Virus record (IMG/VR): IMGVR_UViG_3300032084_000320
Coordinates: 1-44,022 of that record
DNA: 44,022 nucleotides
Strand: one strand, 5' to 3'
Origin: a virus
Both the position numbers and the translations under genes were made by a program. The notes beneath the pieces are model-generated. The model worked only from the letters and a program-made list of their open reading frames with translations, had not been told where the DNA came from and did not search any database. Shown here piece after piece: positions 1 through 44,022 of this stretch. Numbering within the stretch: position 1 is the first letter of the stretch; the number at the start of each line of letters is the position of its first letter.

Positions 1-162
1 ACCAACGGAACCATAAGCGCCAGCGGAGTAGAAACCGCCTTCTTCGCTATTAGGGTTCACAACGTCAGAGACGGCGGAAACGGTGTAATGCACAACGCCG
101 ACTTTACCGTCAGCAACGGTGCGCTCAAGGTTAGCAACTTTCCAGGAATAGGTGTTAGCCAT
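1..162 (-). CDS. Conserved virion-associated protein, N-terminal 54 residues only
   Basis: The ATG is at 162 and the frame stays open to the left edge, so the C-terminus is missing. The visible part starts MANTYSWKVANLERTVADG and continues as a soluble, beta-rich stretch (VGVVHYTVSAVSDVV). Short proteins with this MANTY(S/T)W opening sit beside the fibre genes of many cyanophages and are usually called hypothetical or structural. It follows the S74 fibre gene after a probable terminator. No function can be assigned. Confidence 0.8.
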   Translation of the reverse strand, partial: MANTYSWKVANLERTVADGKVGVVHYTVSAVSDVVNPNSEEGGFYSAGAYGSVG

Positions 163-191
163 TGTTAAATGTTAATGTTTTCGTAAAGGTG

Positions 192-226
192 AAAAAATGG
201 GTGCAACCAGTTAAGGTCGGTTGCCC
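192..226 (-). terminator. Probable rho-independent terminator after the S74 fibre gene
   Basis: On the minus strand GCAACC (208-203 as read on plus) pairs with GGTTGC (219-224), extended by GG/CC across a one-base bulge, with a 10-nt loop. Six T residues follow (192-197 on plus). It lies 10 bases past the stop of the fibre gene and 30 bases before the next ATG. The bulge makes the stem weaker than the capsid and terminase terminators. Confidence 0.5.
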
Positions 227-235
227 ACCTGTTAA

Positions 236-2197
236 TTAGTTGGCTTCCAGTGCTGCCACTTTGGCTTCAAGGGTTTCAATACGCTCCATTGCTTCCTGAA
301 GTGCCTTGACTGCCTTCATATAAAGCAAGGAATATGAAACGGATTTATGCGTTTCGTCAGTGTCAGGATTCTTGCGTTCTTTTACCAAGCCAGGAGAAAT
401 CAACTCAATCTCTTGAGCCACGACACCTAATTGAGTGTGTGTACTTCTACCAGTTTCTTCTTTAAAGTTAAAGTTTCTAACCCTAACTGCTTTTATGTCA
501 TCCCATTGTGAGTTTGCGTCAACAATGTTTTCCTTGAACCTTTCATCGGAAATCGCAGTATAATTACCATTTGTATTTTCAACGTCTCCGTCTGCGTACA
601 CAATAAGTTCAGTTGTGCCGTTAAGTGTAGTTGTCGCGGCACTTTGGACAACAAAAGCAGATTCAGAGGCGCTAGTTCGGACGGATCGGACAACAAGGTT
701 GGTATGTGTATATAGATTAAATTGCCCGTCTTCTTCAAGCCTTATCCGCTCCGTCGCAACACCTGAGCCAGACGGAGTTGTCAGAAAACTTAACCTAGTA
801 GGCTTATCTGATGTAGCGTGTGTTCCGTCTGCAGTACAGTAAATTGCCCCAATAGAAGTCCATGTACCATCCGCATTGCCACGGAACTGAATGTGTCCGA
901 TAGTGGCATCTGCAGAAATTGTGGCATCATTTCTACCCAATAGGAGGCGTGCTCCAGAGGCATCAACAGCCTGAATTGTTTCTCTTGCATCTGTGGAGGC
1001 ACCAATAGAACTCGTTGTGCCAACTAAGAGGCGACCCGAGCCGTCGATGCGGACGCTTTCACTACCTCCTGTTTCAAAAGCAAGGGATCCATCTGTCGTA
1101 CTTGTCCCGCCATAAGCCTGGATTTCAGCGGCGTTAAAAGCCGTACTTGAGTGCTTGGAACCAAAAACAATTCGACCGGCATAACCACCTGTATTTGTAT
1201 TATCGATCAGGAAGGTAGGGAGCCCAGCGGTACCTTGGCTGGTGGTCAAATTTAGTTGCCCAGCTGAGGTAATCCTCATCCGCTCTGTCGGAGAACCAGC
1301 GCCACTCGGAGTGGTCTCAAATGACAAATAAGTTGGTTTGTCATCATGTGCGTGAGCGGATTCCGCTCGGGCCATGATCCTGCCGCAATTTTGATACGTC
1401 CCACCATCATTTCCCGCGAAGAGAACCTGGCCGATAATGTCTGAAGCTGTGACAGCTGAGTCGTTTCTGGCAAGAATTGCTGCAGCCCCACCGGTGCTCG
1501 CTGCTTGCAAAAGTGCAGTACTACCCGTTATTGGAGCAGTAGTTGCGCCAATTAAAAGGCGACCCGAGCTGTCGATGCGTGCGCGTTCACTTTCAGTGCC
1601 TGAAGCAGAAGTTTTAAAAACAAGGCTATTTGAAGTGCTACCTGCACCACCTGCAACAAGTATCCCTTCGCCGGTTTCTATGCCGAATCCGATGTATTCA
1701 GTAGTAGTGTCCGCACCGTTAACTTTTAAAATTAGGGCGCTGTCATTTCCGTTAACGACATGCAGTCTGGCGTCAGGATTTGCGACATTAATTCCTACCG
1801 TATCTTCGCCCGCATCAACGAAGAACAGAGCAGTATTGGTATCGCCTTCAATACGGAAGTCGTAGTCAGCGCCGCCATCGTTAAAGACAACCTCAGAGGC
1901 GCCCCATTCAACCCGCTCTACACCGTTAGTAGTGATAGCGACTTGATCAGTACCAGGCGAATAAATACCGTTATCAGCATCACCAGCGGCAAATGCCAGT
2001 GCAGGTTCAGTAGCAGAACCATTAACAAGTGCCGAGTTAGCACCGTCTTCCCGCATCAGCGGGTTACCACCAGCGGTGGATGCGTCGTGAACGACAGCAG
2101 TTTTTTTAGTTGTATCAATGGTAACTTCCTTAGAAGCACCGGTAAAAGTTGCATGTTCAGTGGTAGTACCACCACGAAGTTGTAGTTGATCAGGCAT
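236..2197 (-). CDS. Tail fibre / tailspike protein with C-terminal S74 self-cleaving chaperone
   Basis: 653 residues. The first ~210 residues are low-complexity, beta-rich fibre sequence (GNPLMREDGANSAL, FNDGGADYDFRIEGD). Two similar blocks of about 165 residues follow, each opening with R-I-D-(S/G)-S-G-R-L-L-(I/V)-G and ending TERMRI/TERIRL, so the shaft grew by internal duplication. The last ~104 residues match the Peptidase_S74 intramolecular chaperone: the SDERFKENI motif with Ser550 and Lys555, then GVVAQEIE, ending in a trimerising coiled coil (MERIETLEAKVAALEAN). In this family the chaperone trimerises the shaft and cuts itself off just before the serine. It sits 15 bases after the gp17-like fibre gene, so it probably forms the distal, host-recognising fibre or spike. 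Confidence 0.88.
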   Translation of the reverse strand: MPDQLQLRGGTTTEHATFTGASKEVTIDTTKKTAVVHDASTAGGNPLMREDGANSALVNGSATEPALAFAAGDADNGIYSPGTDQVAITTNGVERVEWGASEVVFNDGGADYDFRIEGDTNTALFFVDAGEDTVGINVANPDARLHVVNGNDSALILKVNGADTTTEYIGFGIETGEGILVAGGAGSTSNSLVFKTSASGTESERARIDSSGRLLIGATTAPITGSTALLQAASTGGAAAILARNDSAVTASDIIGQVLFAGNDGGTYQNCGRIMARAESAHAHDDKPTYLSFETTPSGAGSPTERMRITSAGQLNLTTSQGTAGLPTFLIDNTNTGGYAGRIVFGSKHSSTAFNAAEIQAYGGTSTTDGSLAFETGGSESVRIDGSGRLLVGTTSSIGASTDARETIQAVDASGARLLLGRNDATISADATIGHIQFRGNADGTWTSIGAIYCTADGTHATSDKPTRLSFLTTPSGSGVATERIRLEEDGQFNLYTHTNLVVRSVRTSASESAFVVQSAATTTLNGTTELIVYADGDVENTNGNYTAISDERFKENIVDANSQWDDIKAVRVRNFNFKEETGRSTHTQLGVVAQEIELISPGLVKERKNPDTDETHKSVSYSLLYMKAVKALQEAMERIETLEAKVAALEAN

Positions 2198-2212
2198 TTT
2201 CGTTAAAAGAAA

Positions 2213-5200
2213 TTAAAGAGAACCAAGGTCAAAAGTACCCGCACCAGCTGCAAGGCTCATGCGAACAGCGGTAGCGTTTTCATCACCAAAAGCACCAGAA
2301 GGAACAGAAAGATCACCAAGATCAATCGTGTTACTACCGGCTGCTGCTGTGTAGACAGCAGAGAACGTTTCGTTAGCAAAGCTTTGGTTTACAAGACCGT
2401 TCTCAGCAAACGACTGGAACGTGATTCCGTTGTAAATCCGTGCTTGGCTAAGCGTAGTGTTGAAGTAGAAGTCACCCGCTGCAATGGGGTTACCAAAGAT
2501 GTCAAACGACGGATCACTGGTTTGAGCACCAAGATAAGTAATAGAATCAAGGTTAGCTTCAATAGTTACCAGTTCAGTTTCAATGCCAGCAAGAGTAGTG
2601 ACATCACCAGAGATACCAGCAACAGTCGTTACATCCGTTGCAATACCAGCAACCGTTTGAATAGCATCGGTAGCAAGAGTACCATCTTCAATGTCTGCAA
2701 GACGTTCAATGTCCGCAGAAATCAGGTTCAGCGTACCAACGCTATCATCGACGTACTTTTTAGTAGCTGCATCTTGGTCAGCAGTAGGATCAGTAACATT
2801 AACGATCTTATTGCTGTTTAGATCCGTTTCGGCTTGAAGGTCAATAGTACCAGTGCCGTGCGGATTGATGACAATGTTTCCGTTAGAGTTGCTAACAATT
2901 TCATTACCATTGACATCCAAATTCTCAAGCAGAGTGTTAACGGACAGAGCACCTGCTGGAATAGTAACAAAACCAGTTTGTTGATCAACGGTAAAGGTAT
3001 CACCAACCTTAAACGTACCGTTGTGATCCGTGATAGCCGTCCAAACCTTACCACCAAAGGTAGTAGTGTTGTTTACAGCAGTACCATTAAGCAGTTCAAC
3101 AACTTGGTTATCGTCGTTAGGTATGCCGCCGTTTTCAGGCAATGCAGAGTAGTCAGTACCAGAGCCGACGTATTCCATCGTGTGACCGCTAGAAGCAATC
3201 AGCGAACGAAGGAAGAACGAAACAGTAGAACCGCTTGCTACAGTGCCGTCAAGACCAAGATTTTGAGTTCGGTCATTGGTGTTGGGACGAAGAATCGTCA
3301 CATCCCAGCCAGAACCATTAGCCGTAGCACTCAGCACTGGGTAGGTGTTACCACCAATGTCAACAAGCATGTTGTCTTGTGGACGAGTGGCAGTACCGTG
3401 CCAATTAGTTCCAGCAGTAGGAGCACCGATGGTAAACGTAGTAGAACCATCAGTTGCTTCTGCCGAAGTAGTAGCAGTAAAGATTGCGCTAGTCGAACGA
3501 CCATCAGCAATCAGCGAGTACCGACCAAAGTCAGTGGTAGACGCAGCAAGGTTTGCTTGACCGCCATTACGACATTTAATGTGGTAGTGGTTGAAGAATG
3601 CATAGGAGCTAGTAATTTGTACATAACCATTGTTAGTAACAAGAATACCAGGACCATCCAGACCCACGTGCGTGTAGCTATCAGCCACCATTGAACGCAA
3701 CGGCGAGTCAGCATGAACCACCGAACCATCAACAAGCAGACCACCACCAGTCATTGCAGAGTCGGTATCACCGGCTGCACCACCACGGGGGTTAAATGCT
3801 TGCAGATCAGAGTTATCAATCTCGCTATCAGAGAAGTTAGTACAATTCTGAATGTACGGAGATTTGACAATAGTTGCGTTCGGGAAGAACGAAACGTTCC
3901 AACCTTGAGTTTCGGGAAGACCGTAGGTAGCATCAGGGTCAATAGAATCTGCATGACCACGAGTACCGCTCGCCTTCATACCAGTGAACGTCAAGTTACA
4001 CAGGTAAGAACCGCTGTTAACACGGAACAGACTATTAGTTTCCGTAGCAACAGTTGGGTGAATAATTGTGCTACGAAGCGCCTGACCAATAATGGAAACA
4101 TTATTCCGTTCAATGTCAAGCGGAGCGGTTTCTTGATAAACACCAGGAGCAACAATGATTACACTGCCATCTCCAAAGGTGGCGTCAGCGTTAATGTCAT
4201 CCAAAGCAGCACCAATGGTACGCTTAGGAGTGCTAATACGGTGACCGTTATAGTCATCGTTACCATTAACAGAGTCAACATAAATGACCCTATCTAGACG
4301 AGTAAAAGCGCCACCAGAAGCGACGGCTTCCCAGTTATCACCGTCCCAAATAGAGACGGTTTTATCTTCATCATTCTGAAACCAAGTCTTACCAGTTTCC
4401 CAGGCAGAGCCGGTAGGAGTGGTGGTTTGAACAATAGTATCAAAACGACGAGCAGCTGCACTAGAAGTGAACAAGCTAGTATTAGCTACAGCTGTACCTG
4501 CATCTTGTTCTGCAGCTGTAATAATATCGTTAGGATCAATCTTGGCAATATCAATAGCGCCATCCGCAATAGACAGCTCTAGCTCACCAGGATTAGAATA
4601 AGTAGCAGTAATAGGAGTAGTAGCATTAACCTGCACCACACCGGGGTTATCAGCCGTGCTCAGTTCAGCAGAAATCGTAACCTGTTGACCAGAGTTAGTA
4701 CCTCCTGCAGCATCAGTAAGGTCAATACCTTCGCCTGCAATCAGGTCGTCAGTAATAACTTTACCAAGCTGACCACGGTTAACAGCATCATCGTCGTCAG
4801 TAGCGTTACCTACATTACTAATACGATCGCCGTTAGCATCAAAAGCGTTATCTTCGTCCTCAGCAGGACCAAGTGCTCCGTCAGCAATATTAACACCTTC
4901 TTGAGCAATAAACAGGACCCGCTCAAAAGCGTTATTAAGGTCCTGTGCACGAATAGTAGAACCAGAAACAAACGTTTCCAGCAGGGTATCGTCGGTAGTA
5001 CGTTCAATTACAAGGAAAGCCCCAACAGTAGGGGCTTCATTGAATGTAATAGTACCATTGTTAGATGCAACAGTGTAGTTAATCAGAGCAGTACCCTGAG
5101 TAATCTCACCAGAAACAACTTGTGGGTGATCAGCAGCGGCAGTAGAGGTTGTATTCTGTTGGAGCTGCAACACTCCATCAACGTAAACGTCAATGTCAGC

Positions 5201-5278
5201 AGCGTCGATAACCTCAAAGGTTACCGTATATTGAGTTGTACTACCCGATTGGGTAGTGGTAAATTTAGTTACTGCCAT
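2213..5278 (-). CDS. T7 gp17-like tail fibre protein
   Basis: 1021 residues. The N-terminal ~150 residues (MAVTKFTTTQSGSTTQYTVTF..., then LETFVSGSTIRAQDLNNAFERVLF) match the Phage_T7_tail domain that anchors T7 gp17 to the tail. Residues ~330-690 look like a pectate-lyase-type beta-helix (VNGNDDYNGHRISTPKRTI, VIIVAPGVYQET, NNVSIIGQ), a fold common in receptor-binding or glycan-degrading fibres. The C-terminal part again resembles an anchoring repeat (NSNKIVNVTDPTADQDAATKKYV). It starts 14 bases after the gp16-like gene, the same place as gene 17 in T7. The anchor assignment is firm; enzymatic activity of the helix is inference. Confidence 0.88.
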   Translation of the reverse strand: MAVTKFTTTQSGSTTQYTVTFEVIDAADIDVYVDGVLQLQQNTTSTAAADHPQVVSGEITQGTALINYTVASNNGTITFNEAPTVGAFLVIERTTDDTLLETFVSGSTIRAQDLNNAFERVLFIAQEGVNIADGALGPAEDEDNAFDANGDRISNVGNATDDDDAVNRGQLGKVITDDLIAGEGIDLTDAAGGTNSGQQVTISAELSTADNPGVVQVNATTPITATYSNPGELELSIADGAIDIAKIDPNDIITAAEQDAGTAVANTSLFTSSAAARRFDTIVQTTTPTGSAWETGKTWFQNDEDKTVSIWDGDNWEAVASGGAFTRLDRVIYVDSVNGNDDYNGHRISTPKRTIGAALDDINADATFGDGSVIIVAPGVYQETAPLDIERNNVSIIGQALRSTIIHPTVATETNSLFRVNSGSYLCNLTFTGMKASGTRGHADSIDPDATYGLPETQGWNVSFFPNATIVKSPYIQNCTNFSDSEIDNSDLQAFNPRGGAAGDTDSAMTGGGLLVDGSVVHADSPLRSMVADSYTHVGLDGPGILVTNNGYVQITSSYAFFNHYHIKCRNGGQANLAASTTDFGRYSLIADGRSTSAIFTATTSAEATDGSTTFTIGAPTAGTNWHGTATRPQDNMLVDIGGNTYPVLSATANGSGWDVTILRPNTNDRTQNLGLDGTVASGSTVSFFLRSLIASSGHTMEYVGSGTDYSALPENGGIPNDDNQVVELLNGTAVNNTTTFGGKVWTAITDHNGTFKVGDTFTVDQQTGFVTIPAGALSVNTLLENLDVNGNEIVSNSNGNIVINPHGTGTIDLQAETDLNSNKIVNVTDPTADQDAATKKYVDDSVGTLNLISADIERLADIEDGTLATDAIQTVAGIATDVTTVAGISGDVTTLAGIETELVTIEANLDSITYLGAQTSDPSFDIFGNPIAAGDFYFNTTLSQARIYNGITFQSFAENGLVNQSFANETFSAVYTAAAGSNTIDLGDLSVPSGAFGDENATAVRMSLAAGAGTFDLGSL

Positions 5279-5292
5279 TATTTAGTGGGTAT

Positions 5293-8200
5293 TTAAGTAC
5301 CGGTACGTTGTGACCACTCTCGGAGACGTTCATAGTTACCAGAGCGACCAAGGTTTTTGCGAACTTGACGATCTTCAATCTTTTTAACAAGTTCAGGGTT
5401 TTCAGCTCTCATCATGTTAAGAGCTTCTTTTTTGGCTTCTCTAAATTGACGATGGACATCTTGATACCAGCTTTGATCAGCCAGGTCATCGCCCATGTCT
5501 TTGTTAAAGGGTCCTTTTTTAAATTCTTCAAACTCACGTTGCCAAGCTCTACTACCCATAACCGACTCAAGTCTGCGGCGCAAAGAACCCATAGACAGGT
5601 ACTTCTGCATCTCAGACATTTCAGTGGCGTTCAGAGGAACACCCTTATAGGTAGACAAAGTTTGAGGAAGGTTGAAACGCATTTCTACCAGCTTTTCCTT
5701 GATAGGATCGCCTTCAGAAACAGTAATAGGAATAGGCGACAAACCGTTGATCAAACGCAGAATTGGGTTTTCAGGTCCGATAATCAGTTCTTTGCCAGTA
5801 CGGTCCTTACTCAGGATGTCATACTTAGGAGGCAGCGTGCTCTTAACAAAAGCATCACGCTTGATAATCATCTCCTCCAATTTCTGTGCTTCTTTTTGGT
5901 TAGCATCGAGAATGTCTCCAAGCTGACCCAGAAGACCAGCGTAAGGGAGGTGAGAACGAATATAACGAGCACCAGTTTTAGTCAACAAGTCTTCGCTAGT
6001 TTCAGGATTCATCAGGCGTGCCAAATCCTCAACACCACTCAACATAGACTTATCAACCAGCACAGCAGCAGTCATAAACGACAGCTTCTGCATCCAGTTG
6101 GTAACCACAGTTTCACCCAACACGTTAGCATTCTGTACAACGTTAGCCGTCATACTGAACAGAGTGTTGAATGGTTCAAGGTTCTTGTAGGAAATGTAAA
6201 CATTACCAAACTTGAAAGAGTAAGGCTGGATACCAGCCATCTGCCAGTTCTTTCTGCTCTCTTTGTCGTAAGGATAATCACCAGTCAGGTTACCTGCCAA
6301 GGCAGCAATAGCAGCCAGAGACATGATGCTGGTACCCATAAAAATACGACCCGTCATCAAAGCTTGAGCTTGAGGAAGATCCTGAGGACGAATGCCGTAT
6401 TTTTCCAGGTTGTTGCCATTCATAATATCGTCATACTTACTCTTAAATATTGCAAGAGGAGTATGATCAAAAGTCAGATCAATGGCATTAATACCAGTAC
6501 GAACAAACGGGAAGAACGCACGCATCATAGGAATGCGTTGGATACCCTCAGCAGCTTGGAAAACACCTTCAAGAGGACGGTTTAGAGCAGCTTCATCACC
6601 TGCCATCTTAGCAGCTTTGTCAGAAACAACCCAGAATCCATCTCCATTTTTCTTAAAGATTTCTTCTCTAAAGTTATCTTCGTACTTCTTAGCAAAGTCA
6701 GTAGCCTTAGTCAGATCAACACCATCATCAATAGCCTTGCGTGCAGCACGTCCTCGCATCTCAAGACGACCAATAATCGTACGAGCAAGAGCGTCACCAG
6801 CACCCATAGCGTTTTGGCTATACTTTACCCAAGGGTGAGTATTAAACTTAACAATAGTGTCTAGAGCGTTATAGGCGAACTGATCAGTCTTAGAACCATA
6901 CGAGTCAATGTAAGGGCGCATGGCTTGCCATTCACCCAGGTCAGCAGAGATATCAAATCGACCGTCATAGCTCATTGATTGACGGTTCAGACCAAGATCC
7001 CAGTTGTACTTAAACATTTGGAAACCTTCAGCAAATGCCTGACCAAGAGCATCTATCTGAGCTGCTGCAATAGCCATTTCTTTATGGTTACCACGCAGTC
7101 CAGCACCCACATAAGCCTGCAAAGGACGCAAAATGCCAACCAAGTTGGTACCAGCAATAGCCTTAATAGGAGTTATAGGGGCACTAAGAATAGAGTTATA
7201 GAATGCACTCTGCAGCTCTTGACGCCAACGACCCTGAATCTTAACACCATTCATCTGTCCACCAAAAATCTTGGCACGCATAAACTCAGTAACCTGAGTC
7301 ATCGTACGGACTTTGTGACCAGACAGGGCAAAGATTTCAAGCAAGTCTTCCAGCTGTTGCTGTTCACCACGACGAGCAAGATCCATCAAAGAGTTTCTAA
7401 ACTCTTGCATCTCAAGCTCAACCTTAGCAAGCTGTGCTTCAGTTTGATTCTTGAGAGCTTTGGGAAGGATCTGACCTTGCTGCAGACGTAGCTCAAGACC
7501 AGCCATGTAGCCAATCTTCTTATGCTCAGTGACTGCCACCTTCATAGCGTCAAAGACCATTTCTGCTTGACGATTGATCGGCAAGTTTTTAGAGATAGTC
7601 AGAGCGCCAGTAGCAATCATTTGAGCTTGCTTAGCTAGGCTGTGAATGGAGAGTTGAAGAGCAGCCTTGAGAGCAGGAGAACCAACGACAATCTTAGTAC
7701 CGTCGTTCTCGTAAATACGCTTGTTAGGCGACTTCTCAATGTACTCTTTGAACTTGGCAGCAACATTACCACCACCTTCAATGATGTCATGAAGGTCAGC
7801 AGCTTGCTTAACAATCAGAGTTTTAACATCTTTAGCACTCAGAGCATTGTCAAGTTCTTTAAATGCAGCGTTGGAAATGTCTTCAGCTACTTCATCAATG
7901 TACTGACGGAGGTTCTTATCTCCACGAGACATAGCGTTGATAGCAGTCTCACTGTACATAGGATTGTAGCTACGCCCATCACCACCCTGCTTCATGTCCT
8001 TGACACCTTGCCGCAGGGCGTTCTTACCAGCTTCAGGCTCAGGGCGAGTCGTAGCACGCTCTGAGTTGTCATACTTACCAGGGTTTACAAAAGGATCAGA
8101 AACCCGACCCATGTTTTCTGTAGCCTGGTTAGTACTCATGCCTTTGTCAAAGTCAAAGACATCACCAGCTTCTGCGCCTCGTTGATCAGCGATAGCTTCG

Positions 8201-9258
8201 TAGTCAACCTTTTCTACACCTTCAACTTCAGGTGCTTTGTACGCTTTGTACTCATCTGCATCTAGATAGGTGCGGATGTAGTTATCACGGAAGTCACTAT
8301 CATCAACGCCATAGCCACGGCTAAAGCGATCCTTAGCCATCTCTTCGGCAGCCTCTTCATCAAGACGAGCGGCATTCTCCATCTCATCTTTCATGACTTG
8401 GTTGCCAATCTCATTAGCTTCGTCAACCGACTTACCAGCTTGGCGAGCACGGTGAGCAGCCCAGGCACCTTTAGCATAAGATGCGATGCCGTGACCAACA
8501 AGGTTGATACCAGCACCCGATGCTACAGTCTTAATACGTGCCAACCAAGGGTTATCCTCAGGGTCAATAGCCAGAGCTTCTGCAACCCACGGAGCCATCC
8601 AAGGAGCATTCTCCTCAATCAGGTTAGCCATGTTAGCAGTCTCAGAGCTACTAGAGATCAGGTCAGCAATAGCACCTTCACTTGCAACAACAGCTCCTTT
8701 CTGCACAAACTTGATGGTGCGGACGCCTTTAGCACCCACACCAGCAGCACGAGCAGCAGCTAGACCACGAACACCCAGACGAGCACCACCGAATGTAGCA
8801 CCACCAACGCCACCAGTAGCAGCAGTCAGTACACCAAATTCGACCAGTCCTCGGGCAAGCTTTCCAAGCCCGGTCTTGTTTTCAGGAACCCAAGTATCAG
8901 GTATGTCAAGCCAGCTAGCGTCACCAGCCTCATAATCATCGCTAAAAGGGTTTTGGGTGTCATCAACAGGACGACCAAAAAGATAGTTAAAACCAGTCTT
9001 AAGGGTATCGCCAGTAAGTTCAGCAAAACTACCAACGCTTTCGACAGCTTCTGCAACACCACCACCCAACGCAGCACCAGTTTCTGATAGAAAGGTAGGT
9101 TCAGGTTCTTGGGGTGCAGCAGCAGCTACTTCCTCTTGTTTCTGCTCCTCCAGCATCTGTGAGTAGAGCTGGTTCTGATCAGCAGCCTGGTTAAACTCAG
9201 CTGCTCTCGTTTGAGTCTCTTCAGGGACTAGAGGAGGTGTGTTAAATTCATCTTGCAT
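5293..9258 (-). CDS. Internal virion (core) protein, T7 gp16-like
   Basis: 1321 residues, almost the length of T7 gp16 (1318). In T7 gp16 forms part of the internal core that is ejected and builds the channel across the cell envelope. The N-terminus is acidic and Gln/Glu-rich. A long helical middle follows, with Gly/Ala-rich stretches at ~130-200 (FGVLTAATGGVGGATFGGARL) and ~230-265 and a hydrophobic run near residue 1000 (FMGTSIMSLAAIAALAG). I see no transglycosylase motif at the N-terminus, where T7 gp16 has one; that domain is on the preceding gene here. Its ATG overlaps the upstream stop (TAATG). Assignment rests on size, position and composition rather than clear sequence identity. Confidence 0.82.
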   Translation of the reverse strand: MQDEFNTPPLVPEETQTRAAEFNQAADQNQLYSQMLEEQKQEEVAAAAPQEPEPTFLSETGAALGGGVAEAVESVGSFAELTGDTLKTGFNYLFGRPVDDTQNPFSDDYEAGDASWLDIPDTWVPENKTGLGKLARGLVEFGVLTAATGGVGGATFGGARLGVRGLAAARAAGVGAKGVRTIKFVQKGAVVASEGAIADLISSSSETANMANLIEENAPWMAPWVAEALAIDPEDNPWLARIKTVASGAGINLVGHGIASYAKGAWAAHRARQAGKSVDEANEIGNQVMKDEMENAARLDEEAAEEMAKDRFSRGYGVDDSDFRDNYIRTYLDADEYKAYKAPEVEGVEKVDYEAIADQRGAEAGDVFDFDKGMSTNQATENMGRVSDPFVNPGKYDNSERATTRPEPEAGKNALRQGVKDMKQGGDGRSYNPMYSETAINAMSRGDKNLRQYIDEVAEDISNAAFKELDNALSAKDVKTLIVKQAADLHDIIEGGGNVAAKFKEYIEKSPNKRIYENDGTKIVVGSPALKAALQLSIHSLAKQAQMIATGALTISKNLPINRQAEMVFDAMKVAVTEHKKIGYMAGLELRLQQGQILPKALKNQTEAQLAKVELEMQEFRNSLMDLARRGEQQQLEDLLEIFALSGHKVRTMTQVTEFMRAKIFGGQMNGVKIQGRWRQELQSAFYNSILSAPITPIKAIAGTNLVGILRPLQAYVGAGLRGNHKEMAIAAAQIDALGQAFAEGFQMFKYNWDLGLNRQSMSYDGRFDISADLGEWQAMRPYIDSYGSKTDQFAYNALDTIVKFNTHPWVKYSQNAMGAGDALARTIIGRLEMRGRAARKAIDDGVDLTKATDFAKKYEDNFREEIFKKNGDGFWVVSDKAAKMAGDEAALNRPLEGVFQAAEGIQRIPMMRAFFPFVRTGINAIDLTFDHTPLAIFKSKYDDIMNGNNLEKYGIRPQDLPQAQALMTGRIFMGTSIMSLAAIAALAGNLTGDYPYDKESRKNWQMAGIQPYSFKFGNVYISYKNLEPFNTLFSMTANVVQNANVLGETVVTNWMQKLSFMTAAVLVDKSMLSGVEDLARLMNPETSEDLLTKTGARYIRSHLPYAGLLGQLGDILDANQKEAQKLEEMIIKRDAFVKSTLPPKYDILSKDRTGKELIIGPENPILRLINGLSPIPITVSEGDPIKEKLVEMRFNLPQTLSTYKGVPLNATEMSEMQKYLSMGSLRRRLESVMGSRAWQREFEEFKKGPFNKDMGDDLADQSWYQDVHRQFREAKKEALNMMRAENPELVKKIEDRQVRKNLGRSGNYERLREWSQRTGT

Positions 9259-11822
9259 TAGTTACCTCCCACATAGTGTTGTAGGACAGAACGAGTGTAT
9301 TGTTCCATATTAGGATAGCCAGGTCCACCACTGAACCTAGGATTGTTCCAGTTGTTAAAGCCTGCAGTACCACCATACCAGAAAGCAGCAGCACGGCGAA
9401 CAGCTTGATTCAAGTCACCACCAGAAGCGTTAACAGCTTGACGGATGTACTCACCCATCACAACCTGTGCCATACGTTCTTGATAGTCAGGGTTGTTCAA
9501 GAAAGCCTCTTGACTGCCGGGATGACCTAAGCCATACTTAGGACCCCAAACAACAATGTTAGACCACAGCATCTGGTACTTACCCAGAGCAGGGTCACGA
9601 TCATTGCCAGTAGCAGGATCACGGTTTTGAGCTTTGTAGTTACCACCAGATTCTTGGAATCCAATAGCCCTGAGCATGTTAGAAGTGCTAATACCACCAA
9701 CCTGCTCTACAGTACGCTGTGCAATCTTATAGCTAGGTTTGGTAATCATTGCATTACGCAAAGCCGGGCTAGCCTTCAAAGCTTGCTCCAGGTAGTTAGC
9801 TTCTTTAGGCAGAGGGATTTCTTTCAAAGGCGGCTGCTGTAGACGACGCTGAGCATTCAGAATCTCATGCGCCGTGTGCTTCTTGTCTAGAGCAGCCAGG
9901 GAATAAAAGACGCCGGAAGGGCGGCCACTGCTGTTGAGTTCAAGGTCAGCAGGCTGAAAATTGAAAGAACGGGTAGTAATAACATTAGGTTGAGTTTTAA
10001 TAAGAGTTTCCGCTTGACTGACAATATTGTTCTGACGAAGCAAAGCAGTGTTTCCTGGAGGACCTGCCATAAATTTGGTAAAACCTTCGCCAGTAGTGTA
10101 ATGGTAGTCAGAACCTTTTTTGTCTCTAGTACCTTGGATAAGCTCAGTGATTTGGTCAGCAGCCATTATAATAGCCTCACCTTCAGAAAGTCTAGGATCA
10201 GAATCTTTAAACTGTCTAGCTCTCGACATCATATCCTTTTCAGCCTTGTTACGGGCACGAAGATAATCATCAGTAGCGTTTTTGGTACCATCAATGTCGC
10301 CTCTAACCTCGTCTAGGGCAGCTTTAATTAGCTCCTTACCTTTTTTAATTTCTGTCTTATTGTCAGAACCAAACAGGTTTTCAACGATCCTGTTTTGATA
10401 CTGGGCTCTTACGTCAGGGTGAAGCTTGTCTGCAATATCACGAGGAATCTCACCAGTAGGGCTTGATGCCAGATAACGTTTGATGTAGTTTTCTGATTCA
10501 AGCTTACCTTTGTAAGGAGCTTCCCAATCAACTAGTTTATCGTAAAGTTTCCTTTTACCGTTTGTAAGAAGTTGCCGCAAAGCAACAGCTTTTACATCAG
10601 TACTAGGAGGGTTCTCAAGCCAATCATTAGTGATAGCTTCATACTCCTCGTTAGCCTCTTGGTTTTCACGAGTTTCCCGTGCCTGGTAGTCTGCATTCTC
10701 AGCCTTAATAACAAAGGCTTCCATTTGGACTTGACCAAAACCTTTAGAAGCAAACAGCTCCGACATGGTTCCTGATTTGTTCGGACCTTTACCAGCAGGG
10801 TGACCAGTCACCGTGTAGTTAGACAGAACAGGAATCAGTTCCCGTGCACGCTCAGGATCGCTTAAAGCAAGCGTCTCCCATGAAGTCCTTATGGCTTCAA
10901 CAGAAGCCAGGTTACCACCGCCTTTCGTTTTAAGGTTGTCATAAAGACGAGGAGACACAGCACGGAAGTTGTCCAGTGCTTTCACAACAGCAGCTGGGTC
11001 ACCAGTACGGTAAGCCAAGAACAAAGCGTTCTTAGCTCCTTCTAGCTCCTCAGTGTTGCGCTTCTGCAGATACTGTTGGGTGTACTGCTGTTGCTCAAAG
11101 TTGATCTGCTTATCAAGCTCAGGTACAAACTTAGTAGCCAGTACCTTAGCACTCAGACCAGCAGGGTTGTTAGCTTTGAGCCATTCAGACTTGATATACT
11201 TAGCAGCAAGGCTACGCTGCTCAGGGGTGAGTTCAGGATCGTTGATCCTAAACGGACCATCAGGACCCTGCAGCTCAGTGGTGTTCTCAGACAGTTCAGT
11301 AAGCAGGTGAGGGCCAAACCCTTGAACAGCCTCTGTCATAGCAGACAGGTGCCATTGCTGTTGGTAGAAACCTGACCGCTTACGGACAGCATCCTCAGTC
11401 AGCGCATTAGGAGCTTTCTCGGCAAGCTTACTCAGAGTAGTGTGAACCTCTGCACTGCTGTCCAGAGCTTGATCCACCTGAGCCTTGTCTTGCGCTAAAG
11501 CTTCTGTAGGCTGATTAAGGTAATCTTCCATTGCCTTTGCACGCTCACTTTCAGCGTACAGCTCGACACCTTGTTTAATACTTTTTTGAATAGTCGGGCT
11601 AAGATCAGCAAGAACACCTAGCTCATAGCGAGCGTTAGAGTCTTGGATGTCACTAACCCTGCGCATCTCTTCAATTTGCTGAGAGGCTTGCCTCTCCATT
11701 CCACGGATTCGCTGTTGTCCCTGCCGTTCAATTTCCTCCGCTTCCTGACGCATACGCCTGGACGGATCAATGACGGCACGTTGACGGAATCCGACGGACT
11801 GTGCACTACCTTGATATGGCAT
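9258..11822 (-). CDS. Internal virion protein, gp15-like, with C-terminal lytic transglycosylase domain
   Basis: 854 residues. The N-terminal ~700 residues are charged, helical and coiled-coil-rich (EAEEIERQGQQRIRGMERQ), as in T7 gp15-type core proteins. The last ~150 residues form an SLT/lysozyme-like domain: ISTSNMLRAIGFQESGGNY carries the likely catalytic Glu in FQESGG, then LGKYQM and AAFWYGG as in the goose-lysozyme/SLT fold. It would cut peptidoglycan locally as the core is ejected. In T7 this activity is at the N-terminus of gp16; here it ends the gp15-like protein, directly before the gp16-like gene. The ATG lies 13 bases after the gp14-like stop. Confidence 0.85.
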   Translation of the reverse strand: MPYQGSAQSVGFRQRAVIDPSRRMRQEAEEIERQGQQRIRGMERQASQQIEEMRRVSDIQDSNARYELGVLADLSPTIQKSIKQGVELYAESERAKAMEDYLNQPTEALAQDKAQVDQALDSSAEVHTTLSKLAEKAPNALTEDAVRKRSGFYQQQWHLSAMTEAVQGFGPHLLTELSENTTELQGPDGPFRINDPELTPEQRSLAAKYIKSEWLKANNPAGLSAKVLATKFVPELDKQINFEQQQYTQQYLQKRNTEELEGAKNALFLAYRTGDPAAVVKALDNFRAVSPRLYDNLKTKGGGNLASVEAIRTSWETLALSDPERARELIPVLSNYTVTGHPAGKGPNKSGTMSELFASKGFGQVQMEAFVIKAENADYQARETRENQEANEEYEAITNDWLENPPSTDVKAVALRQLLTNGKRKLYDKLVDWEAPYKGKLESENYIKRYLASSPTGEIPRDIADKLHPDVRAQYQNRIVENLFGSDNKTEIKKGKELIKAALDEVRGDIDGTKNATDDYLRARNKAEKDMMSRARQFKDSDPRLSEGEAIIMAADQITELIQGTRDKKGSDYHYTTGEGFTKFMAGPPGNTALLRQNNIVSQAETLIKTQPNVITTRSFNFQPADLELNSSGRPSGVFYSLAALDKKHTAHEILNAQRRLQQPPLKEIPLPKEANYLEQALKASPALRNAMITKPSYKIAQRTVEQVGGISTSNMLRAIGFQESGGNYKAQNRDPATGNDRDPALGKYQMLWSNIVVWGPKYGLGHPGSQEAFLNNPDYQERMAQVVMGEYIRQAVNASGGDLNQAVRRAAAFWYGGTAGFNNWNNPRFSGGPGYPNMEQYTRSVLQHYVGGN

Positions 11823-11835
11823 GATTTTAGTTTTG

Positions 11836-12546
11836 TTATTCGTCTAAGGCTTTACCAAAGCTTGTACCTGCGACAGCTCCTTCCATAACTGCTCCGCCAA
11901 TAGCACCAGCCAAGGCAAGCTTAGAAGGACCACCAGCAGCGATAGGTTTGATAGGATGGAACTCAGGAGTAGGTGCGAGTGGGTTAGCGGGGAGATTGTT
12001 GTAAGCATTAACATCAGCACTACGCTGATCCAGAAGAATGCCATATTGTGCAGCACCGGATGCCATGCTAGCATCATAGAGCGTCTCTTGAATCTGAGCC
12101 ATTTCAAATCCAAGCTGACGATCTGCATCCATTGCTTGAAGCATGAAGGATTGACCGGACCTGCCCGTAGACAGTACCTGACCTTGTGCTTGAATAGAAG
12201 CTGCTACAGCAGCCTGCTGATCAAACAGTGCCTTCTTACCTTGTTCGTTTAGTTTGCGTTGTTCTGCCACAGAGGCACGGCTAGCTTCAGCTTGGTTAGC
12301 TTGTAGCTGTCTGAAGTAAGCGTTTCTAGCAGCATTAGTTGCGTTTAATTGAGCTTGATAGGCTCGACCTTTTTCTTGCTCTTGAGCTGCCATAATTTGC
12401 AGCTGCTGCTGGTATTGCTGTTGTGCAATAGCATTAGAGCGTGCTACAGCTGCTGCTTGTTGTTGGTGTTGACCAACCGCTTGCATGGTTCCAAAACCAG
12501 CTGTTGCTAAACCTAAGCCGATTCCAGCTGAGATGGGATCGCACAT
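11836..12546 (-). CDS. Internal virion protein, T7 gp14-like
   Basis: 236 residues (T7 gp14 has 196). It starts MCDPISAGIGLGLATAGF, a short glycine-rich hydrophobic helix typical of gp14-family proteins, followed by a long Gln/Ala-rich helix (HQQQAAAVARSNAIAQQQYQQQ) running to about residue 150. The C-terminus is glycine-rich (LALAGAIGGAVMEGAVAG). In T7 gp14 inserts in the outer membrane and starts the ejection channel. The gene overlaps the end of the gp13-like gene by 34 bases and is followed by the gp15-like gene. Confidence 0.85.
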   Translation of the reverse strand: MCDPISAGIGLGLATAGFGTMQAVGQHQQQAAAVARSNAIAQQQYQQQLQIMAAQEQEKGRAYQAQLNATNAARNAYFRQLQANQAEASRASVAEQRKLNEQGKKALFDQQAAVAASIQAQGQVLSTGRSGQSFMLQAMDADRQLGFEMAQIQETLYDASMASGAAQYGILLDQRSADVNAYNNLPANPLAPTPEFHPIKPIAAGGPSKLALAGAIGGAVMEGAVAGTSFGKALDE

Positions 12547-12992
12547 AATTTCATAAATTCAATAAGAGGAACACCATTGATAACATAGTACCTAAGAAAC
12601 TTAAACTTGAGAAGCTTGAGAAGTTTAATGTGGTTCTCGTTCCTCATGTCGGCATGGTTCCAAAGGTATTCATATGGGAGGCTCTGTAGCCAGCGCCTCG
12701 CTTCTCTAACAAATGTGTGGGGGTATTCTTCACTAGCTTTAGTACAGAGCATCCAAATACGGTTATCTGGAGTCACGCCAGCCACACCGGCAGCCTTGCC
12801 GTTGGGCACCGTGAAGTACACTGAAAGAGCCGATCGGTAGTGAGACTCCAGGACCGCAGCTTCACCTGTCAGTCCTGTCATCTCTTCTACCTCACGTCTG
12901 TCTTCCCAACGCAGGTTTTGTCCTACTTGTAAAGCTAGTTCGGGAGTGCATGGTTGAATGTACTTACCGACGTACATGCCGTCTGTTGTCAT
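12513..12992 (-). CDS. T7 gp13-like protein (acetyltransferase-like fold)
   Basis: About 159 residues from the ATG at 12992 (MTTDGMYVGKYIQP); an ATG at 12977 is also possible. The central region (AGVTPDNRIWMLCT) and the following YEYLWNHADMRNENHIKLLK line up with T7 gp13, where a YDTLWNYVWVGN...FLK stretch sits at the same place. Related phage proteins are grouped as DUF2833 with a GNAT-like fold. T7 gp13 is needed for virion morphogenesis and probably does not stay in the particle. The start lies inside the tail-tube B gene (29-base overlap). Confidence 0.75.
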   Translation of the reverse strand: MTTDGMYVGKYIQPCTPELALQVGQNLRWEDRREVEEMTGLTGEAAVLESHYRSALSVYFTVPNGKAAGVAGVTPDNRIWMLCTKASEEYPHTFVREARRWLQSLPYEYLWNHADMRNENHIKLLKLLKFKFLRYYVINGVPLIEFMKLCAIPSQLESA

Positions 12993-15741
12993 ATCGTCCG
13001 TCCCAGCTAGCTGAGACAATAGTTGCGGTAAACGGGTCAGGGATCTTAATAGTCAGAGTGTACTTATCATTCTTTTTGTAGATAGGTACGCTGACTGATT
13101 TAGAAAGTTTAGAAGGAATAGTGTTGTAGCTGCTCAAGTCAGTAATCATACCAGACTCATACTGGATATGATCAGTGGTTTGATCAGCACTCAGATGAAA
13201 CTCCAGAGGACCAGAGACACCGAGTTCAAAATTGAAACGAGAGATGCGAAGATCAGCGTCGATGTCATAAGCGCCTCGTTCAATAGAGTAGTAATAAGTA
13301 GGAAGCTGAATCTCAGTGGTGTACTTATAGCCAATAGCAACATTAATATCTGTGAGATCAATGTTATTGAACGTAGCATCAGCTCCGCTCACACTATCAG
13401 GACTAATAACGTAACCAGCATCATCACCAGACAGAACCACCAAGGCAAGGTCATCACCTCCATCTTGAATCGTGTAAGGCAAGGTCACCGTAGTGTTACC
13501 GTTAGCCACACTTAGGTCACTGTTGGTAGGGACAAACATGTTGTCCAGAGTAGCTTCAAACTTTCGGCTAATAGTAAGAGGTGATGCAGAGTCACCAGAA
13601 CCAATAGTATAGCTACGGTTAGAAGTAGATTCAGTGATCAGCTCGTGACGAGACAAGATATACTGGCTGCCTTGAAGTGTGACAGCAAAGAAGTTACCAC
13701 TGCTAAACAAGCTGTGAGCAATATTACCAGTCAAACCCCAGGTATACCAAGCTGATTGTTCTCGACGATCACCACTGCTGAAATATTTATAGTGATAAAG
13801 GTTGGGGTCTCCAGACTTGTTATAGCTAACAATACCAGCCTGTGTAGAAATAGCTACATCGTTGACATCATTAGGAATAAACTCAGGAACAACCCTGGTT
13901 TGTTCAATAACTTTAGGGGCATCATACTCGTTACCAAGTACCAGCTCAAACGCCTTAGCGTAAGAGGAGGAGTTGGAAACAAACATAATAGAAGTACCCA
14001 AGTCTACAGGAGGAATGTCTCTACTACATTCATAGGAGGACAGTTTCCTGATCTGGGCAGTCTTGGGTCCAAACTGTTCAGAATCTGTAAACAGCATAAA
14101 CTGTGCAGACTCACTGAAGAACAGCACACCCTTCTGTACGGGTAGAGCGTGGTTAATAATAGCAGGACGAATGTCAGAGGTTGCTAGATCAATAGGATCT
14201 GCATCACTGACAGTCAGTGCAGAGTTAATAAAGAAGTTAAAATAATCAGCAGGCTGACTCAGGACAATTTGTTCATCAGCAACAATACCAAGCCTGTTTC
14301 TATAGAAGAAAAGTTGACTGATATTTTTGTCAACAAATGTTGGGAGAGGATTAGTAACATCATCCCCAACCTGCCTGTCAATCCAGCTGTTATCAGGTTC
14401 GTTAGTAGGATCAAGTGTGGTAAAGGTGAACGTACCATCAAGGTTGTTTACCAGAGCATGAGGCATTGTATCATAATCAAAGCCTGCAACAATGCCAGGC
14501 TCTGCAGCCTCATCCCAGACACCACTACCGATATCTTCATTATCAGCAGTAAACTTCACATAGTAATCATCTTCGCCTGCATTCTCTGTGTTAGAGACTT
14601 TGACTATGTAGCCGTGTTTACAATATGTAGGGAGTCTACTTACGTTCTGAACAGAATCTGTGAAGCCATACAAGGCATCACCAGCAATACCACCACGTGT
14701 GGTGATGCTGCCAAAACTTGATGTACTACTAAGGAATAAACCGTTACCAGTAGGAGTCGCGGTTACATCAGTGTACTTAGTTTCAATAGCGTCTTTGAGA
14801 GAGCCAAGGATGCTATCAATACTAAGCTGACCTTTGGCTACGCTTTTCGGTGTACGATACACAGCAGCATTGCTATCCTCATAACTTTCGTAAGAAGAAA
14901 CGGATGCAATCGTAACCGTATAGTTTTCTCCAGCAACACTCACACTAATAGTAGAACCATTAGTCACATCATCACCTGTATCCTGCAAAGTAACTTGAGC
15001 AGTATACCGGGTTTTGTAGGAAGGGTTGTTACCAGAGGTGTGTGTAGCTAAGATTTGAGCATTAACAGTAACTACGCCTTTAACACCATTACTACCAGAC
15101 GCAGTGCTATAGAAGCTGGTTTGACCAGTATGTTCACCAGTGCCAGGATCGTCTTCCCAAGTTGGGCTAGACGTACCAGCATAGACAACCTCTAGTGTCT
15201 CTGCTCTGTATTTAGTGGTAGAGCTAATGTTAGAGTTCCCTAATGATACCACATACTCAGTGTTATATGTGATAGCATCAACAGTCACAAAACCATAATG
15301 GTCTTGAAATGTGGGAGTAGTCCGAGCTGTGCCTACAGTTTTATCAGGGTTAGCAATAAACGTATAGTCATTGATAGTCAGCAGACCATACGGTTTAGTA
15401 GAACCAGCAGTACGTGCCAGGTAGTTAATGTCAACACCTGTAGCAACATTCACAGTTTGCTGTGATCCGTCTTCAAGATCCCATACAAGGATTGCAGGCG
15501 TATCAGTAATCTGAACAATGTACTTACGGTTTTGATCACGAACAATGTCAAACCATTGACCGCCTGACTCAGCATTGGCAAGGACACCAACATATTCACC
15601 AGGAGGACGCTTAACTAGACCAAAGGTAACATCAGGAAGAGCGTTATGACAGGTTCTAAGTTGTCCAGGAAATTTAATAAAGTCGGGTTGTTGAGAAACA
15701 CCACCCAAGAAGTTGGGAATACGTTGGTTAACTGCTGCCAT
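12964..15741 (-). CDS. Tail tubular protein B (T7 gp12-like nozzle)
   Basis: 925 residues (T7 gp12 has 794). The N-terminus MAAVNQRIPNFLGGVSQQPD is the family hallmark: gp12 proteins begin with an 'I-x-N-L/F-x-G-G-V-S-Q-Q' motif. Further signatures are RTCHNALPDVTFGLVKRPPG near residue 30 and a beta-propeller-like body (QLFFYRNRLGIVADEQIVLS near 475). It forms the tail nozzle and holds the fibres. It begins with a TAATG overlap on the tail-tube A stop. Confidence 0.92.
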   Translation of the reverse strand: MAAVNQRIPNFLGGVSQQPDFIKFPGQLRTCHNALPDVTFGLVKRPPGEYVGVLANAESGGQWFDIVRDQNRKYIVQITDTPAILVWDLEDGSQQTVNVATGVDINYLARTAGSTKPYGLLTINDYTFIANPDKTVGTARTTPTFQDHYGFVTVDAITYNTEYVVSLGNSNISSTTKYRAETLEVVYAGTSSPTWEDDPGTGEHTGQTSFYSTASGSNGVKGVVTVNAQILATHTSGNNPSYKTRYTAQVTLQDTGDDVTNGSTISVSVAGENYTVTIASVSSYESYEDSNAAVYRTPKSVAKGQLSIDSILGSLKDAIETKYTDVTATPTGNGLFLSSTSSFGSITTRGGIAGDALYGFTDSVQNVSRLPTYCKHGYIVKVSNTENAGEDDYYVKFTADNEDIGSGVWDEAAEPGIVAGFDYDTMPHALVNNLDGTFTFTTLDPTNEPDNSWIDRQVGDDVTNPLPTFVDKNISQLFFYRNRLGIVADEQIVLSQPADYFNFFINSALTVSDADPIDLATSDIRPAIINHALPVQKGVLFFSESAQFMLFTDSEQFGPKTAQIRKLSSYECSRDIPPVDLGTSIMFVSNSSSYAKAFELVLGNEYDAPKVIEQTRVVPEFIPNDVNDVAISTQAGIVSYNKSGDPNLYHYKYFSSGDRREQSAWYTWGLTGNIAHSLFSSGNFFAVTLQGSQYILSRHELITESTSNRSYTIGSGDSASPLTISRKFEATLDNMFVPTNSDLSVANGNTTVTLPYTIQDGGDDLALVVLSGDDAGYVISPDSVSGADATFNNIDLTDINVAIGYKYTTEIQLPTYYYSIERGAYDIDADLRISRFNFELGVSGPLEFHLSADQTTDHIQYESGMITDLSSYNTIPSKLSKSVSVPIYKKNDKYTLTIKIPDPFTATIVSASWDGRYDNRRHVRR

Positions 15742-16361
15742 TATCGACTAAGGACTTGGAATGGTTTAAAGCTGGTGTAAGGATTCCGCAGATCACTACC
15801 ATTAAACACATTGTACTCAGCCTGTTGAGTGTCATACTCAATAGCCAAAGCACGCAGGGTTTGCTCATCAGCCTGGAGGATACGAACAGTGTCAGTATCA
15901 CTCACCATACGACCTGCTGCAATGCGAGCAGCACGAGCGGTAATGTAATCACGGAATGCTTGTGGAATATCAGAAAACTCATAGAACCAAACAATATCAC
16001 AATACAGAACATCAATGTCTGTAAACTTAAATGTGTGATTGTATCGGTCGTACAGTTTGCCTTCACGACGGACAACATCATAGTTGTCAGTATGCTTGTA
16101 CCTATTCACATCCAGCTGCAGAACAGTAGGAGGAATAACTACTTCATCATTGGAGTCTACAGTGATACCAAATTCATACTCAGTGTTGTAGCTCCAACCC
16201 TCGGATTGGATCTCACGGCAAACCTGCCGAAGAGTACTCTGAGCAATAACAACTTCAGGACTTTGGGTATCAAGAGTATTGACCGGAGACTCTCCGACAC
16301 TCATTAAAATTGAGTTAACAGCATCCAGTTCGGTGGACGTTGCGTAGGATGGGGTTGCCAT
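15741..16361 (-). CDS. Tail tubular protein A (T7 gp11-like gatekeeper)
   Basis: 206 residues from the ATG at 16361 (MATPSYATSTELDAVNSILMS; T7 gp11 has 196). The frame is open further upstream, but that would run through the capsid terminator, so the ATG just after it is preferred. The motif E-L-x-A-V-N-x-I-L-x-x-x-G-E-x-P-V-N near the N-terminus is characteristic of the family. It forms the ring joining portal and nozzle. It is the first tail gene after the terminator, so its expression depends on read-through from upstream. Confidence 0.92.
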   Translation of the reverse strand: MATPSYATSTELDAVNSILMSVGESPVNTLDTQSPEVVIAQSTLRQVCREIQSEGWSYNTEYEFGITVDSNDEVVIPPTVLQLDVNRYKHTDNYDVVRREGKLYDRYNHTFKFTDIDVLYCDIVWFYEFSDIPQAFRDYITARAARIAAGRMVSDTDTVRILQADEQTLRALAIEYDTQQAEYNVFNGSDLRNPYTSFKPFQVLSR

Positions 16362-16367
16362 AAGTAT

Positions 16368-16392
16368 AAAAAAAGGGGACCCGAAGGTCCCC
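16368..16392 (-). terminator. Strong rho-independent terminator after the capsid gene (T-phi equivalent)
   Basis: Minus strand reads GGGGACC-TTCG-GGTCCCC followed by seven T. The 7-bp perfect stem uses plus positions 75-81 and 86-92 of the 16300 block, with a very stable UUCG tetraloop. It lies 21 bases past the capsid stop and just before tail-tube A, the place T7 puts T-phi after gene 10. It should raise capsid transcripts relative to tail transcripts. Confidence 0.9.
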
Positions 16393-16413
16393 CAGTAAAC
16401 AACAAAAGTGTTA

Positions 16414-17508
16414 TCAGAAAGCAGAACCGGCAGTGCTGGTAGCGTGGAGTTCCACACAAGCAGCAGGGTTCAGATAGTCACAGCCCATGGCAAGGCGACC
16501 CAGGATAACGTCACCTTGATAGATCACGGAGACGTCACCGCTGGTGACTTGCACTTGGGGTCCAATGGTCTCAACAACACCAGCAGCTTCACGTTGGAAG
16601 ATCAGGCCGCAGGAGGTGTCGAAGTCGGTAGCAGAACCGTAGGGGTTGTTCTCGCCAGTGGCGGTAGCCTCAACGGAAGCACCCACGAACGAACCAGGGT
16701 TGTCGATGGTCGAGTTGGTACCATAGTTGCCCAGGAAGGGCAGGTTCATGGACTTGTAAATCTTGATACCAGCAATCGACATGATGCCGTTGCCGCTTTG
16801 CAGCGCGGTACCTTGCTCGTCACGGTTGATCAGAGCGTTGGTCGAGACGTTCTCAACCAGGCTGTAGTACTGACGGGGGCTGAGGACAGCCACACGACCT
16901 TCGCCAGACACACCCTTCTCGTCCAGGACAGCAGCAGCTTCAAAGAAGGCAGCCACGATCTTGTCAGAGTCGAGAGCATCAGCGGTGGTACCAGTACCAG
17001 TACCAATTTGGATCTGCGAACCACCGGGCTCAACCTTACCGGTTGCGCTCACGGGGTGGGCAGCACGGGCACCACGGACGATCGAGCGGAAGATACGACG
17101 GTCATAGTGCTCAGCCAGAGCATAACCGATCTTACGGCTGATCTCACCACGCAGCTCGTAGTGTGCGAGGGTTTCGTCCAGATCGTACACGAACGCGCTG
17201 GAAACCAGCAGGTCGTCCACGATGATGGTCTTCTCAGCCACCGGGGGATCACCGGAGCCAAGGATAGGAGTGCCAGGCGTATGGAAGCTGGCATCCATGC
17301 GTCCAGTGTAGATGAACTGGAGGCTCTTGCCGGACTTGAGGGTCCGCTTCATAACCAGATCACGAGCGATCGTGTTATGCTGGAAGCCTTTGAACATCTC
17401 ACCAGAGAAAAGCTTCAAATAAAGGGCGTACTTATCATTCGCCCCATCATAGCCAGTACCGGTGCTAAGATTAGACCGGCCTAGCGCAGTTTGAGTAGCG
17501 TCAGCCAT
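16414..17508 (-). CDS. Major capsid protein (T7 gp10-like, HK97 fold)
   Basis: 364 residues. It starts MADATQTALGRSNLSTGTG and has the T7-family capsid signatures YALYLKLFSGEMFKGFQ, SGKSLQFIYTGRMDA and IIVDDLLVSSAFVYDLDE, with VLSPRQYYSLVENV in the C-terminal half. Length is close to T7 gp10A (345). The 24 bases before the ATG are A/T-rich with seven T and no Shine-Dalgarno sequence, so initiation may rely on an unstructured leader. It follows the small LAGLIDADG gene and is followed by the strong terminator. Confidence 0.95.
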   Translation of the reverse strand: MADATQTALGRSNLSTGTGYDGANDKYALYLKLFSGEMFKGFQHNTIARDLVMKRTLKSGKSLQFIYTGRMDASFHTPGTPILGSGDPPVAEKTIIVDDLLVSSAFVYDLDETLAHYELRGEISRKIGYALAEHYDRRIFRSIVRGARAAHPVSATGKVEPGGSQIQIGTGTGTTADALDSDKIVAAFFEAAAVLDEKGVSGEGRVAVLSPRQYYSLVENVSTNALINRDEQGTALQSGNGIMSIAGIKIYKSMNLPFLGNYGTNSTIDNPGSFVGASVEATATGENNPYGSATDFDTSCGLIFQREAAGVVETIGPQVQVTSGDVSVIYQGDVILGRLAMGCDYLNPAACVELHATSTAGSAF

Positions 17509-17532
17509 TGTAAAAAAAGATAGTTAAAGTAA

Positions 17533-17823
17533 TCAAGTTAGCTCTATACTATCTAGAATGTTAAGAGCTTTGTAGGCTCGCCTGTTTCCAAAGAAAGGAA
17601 GCATCAGTGTCAGACATCGGGTTACATCACGTTTGTTACCAACACGCCAACGCCAAGTAGGTTTAACACCTGGGCGTTCACGGTAGGTCACGTATCCGCA
17701 ATCCATGATATCACGAAATTTAGTGATGACATCTTTATCAGTCATCTCAATTTCTAGTTGACGACGTACTGTTCCTTCACCTTCGTAAAGACCAGCAGCC
17801 CACGCAAGTTGAATCAGATTCAT
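17533..17823 (-). CDS. Small LAGLIDADG-type homing endonuclease-like protein
   Basis: 96 residues. The motif A-W-A-A-G-L-Y-E-G-E-G at residues ~7-17 is the LAGLIDADG helix with its acidic end (GLYEGEG), followed by RRQLEIEMTDKDVITKFRDI and the WRWRVGNKRDVTR and FFGNRRAYKALNIL segments seen in the alpha-beta core. One motif and short length imply that it would act as a homodimer, or that it is a degenerate half. No intron or intein is visible around it; it stands free between a peptide gene and the capsid gene. Its ATG forms ATGA with the upstream peptide's stop. Confidence 0.72.
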   Translation of the reverse strand: MNLIQLAWAAGLYEGEGTVRRQLEIEMTDKDVITKFRDIMDCGYVTYRERPGVKPTWRWRVGNKRDVTRCLTLMLPFFGNRRAYKALNILDSIELT

Positions 17824-17945
17824 AAAATGTTTTGAGAACTTAAGGGCGTCTCAATGCCACAGCTGCGGCAAAGGGTGTCTCCGTAGAGGCCAATGCCAAG
17901 GGAAAGGGGGTCCGACTCTGAGGTGCCCCCAATCCGTTTTATCAG
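17820..17945 (-). CDS. Possible 41-residue CxxC peptide with non-ATG start
   Basis: This frame contains SESDPLSLGIGLYGDTLCRS followed by CGIETPL, with one C-x-x-C pair. A CTG at 17945 would overlap the outer-membrane-like gene's stop as CTGA, and its own TGA overlaps the next gene's ATG as ATGA. Such four-base overlaps at both ends are what coupled genes show here. There is no ATG; CTG at 17945, ATA or ATT at 17933 would be needed. The stretch 17906-17930 can also fold as a hairpin (GGGGG/CCCCC, 15-nt loop), so it may be regulatory RNA instead. Uncertain. Confidence 0.38.
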   Translation of the reverse strand: MIKRIGGTSESDPLSLGIGLYGDTLCRSCGIETPLSSQNIL

Positions 17946-18292
17946 AACTTGTACTTCACACCAGCTTTGGTGCCGTAGGAATTGACGTCATCAAAGGCAG
18001 CAGACAGCTCACCATAGACGGAGAGCTTTTCACCTGCAGCCACAGAGCCGCCAATCTTACCGGTAGCAATGGTCTCGCCTTCGCCGCCATCAGGGCTGAC
18101 GTAGGTAGGACCACCTTGGATGTACCAGCTAGCAGCACCAGCTGCTCCTTCGTAACCAACGTGGAAGTCCGTAGAGGTACCGCTGTAATCGGAACCAGTG
18201 AAGCCGCTGTTGGCTTCAACATTAGCATAGGGACCAGCCATGGCAGGAGCAGCGAGGCCGATGAAAGCGAGAGAGGTGATAAAAGTTTTCAT
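17942..18292 (-). CDS. Secreted outer-membrane-like small beta-barrel protein
   Basis: 116 residues. A clear signal peptide (MKTFITSLAFIGLAAPAMAG, cleavage after A-M-A) is followed by alternating beta strands (FHVGYEGAAGAASWYIQGGP, YGELSAAFDD) and a C-terminal aromatic residue in GVKYKF, the usual end of outer-membrane barrels. The mature part is ~96 residues, enough for few strands. Similar short proteins with a PYANVE...YSG...DFHVGYEG pattern occur in marine cyanophages and Synechococcus; function unknown. It is translationally coupled to the riboswitch peptide (TAATG). Confidence 0.75.
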   Translation of the reverse strand: MKTFITSLAFIGLAAPAMAGPYANVEANSGFTGSDYSGTSTDFHVGYEGAAGAASWYIQGGPTYVSPDGGEGETIATGKIGGSVAAGEKLSVYGELSAAFDDVNSYGTKAGVKYKF

Positions 18293-18405
18293 TACAAATA
18301 GTGTTTGACAGGTTTAATGTAAGCAACGCCGCGATACTTCAGCTTGGCTTTCTTGTTAGCAGCCTTTTGCTCCCGTACACGGGCATCCAGTTCGACTTGA
18401 GTCAT
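18292..18405 (-). CDS. 37-residue riboswitch-associated peptide (DUF4278-like YRG motif)
   Basis: MTQVELDARVREQKAANKKA, then a C-terminal K-L-K-Y-R-G-V-A-Y motif. The LxYRGVxY core resembles cyanobacterial DUF4278 peptides. It begins 14 bases after a pseudoknotted element that fits the glutamine-II (Downstream-peptide) riboswitch, which is defined by short peptides placed directly downstream. A GGA four bases before the ATG can serve as ribosome-binding site. The stop overlaps the next ATG (TAATG). Function unknown; the context suggests nitrogen-status-dependent translation. Confidence 0.8.
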   Translation of the reverse strand: MTQVELDARVREQKAANKKAKLKYRGVAYIKPVKHYL

Positions 18406-18419
18406 TGTTCCAGATAGAA

Positions 18420-18476
18420 GTACCTGACCCCCGTTCCATGATCAGGCGACATGCGTCCCCGAAGGGATGAACGTAC
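18420..18476 (-). ncRNA. Glutamine-II (Downstream-peptide) riboswitch-like RNA
   Basis: Read 5'-3' on the minus strand the element opens GTACGTTCATCCCTTCGGGG and closes GGGGGTCAGGTAC. CGTTC (18473-18469) pairs with GAACG (18436-18432), enclosing a CCC-TTCG-GGG hairpin. CCTGA (18446-18442) lies between those strands and pairs with TCAGG (18427-18423) beyond, giving an H-type pseudoknot. The CGTTCA opening, pseudoknot and small downstream peptide are the recognised features of the glutamine-II class found in marine cyanobacteria and cyanophages. It ends 14 bases before the peptide ATG, so control is probably translational. Name assigned by recalled consensus, not by a covariance search. Confidence 0.7.
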
Positions 18477-18481
18477 GTTGC

Positions 18482-18649
18482 TTATGCAGCGTATTTACGC
18501 TTACGTGGTTTAGCAGTCTTAGCTGCTGCTTTAAATTGTGCAGCAGTAGGAGCGCCTTTAGCGCCAGGCTTACGCATCTTCTCCCCAGAACCCTGGGCGA
18601 TGCGCTTACGCTTGGCGTGGATGTTAGCATAGAGTCCAGGCTTAGCCAT
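18482..18649 (-). CDS. Small very basic protein
   Basis: 55 residues from the ATG at 18649: MAKPGLYANIHAKRKRIAQG and a C-terminal half rich in Lys and Ala ending RKRKYAA. Proteins opening MAKPGLYANIxAKRKRIAxGSGEKMRKPG are common in marine phages and uncharacterised. The ATG overlaps the upstream gene by eight bases. It is the last gene before the riboswitch. Charge suggests nucleic-acid binding, which is inference. Confidence 0.8.
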   Translation of the reverse strand: MAKPGLYANIHAKRKRIAQGSGEKMRKPGAKGAPTAAQFKAAAKTAKPRKRKYAA

Positions 18650-18875
18650 AGCTCTTTCCTCCTTTTTTCTTTTTCTTTTTAGCAAGGGGAAGTTGTGGAC
18701 CAGCTTTCTTTAGAAAAATTTCTTTTTCATGTTTGTTGTCGGTGCTCTTACCCTTCTCATAGATTTTCTTGCCTTTCATGGCATCTCTATGACCAGGGCC
18801 AATTTCAAAGGAGGCTGCAATAGTCAGCCCCTTACGGTTTTTCTTGTTAGCCACAGTTCCATTTTCGTAGGGCAA
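18642..18875 (-). CDS. Small Lys-rich protein with non-ATG start
   Basis: Up to 77 residues. There is no ATG near the beginning: TTG at 18875 has an AGGA six bases upstream, and GTG at 18854 would overlap the previous stop by only eight bases. Recognisable sequence starts at VANKKNRKGLTIAASFEIGP, and the C-terminus is a lysine tract (LAKKKKKKGGKSYG). Overlaps of 29 (TTG) or 8 (GTG) bases upstream and 8 bases downstream fit the coupled run of small genes after hli. Function unknown; probably a nucleic-acid-binding or packaging accessory protein. Confidence 0.68.
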   Translation of the reverse strand: MPYENGTVANKKNRKGLTIAASFEIGPGHRDAMKGKKIYEKGKSTDNKHEKEIFLKKAGPQLPLAKKKKKKGGKSYG

Positions 18876-19089
18876 GAGCCTTCCTAGTAGGACGACCTTT
18901 TTTATCTTTCATGGGTCCTTTCACACCAGACATCCTAGCGCAGAAGGACCGCTTACGTGGACCGCCTTGAGGCTGAGGAGCCTTAAGGTTTGATCCAGTT
19001 TCTCGGTTGTATTTAGCCCGACCGGCAGCTGTTAAGCCACCGGTACGGGATTTGTGTTTTCCAATTTTAAGGCTAACGTTTTTAGCCAT
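18847..19089 (-). CDS. Small basic conserved phage protein (probable DUF6321)
   Basis: 80 residues: [20 protein letters not shown], then GRAKYNRETGSNLKAPQPQG, KRSFCARMSGVKGPM and KALALRKWNCG. This set of motifs is a widespread family in marine phages that I recall as DUF6321; the number should be checked. Strongly basic with two conserved-looking Cys. It is joined by TAATG to the 44-residue gene upstream. Function unknown. Confidence 0.82.
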   Translation of the reverse strand: MAKNVSLKIGKHKSRTGGLTAAGRAKYNRETGSNLKAPQPQGGPRKRSFCARMSGVKGPMKDKKGRPTRKALALRKWNCG

Positions 19090-19223
19090 TACTTTTTCTT
19101 GCGGGATTTACCAGCTTTACTCAGGGCAATGGCAACTGCTTGCTTCTGAGGGTAGCCTTCAATCTTCAGTTGATTAATGTTAGCAGAAACTGCCTTCTTA
19201 GACTTACCCTTCTTCAGAGGCAT
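19089..19223 (-). CDS. 44-residue basic phage protein
   Basis: [20 protein letters not shown] followed by [23 protein letters not shown]. Short proteins with the pattern MPLKKGxSxKxxSxNIxxL...[10 protein letters not shown] are frequent in phages and plasmids and of unknown function. Linked to hli upstream and to the 80-residue gene downstream by TAATG overlaps. Confidence 0.82.
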
Positions 19224-19399
19224 TACCAGATACCTGGGATGATTTGTCCAGTCAGTGCATAAGAGCCAAAAGCAGCCATGATGCCAAGCATAGCGAGGCG
19301 ACCGTTGAGCTGCTCAGCTCGTTCGTTATGTGGGACACCGTAGGGATGGTCAGTCATAATGATAGTAGGTTCAGTAGGCCAGATGTTCGTGTCGTTCAT
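19223..19399 (-). CDS. hli: High-light-inducible protein (Hli)
   Basis: 58 residues. The single membrane helix carries the chlorophyll-binding signature: [18 protein letters not shown] at residues ~27-43, then [15 protein letters not shown]. Hli proteins are one-helix relatives of plant light-harvesting proteins; they bind chlorophyll and carotenoid and protect photosystem II during its repair. Cyanophages pair hli with psbA to keep photosynthesis running during infection. The ATG shares a base with the psbA stop (TGATG), and its stop shares a base with the next ATG, so it should be made in step with D1. Confidence 0.93.
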
Positions 19400-20475
19400 C
19401 AGCCGACGGTGGGGGCGGATAGAGCCACCGGAGTTGCTTCAACAGAAGCAAGGTCCAGAGGGAAGTTGTGAGCGTTGCGCTCGTGCATGACTTCAAATCC
19501 CAGGTTCGCTTGGTTAAGGATGTCGGCCCAAGAACGAACCACACGTCCCTGAGAATCAAGAAGGGACTGGTTAAAATTAAAGCCGTTAAGATTAAAAGCC
19601 ATCGTGCTAACACCAAGGGCAGCGAACCAAATACCAACAACAGGCCAAGCAGCCAGAAAAAAGTGTAGACTTCTGCTGTTGTTAAAACTCGCGTATTGGA
19701 AGATGAGTCGTCCGAAATAGCCATGTGCTGCTACGATGTTATACGTTTCCTCTTCTTGCCCAAACTTGTAGCCATAGTTTTGGGACATGTCCTCCGTCGT
19801 CTCACGGACGAGAGAAGACGTGACCAGGCTGCCGTGCATAGCAGAGAACAAGCTCCCACCAAACACGCCGGCAACACCCAGCATATGAAAAGGATGCATG
19901 AGAATATTGTGCTCGGCTTGGAAAACGAGCATATAGTTAAACGTCCCGGATATCCCCAGAGGCATCGCATCTGAAAAAGAACCTTGCCCAAAAGGATACA
20001 CCAGGAAGACAGCAGTCGCCGCAGCGACCGGAGCAGAGTACGCAACAAAGATCCAGGGCCTCATCCCTAGTCGATAGCTAAGTTCCCACTCACGACCCAT
20101 GTAGGCGTAGATGCCGATGAGGAAGTGGAAAGTGACGAGTTGGAATGGACCCCCGTTGTACAGCCATTCATCAAGTGAAGCAGCTTCCCAAATTGGGTAG
20201 AAGTGTAGTCCGATGGCGTTGCTGCTCGGAACGACGGCTCCTGAAATAATGTTGTTTCCATACAACAGGGAGCCTGCGACGGGTTCGCGGATTCCATCAA
20301 TGTCAACAGGGGGTGCAGCCACGAAGGCTACAATAAAACAAATGGTTGCTGCCAACAGGCAGGGGATCATGAGGACCCCAAACCAACCAACATAAAGACG
20401 GTTATTTGTGCTGGTAACCCAGTCACAAAAAGACTCCCAAGGTGAGCTGGGAGCCTGTTGAGTAAGTACAGTCAT
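19399..20475 (-). CDS. psbA: Photosystem II D1 protein
   Basis: 358 residues from the ATG at 20475. Full-length D1 with five membrane helices. It has [19 protein letters not shown], the [16 protein letters not shown] segment with Glu at the position equivalent to residue 130 (the high-light form), [15 protein letters not shown] (Asp170 equivalent), and a C-terminus with [13 protein letters not shown], giving the manganese ligands His332, Glu333, His337, Asp342 and the Ala344 processing site by alignment. The QB-side loop reads [16 protein letters not shown]. All key residues are present, so it should be functional and replace photodamaged host D1. It lies between scaffold and hli with TGATG overlaps on both sides and no promoter of its own visible. 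Confidence 0.98.
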
Positions 20476-21347
20476 CAAACTTTAAGGTTAGATCGTTCAA
20501 GTTTACGCATGACATCCATGCGGTAAGCCTCATCCGTATCATACCTTGAGTCAGACATATCGCGTACAACTTCTGCCATACTGCGATATCCCTCACCTTG
20601 GTTAGACTGTTTACCAGTCACCAGTTCGGGGTCACGACCCATGGCATCTTCGTATTGAGACATAAGTGCTTTCACTGCAAAACGTACAGCGGCTTGGTTT
20701 GCGGTGTTAATAACTTCATCGAATGCTTCGATGTCTTCTTGTGGCAGATTCTGACCTGCCCAATCAACAAGGCGTGCGTAACCATCTTCACCGCCCGCAA
20801 TGTTCTTGATCTGACTGATCTCAGAATCTGAGAGGGCAACGGCTTCAGAGTCGTCGTAACCCATTTGATTGCGTAGACCACCGAGGTAAGCATCAATGAC
20901 TTCATCACTGAAACCTGCCTCGTTCAGTTGATCGTACATCTCATTGGTGAGAGTACCATCGTTCTGATAGAAGTGATCGTTCATCTCCCACGGATCAATA
21001 CCTGCTTCTTGGAATACACCAGCAAGGTTGTCACCGTAGGCATCTTTAACAGCGTCGAAGTTAACATAACCTTCTTCGTCGTAGCGTTCGTAGCCGTCAT
21101 CAGTTGACTCTTCTACTTCACCTTCTTCGACTTCTTCGGTCTCTGCTTCTTCGCCTCTGCCAAAGCGTTGCTGAAGTTCCATGTAAGCTTTCTCAAGCTC
21201 TTCAGCATTTTTGTATTTACCAGCAAGAAGATCCTGCTGGTCTTGCATCATCTTTTCCCCAACTTCTAGAGAGTCAGCTTCATCAGCTTCACGAGCTGAG
21301 ATCACTTCGGGATCGTCAGATGGATCGTATGAAATGTTGATTGCCAT
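20475..21347 (-). CDS. Capsid scaffolding protein (T7 gp9-like)
   Basis: 290 residues (T7 gp9 has 307). Very acidic: a Glu-rich stretch ([15 protein letters not shown]) near residue 68 and many Asp/Glu throughout, with predicted helices ([20 protein letters not shown]) and a basic C-terminal helix ([11 protein letters not shown]) such as scaffolds use to bind capsid subunits. It follows the portal and precedes the capsid region, as in T7. Its TGA overlaps the psbA ATG, so a virion-assembly gene and a photosynthesis gene are translationally coupled. Confidence 0.88.
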
Positions 21348-21364
21348 AAATGGTGCTAATTAGA

Positions 21365-22984
21365 TTAAGCGGGTTGTTGTTGTCCACTAAGGTTTGCAAT
21401 ACCTCGCTGTAAAGCAGGGTTCTGCATGGCAGCCTGTACAGCTTCAACGGCTTGTGGATTCTTAGAGGGATCCATCAGCGGAGTGCTGAGCATCTGTGCA
21501 GACTGATCAACCATAGACATCTGCATCTGCTTCTGCATAGCTTGTTGTTGCTCACTCTTGATCTGTTCCATACCTTTAACAAGGTTGAGGATGTCGATAC
21601 CTTGAGCGGCAGCCAGACGCTTGATAGCTTCGTCAGGGTTAAGGAACCGCTGCAGTGCTTCAGGCCCCATGGTTTGTGCAATGGTAGTGACAAACTGAAT
21701 CAGGGATTCCCGATCCTGTCCACGACCCAATGCATTGATACCAGCAACAATCGTAGGATTCACCAAACCTTTGGGGAGAGCAGGGATCTGCTTGCTCCGA
21801 GTAAGGTCAAGCATCTTACGGTTGAGGTAAGGAATCAGGAACTCACTAGTCAGCAGACTGAACAGTCCACCGAGCTGTTGCTCCAGTTCCATCTGAGTCA
21901 TCCTAACTTCTTCAGCAGTAGTCCGTTCAGACTGACGCACATTCAAAATAAGGAATGCCTCAGAGATGCGCTTCTCCAGCACACCAGCAAGGTCAAAGGC
22001 AGTACGGAAGTCCGCTTGCTTTTGAACCTGAACAACCCCGATATCATCAGGGCGTCCTTGGATGATAGCACCATTACCTGCGTTCGCTAAGGAAGCAGGC
22101 TTGGTGGTAGAGCTAGGAGAAACAGTAAACACAACTTTAGCAGCTGCAGCAGAGCCCTCTACAAGCGCCTGCATGAGGGCTTCAAGAGAGCGTAGGTCAC
22201 CTAGGAACTCCTCGACTCGGGAACGTCCATAGTCTTCGCCATCGACGGTTACAAAGCGGAGGGGTAGCCAGGGACTCTTGTCCTTGGGAGCTTTACCGTA
22301 GCTGTTAGGAAGAACCTTGTCATCAGCTTCCTGATACCAAGACCACCCTTTCTTTGTCAGTTTGATGCAGGTGTAAACATCTACATCTTTTTCAAACTTG
22401 CTACCTACGCTGCTATCAACAACGCTTAGCTGTTTGGGGTTTTCAAATTCAGGACCAAGGAGTTTACGATTGACTCGTTCACGAGTAACAATCTCAGTTA
22501 CGTTACCGTTACCGTCCCTCTCCACCACGTAACGATTAAGCGGGTACATCTTCATGCCATCCTTACTCATGTAAAGAAGAGCATTACCAGTCACCACAAG
22601 ATGCTTAATCGCTGAGAAGATTTGAACACGATCAGTAGAAGCAGCAATGCTTTCCATGATCATGCGTTCAATCTTAGCAAAGCTCAAGTCCAGTTCACTC
22701 TTAGCTTCCGCAGGAATCTCAACACCCAGCTTGGAGTCATCCAGCTGGAGTTTAAAGAATGAAGTAGAAGGAGGCAGCAACCCCAGCATCAGCTTAGATG
22801 CCAGAGTCACTACCCCCTTTGCTCCTACTGATTGCCAAGGAGTCTTGAACCGAGTGTAATCGGTTGTCGTCTCCTCGTGCATAAGCAGCGTAGGAATAGT
22901 CAGCTTTGCACACTCAAGTGCAATGTCAAGAAATGCGGTACGGCCACTCGTTAGTTCATGATAACGTTGCCGTGCGCTTTTCAT
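21365..22984 (-). CDS. Portal protein / head-tail connector (T7 gp8-like)
   Basis: 539 residues (T7 gp8 has 536). Family signatures: ECAKLTIPTLL near the N-terminus, KTPWQSVGAKGVVTLASKLM at ~48-67, LLPPSTSFFKL, and ERTTAEEVRMTQMELEQQLG at ~350 in the stem and wing region. A Gln/Met-rich C-terminus (EQQQAMQKQMQMSM) is usual. It forms the dodecameric DNA gate at one vertex and docks the terminase. TAATG overlap with the Pro-rich gene upstream. Confidence 0.94.
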   Translation of the reverse strand: MKSARQRYHELTSGRTAFLDIALECAKLTIPTLLMHEETTTDYTRFKTPWQSVGAKGVVTLASKLMLGLLPPSTSFFKLQLDDSKLGVEIPAEAKSELDLSFAKIERMIMESIAASTDRVQIFSAIKHLVVTGNALLYMSKDGMKMYPLNRYVVERDGNGNVTEIVTRERVNRKLLGPEFENPKQLSVVDSSVGSKFEKDVDVYTCIKLTKKGWSWYQEADDKVLPNSYGKAPKDKSPWLPLRFVTVDGEDYGRSRVEEFLGDLRSLEALMQALVEGSAAAAKVVFTVSPSSTTKPASLANAGNGAIIQGRPDDIGVVQVQKQADFRTAFDLAGVLEKRISEAFLILNVRQSERTTAEEVRMTQMELEQQLGGLFSLLTSEFLIPYLNRKMLDLTRSKQIPALPKGLVNPTIVAGINALGRGQDRESLIQFVTTIAQTMGPEALQRFLNPDEAIKRLAAAQGIDILNLVKGMEQIKSEQQQAMQKQMQMSMVDQSAQMLSTPLMDPSKNPQAVEAVQAAMQNPALQRGIANLSGQQQPA

Positions 22985-23352
22985 TATTTAGGTCGTTGAA
23001 TGTTAAGGGACATGCCAGCACCAGACACCTGACCACCGTAGCTTACACCGCCAGAGCCAGGAGCTGTAGGAGTCTGACCTGCCTGAGCTTGAGTCCGCAG
23101 AGTCTGACTCTTTTGAGGCTCTTTCTTTTTCAAGCGAGCAGTGCCTTGACGCGCCTTACGCTTGGCATCAACATCAGCACTCGCAGGACGCAGCCTAGCT
23201 TCTTCAAGGCTGGTCTTTTGAGGAGCCGTCATTTGAGACGGGGGTGGCGGTGGCGGCAGAGGTACGGGTGCCGGCGGCGGCGGCGGGGGAGCCGGTGGGG
23301 GCGGTGGGGGTGCTGGGGCTGGCTGTGAGCCGCCTCCTCCTCCAAAACACAT
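22984..23352 (-). CDS. Pro/Gly-rich tail-assembly-type protein (gp7.3/6.7-like position)
   Basis: 122 residues. MCFGGGGGSQ opens a run of polyproline separated by Ala (residues ~11-38), then a Lys/Arg-rich middle and a Gly/Ser C-terminus ending GMSLNIQRPK. The MCFGGGG start and position just before the portal gene match small virion proteins of T7-like phages related in place to T7 gp6.7/gp7.3, which help tail assembly or adsorption. Sequence identity is not interpretable because of low complexity. The stop overlaps the portal ATG. Confidence 0.7.
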   Translation of the reverse strand: MCFGGGGGSQPAPAPPPPPPAPPPPPPAPVPLPPPPPPSQMTAPQKTSLEEARLRPASADVDAKRKARQGTARLKKKEPQKSQTLRTQAQAGQTPTAPGSGGVSYGGQVSGAGMSLNIQRPK

Positions 23353-23354
23353 GA

Positions 23355-23525
23355 TTAATTCTCCGATGATAGTTTTTCTTTTAGGAACCTAACAACTGAC
23401 ACTTGCCCAGCTCGAAAAGAAATTTCTTTCTCAGTGAGTTGGTAGTCAGGAAATTGGTCAGGAAATAGTTCATCTAGTTCCTCTAACAGCCGATCAAACT
23501 CAGCCGTACTCAGGAAGATTGACAT
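23355..23525 (-). CDS. 56-residue acidic protein of unknown function
   Basis: From the ATG at 23525: MSIFLSTAEFDRLLEELDEL, then FPDQFPDYQLTEKEISFRAG and a helix ending RFLKEKLSSEN. It overlaps the end of the R2 gene by 26 bases and stops two bases before the Pro-rich gene. The pattern of two helices with acidic residues is typical of small phage regulators, but I recognise no family. Confidence 0.68.
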   Translation of the reverse strand: MSIFLSTAEFDRLLEELDELFPDQFPDYQLTEKEISFRAGQVSVVRFLKEKLSSEN

Positions 23526-24207
23526 TTGAGTGCTCAAAGAATGCGGGCATACGAGCACGACGGGTAGCAATCAGACCCTCCGCCTTCCCGTTGTAGAGAA
23601 GGCTGTCCGATTGTTTGAGCCAGAACTCGCGGTCAAGGTAAGGGTTCTCGTTAGAGCCGAGGGGCTGCATGATCCAAGCTACCGTGGCTTTGCGAAGCTT
23701 GTCAAGGTTCTGCGTAACTTGGAGGCCAAGCTCTTTGCAGACGAGAGAGTTGACCGCCACGTGGACTTGTTCGTCTCGTGAGATATCAGCTGAGACAGTG
23801 CGGCATCCTGCGTCCCCGTTCCATCTAAAGAAGGGGAGCAGCACAAAGAACACTGACCGTTCAAGCACCATTGCCTTGAGCACGGGATGTTCGGGAGACT
23901 CGATCCATGCTTTCTGGATTCGGGCAGCTTCCGGGATATCTTCCAGCTGATGAGCACGAGCGATGTAATCAAGAGCGAGGTCATGTTTCTCCTCATCCTT
24001 AATGTTGCTTTCCAATACTTCTTGGGCAGCAGCAGGATAATCTTTTTTGAGAGCATTTTTAATGAAGTCACCTACGGGGATCTCAAGGTTACGAACCGAG
24101 AGAGCACGCAGCATGGCTTCTTCAGAGCCAGGAGCAAAGGTACCTGCCTCTACCTGGACCGGAGTCCAGGAACGTTTACGGGAAAGAAGTTTCTGATAAG
24201 GGTTCAT
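23500..24207 (-). CDS. nrdB: Ribonucleotide reductase class I small subunit (R2), tyrosine-less
   Basis: 235 residues from the ATG at 24207, much shorter than typical R2 (~320-375). Ferritin-like metal ligands are visible: E72-x-x-H75 in DEEKHD, E116 in LERSVFF, and E146-x-x-H149 in SRDEQVH; the first carboxylate is probably E42 or D47. The residue four after H75, which holds the radical tyrosine in classical R2 (Y122 in E. coli), is Leu79. It may therefore use a metal-based radical like the tyrosine-independent subclasses; that is inference. Its ATG forms ATGA with the R1 stop, so the subunits are co-translated. The product supplies dNTPs for phage DNA. Confidence 0.85.
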   Translation of the reverse strand: MNPYQKLLSRKRSWTPVQVEAGTFAPGSEEAMLRALSVRNLEIPVGDFIKNALKKDYPAAAQEVLESNIKDEEKHDLALDYIARAHQLEDIPEAARIQKAWIESPEHPVLKAMVLERSVFFVLLPFFRWNGDAGCRTVSADISRDEQVHVAVNSLVCKELGLQVTQNLDKLRKATVAWIMQPLGSNENPYLDREFWLKQSDSLLYNGKAEGLIATRRARMPAFFEHSNVNLPEYG

Positions 24208-25583
24208 TCTGCACAATCACATTGAGGTTCTTTAGAGAACGACTCATACTGTTTCCAGAACTCCTCATCAAACTCATCCAGCGCAGCCATGGCATCACTC
24301 TTATCTTGAGTGTCGGGCATAACCTGCAGAGAATAGTAGAGAGAAGTCTGTGGACTAGTGAGCCACTCTTCAATGAAGGATTGGTCGTAGGTCACGACGT
24401 CGCTCCAGCTATTCATGGAGTATCCATGCAACAGTCCAGTTGATTCCAACAGGACCATGATGTTGTCAGCAACCTTTCGATACGCTTCCCAGCCAACCTG
24501 GCTAGCGATCTCCACGTTACCGTATTCATAGTGTTCAACACCAAACGTACCACTGTCACGATCCACCTCATTGGAAATGGGAGGAGCAATCTCAGGGCAG
24601 GTGGTGTAGCCGTCCAGATCCTTGTAGCGGTAGGAGCAGCTAGCGGTCGGTGCAATGGCAAATGCTCGGCTCATTTTGTTAGCTCGTGCAATTTGCGCAG
24701 CGATCTTAACACCACGCTTGAGAGCGTTGGCAAGCTTGTCAGCCGAAGAGGGACCGACTTGATCGTTGTTCACACGTTCCAGAGCATCGCCAAACTCTGC
24801 GTAGGTTACTCCGTTCCGCCGTAGGAAGTTGGCGAGTCCAAGCATTCCGAGACCAACCTGGCGATCTGTTTGAGAAGGGAGGTATTCTCCAGTGTCTCCC
24901 ACACCTGTTCGGGAGTGCAGCTCGCACAGCTCGGACATTCCTCGGGCAAACGCAGTTTCAACGTCACCGTATTCGCATCCACCGAGGTTGACATGCTGTA
25001 GTAAACAAGTGCCTCGTGAGGGCAGATAGACTTCCAAGCATACGTTGCCATAGATTCGCTTACCTTTTGCATCAACTTTAGTTTTGTTTAGCCAGACGTC
25101 ACCCTTCTTGATTGCAGAAAGGAGAGCAGTACGAACTTCATCCGTTGCTTCAGCCCACCAATACTCGTTAATGTCAACGCAACGTTTGACCCAAGGTAGC
25201 TCGGCACGATTAGCATTGATGAACTCAAGAATGTCAGGGTGTTTGAGATCGAGGTGAATAACTACCGCTCCGTTTTTATAGACGCCACCTCTTCGTAGTG
25301 TCTCGTTAAGCACGGAGTAGATTTTTGCAAACGAGACTGGGCCAGAAGCAACCAAGCCTTTGCCATTCTCAGCTCCCTTGGGTCGGAGTTTGGAAAGGTG
25401 AATCGCCACTCCTGCTCCATTTCGGAGAGCGTGGCTAGCAAATCGCCAAGATGCTTCGATGCCCTCTGGTCCTTCCATGCTGTCTTCAACAACAAAGACA
25501 GTACACGATACGGGTAGGCGAGAAGTTGGATCATCCATCCAGTTTTGTACACGACCGGTGCGGGCGATCAAATCAGTAGACAT
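24204..25583 (-). CDS. nrdA: Ribonucleotide reductase class I large subunit (compact)
   Basis: 459 residues from the ATG at 25583, lacking the usual N-terminal ATP cone. Active-site residues are present: C27 (PVSCTV) and C193 (RGTCLL) as the redox pair, N180-V-C182-L-E184 with the radical cysteine, a phosphate-binding APTASCSYR, and the Y416-Y417 pair (SLYY), which is specific to class I radical transfer. The tail ends QCDCAE, the shuttle cysteines. The tyrosine pair and adjacent R2 gene argue against the class II (B12) label such cyanophage enzymes often received. The loss of the ATP cone implies no overall dATP inhibition. One base separates it from the mazG stop. Confidence 0.93.
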   Translation of the reverse strand: MSTDLIARTGRVQNWMDDPTSRLPVSCTVFVVEDSMEGPEGIEASWRFASHALRNGAGVAIHLSKLRPKGAENGKGLVASGPVSFAKIYSVLNETLRRGGVYKNGAVVIHLDLKHPDILEFINANRAELPWVKRCVDINEYWWAEATDEVRTALLSAIKKGDVWLNKTKVDAKGKRIYGNVCLEVYLPSRGTCLLQHVNLGGCEYGDVETAFARGMSELCELHSRTGVGDTGEYLPSQTDRQVGLGMLGLANFLRRNGVTYAEFGDALERVNNDQVGPSSADKLANALKRGVKIAAQIARANKMSRAFAIAPTASCSYRYKDLDGYTTCPEIAPPISNEVDRDSGTFGVEHYEYGNVEIASQVGWEAYRKVADNIMVLLESTGLLHGYSMNSWSDVVTYDQSFIEEWLTSPQTSLYYSLQVMPDTQDKSDAMAALDEFDEEFWKQYESFSKEPQCDCAE

Positions 25584-25584
25584 T

Positions 25585-25953
25585 TTAAACGAGATCAGTA
25601 AGGTTAGGGGGTTGATAGTTAGGTCCTTTGAGGACCTTGCCGTCCTCACGTTTAATAGGCTTACCGTCTTCGCCTAGTTTGGACATATTACTTGTGTGTA
25701 CACGACGGAGAGCTTGCTCAATATCCCAGTCCATGTTCTCAGCGTACTGAGCACAGACGTAGATAAGATCAGCAAGCTCTTTCAAACAATTCTCTCTAGT
25801 CTTGGGGCACATGGTGACCATCTCACGGTCAGCCTCCAGAAACTCTTTGAACTCTTCAACGATCAAACGGGTTTGTGTCGCCCTCAAGTTCAAGTCGTTC
25901 GGTATACCGTATGCTCGGCGGAACTCGATCGCCTGGTTGCTCAGCAATGACAT
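25585..25953 (-). CDS. mazG: MazG-like nucleoside triphosphate pyrophosphohydrolase
   Basis: 122 residues. The N-terminus (NQAIEFRRAYGIPNDLN) and the split metal-binding motif E-E-F-K-E-F...K-E-L-A-D-L-I-Y (the E-x-x-E and E-x-x-D pairs) identify an all-alpha NTP pyrophosphatase. Cyanophage MazG has been proposed to adjust (p)ppGpp-like signals or, from biochemical work, to prefer dGTP/dCTP; either fits its place beside ribonucleotide reductase. The start lies inside DUF3310 (98-base overlap), and the conserved N-terminus shows that the overlap is real. Confidence 0.9.
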   Translation of the reverse strand: MSLLSNQAIEFRRAYGIPNDLNLRATQTRLIVEEFKEFLEADREMVTMCPKTRENCLKELADLIYVCAQYAENMDWDIEQALRRVHTSNMSKLGEDGKPIKREDGKVLKGPNYQPPNLTDLV

Positions 25954-26146
25954 GTTGAAGTTCGTTCTGAAGATAATGAATAGCTTTGACTAGATCCTGC
26001 CTCTTGCTGTCTTTGTATCCAGCACGGCAGATGTATTTAATAGCGTTACCAAGGTGGAAGTTCAGTCCTTGGTCTCTGATGAAGTCCCAAACTTGAATGG
26101 ATCCTCTGCGGTAGTAGTCTGGTCCTCGGTCATTGGTGTCGGCCAT
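25856..26146 (-). CDS. DUF3310 protein (T7 gp1.7 nucleotide-kinase-like domain)
   Basis: 96 residues. The block DYYRRGSIQVWDFIRDQGLN then FHLGNAIKYICRAGYKD and DLVKAIHYLQNEL matches DUF3310, the C-terminal domain of T7 gp1.7, which phosphorylates dGMP and dTMP. The full kinase domain of gp1.7 is longer, so activity is uncertain. The last ~32 codons are shared with mazG in another frame, and the first ~28 codons with the nblA-like gene. Confidence 0.85.
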   Translation of the reverse strand: MADTNDRGPDYYRRGSIQVWDFIRDQGLNFHLGNAIKYICRAGYKDSKRQDLVKAIHYLQNELQHVIAEQPGDRVPPSIRYTERLELEGDTNPFDR

Positions 26147-26343
26147 TGTTTGACTAGGTTGGAAACAGTGTTGGAGAGCACAAAGTTTTGGTGTTGAAGA
26201 GCCTCGAAGACAATGATGATGTCTTCCTTACTAGCGTCTTGCAGTAAGTCTTTAAGCCTTCTCAGTTTGAACTGCTGCTCGATCGTTAGCTCCAGGACAG
26301 GGGGTGGGGGTCCAGAGGATCGGCGCCGATTCGATGAAGTCAT
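26062..26343 (-). CDS. nblA: NblA-like phycobilisome degradation adaptor
   Basis: 93 residues from the ATG at 26343. After a basic, Pro-rich leader the core LELTIEQQFKLRRLKDLLQD matches the first NblA helix (NblA proteins read L-S-L-E-Q-Q-F-K-L-R near the N-terminus). A second helix follows (EDIIIVFEALQHQNFVLSNT) and ends in LVKQW, like the NblA C-terminus. NblA links phycobiliproteins to the Clp protease, dismantling the antenna. The C-terminal extension after KQW (~26 residues) is unusual. The gene overlaps the exonuclease by 92 bases and DUF3310 by 85. Identity rests on motif recognition; a helical phage protein with chance similarity is the alternative. Confidence 0.72.
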   Translation of the reverse strand: MTSSNRRRSSGPPPPVLELTIEQQFKLRRLKDLLQDASKEDIIIVFEALQHQNFVLSNTVSNLVKQWPTPMTEDQTTTAEDPFKFGTSSETKD

Positions 26344-27022
26344 AGTCTGTGGCTTGTAGGATTTTAGCAAGCCTAGCGTTCAGCAGAGCATCGTCGTCTG
26401 ACAATCCTCGTTCACGAAAGGCTTGGCACACAGCTTCCCATGGAAAGTCGTGCTTGTCAATGAGATCAGCTGCACGCTTAACTCCAATGCCAGGACAGCC
26501 AGGGTACCCATCAGTAGGGTCACCAGCCAACGCCTGAATCAGGTGCCAACGATCTCCTTCTTCCTTAGTTATCTCCTCCACGTCACCCTTCATGTCCCAG
26601 AGAACACCAGGGATCTGACGCATGTCCTTGTCTGGACTCACGATGATTGGTTGATCATCTAGTTCATGGTTGGTTGCATCAATACCAAGAGCATCGTCTG
26701 CTTCCAGCCCATCACGGACAACAGTTTTGAAGTTGTCCTTACACCAATTCACCAAACGTTTGTAGCCAAGGGGCTTACGTCGGTTTCGATGTCCCTTGTA
26801 ATCAGGGTAAATTTTTTTCCTAAAATTTTCAGAGCTAGAGAAATAGAGGATTACATCGTAATCCATCATAGCGGTCATAATCTTATCAAGCTCACGCTCA
26901 AACACCTTCAGCACTTGACTGAAGTTGGATTGGGTGATGATGACGTCATCGCCAAAATCAATACCCTCTTCACATGCTTGAGACGACTTGTAAGCAAGAT
27001 AGTCGGTGTCAAGTAGTAGCAT
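26252..27022 (-). CDS. 5'-3' exonuclease (T7 gp6-like, FEN fold)
   Basis: 256 residues (T7 gp6 has 300). Acidic metal ligands: LLLDTDYLAYK at the N-terminus, GLEADDALGID at ~105, VSPDKDM at ~130, and a helix-hairpin-helix TDGYPGCPGIGVKRAADLID at ~169-188. It degrades host DNA and removes primers. The start overlaps the DNA polymerase stop (TAATG). Its C-terminus shares 92 bases with the nblA-like gene. Confidence 0.93.
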   Translation of the reverse strand: MLLLDTDYLAYKSSQACEEGIDFGDDVIITQSNFSQVLKVFERELDKIMTAMMDYDVILYFSSSENFRKKIYPDYKGHRNRRKPLGYKRLVNWCKDNFKTVVRDGLEADDALGIDATNHELDDQPIIVSPDKDMRQIPGVLWDMKGDVEEITKEEGDRWHLIQALAGDPTDGYPGCPGIGVKRAADLIDKHDFPWEAVCQAFRERGLSDDDALLNARLAKILQATDYDFIESAPILWTPTPCPGANDRAAVQTEKA

Positions 27023-28344
27023 TAGTGTACCTCTGCCCAGTTCATGCCGATCTTTGCGTCAGCATCAATAGGGAGTCGTAGCTTGTAGTATTCACCAGCC
27101 ATAGCAGCTGATGTGGTGCAGATGGATGCGACTTGTTCAGCCACATCTGGGGGACATCCTAACGCCTGCTCATCGTGCACAAAGGCGTACCTTTCATGCT
27201 CGATGCCTTGCAGACGTTGATCGGTGATCAATAGCCACCGCTTTGCCAGAACACCCGCTGCTGACTGCAGCAGGAAGTTCAGGGCTTTGTGCGGCGAGTC
27301 AACGAGGATATTACGACCGTCGATAGATCGTATGGAACCATTCTCCTTCGCCTTGCGTTTGACCGCATTAACGAGTTCCTCCAGACCAGGAATGGCATCA
27401 AGGTATGCCTGACGAATCTCTTCGCCCTTCGACTTGGCCTGCTCTTTAGACAGCTGTGGATCATAGCTGAGGCCAATCTTAGTTGTTGACGCCCCATATA
27501 GGAAAGCGTATGTAACAGTCTTGACCGCCCTGCGGGAGATCCCAATCTTGTCAGCATTGACCTGATGAATGTCATCATTTAAGAGAATGTCAGCGTAACG
27601 CCCAGAATCATAGCGTGCTAGATAATGGGCAAATACTCGCAATTCTATCCCTGCTAGATCGCTATCAACTAGCCTCCAGCCGGGACGAGTAATGAACAGG
27701 GAGCGGCAATCTGCATCGCTGCTTACCTGCGCAAGGTTAGGACGTGCGTGCGCCATGCGGTGCGTTGCAGCCCCAATAAAGCAGGAATGGTGAAGCCTGC
27801 CATTCTTGACCAACTTCAACCATGCGTTGTTGCCTTGCGACAGCATTCCGAGCTTCTTCTGTGTCTCAAGAATCTCCAGGAATAACAACGCTTCTTCCGA
27901 GCCGATCTCTTTGAGAACGACTTCATCAATGACAGCTTTACCGGTCTCGGTAAGCTTCTGTGGTTTCCAATTCTGGAATGTTTTGAAGAACCACGCAATG
28001 TGCTCACGGCTGCTTGGATTGAACTCCTTGAGCCGTTGCATTTCTGCCCCAGCTACATAGCCTTGAGTCTTGTTATCGCGTTTAGGCGTGAACAGGTTAC
28101 CAGGAACACACCAGCAAAGGCTCTGAGCCTTCGCTCTAAGCGCCTCTACGCGGTTTAAAAGGGTGTTCTCTAGCTCTTGTGCCGCACGGACGTCAAAGGG
28201 CCATCCTACGGCCTCCTGGGCGGCCATCATTTCCGCGATTTGGTGTTCGAGCTTAATTGCTTCGTTAAAGATTGGAAATGCTTCCATAGTTGAACAAGAA
28301 CAGCGACGTCTTGAACGCAGTAATCCTGCATCTCCTGTGACCAT
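27022..28344 (-). CDS. DNA polymerase A family, polymerase domain (separate frame from exonuclease domain)
   Basis: Polymerase half of a T7 gp5-type enzyme, ~420 residues from the in-frame ATG at 28287 (MEAFPIFNEAIKLEHQIAEM); an ATG at 28344 is also possible. Motif A is WRLVDSDLAGIELRVFAHYL, motif B RRAVKTVTYAFLYGAS, motif C FVHDEQALGC, all catalytic Asp present. Motif B has Tyr at the position equivalent to E. coli Phe762 and T7 Tyr526, typical of virulent phages. No ribosome-binding site precedes either ATG. In T7 the exonuclease and polymerase are one chain; here the polymerase is in the -1 frame relative to the exonuclease frame, overlapping 118 bases. Confidence 0.92.
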   Translation of the reverse strand: MVTGDAGLLRSRRRCSCSTMEAFPIFNEAIKLEHQIAEMMAAQEAVGWPFDVRAAQELENTLLNRVEALRAKAQSLCWCVPGNLFTPKRDNKTQGYVAGAEMQRLKEFNPSSREHIAWFFKTFQNWKPQKLTETGKAVIDEVVLKEIGSEEALLFLEILETQKKLGMLSQGNNAWLKLVKNGRLHHSCFIGAATHRMAHARPNLAQVSSDADCRSLFITRPGWRLVDSDLAGIELRVFAHYLARYDSGRYADILLNDDIHQVNADKIGISRRAVKTVTYAFLYGASTTKIGLSYDPQLSKEQAKSKGEEIRQAYLDAIPGLEELVNAVKRKAKENGSIRSIDGRNILVDSPHKALNFLLQSAAGVLAKRWLLITDQRLQGIEHERYAFVHDEQALGCPPDVAEQVASICTTSAAMAGEYYKLRLPIDADAKIGMNWAEVH

Positions 28345-28763
28345 TCACTCCAGTCGGTGTGCTTGGCAAACTCACCCTTGTGACACTTGAGGCGGTGGCC
28401 CCAAGCTTCAAGGCTGTGTGACCCGTACAGCTTAGCAGGCATCATAGGCCGTTTGAGCTTTAGGTCCTTGTCAAGCAGGTCAGTGTGGAAGAATCTGCTT
28501 AGGATTAGCGTGTCGATTTGATGATGGTGGTCAAAAAACGGGTAATGCTTTTTGATCTGTGGCGTATCGTAGCCGATACCGTTGTGAGCAACAATGACGT
28601 CTGCCTCAGCAAGGTAGTTGATCCCAGTACTAATAGGATAACAATCACCTCCTCGATCATTGTACTGCAGTACCTGACCAGTATCCAGGTCCTGTGTAAC
28701 AAGGCAGTGAATGACCGTCGAGTCAAAGCCATCTGTCTCAATGTCATAAGCGAGTTTAGTCAT
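28227..28763 (-). CDS. DNA polymerase, 3'-5' proofreading exonuclease domain
   Basis: 178 residues from the ATG at 28763. Exo I is YDIETDGF (Asp, Glu), Exo II AHNGIGYDTPQI, Exo III DYCVQDVAV, all as in T7 gp5. Homology seems to stop at VLVQLW, after which this frame reads 20 unrelated residues to a TGA at 28227 while the -1 frame continues the expected polymerase sequence. The break may be a frameshift (programmed, mutation or read error) or a true split gene with two proteins. I find no canonical X-XXY-YYZ slippery heptamer in the overlap. Confidence 0.9.
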   Translation of the reverse strand: MTKLAYDIETDGFDSTVIHCLVTQDLDTGQVLQYNDRGGDCYPISTGINYLAEADVIVAHNGIGYDTPQIKKHYPFFDHHHQIDTLILSRFFHTDLLDKDLKLKRPMMPAKLYGSHSLEAWGHRLKCHKGEFAKHTDWSEWSQEMQDYCVQDVAVLVQLWKHFQSLTKQLSSNTKSRK

Positions 28764-28878
28764 TCCAGTGGCGAACAACTCCAGCAACAATAAAAAGGTT
28801 GGTCACAAAGATCAACCCATTGAACATCAGGTTGTAAGCGAGTAGCCTAAGACGCCTTCGATCGCTCCTTCCAGACAT
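28756..28878 (-). CDS. 40-residue single-helix membrane protein
   Basis: MSGRSDRRRLRLLAYNLMFN followed by GLIFVTNLFIVAGVVRHWND. The basic N-terminus then one hydrophobic helix fits a small inner-membrane protein with its N-terminus inside. The stop overlaps the polymerase-exonuclease ATG by eight bases, and the start lies 32 bases inside the gene upstream, so it fills an otherwise unexplained gap. A GGAA-type sequence is not seen before the ATG. Function unknown. Confidence 0.6.
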   Translation of the reverse strand: MSGRSDRRRLRLLAYNLMFNGLIFVTNLFIVAGVVRHWND

Positions 28879-29035
28879 ACGTTTTGTCAACGAACTGCGC
28901 TTTGGCTACGGACTCAGGTGTTGGAGGTTTGGGTCCAATGGCAGGCACAGTGCCTGGATAAACAACAACACGTGGTGACGAGTTGTGTTTAGAAGTCGGT
29001 CGTGGGGTCGAACTCTGGTTCGGGTTCACTTTCAT
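28847..29035 (-). CDS. Small Pro-rich protein of unknown function
   Basis: 62 residues from the ATG at 29035 (MKVNPNQSSTPRPTSKHNSS); an ATG at 29059 adds eight residues. The middle is rich in Pro (YPGTVPAIGPKPPTPES) and the end is basic (VWKERSKAS). It overlaps the primase-helicase C-terminus by 47 bases. No strong ribosome-binding site. I recognise no family. Confidence 0.58.
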   Translation of the reverse strand: MKVNPNQSSTPRPTSKHNSSPRVVVYPGTVPAIGPKPPTPESVAKAQFVDKTYVWKERSKAS

Positions 29036-30602
29036 GGAATTTACAGGTGTCAAGATCATAGTCCAGATGGCAGGCAACGCCTACTTCTCCAGAATAACGG
29101 TTTTTAAGGATTCGGACAGTCGTTCCAGATGCTCCTCGATCCGCCTGCTGGTCCCGTTCAAGTGCAATAACTGCATCTGACAGTTGAGCAATAGCTGCCG
29201 AACCTCGTAGTTGTCCGAGGGTGACTCGTGCTCCTTCTTCGTGATTGGTGTCATTGGATGTTCTGCGAAGGTGGGAAACAAGGAACAAGGAAATGCCAGT
29301 GCGTTCAACCAGTGACCGTAGCTTGGTCATGGTTGTGTCGATCATCCTGCGCTCATCTCCGTCAAGCCCGCTGAGCAGGATTGAGAGGTGATCAAGGAAT
29401 ACGCAACGCACCTCAAGCCCGGTGGCAAGGTACTCAATTCGGTTGTAGATGACATCAGGATCAAAAGACCCAAACCCATCAAAAAGATACAGGTTCCACT
29501 TAGCAAGAGTATCTTGATAAGCCTGGGTGAGAGTAGATCGGTCATGTTCTCCAAGGTGAAAAGACTTGCCACAATGGGCGGACATCAGTCCAAGTGCAGT
29601 ACGTCGATTGGACTCTTCAAGAGCCACGTAGCCGACCCGTTCTCCTTTGTTAAGAAGGTGAGTTGCAAGTTCACGACAGAATGAGGATTTTCCAATACCA
29701 GATCCTGCAGTAATCGTAACAAGCTCTCCGTATCGGATCCCGTGCAGTTTGTCTTGTATTCCTTGAAACGGATAGTCATGAGCACACGGTGGTAGCGGTT
29801 CGCTTACTAAGTCTAGTAGGGTTTTTGCATCAACAATGCCGTCAGGTCGGTACGTTTTTGCATCCCAAACAGCACGGCGTATGGCTTCCGAGTCACTAGC
29901 TTGCAAGGCATCTGAAGCATCTTTGTACTTCTCCATCCTTGCAATCTTGACCTTGCCTGGTGGCAGCAGTTGAGCACACTCTTCTGCAGCCTTCCTGCCG
30001 GGCTCGTCGTTATCAAAGAAAAGAACAATCTCTTCATAATTCTGCAGCAACGGCATGACACGTTGCAACGCCCGCTTAGCACTCTGTGCCCCATCAGGGA
30101 GGGACACGTGAGGCCAGGTAGGCATAGCAGCGTAGCCAGAAGCTGCGTCTAATTCTCCTTCGTAAATGGTTAGGCGGGTGCCTTTGTCTGGAAACAAGTG
30201 CTGACCGAACAACTGATGATCAGTATTCTTGCCATCCCATCGGAAGGTTTTGTCCTTAGTCTTTACCTTGGCTCCACATATCTGACCTGACTGGTCATAG
30301 TAGTGGAACCGCAGCTCCTCGCCATCCTTGTGGATGCGGAACTTACGGCAAATCTCCTCAGACAGTCCACGTTTAGCTAACCGAACTGGTTCGCCTTTGA
30401 TCATGGGACGATAGGTAGAGTGGGGGCTTGTTGTTTGATGATGGTGGTCGCTGCCTTCTGCGGGTTCGTAAGCACCACATGAGAAGCAATACCCATGCCC
30501 ATCAGTATACCGAGCGAGAGCATCCCTGCTCCCACAGCTATTACACGGTTCATGTCGTTGAAACTCGCTTGTGGAGGGTGTGTCGGATAAGCTCATACGC
30601 AT
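28989..30602 (-). CDS. DNA primase-helicase (T7 gp4-like)
   Basis: 537 residues (T7 gp4A has 566). Zinc-binding primase motif with CNSCGS and YCFSCG at residues ~20-45. TOPRIM domain with TIYEGELDAAS and LFFDNDEPGRK at ~160-205. Helicase domain with Walker A TAGSGIGKSSF (~300), the acidic VFLDHLSIL, and VSHLRR further on. The acidic C-terminus EPEPEFDPTTDF resembles the T7 gp4 tail that docks the polymerase, including the final Phe. All motifs are intact, so both activities are expected at the replication fork. It overlaps the 68-residue gene upstream by 53 bases. Confidence 0.95.
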   Translation of the reverse strand: MRMSLSDTPSTSEFQRHEPCNSCGSRDALARYTDGHGYCFSCGAYEPAEGSDHHHQTTSPHSTYRPMIKGEPVRLAKRGLSEEICRKFRIHKDGEELRFHYYDQSGQICGAKVKTKDKTFRWDGKNTDHQLFGQHLFPDKGTRLTIYEGELDAASGYAAMPTWPHVSLPDGAQSAKRALQRVMPLLQNYEEIVLFFDNDEPGRKAAEECAQLLPPGKVKIARMEKYKDASDALQASDSEAIRRAVWDAKTYRPDGIVDAKTLLDLVSEPLPPCAHDYPFQGIQDKLHGIRYGELVTITAGSGIGKSSFCRELATHLLNKGERVGYVALEESNRRTALGLMSAHCGKSFHLGEHDRSTLTQAYQDTLAKWNLYLFDGFGSFDPDVIYNRIEYLATGLEVRCVFLDHLSILLSGLDGDERRMIDTTMTKLRSLVERTGISLFLVSHLRRTSNDTNHEEGARVTLGQLRGSAAIAQLSDAVIALERDQQADRGASGTTVRILKNRYSGEVGVACHLDYDLDTCKFHESEPEPEFDPTTDF

Positions 30603-30756
30603 CAGCGCATTGGTGATGATACTGAATCCAGCTGTCTAGCTCTTCAAGGAAAGCATCAGCTACATCTTCAGGTGTGTAGTTTTCGCTACATTCAGCAAGA
30701 GTATCACCAAACAGGTGACGTAGCCTTTCCTTTGAGCCAAAGGGTGAGTAAGTCAT
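30550..30756 (-). CDS. 68-residue protein of unknown function
   Basis: MTYSPFGSKERLRHLFGDTL then an acidic helix YTPEDVADAFLEELDSWIQY and a His-rich end. Helical throughout. Its ATG overlaps the basic peptide's stop (ATGA), and its C-terminus lies within the primase-helicase start. The P-E-D-V-A-D-A-F-L-E-E-L-x-x-W pattern occurs in small phage proteins of unknown role. Confidence 0.75.
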   Translation of the reverse strand: MTYSPFGSKERLRHLFGDTLAECSENYTPEDVADAFLEELDSWIQYHHQCADAYELIRHTLHKRVSTT

Positions 30757-30860
30757 TTCCGCCCCTGTCCACGGTAGGGCTTGGCACCCTTGGGCGGACG
30801 ACGGCTTTTCTTTTTCTTACTCAGAAAGAGTTTGCCGCTAAGGCTTTTCTTTGGTTTCAT
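30753..30860 (-). CDS. 35-residue highly basic peptide
   Basis: MKPKKSLSGKLFLSKKKKSR then RPPKGAKPYRGQGRK: 14 Lys/Arg out of 35 and no acidic residue. It starts 23 bases inside the endonuclease gene and ends in an ATGA with the next gene. Charge suggests nucleic-acid binding. The tight overlaps on both sides favour a real gene. Confidence 0.62.
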   Translation of the reverse strand: MKPKKSLSGKLFLSKKKKSRRPPKGAKPYRGQGRK

Positions 30861-31200
30861 GTAACCAATCAGAAGGGATTTCGTAGTAGGGACACCACAT
30901 GAAACCGTTTCGTTCGGCCCACATGGCGTAGGTGGTCTTAGAGTTTTTACTGATCTTATTGTACGGCGCTTGGAAGACCAGGCGGATGTCAAGATCAGGG
31001 TTGGACTTCTTGACTGCTACCATCTTACGACGATCAGCAGGTTTGAAGAACCCCTTTGTCTCAAGGTACACAGTACCAACCTTGAAGTCGGGCGTGTAGT
31101 TAGCCTCGATGACATAGCTGAACTTCTCGGGTTCATAGCTGTACTCGATGTTCAGCTTATCTAACAACTCAGCCACCTGTTCTTCCAGGCGGCTACGCAT
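30838..31200 (-). CDS. Endonuclease I / Holliday-junction resolvase (T7 gp3-like)
   Basis: 120 residues (T7 gp3 has 149). The nuclease core is visible: Glu in MRSRLEEQVAELLDKLN, then YTPDF and VYLETKG (the D...E-x-K triad of the endonuclease I family). It resolves branched phage DNA and breaks host DNA into nucleotides for reuse. Its start shares a base with the 60-residue gene's stop (TGATG). Confidence 0.93.
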   Translation of the reverse strand: MRSRLEEQVAELLDKLNIEYSYEPEKFSYVIEANYTPDFKVGTVYLETKGFFKPADRRKMVAVKKSNPDLDIRLVFQAPYNKISKNSKTTYAMWAERNGFMWCPYYEIPSDWLHETKEKP

Positions 31201-31382
31201 CAGATTTCCCCTTCGATCACCTGCTCAACGACGTCAGTGAATGCACGCTGGATGTCGTAGCGGAAGTCACTCTTGTCTTTCTTAGAACGAGTGACAGTGA
31301 TGGGAGGCAAGGTGAGGGTTGCCGTCATCTCGAAGAGACCAAGCTCTTCGTTGTAGGTGGTTTTGGTGTCAAGCAGAGCCAT
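31200..31382 (-). CDS. 60-residue protein of unknown function
   Basis: MALLDTKTTYNEELGLFEMT then ATLTLPPITVTRSKKDKSDF and a helix ending VVEQVIEGEI. A beta hairpin followed by a helix is suggested. It is tied by TGATG overlaps to ssDNA-binding protein upstream and endonuclease downstream, so it is probably made with the replication-recombination proteins. Confidence 0.78.
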   Translation of the reverse strand: MALLDTKTTYNEELGLFEMTATLTLPPITVTRSKKDKSDFRYDIQRAFTDVVEQVIEGEI

Positions 31383-31948
31383 CAGAAGTCTTCGTCGATG
31401 TTAAAGGATTCGTCAGCGGTGACGTTAGGTTCAGAGGTTTTGAAGCCATGGGTGGTACCGAACAGAGCAGCAGCACCCTCAGCATCGAGGTCACCACTGT
31501 CCACAACACCAGCACCACTGTTCAGGCTAACGACCTGCACAGCCTTGAGCTTCAAGGACGTGCCGATGTCACCAGCAGGGAGAACGTAGGGCTTCTGGAT
31601 GAAGGCGAGCTTCACCTTGCTCCCACTGTAGATGGGAGTGTTGGCATCAGCAATGACAGTGCCTTCGGTATCGACAACAACAGGAGTGTTCTTGTCATCC
31701 ACCTTCCAGCGGAACTTGCATTGGTACATACCACTGCTCACTTCTTCCCAAGGCTCGGGCTTGATAGTCACACGCTTGGGATTCTTAGCTTTGCTTTTCG
31801 CCCACTCAAGGCAGCCTTCACGCTCTTCTTCAAGAGTGTCAATCAGTTCCTTAGGCAGGAGAGCTGACAGGGTGTAGCCGTACTCAGTGGGTTTGAGGAT
31901 CGCCTGATAGCCCTCAAGGACAACAGGCTCTTTGGTTACGTGGGTCAC
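31382..31948 (-). CDS. Single-stranded DNA-binding protein (T7 gp2.5-like)
   Basis: 188 residues (T7 gp2.5 has 232). OB-fold-like middle (SGMYQCKFRWKVDDKNTPVV, VKLAFIQKPYVLP) and an acidic C-terminus ending in Phe (ESFNIDEDF). In T7 that acidic tail with terminal Phe contacts polymerase and helicase. The start is GTG, two bases after the RNA polymerase stop, with no clear ribosome-binding site, which implies coupled translation. Confidence 0.9.
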   Translation of the reverse strand: MTHVTKEPVVLEGYQAILKPTEYGYTLSALLPKELIDTLEEEREGCLEWAKSKAKNPKRVTIKPEPWEEVSSGMYQCKFRWKVDDKNTPVVVDTEGTVIADANTPIYSGSKVKLAFIQKPYVLPAGDIGTSLKLKAVQVVSLNSGAGVVDSGDLDAEGAAALFGTTHGFKTSEPNVTADESFNIDEDF

Positions 31949-31950
31949 GG

Positions 31951-34281
31951 TTAACAGAAAAAGTAAGTGGAGTCTTCGACCACCTCAGGGTCAAGGGTGC
32001 CTACGATTGGTGGGGGTTCTGTTGCGTTAACAGCTTCACCAAACTTTGTAAGCCAGCAGTCTCTCGTGAAGATGTCCGTGTAGGTTTCTCGCACGAGTTG
32101 ATTGAGTGTTCCCATGTCAGTTGCTCGACAAAGCACTGAGTCATGGATGACTGTGAATGGTCCATTAAACTTCTGAAATGTTTCGTGAAGTATGGACGCA
32201 TCCAGTGAATGTATCAGATTCGGAGCAGTACTGGACTTGTGCCTTGTAGGACAAGGCTCACCATCTCCAACTGACAAGGTAACTTTAGTAGCACCTAGCA
32301 ACTGAAGGTTAAGGCGTTCAGTCTCTCGCTTGTTCCGCTGTTGATTGACCACAAACCCAGAGGGTGTAGACCACTCAACTTCAGAAGCACCATCTCTGAT
32401 GTACTGACCAACATGTTTCTTGATCCAGCGCATGACACGCATAGGACCAGGAACAATAGCGTCCATGCTTTGATATACAGCATCAACGACCTGAGTTACT
32501 TGCTCAGACGTTGGCTCAATCCCCTGCTCCTTCAGAGACTCACGTATATAGACACGAGAGCTTGACTTAGTAGCATTGTAGGGGATCGTCATCACGGTGC
32601 GCTTGGTCGTCTTTCTCGTCATCCAATCATGCATCTCAGGAGGGAGATACTTCTTGGCTTCCTCAGCAACTGCCTTGTATGCATCGCTTGGTTTATCACC
32701 AGGACACACATTGACCAGTGATGCAGTAGACGCATCCTTGGCAAGACCAGCAAGGATCTGAAGACCAGAACAGGTTGCATCAACAGCAACCATTAGACCA
32801 GTGAATTGCTTATCACACTCGATACAGCAGTGGTAGAACTCATGACATGCAGCCATGAATTGCCATGGTTCTTCGACACCCTCCCATTCAGGAAGGTTGT
32901 CAATGGGATCGGTAGCGATCTTTGTGATCAAGTCATGGTTGTCATTGACCCAAGCTATACGCTCATCCATCGTAGCTTTATCCAACCCATAGGTTGTCGC
33001 TACTTGGAATGCTAGCCACAGCTCAGCATCATCATTGACAAATGACTCATCAGCAAACCTTATCAGACTCTTACCAAAGTCTGTATCTTGTGGTGTGAGA
33101 TAAGCAGGAATTGGATATGCTCTCCCCCGATAGTCAAACGACCAACAGAGATAGTACTCCTCATCCTTGAACTTCTCAGCTGCTTCCAACTGAGTTCTTG
33201 TTCTTACTGATCTCTTGAAGTTAAGACGATCAGCATTGTATGCCTCAGCCATCTCACGCTTCCACGATTGATGAACTGAAGGATCCTCATCTGCTGCTGG
33301 TGGACGAGGAGGCTTGAATGCCTCACTGATTGGGATGAACTTCCCAACCTTCACGCCACGCTCTTTGAAGTGTCTTGCAACACTCAGCACATGATGATTA
33401 ACACAGTACTTCACCTTCTGAAGCTTGTTCAGAAATTGGATTGGTGTTTCCCCGTGTTCTACTGTCTGGTTACCGCGCCGAGTCAGTTGATGACCACGCA
33501 TCAGCTCGTTTGTGAGGTAACCACCCATGCGCTCGTTGCTCCAATCGTTTGGCTCAACCAGCATAGGCCATGGGATACCACTGAACATCTCAGCATTGGC
33601 GATGAGCTGCTCCCTGATCTCCACGAACTTAGGCGTGGGGATGAGGCGGCAGACAGCACGCTTGCCTGTCTGTTCAGTGTGCTTCATGAACCATCCAGTC
33701 TGTTCCATGATCCTCTCAAGGCACCAACCACCAAGGGCAGCACGTGTCTTGATAGACCATGAATCCCATTGGATGTCATGTCGATTGAAGATGAGATTAG
33801 CAATCGCCATCTTCTGTTGTGTACCACAAGACTCGTGAAAGTACTTGTCTTGTATGTACTTGAACAACTCAGGGGCAGTGAGTCGGTACCACCTAAACTT
33901 ACACTCAGCCTCCAGTGCTGAGCCTATGGACGTAAGGACATTGGTAAGCAGGTCAGCATTACGCTTCATGCTGAACACATTGTCGAACGTCACCTTGAGA
34001 GCAATGGTAGCAATAGCTAGTGGCTCAAGGTCGTCGAGATGCTCAGCAATGGGCTTGTAATACTGCCCAGCCTGACCCTTACGAAGTTTGTGGAACTGAG
34101 ACTCAATGCTTTTGATTACAGCAGGCAGAGCAGCAGCAATGCTGGATGCACCATAGACGCTAGCCGATGCATAGCTTTTCTGCTCCAGCTTCTTCAATGA
34201 GTCGTGTAGCCTCTCCTTCCCACACGAGATCGCTTCCTGCTCTAGCTGGAATTGTTTGTTGATCTCGGAAGGTGTCGCCAT
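31951..34281 (-). CDS. Single-subunit DNA-directed RNA polymerase (T7 gp1-like)
   Basis: 776 residues (T7 has 883; cyanophage versions are shorter). Catalytic motifs: VAVDATCSGLQILAG (first Asp, ~498), TTKRTVMTIPYNA (Lys and Tyr, ~560-568), FTVIHDSVLC (second Asp, ~713) and the aromatic C-terminus STYFFC. The N-terminal EQEAISCGKERLHDSLKKLE corresponds to the T7 L-E-x-E-...-G-x-x-R region. It would transcribe middle and late phage genes. No Shine-Dalgarno precedes the ATG, and an upstream small frame overlaps it. The gene contains one copy of a 24-bp repeat also found at the end of terL. Confidence 0.97.
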   Translation of the reverse strand: MATPSEINKQFQLEQEAISCGKERLHDSLKKLEQKSYASASVYGASSIAAALPAVIKSIESQFHKLRKGQAGQYYKPIAEHLDDLEPLAIATIALKVTFDNVFSMKRNADLLTNVLTSIGSALEAECKFRWYRLTAPELFKYIQDKYFHESCGTQQKMAIANLIFNRHDIQWDSWSIKTRAALGGWCLERIMEQTGWFMKHTEQTGKRAVCRLIPTPKFVEIREQLIANAEMFSGIPWPMLVEPNDWSNERMGGYLTNELMRGHQLTRRGNQTVEHGETPIQFLNKLQKVKYCVNHHVLSVARHFKERGVKVGKFIPISEAFKPPRPPAADEDPSVHQSWKREMAEAYNADRLNFKRSVRTRTQLEAAEKFKDEEYYLCWSFDYRGRAYPIPAYLTPQDTDFGKSLIRFADESFVNDDAELWLAFQVATTYGLDKATMDERIAWVNDNHDLITKIATDPIDNLPEWEGVEEPWQFMAACHEFYHCCIECDKQFTGLMVAVDATCSGLQILAGLAKDASTASLVNVCPGDKPSDAYKAVAEEAKKYLPPEMHDWMTRKTTKRTVMTIPYNATKSSSRVYIRESLKEQGIEPTSEQVTQVVDAVYQSMDAIVPGPMRVMRWIKKHVGQYIRDGASEVEWSTPSGFVVNQQRNKRETERLNLQLLGATKVTLSVGDGEPCPTRHKSSTAPNLIHSLDASILHETFQKFNGPFTVIHDSVLCRATDMGTLNQLVRETYTDIFTRDCWLTKFGEAVNATEPPPIVGTLDPEVVEDSTYFFC
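33449..33472. repeat. 24-bp exact repeat, copy 1 (inside RNA polymerase gene)
   Basis: Plus-strand sequence tccccgtgttctactgtctg plus gtta, identical to 38749-38772. Here it is coding (RRGNQTVEHGE). Both copies are in the same orientation, 5.3 kb apart, and bracket the early genes and thyX. Confidence 0.9.
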
Positions 34282-34348
34282 AAGCTAGGAAGAGGGAGTA
34301 TTCGTGTTCGTTGAGAGATTCAATCTGGAATTGGGTGAGGTCAGACAT
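34160..34348 (-). CDS. Possible 62-residue protein overlapping the RNA polymerase start
   Basis: MSDLTQFQIESLNEHEYSLF then LAYGDTFRDQQTIPARAGSD and a helix EATRLIEEAGAEKLCIG. It begins within the stop of the 84-residue gene and runs 122 bases into the RNA polymerase gene in another frame. The protein-like composition and start-stop contact favour a real gene; the long overlap with a conserved gene argues for caution. Confidence 0.42.
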   Translation of the reverse strand: MSDLTQFQIESLNEHEYSLFLAYGDTFRDQQTIPARAGSDLVWEGEATRLIEEAGAEKLCIG

Positions 34349-34595
34349 CATAGCATTTGCATTGTGGGTCGTTTGGGAACTGATCACAATAGCTCTGCAT
34401 GTCGCAGACAGCTAGGTGTGGAATGTAATACTCTGGTCTGCCATCGAGATCATGATGGATCTCAAGCTTGTCCAAAGCATACAGAGTGATTAACAACTCA
34501 GGTGAACCCATGGATCTGTAATCCACAAGCCCTGTGTCGTAATCAACTTCATACCCTGCATCACACAGGGCATCAGCGAGGTCAAGATAGTTCAT
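34341..34595 (-). CDS. 84-residue early protein, Cys-containing C-terminus
   Basis: MNYLDLADALCDAGYEVDYD then GSPELLITLYALDKLEIHHD, DGRPEYYIPHLAVCDMQSYC and a C-terminal PQCKCYDV. Acidic, with five Cys, three near the end. ATGA overlap with the 97-residue gene. It is one of the small genes just before RNA polymerase; such early proteins often modify host functions. No family recognised. Confidence 0.72.
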   Translation of the reverse strand: MNYLDLADALCDAGYEVDYDTGLVDYRSMGSPELLITLYALDKLEIHHDLDGRPEYYIPHLAVCDMQSYCDQFPNDPQCKCYDV

Positions 34596-34885
34596 GGGAT
34601 GATAGGCATGGAGATGGTGTCATCAGTGAGAACGGTGATCTCCTCAGCATCCTCATCCATCAGCTTAAGCAGGTGTTTGTGTGCTGCAGCTGGTGAACGG
34701 TATGCCTTCTCAGTGATCTTACCATTCTTGCCTTCAGAACGGACGATGCAAACGAATGCCTCGGGAAGATCCCAAGTGGCAGCCGCAGCGAATCCATCCT
34801 CAGCAGTGTATTCCGTCAAGTCATCAGTGGCATCCCACTCCATGACTTCATCAATGCGATTGCCAAAGGGATCAGGTCGAGCCAT
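34592..34885 (-). CDS. 97-residue early protein
   Basis: MARPDPFGNRIDEVMEWDAT then a mixed alpha-beta body (LPEAFVCIVRSEGKNGKITE, AYRSPAAAHKHLLKLMDE) and an acidic end. Its ATG lies two bases after the membrane peptide's stop, and its stop overlaps the next ATG. No known family. Confidence 0.75.
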   Translation of the reverse strand: MARPDPFGNRIDEVMEWDATDDLTEYTAEDGFAAAATWDLPEAFVCIVRSEGKNGKITEKAYRSPAAAHKHLLKLMDEDAEEITVLTDDTISMPIIP

Positions 34886-34887
34886 TG

Positions 34888-35034
34888 TTACACTAAGCGA
34901 AAGGACTTGGTGCTTGGGTTGTACTTGTTCTGGTCTACAATGATTGCAACACCAGATAAGAACAGCAAACTGATCATGATACCAACGATCGGTGTGATGA
35001 TCGAGTTAGGAATCGGTTTGTGCTTGGTTTTCAA
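34888..35034 (-). CDS. Small single-helix membrane protein (start uncertain)
   Basis: The frame encodes LKTKHKPIPNSIITPIVGIM followed by ISLLFLSGVAIIVDQNKYNP: a basic N-terminus, one membrane helix and a short polar tail. TTG at 35034 (48 residues) would include the basic part and overlaps the gene upstream by 29 bases; ATG at 34977 would give only 29 residues and lose half the helix. I prefer TTG. Role unknown; early membrane peptides may act on the host envelope. Confidence 0.55.
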   Translation of the reverse strand: MKTKHKPIPNSIITPIVGIMISLLFLSGVAIIVDQNKYNPSTKSFRLV

Positions 35035-35191
35035 GTTGCACCTGTGCAGTGATGATACGGTCAAGCAAGTTGTGGTGGATCTCCACGGTAGTCTCAACCT
35101 TGGGGTTGTACCGTGCCCACCACTGGTTGCGAAGGGCATCCAAAAGAATGCCCAACTCAACCTCAGTGAATGAGAGTTGTTTGCGTTTCAT
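35006..35191 (-). CDS. 61-residue helical early protein
   Basis: MKRKQLSFTEVELGILLDAL then RNQWWARYNPKVETTVEIHH and NLLDRIITAQVQLENQ. Two helices joined by an aromatic W-W-A-R-Y turn. ATGA overlap with the 92-residue gene. The motif F-T-E-x-E-L-x-x-L-x-x-A-L is common in small cyanophage proteins without known function. Confidence 0.78.
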   Translation of the reverse strand: MKRKQLSFTEVELGILLDALRNQWWARYNPKVETTVEIHHNLLDRIITAQVQLENQAQTDS

Positions 35192-35466
35192 TGTAAAGCA
35201 CGAAGCTTGAAGAAGCCAGAAAGCTCTGACTCTTGCTTCATTAAGAGTCTAGCATACAATGGTGCAAAGTTGTTGTTCAACTGGAAGTTGTTATCAACAG
35301 ACAGCAACGCATTGAAGCGGAGAATCTCAAACAAAGCTTTGATGCCATAGCTCTTAACGCCAACGCTTTTCAAGCGTAGCGCCAACGTCTTCAGTTGCTC
35401 ATACACATGCGGGTTGTGCTTGTGGAAGTGCTTGAAGGCGTCCTGTTGTGTGTTGGTCATAAGCAT
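35188..35466 (-). CDS. Conserved early protein of the 'FELLR...LNNNYAPYYAR' type
   Basis: 92 residues from the ATG at 35466 (an ATG at 35460 is also possible). IKALFEILRFNALLSVDNNF followed by QLNNNFAPLYARLLM fits a small family scattered through bacteria and phages in which the helix F-E-x-L-R and the L-N-N-N-(Y/F)-x-P-x-Y-A-R block are fixed. Its function is unknown to me; the fold looks helical. Confidence 0.78.
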   Translation of the reverse strand: MLMTNTQQDAFKHFHKHNPHVYEQLKTLALRLKSVGVKSYGIKALFEILRFNALLSVDNNFQLNNNFAPLYARLLMKQESELSGFFKLRALQ

Positions 35467-35516
35467 GGAAACAGGGTGAGTCCAGCATTCTACCCCAGGC
35501 TGGTGTTGGGTACAGC

Positions 35517-35675
35517 TCAAAGGATCTCCAGTCTGCTGAGCATGTCAGAGATGGAATCCTCCAGCTGATCACAGCGGTTACCCCAAACAGTCTTGGAGTA
35601 CATGTCATCAGCTAGGCTGAGCTGTTCCTTGGCATAGTCTAGCTGCTCTAGCAGCCAGTCGAAGTCAGCTTGCAT
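35517..35675 (-). CDS. 52-residue acidic coiled-coil-like protein
   Basis: MQADFDWLLEQLDYAKEQLS then LADDMYSKTVWGNRCDQLED and a helix ending MLSRLEIL. Heptad-like Leu spacing suggests a two-helix hairpin. It sits 27 bases after the 111-residue gene and 50 bases before the next. No family recognised. Confidence 0.65.
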   Translation of the reverse strand: MQADFDWLLEQLDYAKEQLSLADDMYSKTVWGNRCDQLEDSISDMLSRLEIL

Positions 35676-35701
35676 GGCGTGGGCGTGATGATGGTGGAAA
35701 T

Positions 35702-36037
35702 TTAGTCAGCCTTGCTGTGCTTGTCAACGAATGCCTGAAGATGGGTGATCATCTCTTTAGCACGTGAGACTTGCCAAGGCTTACCTTCAATGTGATTCAA
35801 GAGGTTATCATTAGCTGCGAGGGCATTACCAACGCAGGTATACATATCACGTGGAGAGATGTTAGCAATCTCAAGACGTGACTCATCCTCATGATCAACA
35901 AAGTTCATGGTGTTGTCGTGTTCACAATAGAACATGTGAACATCAGTGGAGACACGGAAGGTGTAGCTAACGCTAGGTGCGTTCACAGAATTAATGCGAT
36001 GGGAAAGAGGGAGCACAAAGCCCCTCAGAGAGCCCAC
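35702..36037 (-). CDS. Early protein of unknown function, GTG start inside a hairpin loop
   Basis: 111 residues if the GTG at 36037 is used; an in-frame GTG seven codons on (VLPLSHRINSVN) is another candidate. The recognisable part is VHMFYCEHDNTMNFVDHEDE, then ISPRDMYTCVGNALAANDNL and a C-terminal helix KEMITHLQAFVDKHSKAD. The GTG lies exactly at the UUCG-type loop of a 7-bp hairpin (36030-36047), so folding could restrict initiation. Confidence 0.68.
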   Translation of the reverse strand: MGSLRGFVLPLSHRINSVNAPSVSYTFRVSTDVHMFYCEHDNTMNFVDHEDESRLEIANISPRDMYTCVGNALAANDNLLNHIEGKPWQVSRAKEMITHLQAFVDKHSKAD

Positions 36038-36047
36038 GAATGGGCTC
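36030..36047 (-). promoter_or_regulatory. UUCG-loop hairpin at the start of the 111-residue gene
   Basis: Minus strand GAGCCCA-TTCG-TGGGCTC, a perfect 7-bp stem with a TTCG loop, 11 bases after the stop of the Cys-rich gene. No T-run follows, so it is not a classical terminator; RNA processing, stability or translational control of the GTG start it contains is more likely. Confidence 0.6.
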
Positions 36048-36057
36048 AGTGAGAGGA

Positions 36058-36720
36058 TCAGGCAGCGGCTGTGATGTTACTCACGTGTCGCTTAGCGTTA
36101 CCATGGGCGCGGAAGACTACCACACATTGCCTCTCAGCTTGGGCACATAGCCCGCACTCAGAGCACGTTGTGTTTCGTACTTGAGCTGGACATTCTGTAA
36201 CTGTGACTCCCTCATGAGTACGTGGGATGTCAGCATCAGAAGGAACAACGGCGACAGCAGGTAAACCGCTTCGATGAGCTTTAACCGCATCGGTGATGGA
36301 TTCCGTAGAGACATTGATGGTAAACCCGTTGTTGTTTGCGTAGTCGATCAACCTCAGGTTGTGAGGGTTAAGAACGTGGTGAGTATAAGTAAACCCACGC
36401 TTGCCGTGGTTAGCAGCAACGAGATCGAATACATGTGAGACAATGAGTGAACCTTTGTGATGTGGCATGTCACCAGCCTGGTTGTGACGCCAGAGCTGTT
36501 TAGCAGGGAGTGATGCAACAAAGTCACACAAACCCTGCCAGTCAGTGCCACGCTCGCCTTCAGATACCTTGCGCCAGTGTAAAGCTAGCGGACCTGATTT
36601 AGCGTAACAACCTTTGTCGTAGAACGGGCAGGTCGTTGGGCACGATTGGCGCTCTGTTGTTGTAACTGGAATTGGGCCAGTTTTAACGTTAGAGCTACGT
36701 GCAGTGATGTGAACTCGCAT
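36058..36720 (-). CDS. Cys-rich phage protein, putative iron-sulphur or zinc protein (possibly DUF7227)
   Basis: 220 residues. N-terminal MRVHITARSSNVKTGPIPVT, then C-P-T-T-C-P-F-Y-D-K-G-C (C-x3-C-x6-C) and YAKSGPLALHWRKV. The middle has RHNQAGDMP, FTYTHHVLN and GFTINVSTES in an alternating strand-helix pattern, and the C-terminal part C-S-E-C-G-L-C-x6-C. Two Cys groups flanking a barrel-like centre suggest metal clusters. The family occurs in phages and plasmids; I recall the label DUF7227 but cannot check it. Role unknown. First large gene of the early region. Confidence 0.8.
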   Translation of the reverse strand: MRVHITARSSNVKTGPIPVTTTERQSCPTTCPFYDKGCYAKSGPLALHWRKVSEGERGTDWQGLCDFVASLPAKQLWRHNQAGDMPHHKGSLIVSHVFDLVAANHGKRGFTYTHHVLNPHNLRLIDYANNNGFTINVSTESITDAVKAHRSGLPAVAVVPSDADIPRTHEGVTVTECPAQVRNTTCSECGLCAQAERQCVVVFRAHGNAKRHVSNITAAA

Positions 36721-36749
36721 TGATTAGACATAGCGGAGTTGGAATGAAC

Positions 36750-36790
36750 GTAGCCTGAGGGCTACAGAAAGCCCACACAGTGTGAGGGCT
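36750..36790 (-). promoter_or_regulatory. Two adjacent hairpins in the 81-base gap before the Cys-rich gene
   Basis: GTAGCC-TGAG-GGCTAC (36750-36765) and AGCCC-A-CAC-AGT-GTG-A-GGGCT (36770-36790, one A:A mismatch) on the plus strand, equally able to form on the minus-strand transcript. Neither is followed by a T-run. Possible processing or attenuation elements. Confidence 0.45.
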
Positions 36791-36801
36791 AAGTGTAGCT
36801 G

Positions 36802-36876
36802 TCAGAATCTAGTGATGTTCCGCAGCAGGATGTAGATGAGTGTACAAACGCACACCCATACGATGAATGTCACCAT
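36802..36876 (-). CDS. 24-residue membrane microprotein
   Basis: MVTFIVWVCVCTLIYILLRN plus ITRF: almost wholly hydrophobic with a basic end, a single membrane helix. Its ATG overlaps the upstream stop (ATGGTGA). The sequence is short enough to be chance, but the start-stop overlap and the hydrophobic composition support it. Confidence 0.5.
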   Translation of the reverse strand: MVTFIVWVCVCTLIYILLRNITRF

Positions 36877-37034
36877 GGGTTTGACCACGTATCACGTTGA
36901 CGTTGAGAGATTAGCCCGTCTTCGTTGAGAGTGTCAACAAAGTTGAGCCAAGCTTCACGCTTTGCAATAGTGTCACCACGGTATGAGTCACCGACACATT
37001 CGCGGAACTCAGAGATAGCTTGTGCTTTGGTCAT
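36870..37034 (-). CDS. 54-residue early protein
   Basis: MTKAQAISEFRECVGDSYRG then DTIAKREAWLNFVDTLNEDG and a basic tail ISQRQRDTWSNPW. A helical domain with the W-x-x-F-V-D-x-L-x-x-D-G-x-I pattern typical of small conserved early cyanophage genes. It begins five bases after the 70-residue gene. Function unknown. Confidence 0.72.
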   Translation of the reverse strand: MTKAQAISEFRECVGDSYRGDTIAKREAWLNFVDTLNEDGLISQRQRDTWSNPW

Positions 37035-37039
37035 GATGA

Positions 37040-37252
37040 TCAGTAGCCTAGCCAGTTGAGAAGGGATTCGGCGTTGAGAATGTGAGCAGAAGGATAGCCG
37101 TCCTGCAGTATGTCACTGAACGATGTGGAGTGCTCGTCTAACAGTTGCTGTGCAATGTCAGCATCGAGATTCCCCTGATCGTCAGCGTAGTGCAGGACAG
37201 ACTCTGCGTAGCTGTCAAACATTGGAAGACAAGCGGTGGGAAGTTGACGCAT
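37040..37252 (-). CDS. 70-residue acidic protein, first gene of the early region
   Basis: From the ATG at 37252: MRQLPTACLPMFDSYAESVL then HYADDQGNLDADIAQQLLDE and a C-terminal LLNWLGY. The frame extends upstream to a GTG at 37363, but that stretch is Arg/Cys-rich and unlike coding sequence. It is the first gene below the candidate early promoters, so probably expressed immediately by host RNA polymerase; such proteins often target host enzymes, which is inference. Confidence 0.68.
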   Translation of the reverse strand: MRQLPTACLPMFDSYAESVLHYADDQGNLDADIAQQLLDEHSTSFSDILQDGYPSAHILNAESLLNWLGY

Positions 37253-37391
37253 TGGAGCGTCAAGGCCCTGCGATAGGCGCGAACTATCGAGCACGGCTGG
37301 CCGTGTCAGGGCTTGCCATGAGCAAACTAGGCGTGTGGCTCCGCACAGTCTACCATCCCTCACCCCAGGAACCCACGGGGCTGGTCGCCAT

Positions 37392-37421
37392 CACATAGCG
37401 GGATGCTTATGAAGTTGTCAA
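37392..37421 (-). promoter_or_regulatory. Candidate early promoter P2 (sigma70-like)
   Basis: Minus strand TTGACA (37421-37416), 18-base spacer, then TATGTG (37397-37392). The -35 box is perfect and the -10 box weak (three of six). Transcription would start near 37385, about 130 bases before the 70-residue gene. Confidence 0.42.
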
Positions 37422-37612
37422 GGTGCAAGTTGTGGGCAGTTGAAGGGTCACCGCTGCCGATGTGGTCATGATACAGCCTGCAGGGTCACCGGCTGGAGAG
37501 TTGAAACATTCTGAAACATTGACTGCCGTTCAGCTCCCTGGTGTGGGTTTACTAGGCGGTCGGGATCGGTCTGAGTCTGTCCGGTGGCGTTCCGGTCTCA
37601 TCCGATGTGCAC

Positions 37613-37641
37613 AACATAGGACCTATCCGGCCAAACGTCAA
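37613..37641 (-). promoter_or_regulatory. Candidate early promoter P1 (sigma70-like)
   Basis: Minus strand TTGACG (37641-37636), a 17-base spacer and TATGTT (37618-37613): five of six and four of six matches with ideal spacing. It points toward the early genes and RNA polymerase, the role host-read promoters play at the T7 left end. Confidence 0.55.
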
Positions 37642-37785
37642 GCACCTTGTGCCACTAATTCGACCGGTCCACAGATCGCGACTGGTACGCACGAGGATCG
37701 CCTGCCTGCCCCCGCGTGAGCCCTAACGCCTGCGCGTGCGCGTTACATGTTGCCCCGGCATGGGGGTGCCGCCGCTGGGCGGGCG

Positions 37786-37938
37786 TTAATAATAGGCTTC
37801 AGAAATTTCTACCAAAATTTCACGACACTCAAACTCACGAATTTGTTGCTGATCATTCATAACCTCTACTTTATACAAAGCAGGGCCAACCTGAGTTAGC
37901 CCCACAATGCACATATTAAGAAATACGTTGCAGATCAT
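37786..37938 (-). CDS. 50-residue protein coupled to thyX
   Basis: MICNVFLNMCIVGLTQVGPA then LYKVEVMNDQQQIREFECRE and ILVEISEAYY. Beta strands followed by a helix. The ATG overlaps the thyX stop (ATGA); the ATG nine codons in (MCIVGL) may be the true start. No family recognised. The GC-rich non-coding region begins right after its stop. Confidence 0.7.
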   Translation of the reverse strand: MICNVFLNMCIVGLTQVGPALYKVEVMNDQQQIREFECREILVEISEAYY

Positions 37939-38567
37939 GTCCACATAGCTTCATAAATTGACGGACAGTGCTCCTCAAGCAGATCCTTAATACCCTCAGC
38001 AATCATACGATGCTCTTTCTGCGTCCCAGGATCGGCTCTAAGGTCCACGTAATGCAGCCAAGACCGAATAGTACCGTTCATATACAAACGGCTAGGGATA
38101 GCCATAGGAAGCACGTCACGTGCACACTCTTTAGCAACACCTGCCATGATCAGTTGACGGTAAACATCTTGTGAATGTTTAAACAGACACTCAATCTCCT
38201 TCTGAAGAAACAAGTCTTCTTCTGCTTGTTCAATACTATTCTGCCTATTCTTATCATCCTGTAGCCGTAGCTGTGGTCTAATAGGCTGTCCTAGCTGTTC
38301 AACGTTAGCATACCGTTGACTAAACTCTTGGAATGAGAATGATCTGTGTCGTAGGATCTGAGCTGCTACTGCTCTGGTAGTGTTAATCTCTACCACCATG
38401 TTAGCCATCTCAAAAGGAGACCAATGCTTATGCTTGATCAGGTATTTAAGAAGGCGTGGAGCAGTTTCGTGATTGGTTTGGTTGTTGGGGTTAGATACTC
38501 GTGCACAGTAAGCTACCAGCTCTTCTGCATCAGGAGTAATGGAAACGAGTTTAACGGTGTGGGTCAT
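37935..38567 (-). CDS. thyX: Flavin-dependent thymidylate synthase
   Basis: 210 residues. The ThyX motif R-H-R-x-x-S-x-x-x-x-S-x-R is present as RHRSFSFQEFSQR near residue 80, preceded by HWSPFEMANMVVEI and followed by LPMAIPSRLYMNGTIRSWLH. It makes dTMP from dUMP using methylene-tetrahydrofolate and reduced FAD. It lies apart from the ribonucleotide reductase genes, after the terL terminator, with an AT-rich promoter-like stretch upstream, so it may be separately expressed with early genes. Confidence 0.96.
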   Translation of the reverse strand: MTHTVKLVSITPDAEELVAYCARVSNPNNQTNHETAPRLLKYLIKHKHWSPFEMANMVVEINTTRAVAAQILRHRSFSFQEFSQRYANVEQLGQPIRPQLRLQDDKNRQNSIEQAEEDLFLQKEIECLFKHSQDVYRQLIMAGVAKECARDVLPMAIPSRLYMNGTIRSWLHYVDLRADPGTQKEHRMIAEGIKDLLEEHCPSIYEAMWT

Positions 38568-38581
38568 ACATGATATATATG

Positions 38582-38604
38582 AGTATACTAGTAGTCTTAC
38601 TAGT
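38582..38604 (-). promoter_or_regulatory. AT-rich promoter-like and inverted-repeat element upstream of thyX
   Basis: Minus strand contains TATACT (38587-38582), a five-of-six match to a -10 box, with no good -35. Just upstream ACTAGTA-GTCT-TACTAGT (38587-38604) is a perfect 7-bp inverted repeat, possibly an operator or hairpin. Confidence 0.4.
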
Positions 38605-38621
38605 AAAGATGGTGAGAAGAA

Positions 38622-38666
38622 CTAATAGAGAACATGGTTCACTTCGTTCACCCCATGTTCCATTAG
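38622..38666 (-). promoter_or_regulatory. Long hairpin between terL and thyX
   Basis: CTAAT/ATTAG (38622-38626, 38662-38666) and GAACATGG/CCATGTTC (38630-38637, 38653-38660) form a 13-pair stem with a small internal loop and a 15-base loop. No T-run follows. Possible RNase processing site or second half of a double termination region. Confidence 0.55.
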
Positions 38667-38679
38667 TAGTGGAAGTAGT

Positions 38680-38713
38680 AAAAAGGGGAAGAAAAAGTTT
38701 GTCTTTCTTCCCC
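38680..38713 (-). terminator. Strong rho-independent terminator after terL
   Basis: Minus strand GGGGAAGAAA, nine-base loop, TTTCTTCCCC, then five T (38684-38680). A perfect 10-bp stem 57 bases after the large terminase stop. It would end the late transcript before thyX and the early region. Confidence 0.87.
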
Positions 38714-38748
38714 CATTTGACCGCTGTTTCCACACACGAGGGCACCAC

Positions 38749-38772
38749 TCCCCGTGTTCTACTGTCTGGTTA
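38749..38772. repeat. 24-bp exact repeat, copy 2 (across the terL stop)
   Basis: Identical to 33449-33472 inside the RNA polymerase gene and in the same orientation. Here it begins with the terL stop codon (minus TAA) and runs into the intergenic region. Confidence 0.9.
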
Positions 38773-40506
38773 AACGGAAAACCAAGTGGGGACTGAGTTT
38801 TTAGTCTTACCTCTTGCTTGTCGTCTTTGGTCCATATTCATGCCAAGGACGAAGTGATTAGCGGATGCTTGAGGGTCGTCTTTCCACTCCTCTAGCATGT
38901 CATTCCAGTCTTCCATTTTACGTTGTTTTACGACCTCCATAGCGGAGATACCCATGGCATCTGTAAAGTATTTTACGCCTTGGGCAAGACAGTCTAATCT
39001 GTCGTCGTGTTTAACTGCGCCTTTTTCACGGCACATTCTGCTCATTTGATAGAAGAGCATATAGAGGAGACGTTCTTCTGGAGGTGCGTTTTTATTTGAG
39101 TTATAGTCCCAGTCGATGACAGAGCGATCAACAATAAGGCGATGTTGATTAAGGACAGGCTCAAGGGCATCAATAATGCGGTCTTCTTTTCTGACATTGG
39201 CTCGTACTTCTTCTACGTCAATTCCTTGTTTAGTTTGTTGGAGATGTTTTTTAAAAAGTTCAGCAACGATACCGTCACCAAAGTTGGTTTCAATAACTAG
39301 TTTAGTTACTTTAAACTTTCGGCAGCCTCTAAGAATGTCCAAGAGCGTGTTGTCCGAGTATCCGTCCTTGTAAGCACGCATTTGGTGCAGGTACAGGAAA
39401 CCGTTTCTTTGGGAGATATAAGCTGCTGCTGTCTCATCAGTTCCTCGGCCCGACGGATCAACGCTGCAGATTGTTTCTGCGTAAGGACCCCATTCACCCT
39501 GTAGCTGCATTGGAGCGTAGAAATAATCCCCAGGTAGTCCAACAGTCGGGAGTTCTTTGATGACGTTTCTAGGATCGCTGCACCAGACGACGCTATCAGG
39601 AGCGGACTCAGGATTAACACTGGTGACGACAAGATCAGCCATCTTGAGTGGGAACTTTTCAGCGTCGCTGAGAGTTGTGTCAAGCATGAACTGCAGCATG
39701 AAGTTGCTGCGTCCCATTGCTGCTTCACGTTCGATAAGATCGTCATTGTTAAATCTTTCAGGGTCGGTTACGTCCCAGCTTTCTGCACCGTTGTCGATGT
39801 CTTCTTGCAGTTGAGGTGCAAGGAGCCCTTCATAGTTAGACAAGGTGCGTGGATAGCGGGCTGGCCACACGAATGGGCGGTAATTGCGCTCGGCAAGCTT
39901 CCTGTAAATGGTGAAGGTTGTCTGAGGAGTACCGAGATACATAATGCGGGAATCACGTTTCGGCGTTAGGATAGATTCGGCTTCAGTACACAGTTGTAGG
40001 AGCTTCTCCCTCATCAACTCTGTCATAGAGTTACCGGGTACTTCAACGTCGTCCAGAATCATAAGATCAGCACGACTACCAGTGAGCTGGCCAGTAATAC
40101 CCACGGATTTAACAGAAGGAGCTTGGTGAGGTTTAGCAGGACCCACATCAAAACTAACGCGAGACCAACGTTGGTCATCTGATTTTGGTTTAAGGTGAGA
40201 AAGCCAGTTGACTTCAAGAATAAGGCGTTGACAAAAAATTGAAAAGGAGTCTGCTCTGTCTTTAGAAGCAGAGATCACCATAATCTTTTTGTCAGGGTCA
40301 TTAAATAGTGTCCAAAGCACAAAGGCTGCTGTAATCCAGCTTTTACCCACACCACGGAACGCTTGGATCTGCAAACGTTTCGGTCCGTGTTGGAGGTATT
40401 CTGCGATACAGAGTTGTGCTCGGGTAGGGGTGGGAAGTTTAAGGTGTGCCCAAACTGCTGTCAGAAAATATCTGAAATCAGTTTTAAGCTGCTGTTCGAT
40501 GTCCAT
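38770..40506 (-). CDS. terL: Terminase large subunit (T7 gp19-like)
   Basis: 578 residues (T7 gp19 has 586). ATPase: Walker A-like QIQAFRGVGKSWITAAFVLW at ~46-65, Walker B DLMILDDVE at ~147. Nuclease domain: CSVDPSGRGTDETA at ~325, KLVIETNFGDG at ~372 and VKHDDRLDCLAQGV at ~500 carry the metal ligands. It drives DNA into the procapsid and cuts the concatemer. Motifs are intact. A 100-base gap with a hairpin precedes it, and a strong terminator follows. Confidence 0.96.
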   Translation of the reverse strand: MDIEQQLKTDFRYFLTAVWAHLKLPTPTRAQLCIAEYLQHGPKRLQIQAFRGVGKSWITAAFVLWTLFNDPDKKIMVISASKDRADSFSIFCQRLILEVNWLSHLKPKSDDQRWSRVSFDVGPAKPHQAPSVKSVGITGQLTGSRADLMILDDVEVPGNSMTELMREKLLQLCTEAESILTPKRDSRIMYLGTPQTTFTIYRKLAERNYRPFVWPARYPRTLSNYEGLLAPQLQEDIDNGAESWDVTDPERFNNDDLIEREAAMGRSNFMLQFMLDTTLSDAEKFPLKMADLVVTSVNPESAPDSVVWCSDPRNVIKELPTVGLPGDYFYAPMQLQGEWGPYAETICSVDPSGRGTDETAAAYISQRNGFLYLHQMRAYKDGYSDNTLLDILRGCRKFKVTKLVIETNFGDGIVAELFKKHLQQTKQGIDVEEVRANVRKEDRIIDALEPVLNQHRLIVDRSVIDWDYNSNKNAPPEERLLYMLFYQMSRMCREKGAVKHDDRLDCLAQGVKYFTDAMGISAMEVVKQRKMEDWNDMLEEWKDDPQASANHFVLGMNMDQRRQARGKTKNSVPTWFSV

Positions 40507-40606
40507 ATGGCTCTGTTGAGCGACGCCTAGGAGCGTCTGTAAGGGGCCTTAAAGGTGCCTCCGGTATAGAGACACCTAAAAGGGTTTTAAGGGGCCTTGT
40601 AGGGGC
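40507..40606 (-). promoter_or_regulatory. Intergenic hairpin with direct repeats before terL
   Basis: Minus strand AGGTGTCTC-TATACCG-GAGGCACCT (40577-40553) has nine pairs, one of them G:T. It is flanked by two copies of taaggggcctt on the plus strand (40540-40550, 40588-40598). A second small stem, GACGC/GCGTC, lies at 40522-40537 close to the terL start. Only three T follow the main stem, so it is at best a weak terminator; it may include a phage promoter (GAGGCACC). Confidence 0.5.
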
Positions 40607-41599
40607 TTAACGCCCGTACTTACGCTTTTTCTTTTTGTCAGCTTCTTGACGTTCTTGGGAACGCTTACGCATTGCCCTAAGCTCATCAGCTTGCTGTTGC
40701 ATAACTGACTTACCAGTTTTTTGAACAGAATAAGTCCGTCCGCTTGCTACAGGACCAACACCAGACGTTTGAGGTTTGGCGGGTTTTTTACCTGCAGGTT
40801 TTTTAGCTTGAGGCTTGACTTTAGGAGCAGCCGTAGGCGTAACGTTTTTACGAGACGTAGGCTTAGGCTTACTAGCCGTAGTAGTGGTAGGCTTAGGTTT
40901 GGGCTTACTAGCCGTAGTAGCAGGTTGGGGCGTAGCAGGTTTAGAGTTACGACCACGGTTACCTTGTCCACCACGAGAAGTGGATTTGTTAGTAGGCGTT
41001 GCCTGGGGACGAGGACGCGAGCTAGAACCTTGACCGCCTTGACCCCGACGTCCAGGGTTGCCTTTGCGGCTATCAGCCCTCAGCTCTTCAAACGGACGCC
41101 GACCAAGTTTCTTGTTACGTTCTGCGTCGCGCTTAGCACGATCAGACATTTCTTTGACTTCAGCTGCCATACCAAGAGGTACAGCTGCACGACCTGCAAC
41201 TTTACCAGCTTTAGATACAGCTGCTGCACGTTGCGCTCGTCCAACAGCTTTGCCAACAACGTTAGCACCGTACATGCGGTTAGCAGAACCTGCAGGTTGA
41301 CCTACACGTACTTTAGAGCTGGTAGTTCCTTGTGCTGCGGTAACTTGCTTACCACGAGCGATTGCTTGACGTGCAGAACCGCTGGCAGTTGGATAGCGAC
41401 GTGCTTTGCCTGCAGCAGTTTGTCCAGCAGGAGGGAGAGCTTTTTGAGCTTTAGGGGCAGCAGGTTTAGCTGCAGGTTTAGCAGCAGATTTAGCTGCTTT
41501 AACTTGTTTTGCGTAGGTCGATTTAGCAACGTATCGACCATTTTTACCCATCACCATCCCCTTTTTGTTAGGGTGAGGGGTGCCTGGTTTAATTGCCAT
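40607..41599 (-). CDS. Very basic Lys/Ala/Pro-rich disordered protein, histone H1-like composition
   Basis: 330 residues. It begins MAIKPGTPHPNKKGMVMGKN, then blocks such as AAKSAAKPAAKPAAPKAQKA, an Ala/Arg-rich region with possible helices (GRAQRAAAVSKAGKVAGRAA), a Gly/Arg/Ser region, and near-repeats of T-T-A-S-K-P-K-P visible also in the DNA (about 40860-40925). Ends KKKKRKYGR. Almost no hydrophobic core. Such tails bind DNA; a role in packaging or in the virion fits its place between HNH and terL. No family recognised. Confidence 0.8.
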   Translation of the reverse strand: MAIKPGTPHPNKKGMVMGKNGRYVAKSTYAKQVKAAKSAAKPAAKPAAPKAQKALPPAGQTAAGKARRYPTASGSARQAIARGKQVTAAQGTTSSKVRVGQPAGSANRMYGANVVGKAVGRAQRAAAVSKAGKVAGRAAVPLGMAAEVKEMSDRAKRDAERNKKLGRRPFEELRADSRKGNPGRRGQGGQGSSSRPRPQATPTNKSTSRGGQGNRGRNSKPATPQPATTASKPKPKPTTTTASKPKPTSRKNVTPTAAPKVKPQAKKPAGKKPAKPQTSGVGPVASGRTYSVQKTGKSVMQQQADELRAMRKRSQERQEADKKKKRKYGR

Positions 41600-41928
41600 T
41601 ATTTAATGTGCGAAAGAATGAGTTGTTCACGTTGCGGATGAAAACCAAAAGTTTGTCTCATCCAAGATAGCCAGTTATTTGATCCTTTGTCCTGGTTACA
41701 CTTACGACAGCTGGGTACAAGGTTGCTTGTGAGATCCTCCCCACCAAAGCAACGAGGACGAACATGGTCAAGTGTAAGTTCATGTAATTCATAAGTTTCT
41801 CCACAATAAACGCATTGACAGTTGAAGTGCTCTTTGATGGCTCTACGCCACATCCGTTTAGCTTCTGGACTTGTCATGGTTATTAGGTTTTGAAGGTAGT
41901 GATCAGGACTGGGGAGCAAAGGAGTCAT
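41599..41928 (-). CDS. HNH endonuclease
   Basis: 109 residues. C-Q-C-V-Y-C-G and later CRKCNQDKG form the zinc pairs; ELTLDHVRPRCFGGEDL carries the D-H of the metal finger, and N-L-V-P-S-C the Asn. HNH genes beside the terminase occur widely in tailed phages and in some stimulate specific cos cleavage with the large terminase; in T7-like phages they can also be homing genes. TAATG overlap with the downstream basic gene. Confidence 0.92.
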   Translation of the reverse strand: MTPLLPSPDHYLQNLITMTSPEAKRMWRRAIKEHFNCQCVYCGETYELHELTLDHVRPRCFGGEDLTSNLVPSCRKCNQDKGSNNWLSWMRQTFGFHPQREQLILSHIK

Positions 41929-41932
41929 AGCA

Positions 41933-42214
41933 TTATTTCTGAATCCTTAACTTTGATCGGTTTCTGGCTCGGTTTTTCGAGGGGTCTTCGCGGACGAACG
42001 TACCCTTCGTGGTTTGGGAGAAGTCTTTGCCTCCTTTGCCGTAGACGCCTGCGTCTCTGCGGGCTTTGGTGTGCTTGACTCGGTAGTCTTTGCGGTCTTC
42101 GCGTTGATTAATTTTCCGATTCTCTGCGTTTTTATGACGCCGAGCGGCTGCATTGTCGCGGTAATTTTTCGCACTTTTTTTGAGTTGGTTATAGGGGAGT
42201 TTTTTAGGAGCCAT
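41933..42214 (-). CDS. Basic protein of unknown function in the packaging cluster
   Basis: 93 residues: MAPKKLPYNQLKKSAKNYRD, NAAARRHKNAENRKINQRED and further Arg/Lys/Asn-rich sequence to KLRIQK. A pattern K-N-Y-R-x-N-x-x-A-R is found in related small cyanophage proteins next to terminase genes. Strong charge suggests DNA binding. Starts with a TAATG overlap on terS. Confidence 0.78.
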   Translation of the reverse strand: MAPKKLPYNQLKKSAKNYRDNAAARRHKNAENRKINQREDRKDYRVKHTKARRDAGVYGKGGKDFSQTTKGTFVREDPSKNRARNRSKLRIQK

Positions 42215-42453
42215 TAACGATTCACCGCTTTTTGAACTGCATCAAAATCAATAGTTGGCATAATATCAGCCAGACCGCTAAGAGCAGAACCCTCAACGGC
42301 AACTCCAGTGATATCGTTTTTAGTCAGCCAATCAGCCGCTGCTTTTAGGTCAGCAGTAGTCGCTTCGCCGGACTTAATACGTGCTAAAAACTCCCTTGTA
42401 ACAAGGTTATGAAGCTCATTAAACTGATCTTCATTTGCACGTTTTTTAGCCAT
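42214..42453 (-). CDS. terS: Terminase small subunit (DNA maturase A, gp18-like)
   Basis: 79 residues (T7 gp18 has 89). MAKKRANEDQFNELHNLVTR followed by FLARIKSGEATTADLKAAAD and WLTKNDITGV matches the cyanophage small terminase pattern: a helix ending in (E)FLxRI(K/R)SGEAT-x-x-D-L-x-A-A-x-x-W-L-x-x-N. It binds DNA and activates the large subunit. Eight-base overlap with the gene upstream. Confidence 0.88.
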   Translation of the reverse strand: MAKKRANEDQFNELHNLVTREFLARIKSGEATTADLKAAADWLTKNDITGVAVEGSALSGLADIMPTIDFDAVQKAVNR

Positions 42454-42697
42454 TTCGCATCACGATTTGGTCTAGTTTGTTTTCAATTCGGACCATGTGG
42501 TCCTCCATACGCTGCAAACCTGCTTTAAATTCGCTTTTATCGACGTAGTTTGTAGCAATACGGAGTTCAATACCGTCTACACGGCGGTCCATTTCAGTAA
42601 TACGTCCGTGGACTTGGTTTATTCTGTTGTGTAAACGGTTAGTTACTGCTGCTAAACCTGCAACGAGGGCAACAACAGCTGATACTGCAGCTTCCAT
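42446..42697 (-). CDS. Membrane-anchored coiled-coil protein (spanin/holin-region candidate)
   Basis: 83 residues. A short N-terminal hydrophobic helix (MEAAVSAVVALVAGLAAVTN) followed by a long charged coiled coil (VHGRITEMDRRVDGIELRIA, RMEDHMVRIENKLDQIV). Such type II proteins next to terS resemble the Rz-type or haemolysin-XhlA-like lysis accessory proteins of T7-like phages. No ATG overlap: one base follows the upstream stop. Confidence 0.78.
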   Translation of the reverse strand: MEAAVSAVVALVAGLAAVTNRLHNRINQVHGRITEMDRRVDGIELRIATNYVDKSEFKAGLQRMEDHMVRIENKLDQIVMRNG

Positions 42698-43345
42698 TTA
42701 TTCTTTTGTTAGAGAAACAATGGGTACTATGTCGTGGCAAAGGACTTCAACCCTTGAACCAGGACGAAATGTGAAGCCAGCTTTCATGATTTCAGTGCAC
42801 TTCAAGGCTCTAACAAGCTCATAGTCAAGACGTAACTTCTGTTCATGTCGTCTTGCTATTTGTTTGCACGTTTCAATCATGCCTCCATCAAGAGGAACGC
42901 TAAAATTGAGTTGTGCGCCAAAGTTGTTACCTCTAACGTACCCTGTTCCGTCATATGGCAGCGTGTCATTGCCCATATAAAACGGAGAAAACGTCATTGT
43001 TGTCCCATTACAAGAATTGCCCCCAGTAAACTGTTGTCTACTAGGGGCACCGTTGTTCTGGAATTGGACCGCCTGATTAGTAACATTGCCTGTTGCGGCT
43101 GCTACTGGCGATGACGTGTTTTGGACCTGTGGTTCCTCTGCTTTGACCGGTGTTATTGCGAGAATACAGAAAGCGAGGTAGTAGTAGAGGTAGTGTCGAT
43201 GTCGCGGGTGATGTCGATTGTCTCGACAATCCCTGCTGCTCGTGTCACTGTCTCCAGTTGAAACTGTTCGCCTGCATTTGTTACCGACCAAGTAGTCGCA
43301 GAGTCTGTGATATCCCCACTTGGGGTTACATTTGTTCCAGACCAT
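42698..43345 (-). CDS. Conserved cyanophage secreted protein, start unresolved
   Basis: The conserved part is FQNNGAPSRQQFTGGNSCNG, MTFSPFYMGNDTLPYDGTGY, RGNNFGAQLNFSVPLDGG and a helix ending LRLDYELVRALKC...FRPGSRVEVLCHDIVP, with paired Cys suggesting export. A hydrophobic YLYYYLAFCILAITPVKA precedes it, like a signal peptide, but no usual start codon lies just before it. The longest frame starts at 43345, 193 bases inside the upstream gene, where its sequence looks non-coding. A non-ATG start near 43200 or a -1 frameshift from the upstream gene are the options. Confidence 0.72.
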   Translation of the reverse strand: MVWNKCNPKWGYHRLCDYLVGNKCRRTVSTGDSDTSSRDCRDNRHHPRHRHYLYYYLAFCILAITPVKAEEPQVQNTSSPVAAATGNVTNQAVQFQNNGAPSRQQFTGGNSCNGTTMTFSPFYMGNDTLPYDGTGYVRGNNFGAQLNFSVPLDGGMIETCKQIARRHEQKLRLDYELVRALKCTEIMKAGFTFRPGSRVEVLCHDIVPIVSLTKE

Positions 43346-43503
43346 GATGAATATGCACCACCATATACCTCAGTAGAGATTGTCTCCGTGATACTTTGGG
43401 TGGTGGTAGTTGTGGATTGCATAGACCCCTGCGTAAACTGAGGGGTAATAGTTTGAGCTGAAGCGGGTGCAGCTAACATCAGCAAAAGGATTAGCTTTTT
43501 CAT
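43153..43503 (-). CDS. Secreted Thr/Ser-rich cyanophage protein
   Basis: 116 residues. Signal peptide MKKLILLLMLAAPASAQ, then FTQGSMQSTTTTTQSITETI, VYGGAYSSWSGTNVTPSGDI and a hydrophobic-polar beta region (EQFQLETVTRAAGIVETIDI) ending SLSVFSQ. The TQGSMxSTTTTTQ and YGGxxxSWSGTNVTPS blocks are conserved in many cyanophages; function unknown. ATGA overlap with the holin-like gene. Confidence 0.82.
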   Translation of the reverse strand: MKKLILLLMLAAPASAQTITPQFTQGSMQSTTTTTQSITETISTEVYGGAYSSWSGTNVTPSGDITDSATTWSVTNAGEQFQLETVTRAAGIVETIDITRDIDTTSTTTSLSVFSQ

Positions 43504-43676
43504 TCTTTTTTCTCTCTAGTAATAGAAAAGGTAGCTAAAGTACCGCTAAGAATTGAAGCCACATATGTTGGATCCATTTTCTCCATCCAGCCAGCGTAGG
43601 ATGCTGTTAAGAGTCCTGCGGACCAGACGAGGACAAGGAATTTGATAAACCCTTCTTTTTTGTTATCTTTGTCCAT
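43500..43676 (-). CDS. Holin-like small membrane protein
   Basis: 58 residues: MDKDNKKEGFIKFLVLVWSA then GLLTASYAGWMEKMDPTYVA and SILSGTLATFSITREKKE. Two hydrophobic segments (FIKFLVLVWSAGLLTASYAG and YVASILSGTLATFSI) joined by a short polar turn, charged ends. Size, topology and position before the secreted and coiled-coil proteins and terS make a holin plausible but unproven. It overlaps the edge gene by 70 bases. Confidence 0.68.
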   Translation of the reverse strand: MDKDNKKEGFIKFLVLVWSAGLLTASYAGWMEKMDPTYVASILSGTLATFSITREKKE

Positions 43677-44022
43677 ATTGCTTTAAATACAGGTTTCATT
43701 AGAGAAACAGTGCGTTTAAAGATTGAAGTAGCGGTTAAGGTAGCTGCAACCGACACCATAGCTGTAGTTCCAGCCGTAGCTAGGATCTCGTTGCTAGGTA
43801 GAGGAATAGTTATGTCGGTATTAGGAATATCTACATACCTAATGTCAGGAGGTTTAGGTATTGGAGGTATTTTAGGCTGGGGTTTAGCCTGTTCTTTTTC
43901 CTCTTTCTCTTCCGAGTTTACACCCTTCACACCCGGAGGTGGTCTAAGGTCACTAGGAGGCACCACAAGCGGCTTGTACGAGGGTAAAACTGCTCGTGGT
44001 ACCTCCAGTACCGGACGGGGTA
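43607..44022 (-). CDS. Pro-rich membrane-associated virion protein, 5' end cut off
   Basis: The frame is open to the right edge, so the N-terminus is missing; a GTG at 43966 exists but upstream codons look coding (PRPVLEVPRAVLPSYKPLVV). A Pro/Lys/Glu-rich stretch (PQPKIPPIPKPPDIRY) is followed by a hydrophobic segment (ILATAGTTAMVSVAATLTAT) and a basic C-terminus (IWTKITKKKG). Similar proteins ending P-S-N-E-I-L-A-T-A-G-T-T-A are shared by cyanophage groups and often labelled structural. Confidence 0.75.
   Translation of the reverse strand, partial: PRPVLEVPRAVLPSYKPLVVPPSDLRPPPGVKGVNSEEKEEKEQAKPQPKIPPIPKPPDIRYVDIPNTDITIPLPSNEILATAGTTAMVSVAATLTATSIFKRTVSLMKPVFKAIWTKITKKKGLSNSLSSSGPQDS

Follow-up and report, generated by a model that had tools for sequence, protein, structure and literature searches.

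A type-2 glutamine riboswitch ahead of a short YRG-motif peptide in T7-like cyanophages

We analyzed a 44,022-nucleotide stretch of DNA from a T7-like marine cyanophage (positions 1 to 44,022 of IMG/VR record IMGVR_UViG_3300032084_000320; hereafter, the window) and confirm from its sequence that the minus strand carries a genuine type-2 glutamine riboswitch, a known class, directly ahead of an ORF for a 37-residue peptide with a YRG motif. The class of the element, its fold, its conservation and the selection acting on the peptide are all supported by comparative sequence evidence. We infer ligand binding, the ON direction, the target of the peptide and a coupling to the following gene, which encodes a cyanophage OMP-like (outer-membrane-like) beta-barrel. 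The reading that we consider probable is that the phage riboswitch changes translation of the peptide according to glutamine, likely as an ON switch, that the peptide is likely a host-directed regulator of nitrogen metabolism or glutamine synthetase, and that the OMP-like protein may be translated along with it.

Type 1 glutamine riboswitches are known in phage Melnitz and in T4-like cyanophages, and the Downstream-peptide literature already had at least one phage with type-2 elements. The new findings are the regular retention of the element at one place in T7-like cyanophages, the smallness of its peptide, and a form found in relatives in which a gene is nested within the aptamer.

The aptamer and its surroundings in the window

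With cmscan, the single gathering-level Rfam match across the 44-kb window is to Glutamine-II (RF01704); it scores 53.4 bits against a gathering cut-off of 33, with an E-value of 2.7e-10, and spans model positions 1-60 of 60 (Table 1). The type 1 model, RF01739, reached 18.9 bits in the window, under its cut-off of 35. Both models had been named as checks by the original prediction, which read the element as a Glutamine-II-type, Downstream-peptide riboswitch, and that assignment was borne out by covariance model, covariation and near-universal conservation in phages. A degenerate pattern of the aptamer core occurs once in the window and in none of 100 dinucleotide-preserving shuffles.

The interleaved pairing had also been predicted. 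Its pseudoknot (PK) helix, CGTTC with GAACG, stands as proposed, while the second helix, given as the five pairs CCTGA/TCAGG, turned out to be a 7-bp P2, CCUGAUC/GGUCAGG, with one U-G pair. When the element is mapped by hand onto the crystal structure of a type-2 glutamine riboswitch, the source of the contact bases (PMC6698751), the equivalents of ligand contacts C1, G18, C39 and G40 are all unchanged, as is the long-range pair C19:G41, here C18453:G18431 and formed by the last C of the linker. The 5' end of the aptamer lies at most about 10 nt past the stop of the preceding small gene. At the other end, 16 nt separate the end of the model from the ATG at 18405, rather than the 14 bases first counted; the proposed range of 18292-18476 does span riboswitch and peptide.

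Table 1. Features of the riboswitch region (positions in the window)
Feature	Position	Strand	Evidence or remark
psbA	19399-20478	-	
hli	19223-19399	-	
Type-2 Glutamine-II aptamer, full RF01704 length	18422..18476	-	cmscan
PK helix 5' strand CGUUC; first C is a crystal glutamine contact	18469..18473	-	sequence; PMC6698751
P1 hairpin UCCC-UUCG-GGGA (UUCG tetraloop)	18456..18467	-	sequence, CM alignment
Linker CGC; G corresponds to crystal G18 (base triple, ligand)	18453..18455	-	sequence; PMC6698751
P2 5' strand CCUGAUC	18440..18446	-	sequence; covariation, 81 phage elements
PK 3' strand GAACG, glutamine contacts C and G	18432..18436	-	sequence; PMC6698751
P2 3' strand GGUCAGG	18423..18429	-	sequence; covariation
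Peptide translation initiation region; weak Shine-Dalgarno UGGA only	18406..18421	-	sequence
37-aa YRG peptide ORF, MTQVELDARVREQKAANKKAKLKYRGVAYIKPVKHYL	18292..18405	-	ORF
Cyanophage OMP-like beta-barrel gene	17942..18292	-	PF24653 E 1.9e-42
Hairpin with loop GCACCTCAGAGTCGGAC	17906..17930	-	26 loci, covarying stems
Second RNA-like element, UACG-type-loop hairpin inside GGCA/UGCC-type helix	17844..17902	-	75/85 loci, 24 stem variants
LAGLIDADG-like ORF	17533-17823	-	weak Pfam match E 0.065

The minus-strand gene order of this polycistronic region is connector, scaffold, psbA, hli, four small ORFs (lysine-rich for the most part), riboswitch, peptide, OMP-like gene, LAGLIDADG-like ORF and major capsid gene, and the annotation thus matches the predicted setting of photosynthesis and small genes on one side and OMP-like, LAGLIDADG and capsid genes on the other. 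Between hli and the riboswitch (18482-19223, minus strand) is a cluster of small ORFs rich in lysine and arginine, among them phrog_16028 and DUF6321. The LAGLIDADG-like ORF, whose significant match is to a PHROG named HNH endonuclease, separates a conserved pre-capsid element from the capsid gene; in the window that element is without its usual GACGGTGGGATAGACC tail, which suggests an insertion at this ORF.

Downstream of the peptide cistron and ahead of the capsid gene lie two conserved hairpins, neither of which has an Rfam match. The 17-nt loop of the upstream one is invariant, and its place is taken in other phages by a T-arm-like hairpin or by a real tRNA-Gly (NATL1A-7). We considered the hairpins as tRNA-like and dropped the idea, as ARAGORN gives a real tRNA in NATL1A-7 only. 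A covariance model of the downstream element captured 7 pairs only.

Conservation of the fold, the locus and the peptide

To examine the fold, we used 81 unique phage elements whose definition made no use of P2. Across the seven positions of this helix, 96.1% of cells are paired, with 30 pair types; in 500 shuffles the mean was 72% and the highest value 75.8%. By this sequence comparison, P2 covaries strongly across phages.

A blastn search with the region found 33 phage records, all of them cyanophages by name or lineage, in which the elements are mostly unannotated. In each of 17 cyanopodovirus records among them, including P-SSP7, P-GSP1, S-RIP1, S-TIP37 and 9515-10a, RF01704 exceeds its cut-off exactly once (36.6-60.9 bits), and in all the annotated members the element closely precedes the capsid gene region, as a rule straight after psbA. 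Eleven further cyanopodoviruses were reached via the capsid protein, giving a sample of 28 besides the window, with MPP-C type isolates outside it. An above-threshold element is present in 19 of the 28 (NATL1A-7 at 59.2 bits and SS120-1 at 38.9 bits among them), with few exceptions flanked by psbA (or scaffold) on one side and the major capsid gene on the other. Two others, S-SBP1 (19.6 bits) and S-CBP3 (16.1 bits), have an altered aptamer and have kept the peptide. The S-CBP3 locus (L264:1695-1780) is aptamer-like, with RF01704 at 16.1 and RF01739 at 21.7 bits, both below cut-off, and is followed by an intact YRG peptide. Neither aptamer nor peptide was found in the remaining seven (WH11-B, S-B28, S-SRP01, S-CBP2, S-CBP42, P60 and Syn5), so the pair is not essential; both were likewise absent from a Roseobacter phage used as a control.

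The predicted coupling of the aptamer to a YRG peptide holds well beyond the window. A pattern scan of viral contigs gave at least 77 type-2 elements, one of them cut by a contig end, and among the matches listed a YRG ORF lies downstream of all 76 that are readable, four times with a GTG start. The phage peptides range from 13 aa (MTKLVYRGVVYYR) to about 40 aa; the candidate peptide of P-SSP7 is MKVTFVYRGVAYTRVIG. That of the window consists of a variable charged N-terminal segment and the motif KLKYRGVAY. Y0, R1, G2 and Y5 are invariant in all 81 phage elements; the first three were search requirements, and Y5 was no selection criterion. The codons behind the motif vary, both for arginine (CGT 55, CGC 23, CGG 2, AGA 1) and for glycine, and dN/dS, approximate because of a pair filter on synonymous divergence, runs from 0.35 (long family) to 0.53 (12-codon core). 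At the level of codons, these comparisons show the peptides to be under purifying selection.

The covarying stems and this selection, together with the occurrence of one copy at a fixed position across many genera, make it most improbable that the element is a non-functional remnant of recently acquired host DNA, a reading that would draw on the presence of the same riboswitch class in the hosts.

The motif relates the peptide to DUF4278 proteins, whose genes are under Glutamine-II control in Prochlorococcus. Against PF14105, the window peptide, which carries YRGxxY as LKYRGVAY, scores 18.6 bits (E 0.0025; profile positions 38-57), below the cut-off of 25.3, which a host 65-mer (42.4 bits) and a T4-like phage 40-mer (29.5 bits) exceed. 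Like the DUF4278 protein PMM1846 and the N-terminus of the glutamine synthetase inactivating factor IF17, the peptide places an LxYRGVxY motif under a glutamine riboswitch; unlike IF17, it is without the C-terminal inhibitory part, and in Pfam and PHROG it had no match resembling the C-terminal glutamine-synthetase-inhibiting region of IF17/GifB. A PDB sequence search with the host DUF4278 protein gave no match, and an AlphaFold model of the host 65-mer (mean pLDDT 66, pTM 0.30), with the YRG segments as beta-hairpins, was too weak for a fold search. PirA, a small PII-interacting protein, is reported absent from marine picocyanobacteria (PMC8092223); we dropped it as an identity for the peptide on this ground and because the motif points to DUF4278.

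In its full model match, PK, P1, P2, ligand bases, short ORF and weak Shine-Dalgarno, the element is like RF01704 of marine picocyanobacteria, from which it differs in being phage-borne and in lying in a late structural/photosynthesis operon. The regulated products differ as well: 13-40 aa with one YRG motif in phages, and 55-65 aa with YRG, YRR and YRG motifs in picocyanobacterial hosts. With the type 1 riboswitch (glnA motif, RF01739) it has in common the ligand-site core CGUUC...CGCA...GGAACG, and type 1 also drives YRG/DUF4278 ORFs in phages, although it has no P2 pseudoknot architecture. In phages, type 1 aptamers mostly precede double-YRG proteins and type 2 aptamers single-YRG ones. The double-YRG gene of P-SSM7, PSSM7_206, lies just upstream of talC, with nrdAB, NAD synthetase and hli nearby. 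Yfr6 of Prochlorococcus MED4, a Downstream-peptide RNA with a 33-aa peptide, likewise joins a type-2 aptamer to a short peptide, but it is a host gene with a 244-nt free transcript.

Direction of control and competing outputs

When glutamine is plentiful, the pseudoknot would close around the ligand and alter translation of the YRG peptide 16 nt downstream; this distance makes translation the likely site of action. The change is most likely an increase, as host precedent suggests, so that the peptide would be made when the infected cell is glutamine-rich and would most likely act in the nitrogen/glutamine-synthetase circuit, with the overlapping OMP-like gene perhaps co-translated in the window phage. 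Since the peptide has the minimal YRGxxY core of the host's riboswitch-driven DUF4278 proteins, its most likely role is that of a small regulator directed at the host, and because the bare motif has been conserved under a glutamine sensor, the best guess for its target is a nitrogen-circuit protein. A molecular target common with the host proteins does not follow from this, as the phage peptides keep the motif alone.

The opposite direction, an OFF switch in which the closed PK/P2 stack near the Shine-Dalgarno hinders ribosome loading at high glutamine, appears unlikely. It would fit a Shine-Dalgarno that in many relatives starts about 4 nt past the P2 3' strand, as well as our failure to find an anti-Shine-Dalgarno alternative helix, but in cyanobacteria the tested glutamine riboswitches of both types switch DUF4278 genes on when glutamine is high (review PMC6316151), and host DP genes drop upon nitrogen depletion (PMC2864571). 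In phage-infected MED4, antisense RNAs to Yfr6 (Yfr14) and to a Yfr6-peptide-like host gene rise early (PMC2518516). P-SSP7, a MED4 phage, has its own copy of the riboswitch.

No alternative helix that would sequester the ribosome-binding site (RBS) was found, and in a simple thermodynamic model applied to 55 elements the accessibility of this site was 0.446 in the PK-free and 0.453 in the PK-formed state. Because the two states are equal in this respect, the ON mechanism is left without an explanation. Of the 55 elements, accessibility went up in 15 and down in 13. A candidate mechanism in which an anti-Shine-Dalgarno competes for CGUUC (the RBS copy 'CTGGAACA' is similar in sequence to the PK strand 'ATGGAACG') was rejected, as accessibility was the same over the 55 elements; moreover, the RBS copy is not conserved among relatives.

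A separate question is which gene the switch serves. The peptide stop overlaps the OMP-like ATG (TAATG, 18294-18290), and the two genes may therefore be co-regulated through translational coupling. One could go further and take the OMP-like gene for the main output in the window phage, with the peptide mainly a coupling leader, an idea consistent with that overlap and with the OMP gene's position at -4 to +13 nt after the peptide in 15 loci. We regard it as rather doubtful: many podoviruses (P-SSP7, S-TIP37, S-RIP1, S-RIP2 and S45C4) have the OMP gene elsewhere or upstream of psbA and have kept riboswitch and peptide. The peptide is the conserved partner.

The original prediction had gone wider still, with the phage reading host nitrogen status in the middle of its structural operon. 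We narrow this to control of the peptide and possibly, through TAATG, of the OMP-like gene; the capsid gene itself begins 784 nt farther on, with other conserved hairpins in between. That the riboswitch gates the downstream capsid/structural operon is very unlikely even though it has a conserved place immediately ahead of the capsid gene, in many cases within 150-230 nt. The hairpins argue that the riboswitch cistron is a unit separate from the capsid gene, which has its own spacer and start, and the distance to that gene varies by more than 1 kb, the constrained spacing being that between aptamer and peptide.

Genes nested in the P1 loops of related aptamers

In some of the phage glutamine aptamers, P1 is capped by a long loop with an ORF inside. 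We scanned viral contigs for long loops with two patterns, one including an ATG and one free of it, and found at least 293 unique nested elements. Among the matches listed, all 172 unique usable long-loop aptamers that fit the ATG-free pattern hold a nested ORF, as do all 27 loci seen only by the ATG-free scan. The nested genes are conserved, 50-75 codons long and present in T4-like (type 1) and T7-like (type 2, e.g., S-SBP1) relatives, with dN/dS of 0.15-0.22. Their families include PHROG 504, PHROG 6471 and a PHROG 628-like one (P-SSM7 L275:2271-2460, S-SBP1 L261:1510-1700 and contigs L276-L516). We are confident that this architecture is real. In the literature searched, we found no mention of such an arrangement in aptamer loops, and Rfam searches can miss nested forms: the S-SBP1 aptamer scores 19.6 bits, its 3' half alone matching.

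The nested start codon lies 9-12 nt from the first base of the aptamer, at the top of P1, and the stop falls within the 3' strand of P1 or in the CGCA linker, with clusters at -5, +4, +6, +10 and +13 relative to CGCA. The aptamer core thus often supplies the last codons, giving C-termini such as WDAND. P1 of the nested aptamers is about 5 bp, and its fourth pair covaries (88% versus 59% shuffled). Past the A of AUG, pairing does not exceed chance, and full sequestration of the start codon is therefore not general. A TATAAT -10-like box at most 16 nt before the aptamer was seen in 64 of 107 non-tandem nested cases among the matches listed (e.g., L475 and L480), a placement that suggests transcripts beginning at about the first base of the aptamer, with the start codon close to their 5' end.

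Downstream of the nested elements, the matches listed have a YRG ORF in 197 cases and another aptamer in 85; in 58 tandems, both aptamers are occupied. Sixteen listed elements are of type 2 and carry a different gene family (WPGGDPxEQ, PHROG 628-like), with a YRG peptide after each of them. That the arrangement recurs with two aptamer types, in two phage families and around unrelated nested genes suggests selection for it.

Such loci may form a two-output device that alternately makes the nested gene product (low glutamine) and the downstream YRG peptide (high glutamine), a proposal that we put forward tentatively. Closure of the aptamer would occlude the nested start, and a ribosome translating the nested gene would unfold the aptamer; the compact aptamer of the window would be the 'empty' version. 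The window aptamer has its UUCG loop and no nested gene, and a tblastn search of the window with the nested-gene proteins returned no match.

DUF4278, a domain tied to glutamine-synthetase control, is cut in phages to a core of 13-20 residues, for which synthesis and direct testing are feasible. Host-type glutamine sensors occur in marine cyanophages of two families, including most of the T7-like isolates examined, and are nearly always accompanied by a YRG peptide. This pairing suggests that the nitrogen state of the infected cell feeds into the infection programme.

Follow-up and report, generated by a model that had tools for sequence, protein, structure and literature searches.

A reading frame of 93 codons in the viral DNA analysed here (IMG/VR record IMGVR_UViG_3300032084_000320, 44,022 nucleotides, the whole of which is referred to below as the window) belongs by sequence to the NblA family and is conserved as a protein. 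It is very probably a true orthologue of the NblA of clade-B T7-like cyanophages, acting as an NblA adaptor by homology. The frame is read without a stop from the ATG at 26343 on the minus strand and gives the product MTSSNRRRSSGPPPPVLELTIEQQFKLRRLKDLLQDASKEDIIIVFEALQHQNFVLSNTVSNLVKQWPTPMTEDQTTTAEDPFKFGTSSETKD, in which the two stretches that first drew attention to it, EQQFKLRR and LVKQW, are both present. The Pfam NblA profile (PF04485) matches it with E 7.7e-7 and 29.9 bits, where a gathering score of 25 is required, and the alignment covers profile positions 1-49 of 50, so that the identity proposed in the original prediction was borne out. The same profile is found at E 0.01 or better in 22 of 27 relatives. 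The best solved relative of the protein is NblA 3CS5 (E 1.4e-4), and when a profile of the 27 relatives was compared with the PDB, all four matches at E <= 1 were NblA chains (best 4e-4). With a profile of 26 relatives, built without the window's own row, the frame scores 144 bits and the next-best frame of the window 5 bits. Residues E22, Q23, L49, Q50, N58, L63 and W67 are invariant in the alignment of 27 sequences. In Anabaena NblA, Leu51 and Lys53 are presumably the residues of the C-terminal helix used for phycobiliprotein binding; by the alignment to 3CS5 they correspond to the invariant L63 and to K65, which is variable in other relatives.

The AlphaFold2 model, calculated from an alignment of 16 sequences (IMG/VR rows only), comprises helices at residues 21-35 and 39-66 joined by a loop, and a disordered tail, which agrees with the two-helix layout expected and is not a fold unlike that of NblA. 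Block pLDDT is 89-93 across residues 21-60, with a single-chain pTM of only 0.39. Foldseek comparison of this model gave 0 matches in the PDB and none under E 1 among viral models, a short two-helix monomer with disordered ends being a weak query. Solved NblA proteins are four-helix dimers which bind phycobiliproteins and ClpC (PMC7966870).

The surroundings of the gene (Table 1) are as first described: the exonuclease, DUF3310, MazG-like and ribonucleotide reductase genes of nucleotide metabolism adjoin it, and psbA and an hli frame lie on the same contig. The Chloroa_b-bind score of the latter is below the cut-off of 22.3 bits, hence it was named by its motif too. A ThyX-type thymidylate synthase is encoded at 37935-38567 of the window, minus strand (Pfam Thy1, E 1e-47). 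The psbA closest to that of the phage among the 80 matches listed (91% identical) lies on a contig titled as a Gammaproteobacteria MAG (locus L093), which is likely mis-binned cyanobacterial or phage DNA.

Table 1. Features of the window around nblA, the overlaps of the gene and the repeat copies (positions in the window)
Feature	Position	Strand	Basis or remark
hli (high-light-inducible protein), 58 aa	19223..19399	minus	LNGRLAMLG motif; Chloroa_b-bind 18.5 bits
psbA (photosystem II D1)	19399..20478	minus	Pfam Photo_RC, E 7e-89
Ribonucleotide reductase (RNR)	24204..25649	minus	Pfam Ribonuc_red_lgC, E 6e-22
MazG-like nucleotide pyrophosphohydrolase	25585..25953	minus	Pfam PRA-PH, E 3e-7
DUF3310 protein ('nucleotide kinase' in related phage records)	25856..26146	minus	Pfam PF11753, E 8e-13
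nblA, 93-aa NblA-family protein, core residues 18-67	26062..26343	minus	Pfam PF04485, 3CS5 match, orthologues
nblA C-terminal extension over DUF3310 5' end, out of frame, 85 nt	26062..26146	minus	Substitutions at DUF3310 codon position 3
GGACCA, Gly-Pro of DUF3310, downstream GGACC copy, 188 nt from the first	26120..26125	minus	
nblA stretch overlapping no annotated neighbour, 105 nt, ~35 codons	26147..26251	minus	
nblA 5' part (leader, PPPP, start of helix 1) over exonuclease 3' end, out of frame, 92 nt	26252..26343	minus	Residues 12-29 constrained in nblA frame, 2-11 not
T7 gp6-like 5'-3' exonuclease, 256 aa	26252..27022	minus	Pfam 5_3_exonuc_N, E 5e-12
GGACCC, Gly11-Pro12 of NblA, upstream GGACC copy	26308..26313	minus	

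The gene is widespread at this place. By tblastn it was found in 37 cyanophage records, all of them T7-like cyanophages, with one further chance-level faecal match; 45 IMG/VR contigs have it too. Almost every clade-B T7-like cyanophage recovered carries an orthologue in the same exonuclease/DUF3310 interval. Among 206 loci with both neighbours (not dereplicated), 124 have nblA and 82 do not, and nearly all of the latter belong to one clade, Tangaroavirus, together with four clade-A phages. Every examined Synechococcus clade-B phage has the frame, the copy of S-RIP1 reading as frameshifted (L015, 1214-1611; an HNH-endonuclease frame follows, and decay or sequencing error may be responsible). 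A podovirus-like exonuclease (42%) also adjoins nblA in a picocyanobacterial assembly (L143; genome G031, contig C3 of about 21.7 kb), and this is a phage contig or a provirus. Many records leave the gene unannotated, those of S-TIP37, S-SBP1 and S-RIP2 carrying no CDS for it, and the failure of gene callers to detect it may be due to the overlaps with its neighbours. The PHROG family of the window protein (PHROG 27006) is listed as 'unknown function', thus PHROG-based pipelines will miss NblA as well.

The start of nblA lies 92 nt ahead of the exonuclease stop (26252) and its end 85 nt past the DUF3310 start (26146), so that nearly two thirds of the gene is shared with other reading frames. 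Which frame is under conservation was judged from the divergence at codon positions 1/2/3. The basic, proline-rich leader described in the original prediction does exist; the proline run is ordinary conserved NblA sequence (3CS5 starts PPLPDFSLSVEQQF), and residues 2-11 vary freely (0.41/0.49/0.40), which rules out the leader as a targeting or DNA-binding signal. The C-terminal extension is likewise present, but it could not be upheld as an NblA trait. Divergence in nblA codon positions is 0.20/0.44/0.41 for residues 68-82 and 0.06/0.19/0.13 for residues 83-93; it is highest at nblA position 2, the third position of DUF3310 codons, which indicates that DUF3310 is the conserved frame. The tail is, as far as these substitutions tell, mostly a by-product of reading on into DUF3310. 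This is supported by a locus (L029) where nblA and DUF3310 are separated by an HNH-endonuclease frame that starts where DUF3310 would start; NblA terminates there at VKQWPTQ with an intact core and no extension. A new NblA domain in the extension is ruled out on both grounds and, given the overlap structure, the conserved tail should not be taken as NblA function.

A probable deletion scar is found in Tangaroavirus, the clade whose exonucleases are nearest to that of the window among isolates (NATL2A-133, 9515-10a, P-SSP10, P-SSP6 and P-SCSP-R27W; 75-78%), these five phages all having been isolated on Prochlorococcus. In the four of these whose exonuclease-DUF3310 DNA was read, nblA is absent. 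The exonuclease ends there with ILWTPVL and DUF3310 begins with MTAKSQSYGP-QYYKRG, the first ten residues of which correspond to the leader of NblA in relatives (MTSPPANQSYGPPPP in L251), while the remainder is DUF3310. The junction, where leader and DUF3310 meet in frame, is GGACC. In the window and its closest relatives this sequence flanks the missing ~190 nt on either side, the copies being 188-194 nt apart. The fused start occurs throughout the clade (in L154-L157 the junction is near locus position 1683-1730). In a tree built from four proteins (exonuclease, polymerase, RNR and MazG), Tangaroavirus is the sister of the group that holds the window and is nested among the phages with nblA (SH-aLRT 99; 100/100 in a second tree). 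It is favoured that Tangaroavirus lost nblA by deletion between the two GGACC copies, loss being preferred over later gain, and that the nblA start and leader became a new DUF3310 start.

Two other accounts of the locus have to be weighed. Since nearly two thirds of nblA overlaps other frames, a two-helix frame might have arisen by chance from the overlap of exonuclease and DUF3310. The non-overlapped core tells against it, because residues 32-65 diverge by 0.29/0.17/0.58, as expected where purifying selection acts on the protein of the nblA frame; the nblA frame is still the constrained one at residues 12-29, within the exonuclease overlap (0.23/0.07/0.55 and 0.20/0.06/0.51), and the family is present in over 100 loci. 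A chance origin is scarcely credible and is refuted by the codon-position data. It might also be argued that the Tangaroavirus junction is ancestral and that nblA was inserted later, independently, in two other branches: two gains are as parsimonious as a gain followed by a loss, and clade-A phages are also without the gene. Against this, both nblA-bearing branches share the place, the two overlaps and about 50-75% protein identity. The nblA-like DUF3310 start MTxxxQSYGP occurs only in Tangaroavirus, whereas clade A and many nblA-bearing phages share another one (a short M... then SPxHY). Joining all nblA-bearing phages as one clade was rejected on the four proteins (AU p 0.0017; 30 rows, no mixture model, the tested group having been picked after the pattern was seen) but not on the exonuclease tree alone (AU p 0.30). 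Step counts being equal, the shared site, the shared overlaps and the derived DUF3310 start favour loss, and independent gain is regarded as quite improbable. The scar offers a natural comparison: phages that are near-sisters differ in whether they carry nblA, and the division follows host type as far as can be told from isolates.

By homology with other NblA proteins, the window protein would bind phycobiliproteins and ClpC and cause phycobilin loss. As the family and earlier publications on viral NblA suggest, the phage protein would be made during infection, dimerise through its two helices, bind phycobiliproteins by its C-terminal helix and dock them on ClpC, whereupon the host Clp protease would degrade the phycobilisome. 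Such breakdown may free amino acids and reduce the light captured, with photosystem II kept running by psbA and hli. Phage NblA recovered from marine metagenomes caused phycobilin loss in S. elongatus (PMC9602691).

The host side of the picture is less uniform. Prochlorococcus has no phycobilisomes, thus the loss of nblA in Tangaroavirus fits a phycobilisome role. In P-GSP1, a phage of Prochlorococcus MED4, the NblA-like frame (L160, from about 1629) is without the EQ motif and the Trp, and nblA is probably decaying there. In the clade of P-SSP7, P-SSP2 and NATL1A-7 the gene is constrained (0.39/0.21/0.53), and NATL1A-7 and P-SSP3 have Prochlorococcus as host in their records; a role confined to phycobilisomes does not account for the constrained genes of P-SSP7, P-SSP2 and NATL1A-7. 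Tentatively, and rather against the odds, phage NblA may have a second target besides the phycobilisome and in the P-SSP7-type lineage bring something else to Clp, such as residual phycoerythrin or a protein outside the antenna. The same constraint and the same Prochlorococcus hosts could be taken further, to an NblA fold kept with its function changed into an adaptor steering another host or phage protein to Clp, phycobilisomes being at most a side target. This is very improbable, as the gene was lost outright in Tangaroavirus and looks degenerate in P-GSP1, both on Prochlorococcus, and is retained across the examined Synechococcus clade-B phages, frameshifted in S-RIP1.

The occurrence of NblA in cyanopodoviruses is already published, and the window phage adds one member. 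According to PMC9602691, Nadel et al. 2019 predicted it in 14 isolates of cyanopodoviruses. A further study of viral NblA is that of Nadel et al. 2025 (Nature 648:434) and, as a review of that study relates (PMC12892361), viral NblA is credited with lowering the light capture of ocean cyanobacteria by up to 5%. In the literature found, where both papers of Nadel et al. are represented through citations, neither the overlap analysis nor the deletion scar was met.

In comparison to known systems, the closest are the NblA of cyanopodoviruses such as S-TIP37, S-RIP2, S-CBP1/3/4 and P-SSP7, the same gene at the same exonuclease-DUF3310/MazG/RNR place with about 42-65% identity; S-TIP37, KBS-P-1A and others end about 15 residues earlier, whereas in the window protein the leader is rich in arginine and the overlap tail is long. 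Cyanobacterial NblA (3CS5, 1OJH, 2Q8V, 2QDO; PF04485) shares the helix-loop-helix core, the PPxPxxxLxxEQQF start and the conserved C-terminal helix, but comprises about 60 aa as against 93 in the phage form, the added disordered tail being the phage's. In picocyanobacterial hosts only weak PF04485 matches are seen in some genomes (e.g. L142). Of 151 RCC307-family genomes, a single one passes the cut-off, and in six cyanobacterial genomes with close psbA no NblA was found. Proteins of RCC307-family hosts score near zero with the podoviral NblA profile, which argues that the phage gene is no recent copy of a gene in the sampled hosts. The NblA of freshwater cyanophages and cyanomyoviruses (Ma-LMM01, S-TIM5, S-SCSM1) belongs to the same family with the same proposed role (PMC9602691); these are other phage types, and the podovirus NblA clusters apart from theirs in the tree of that paper.
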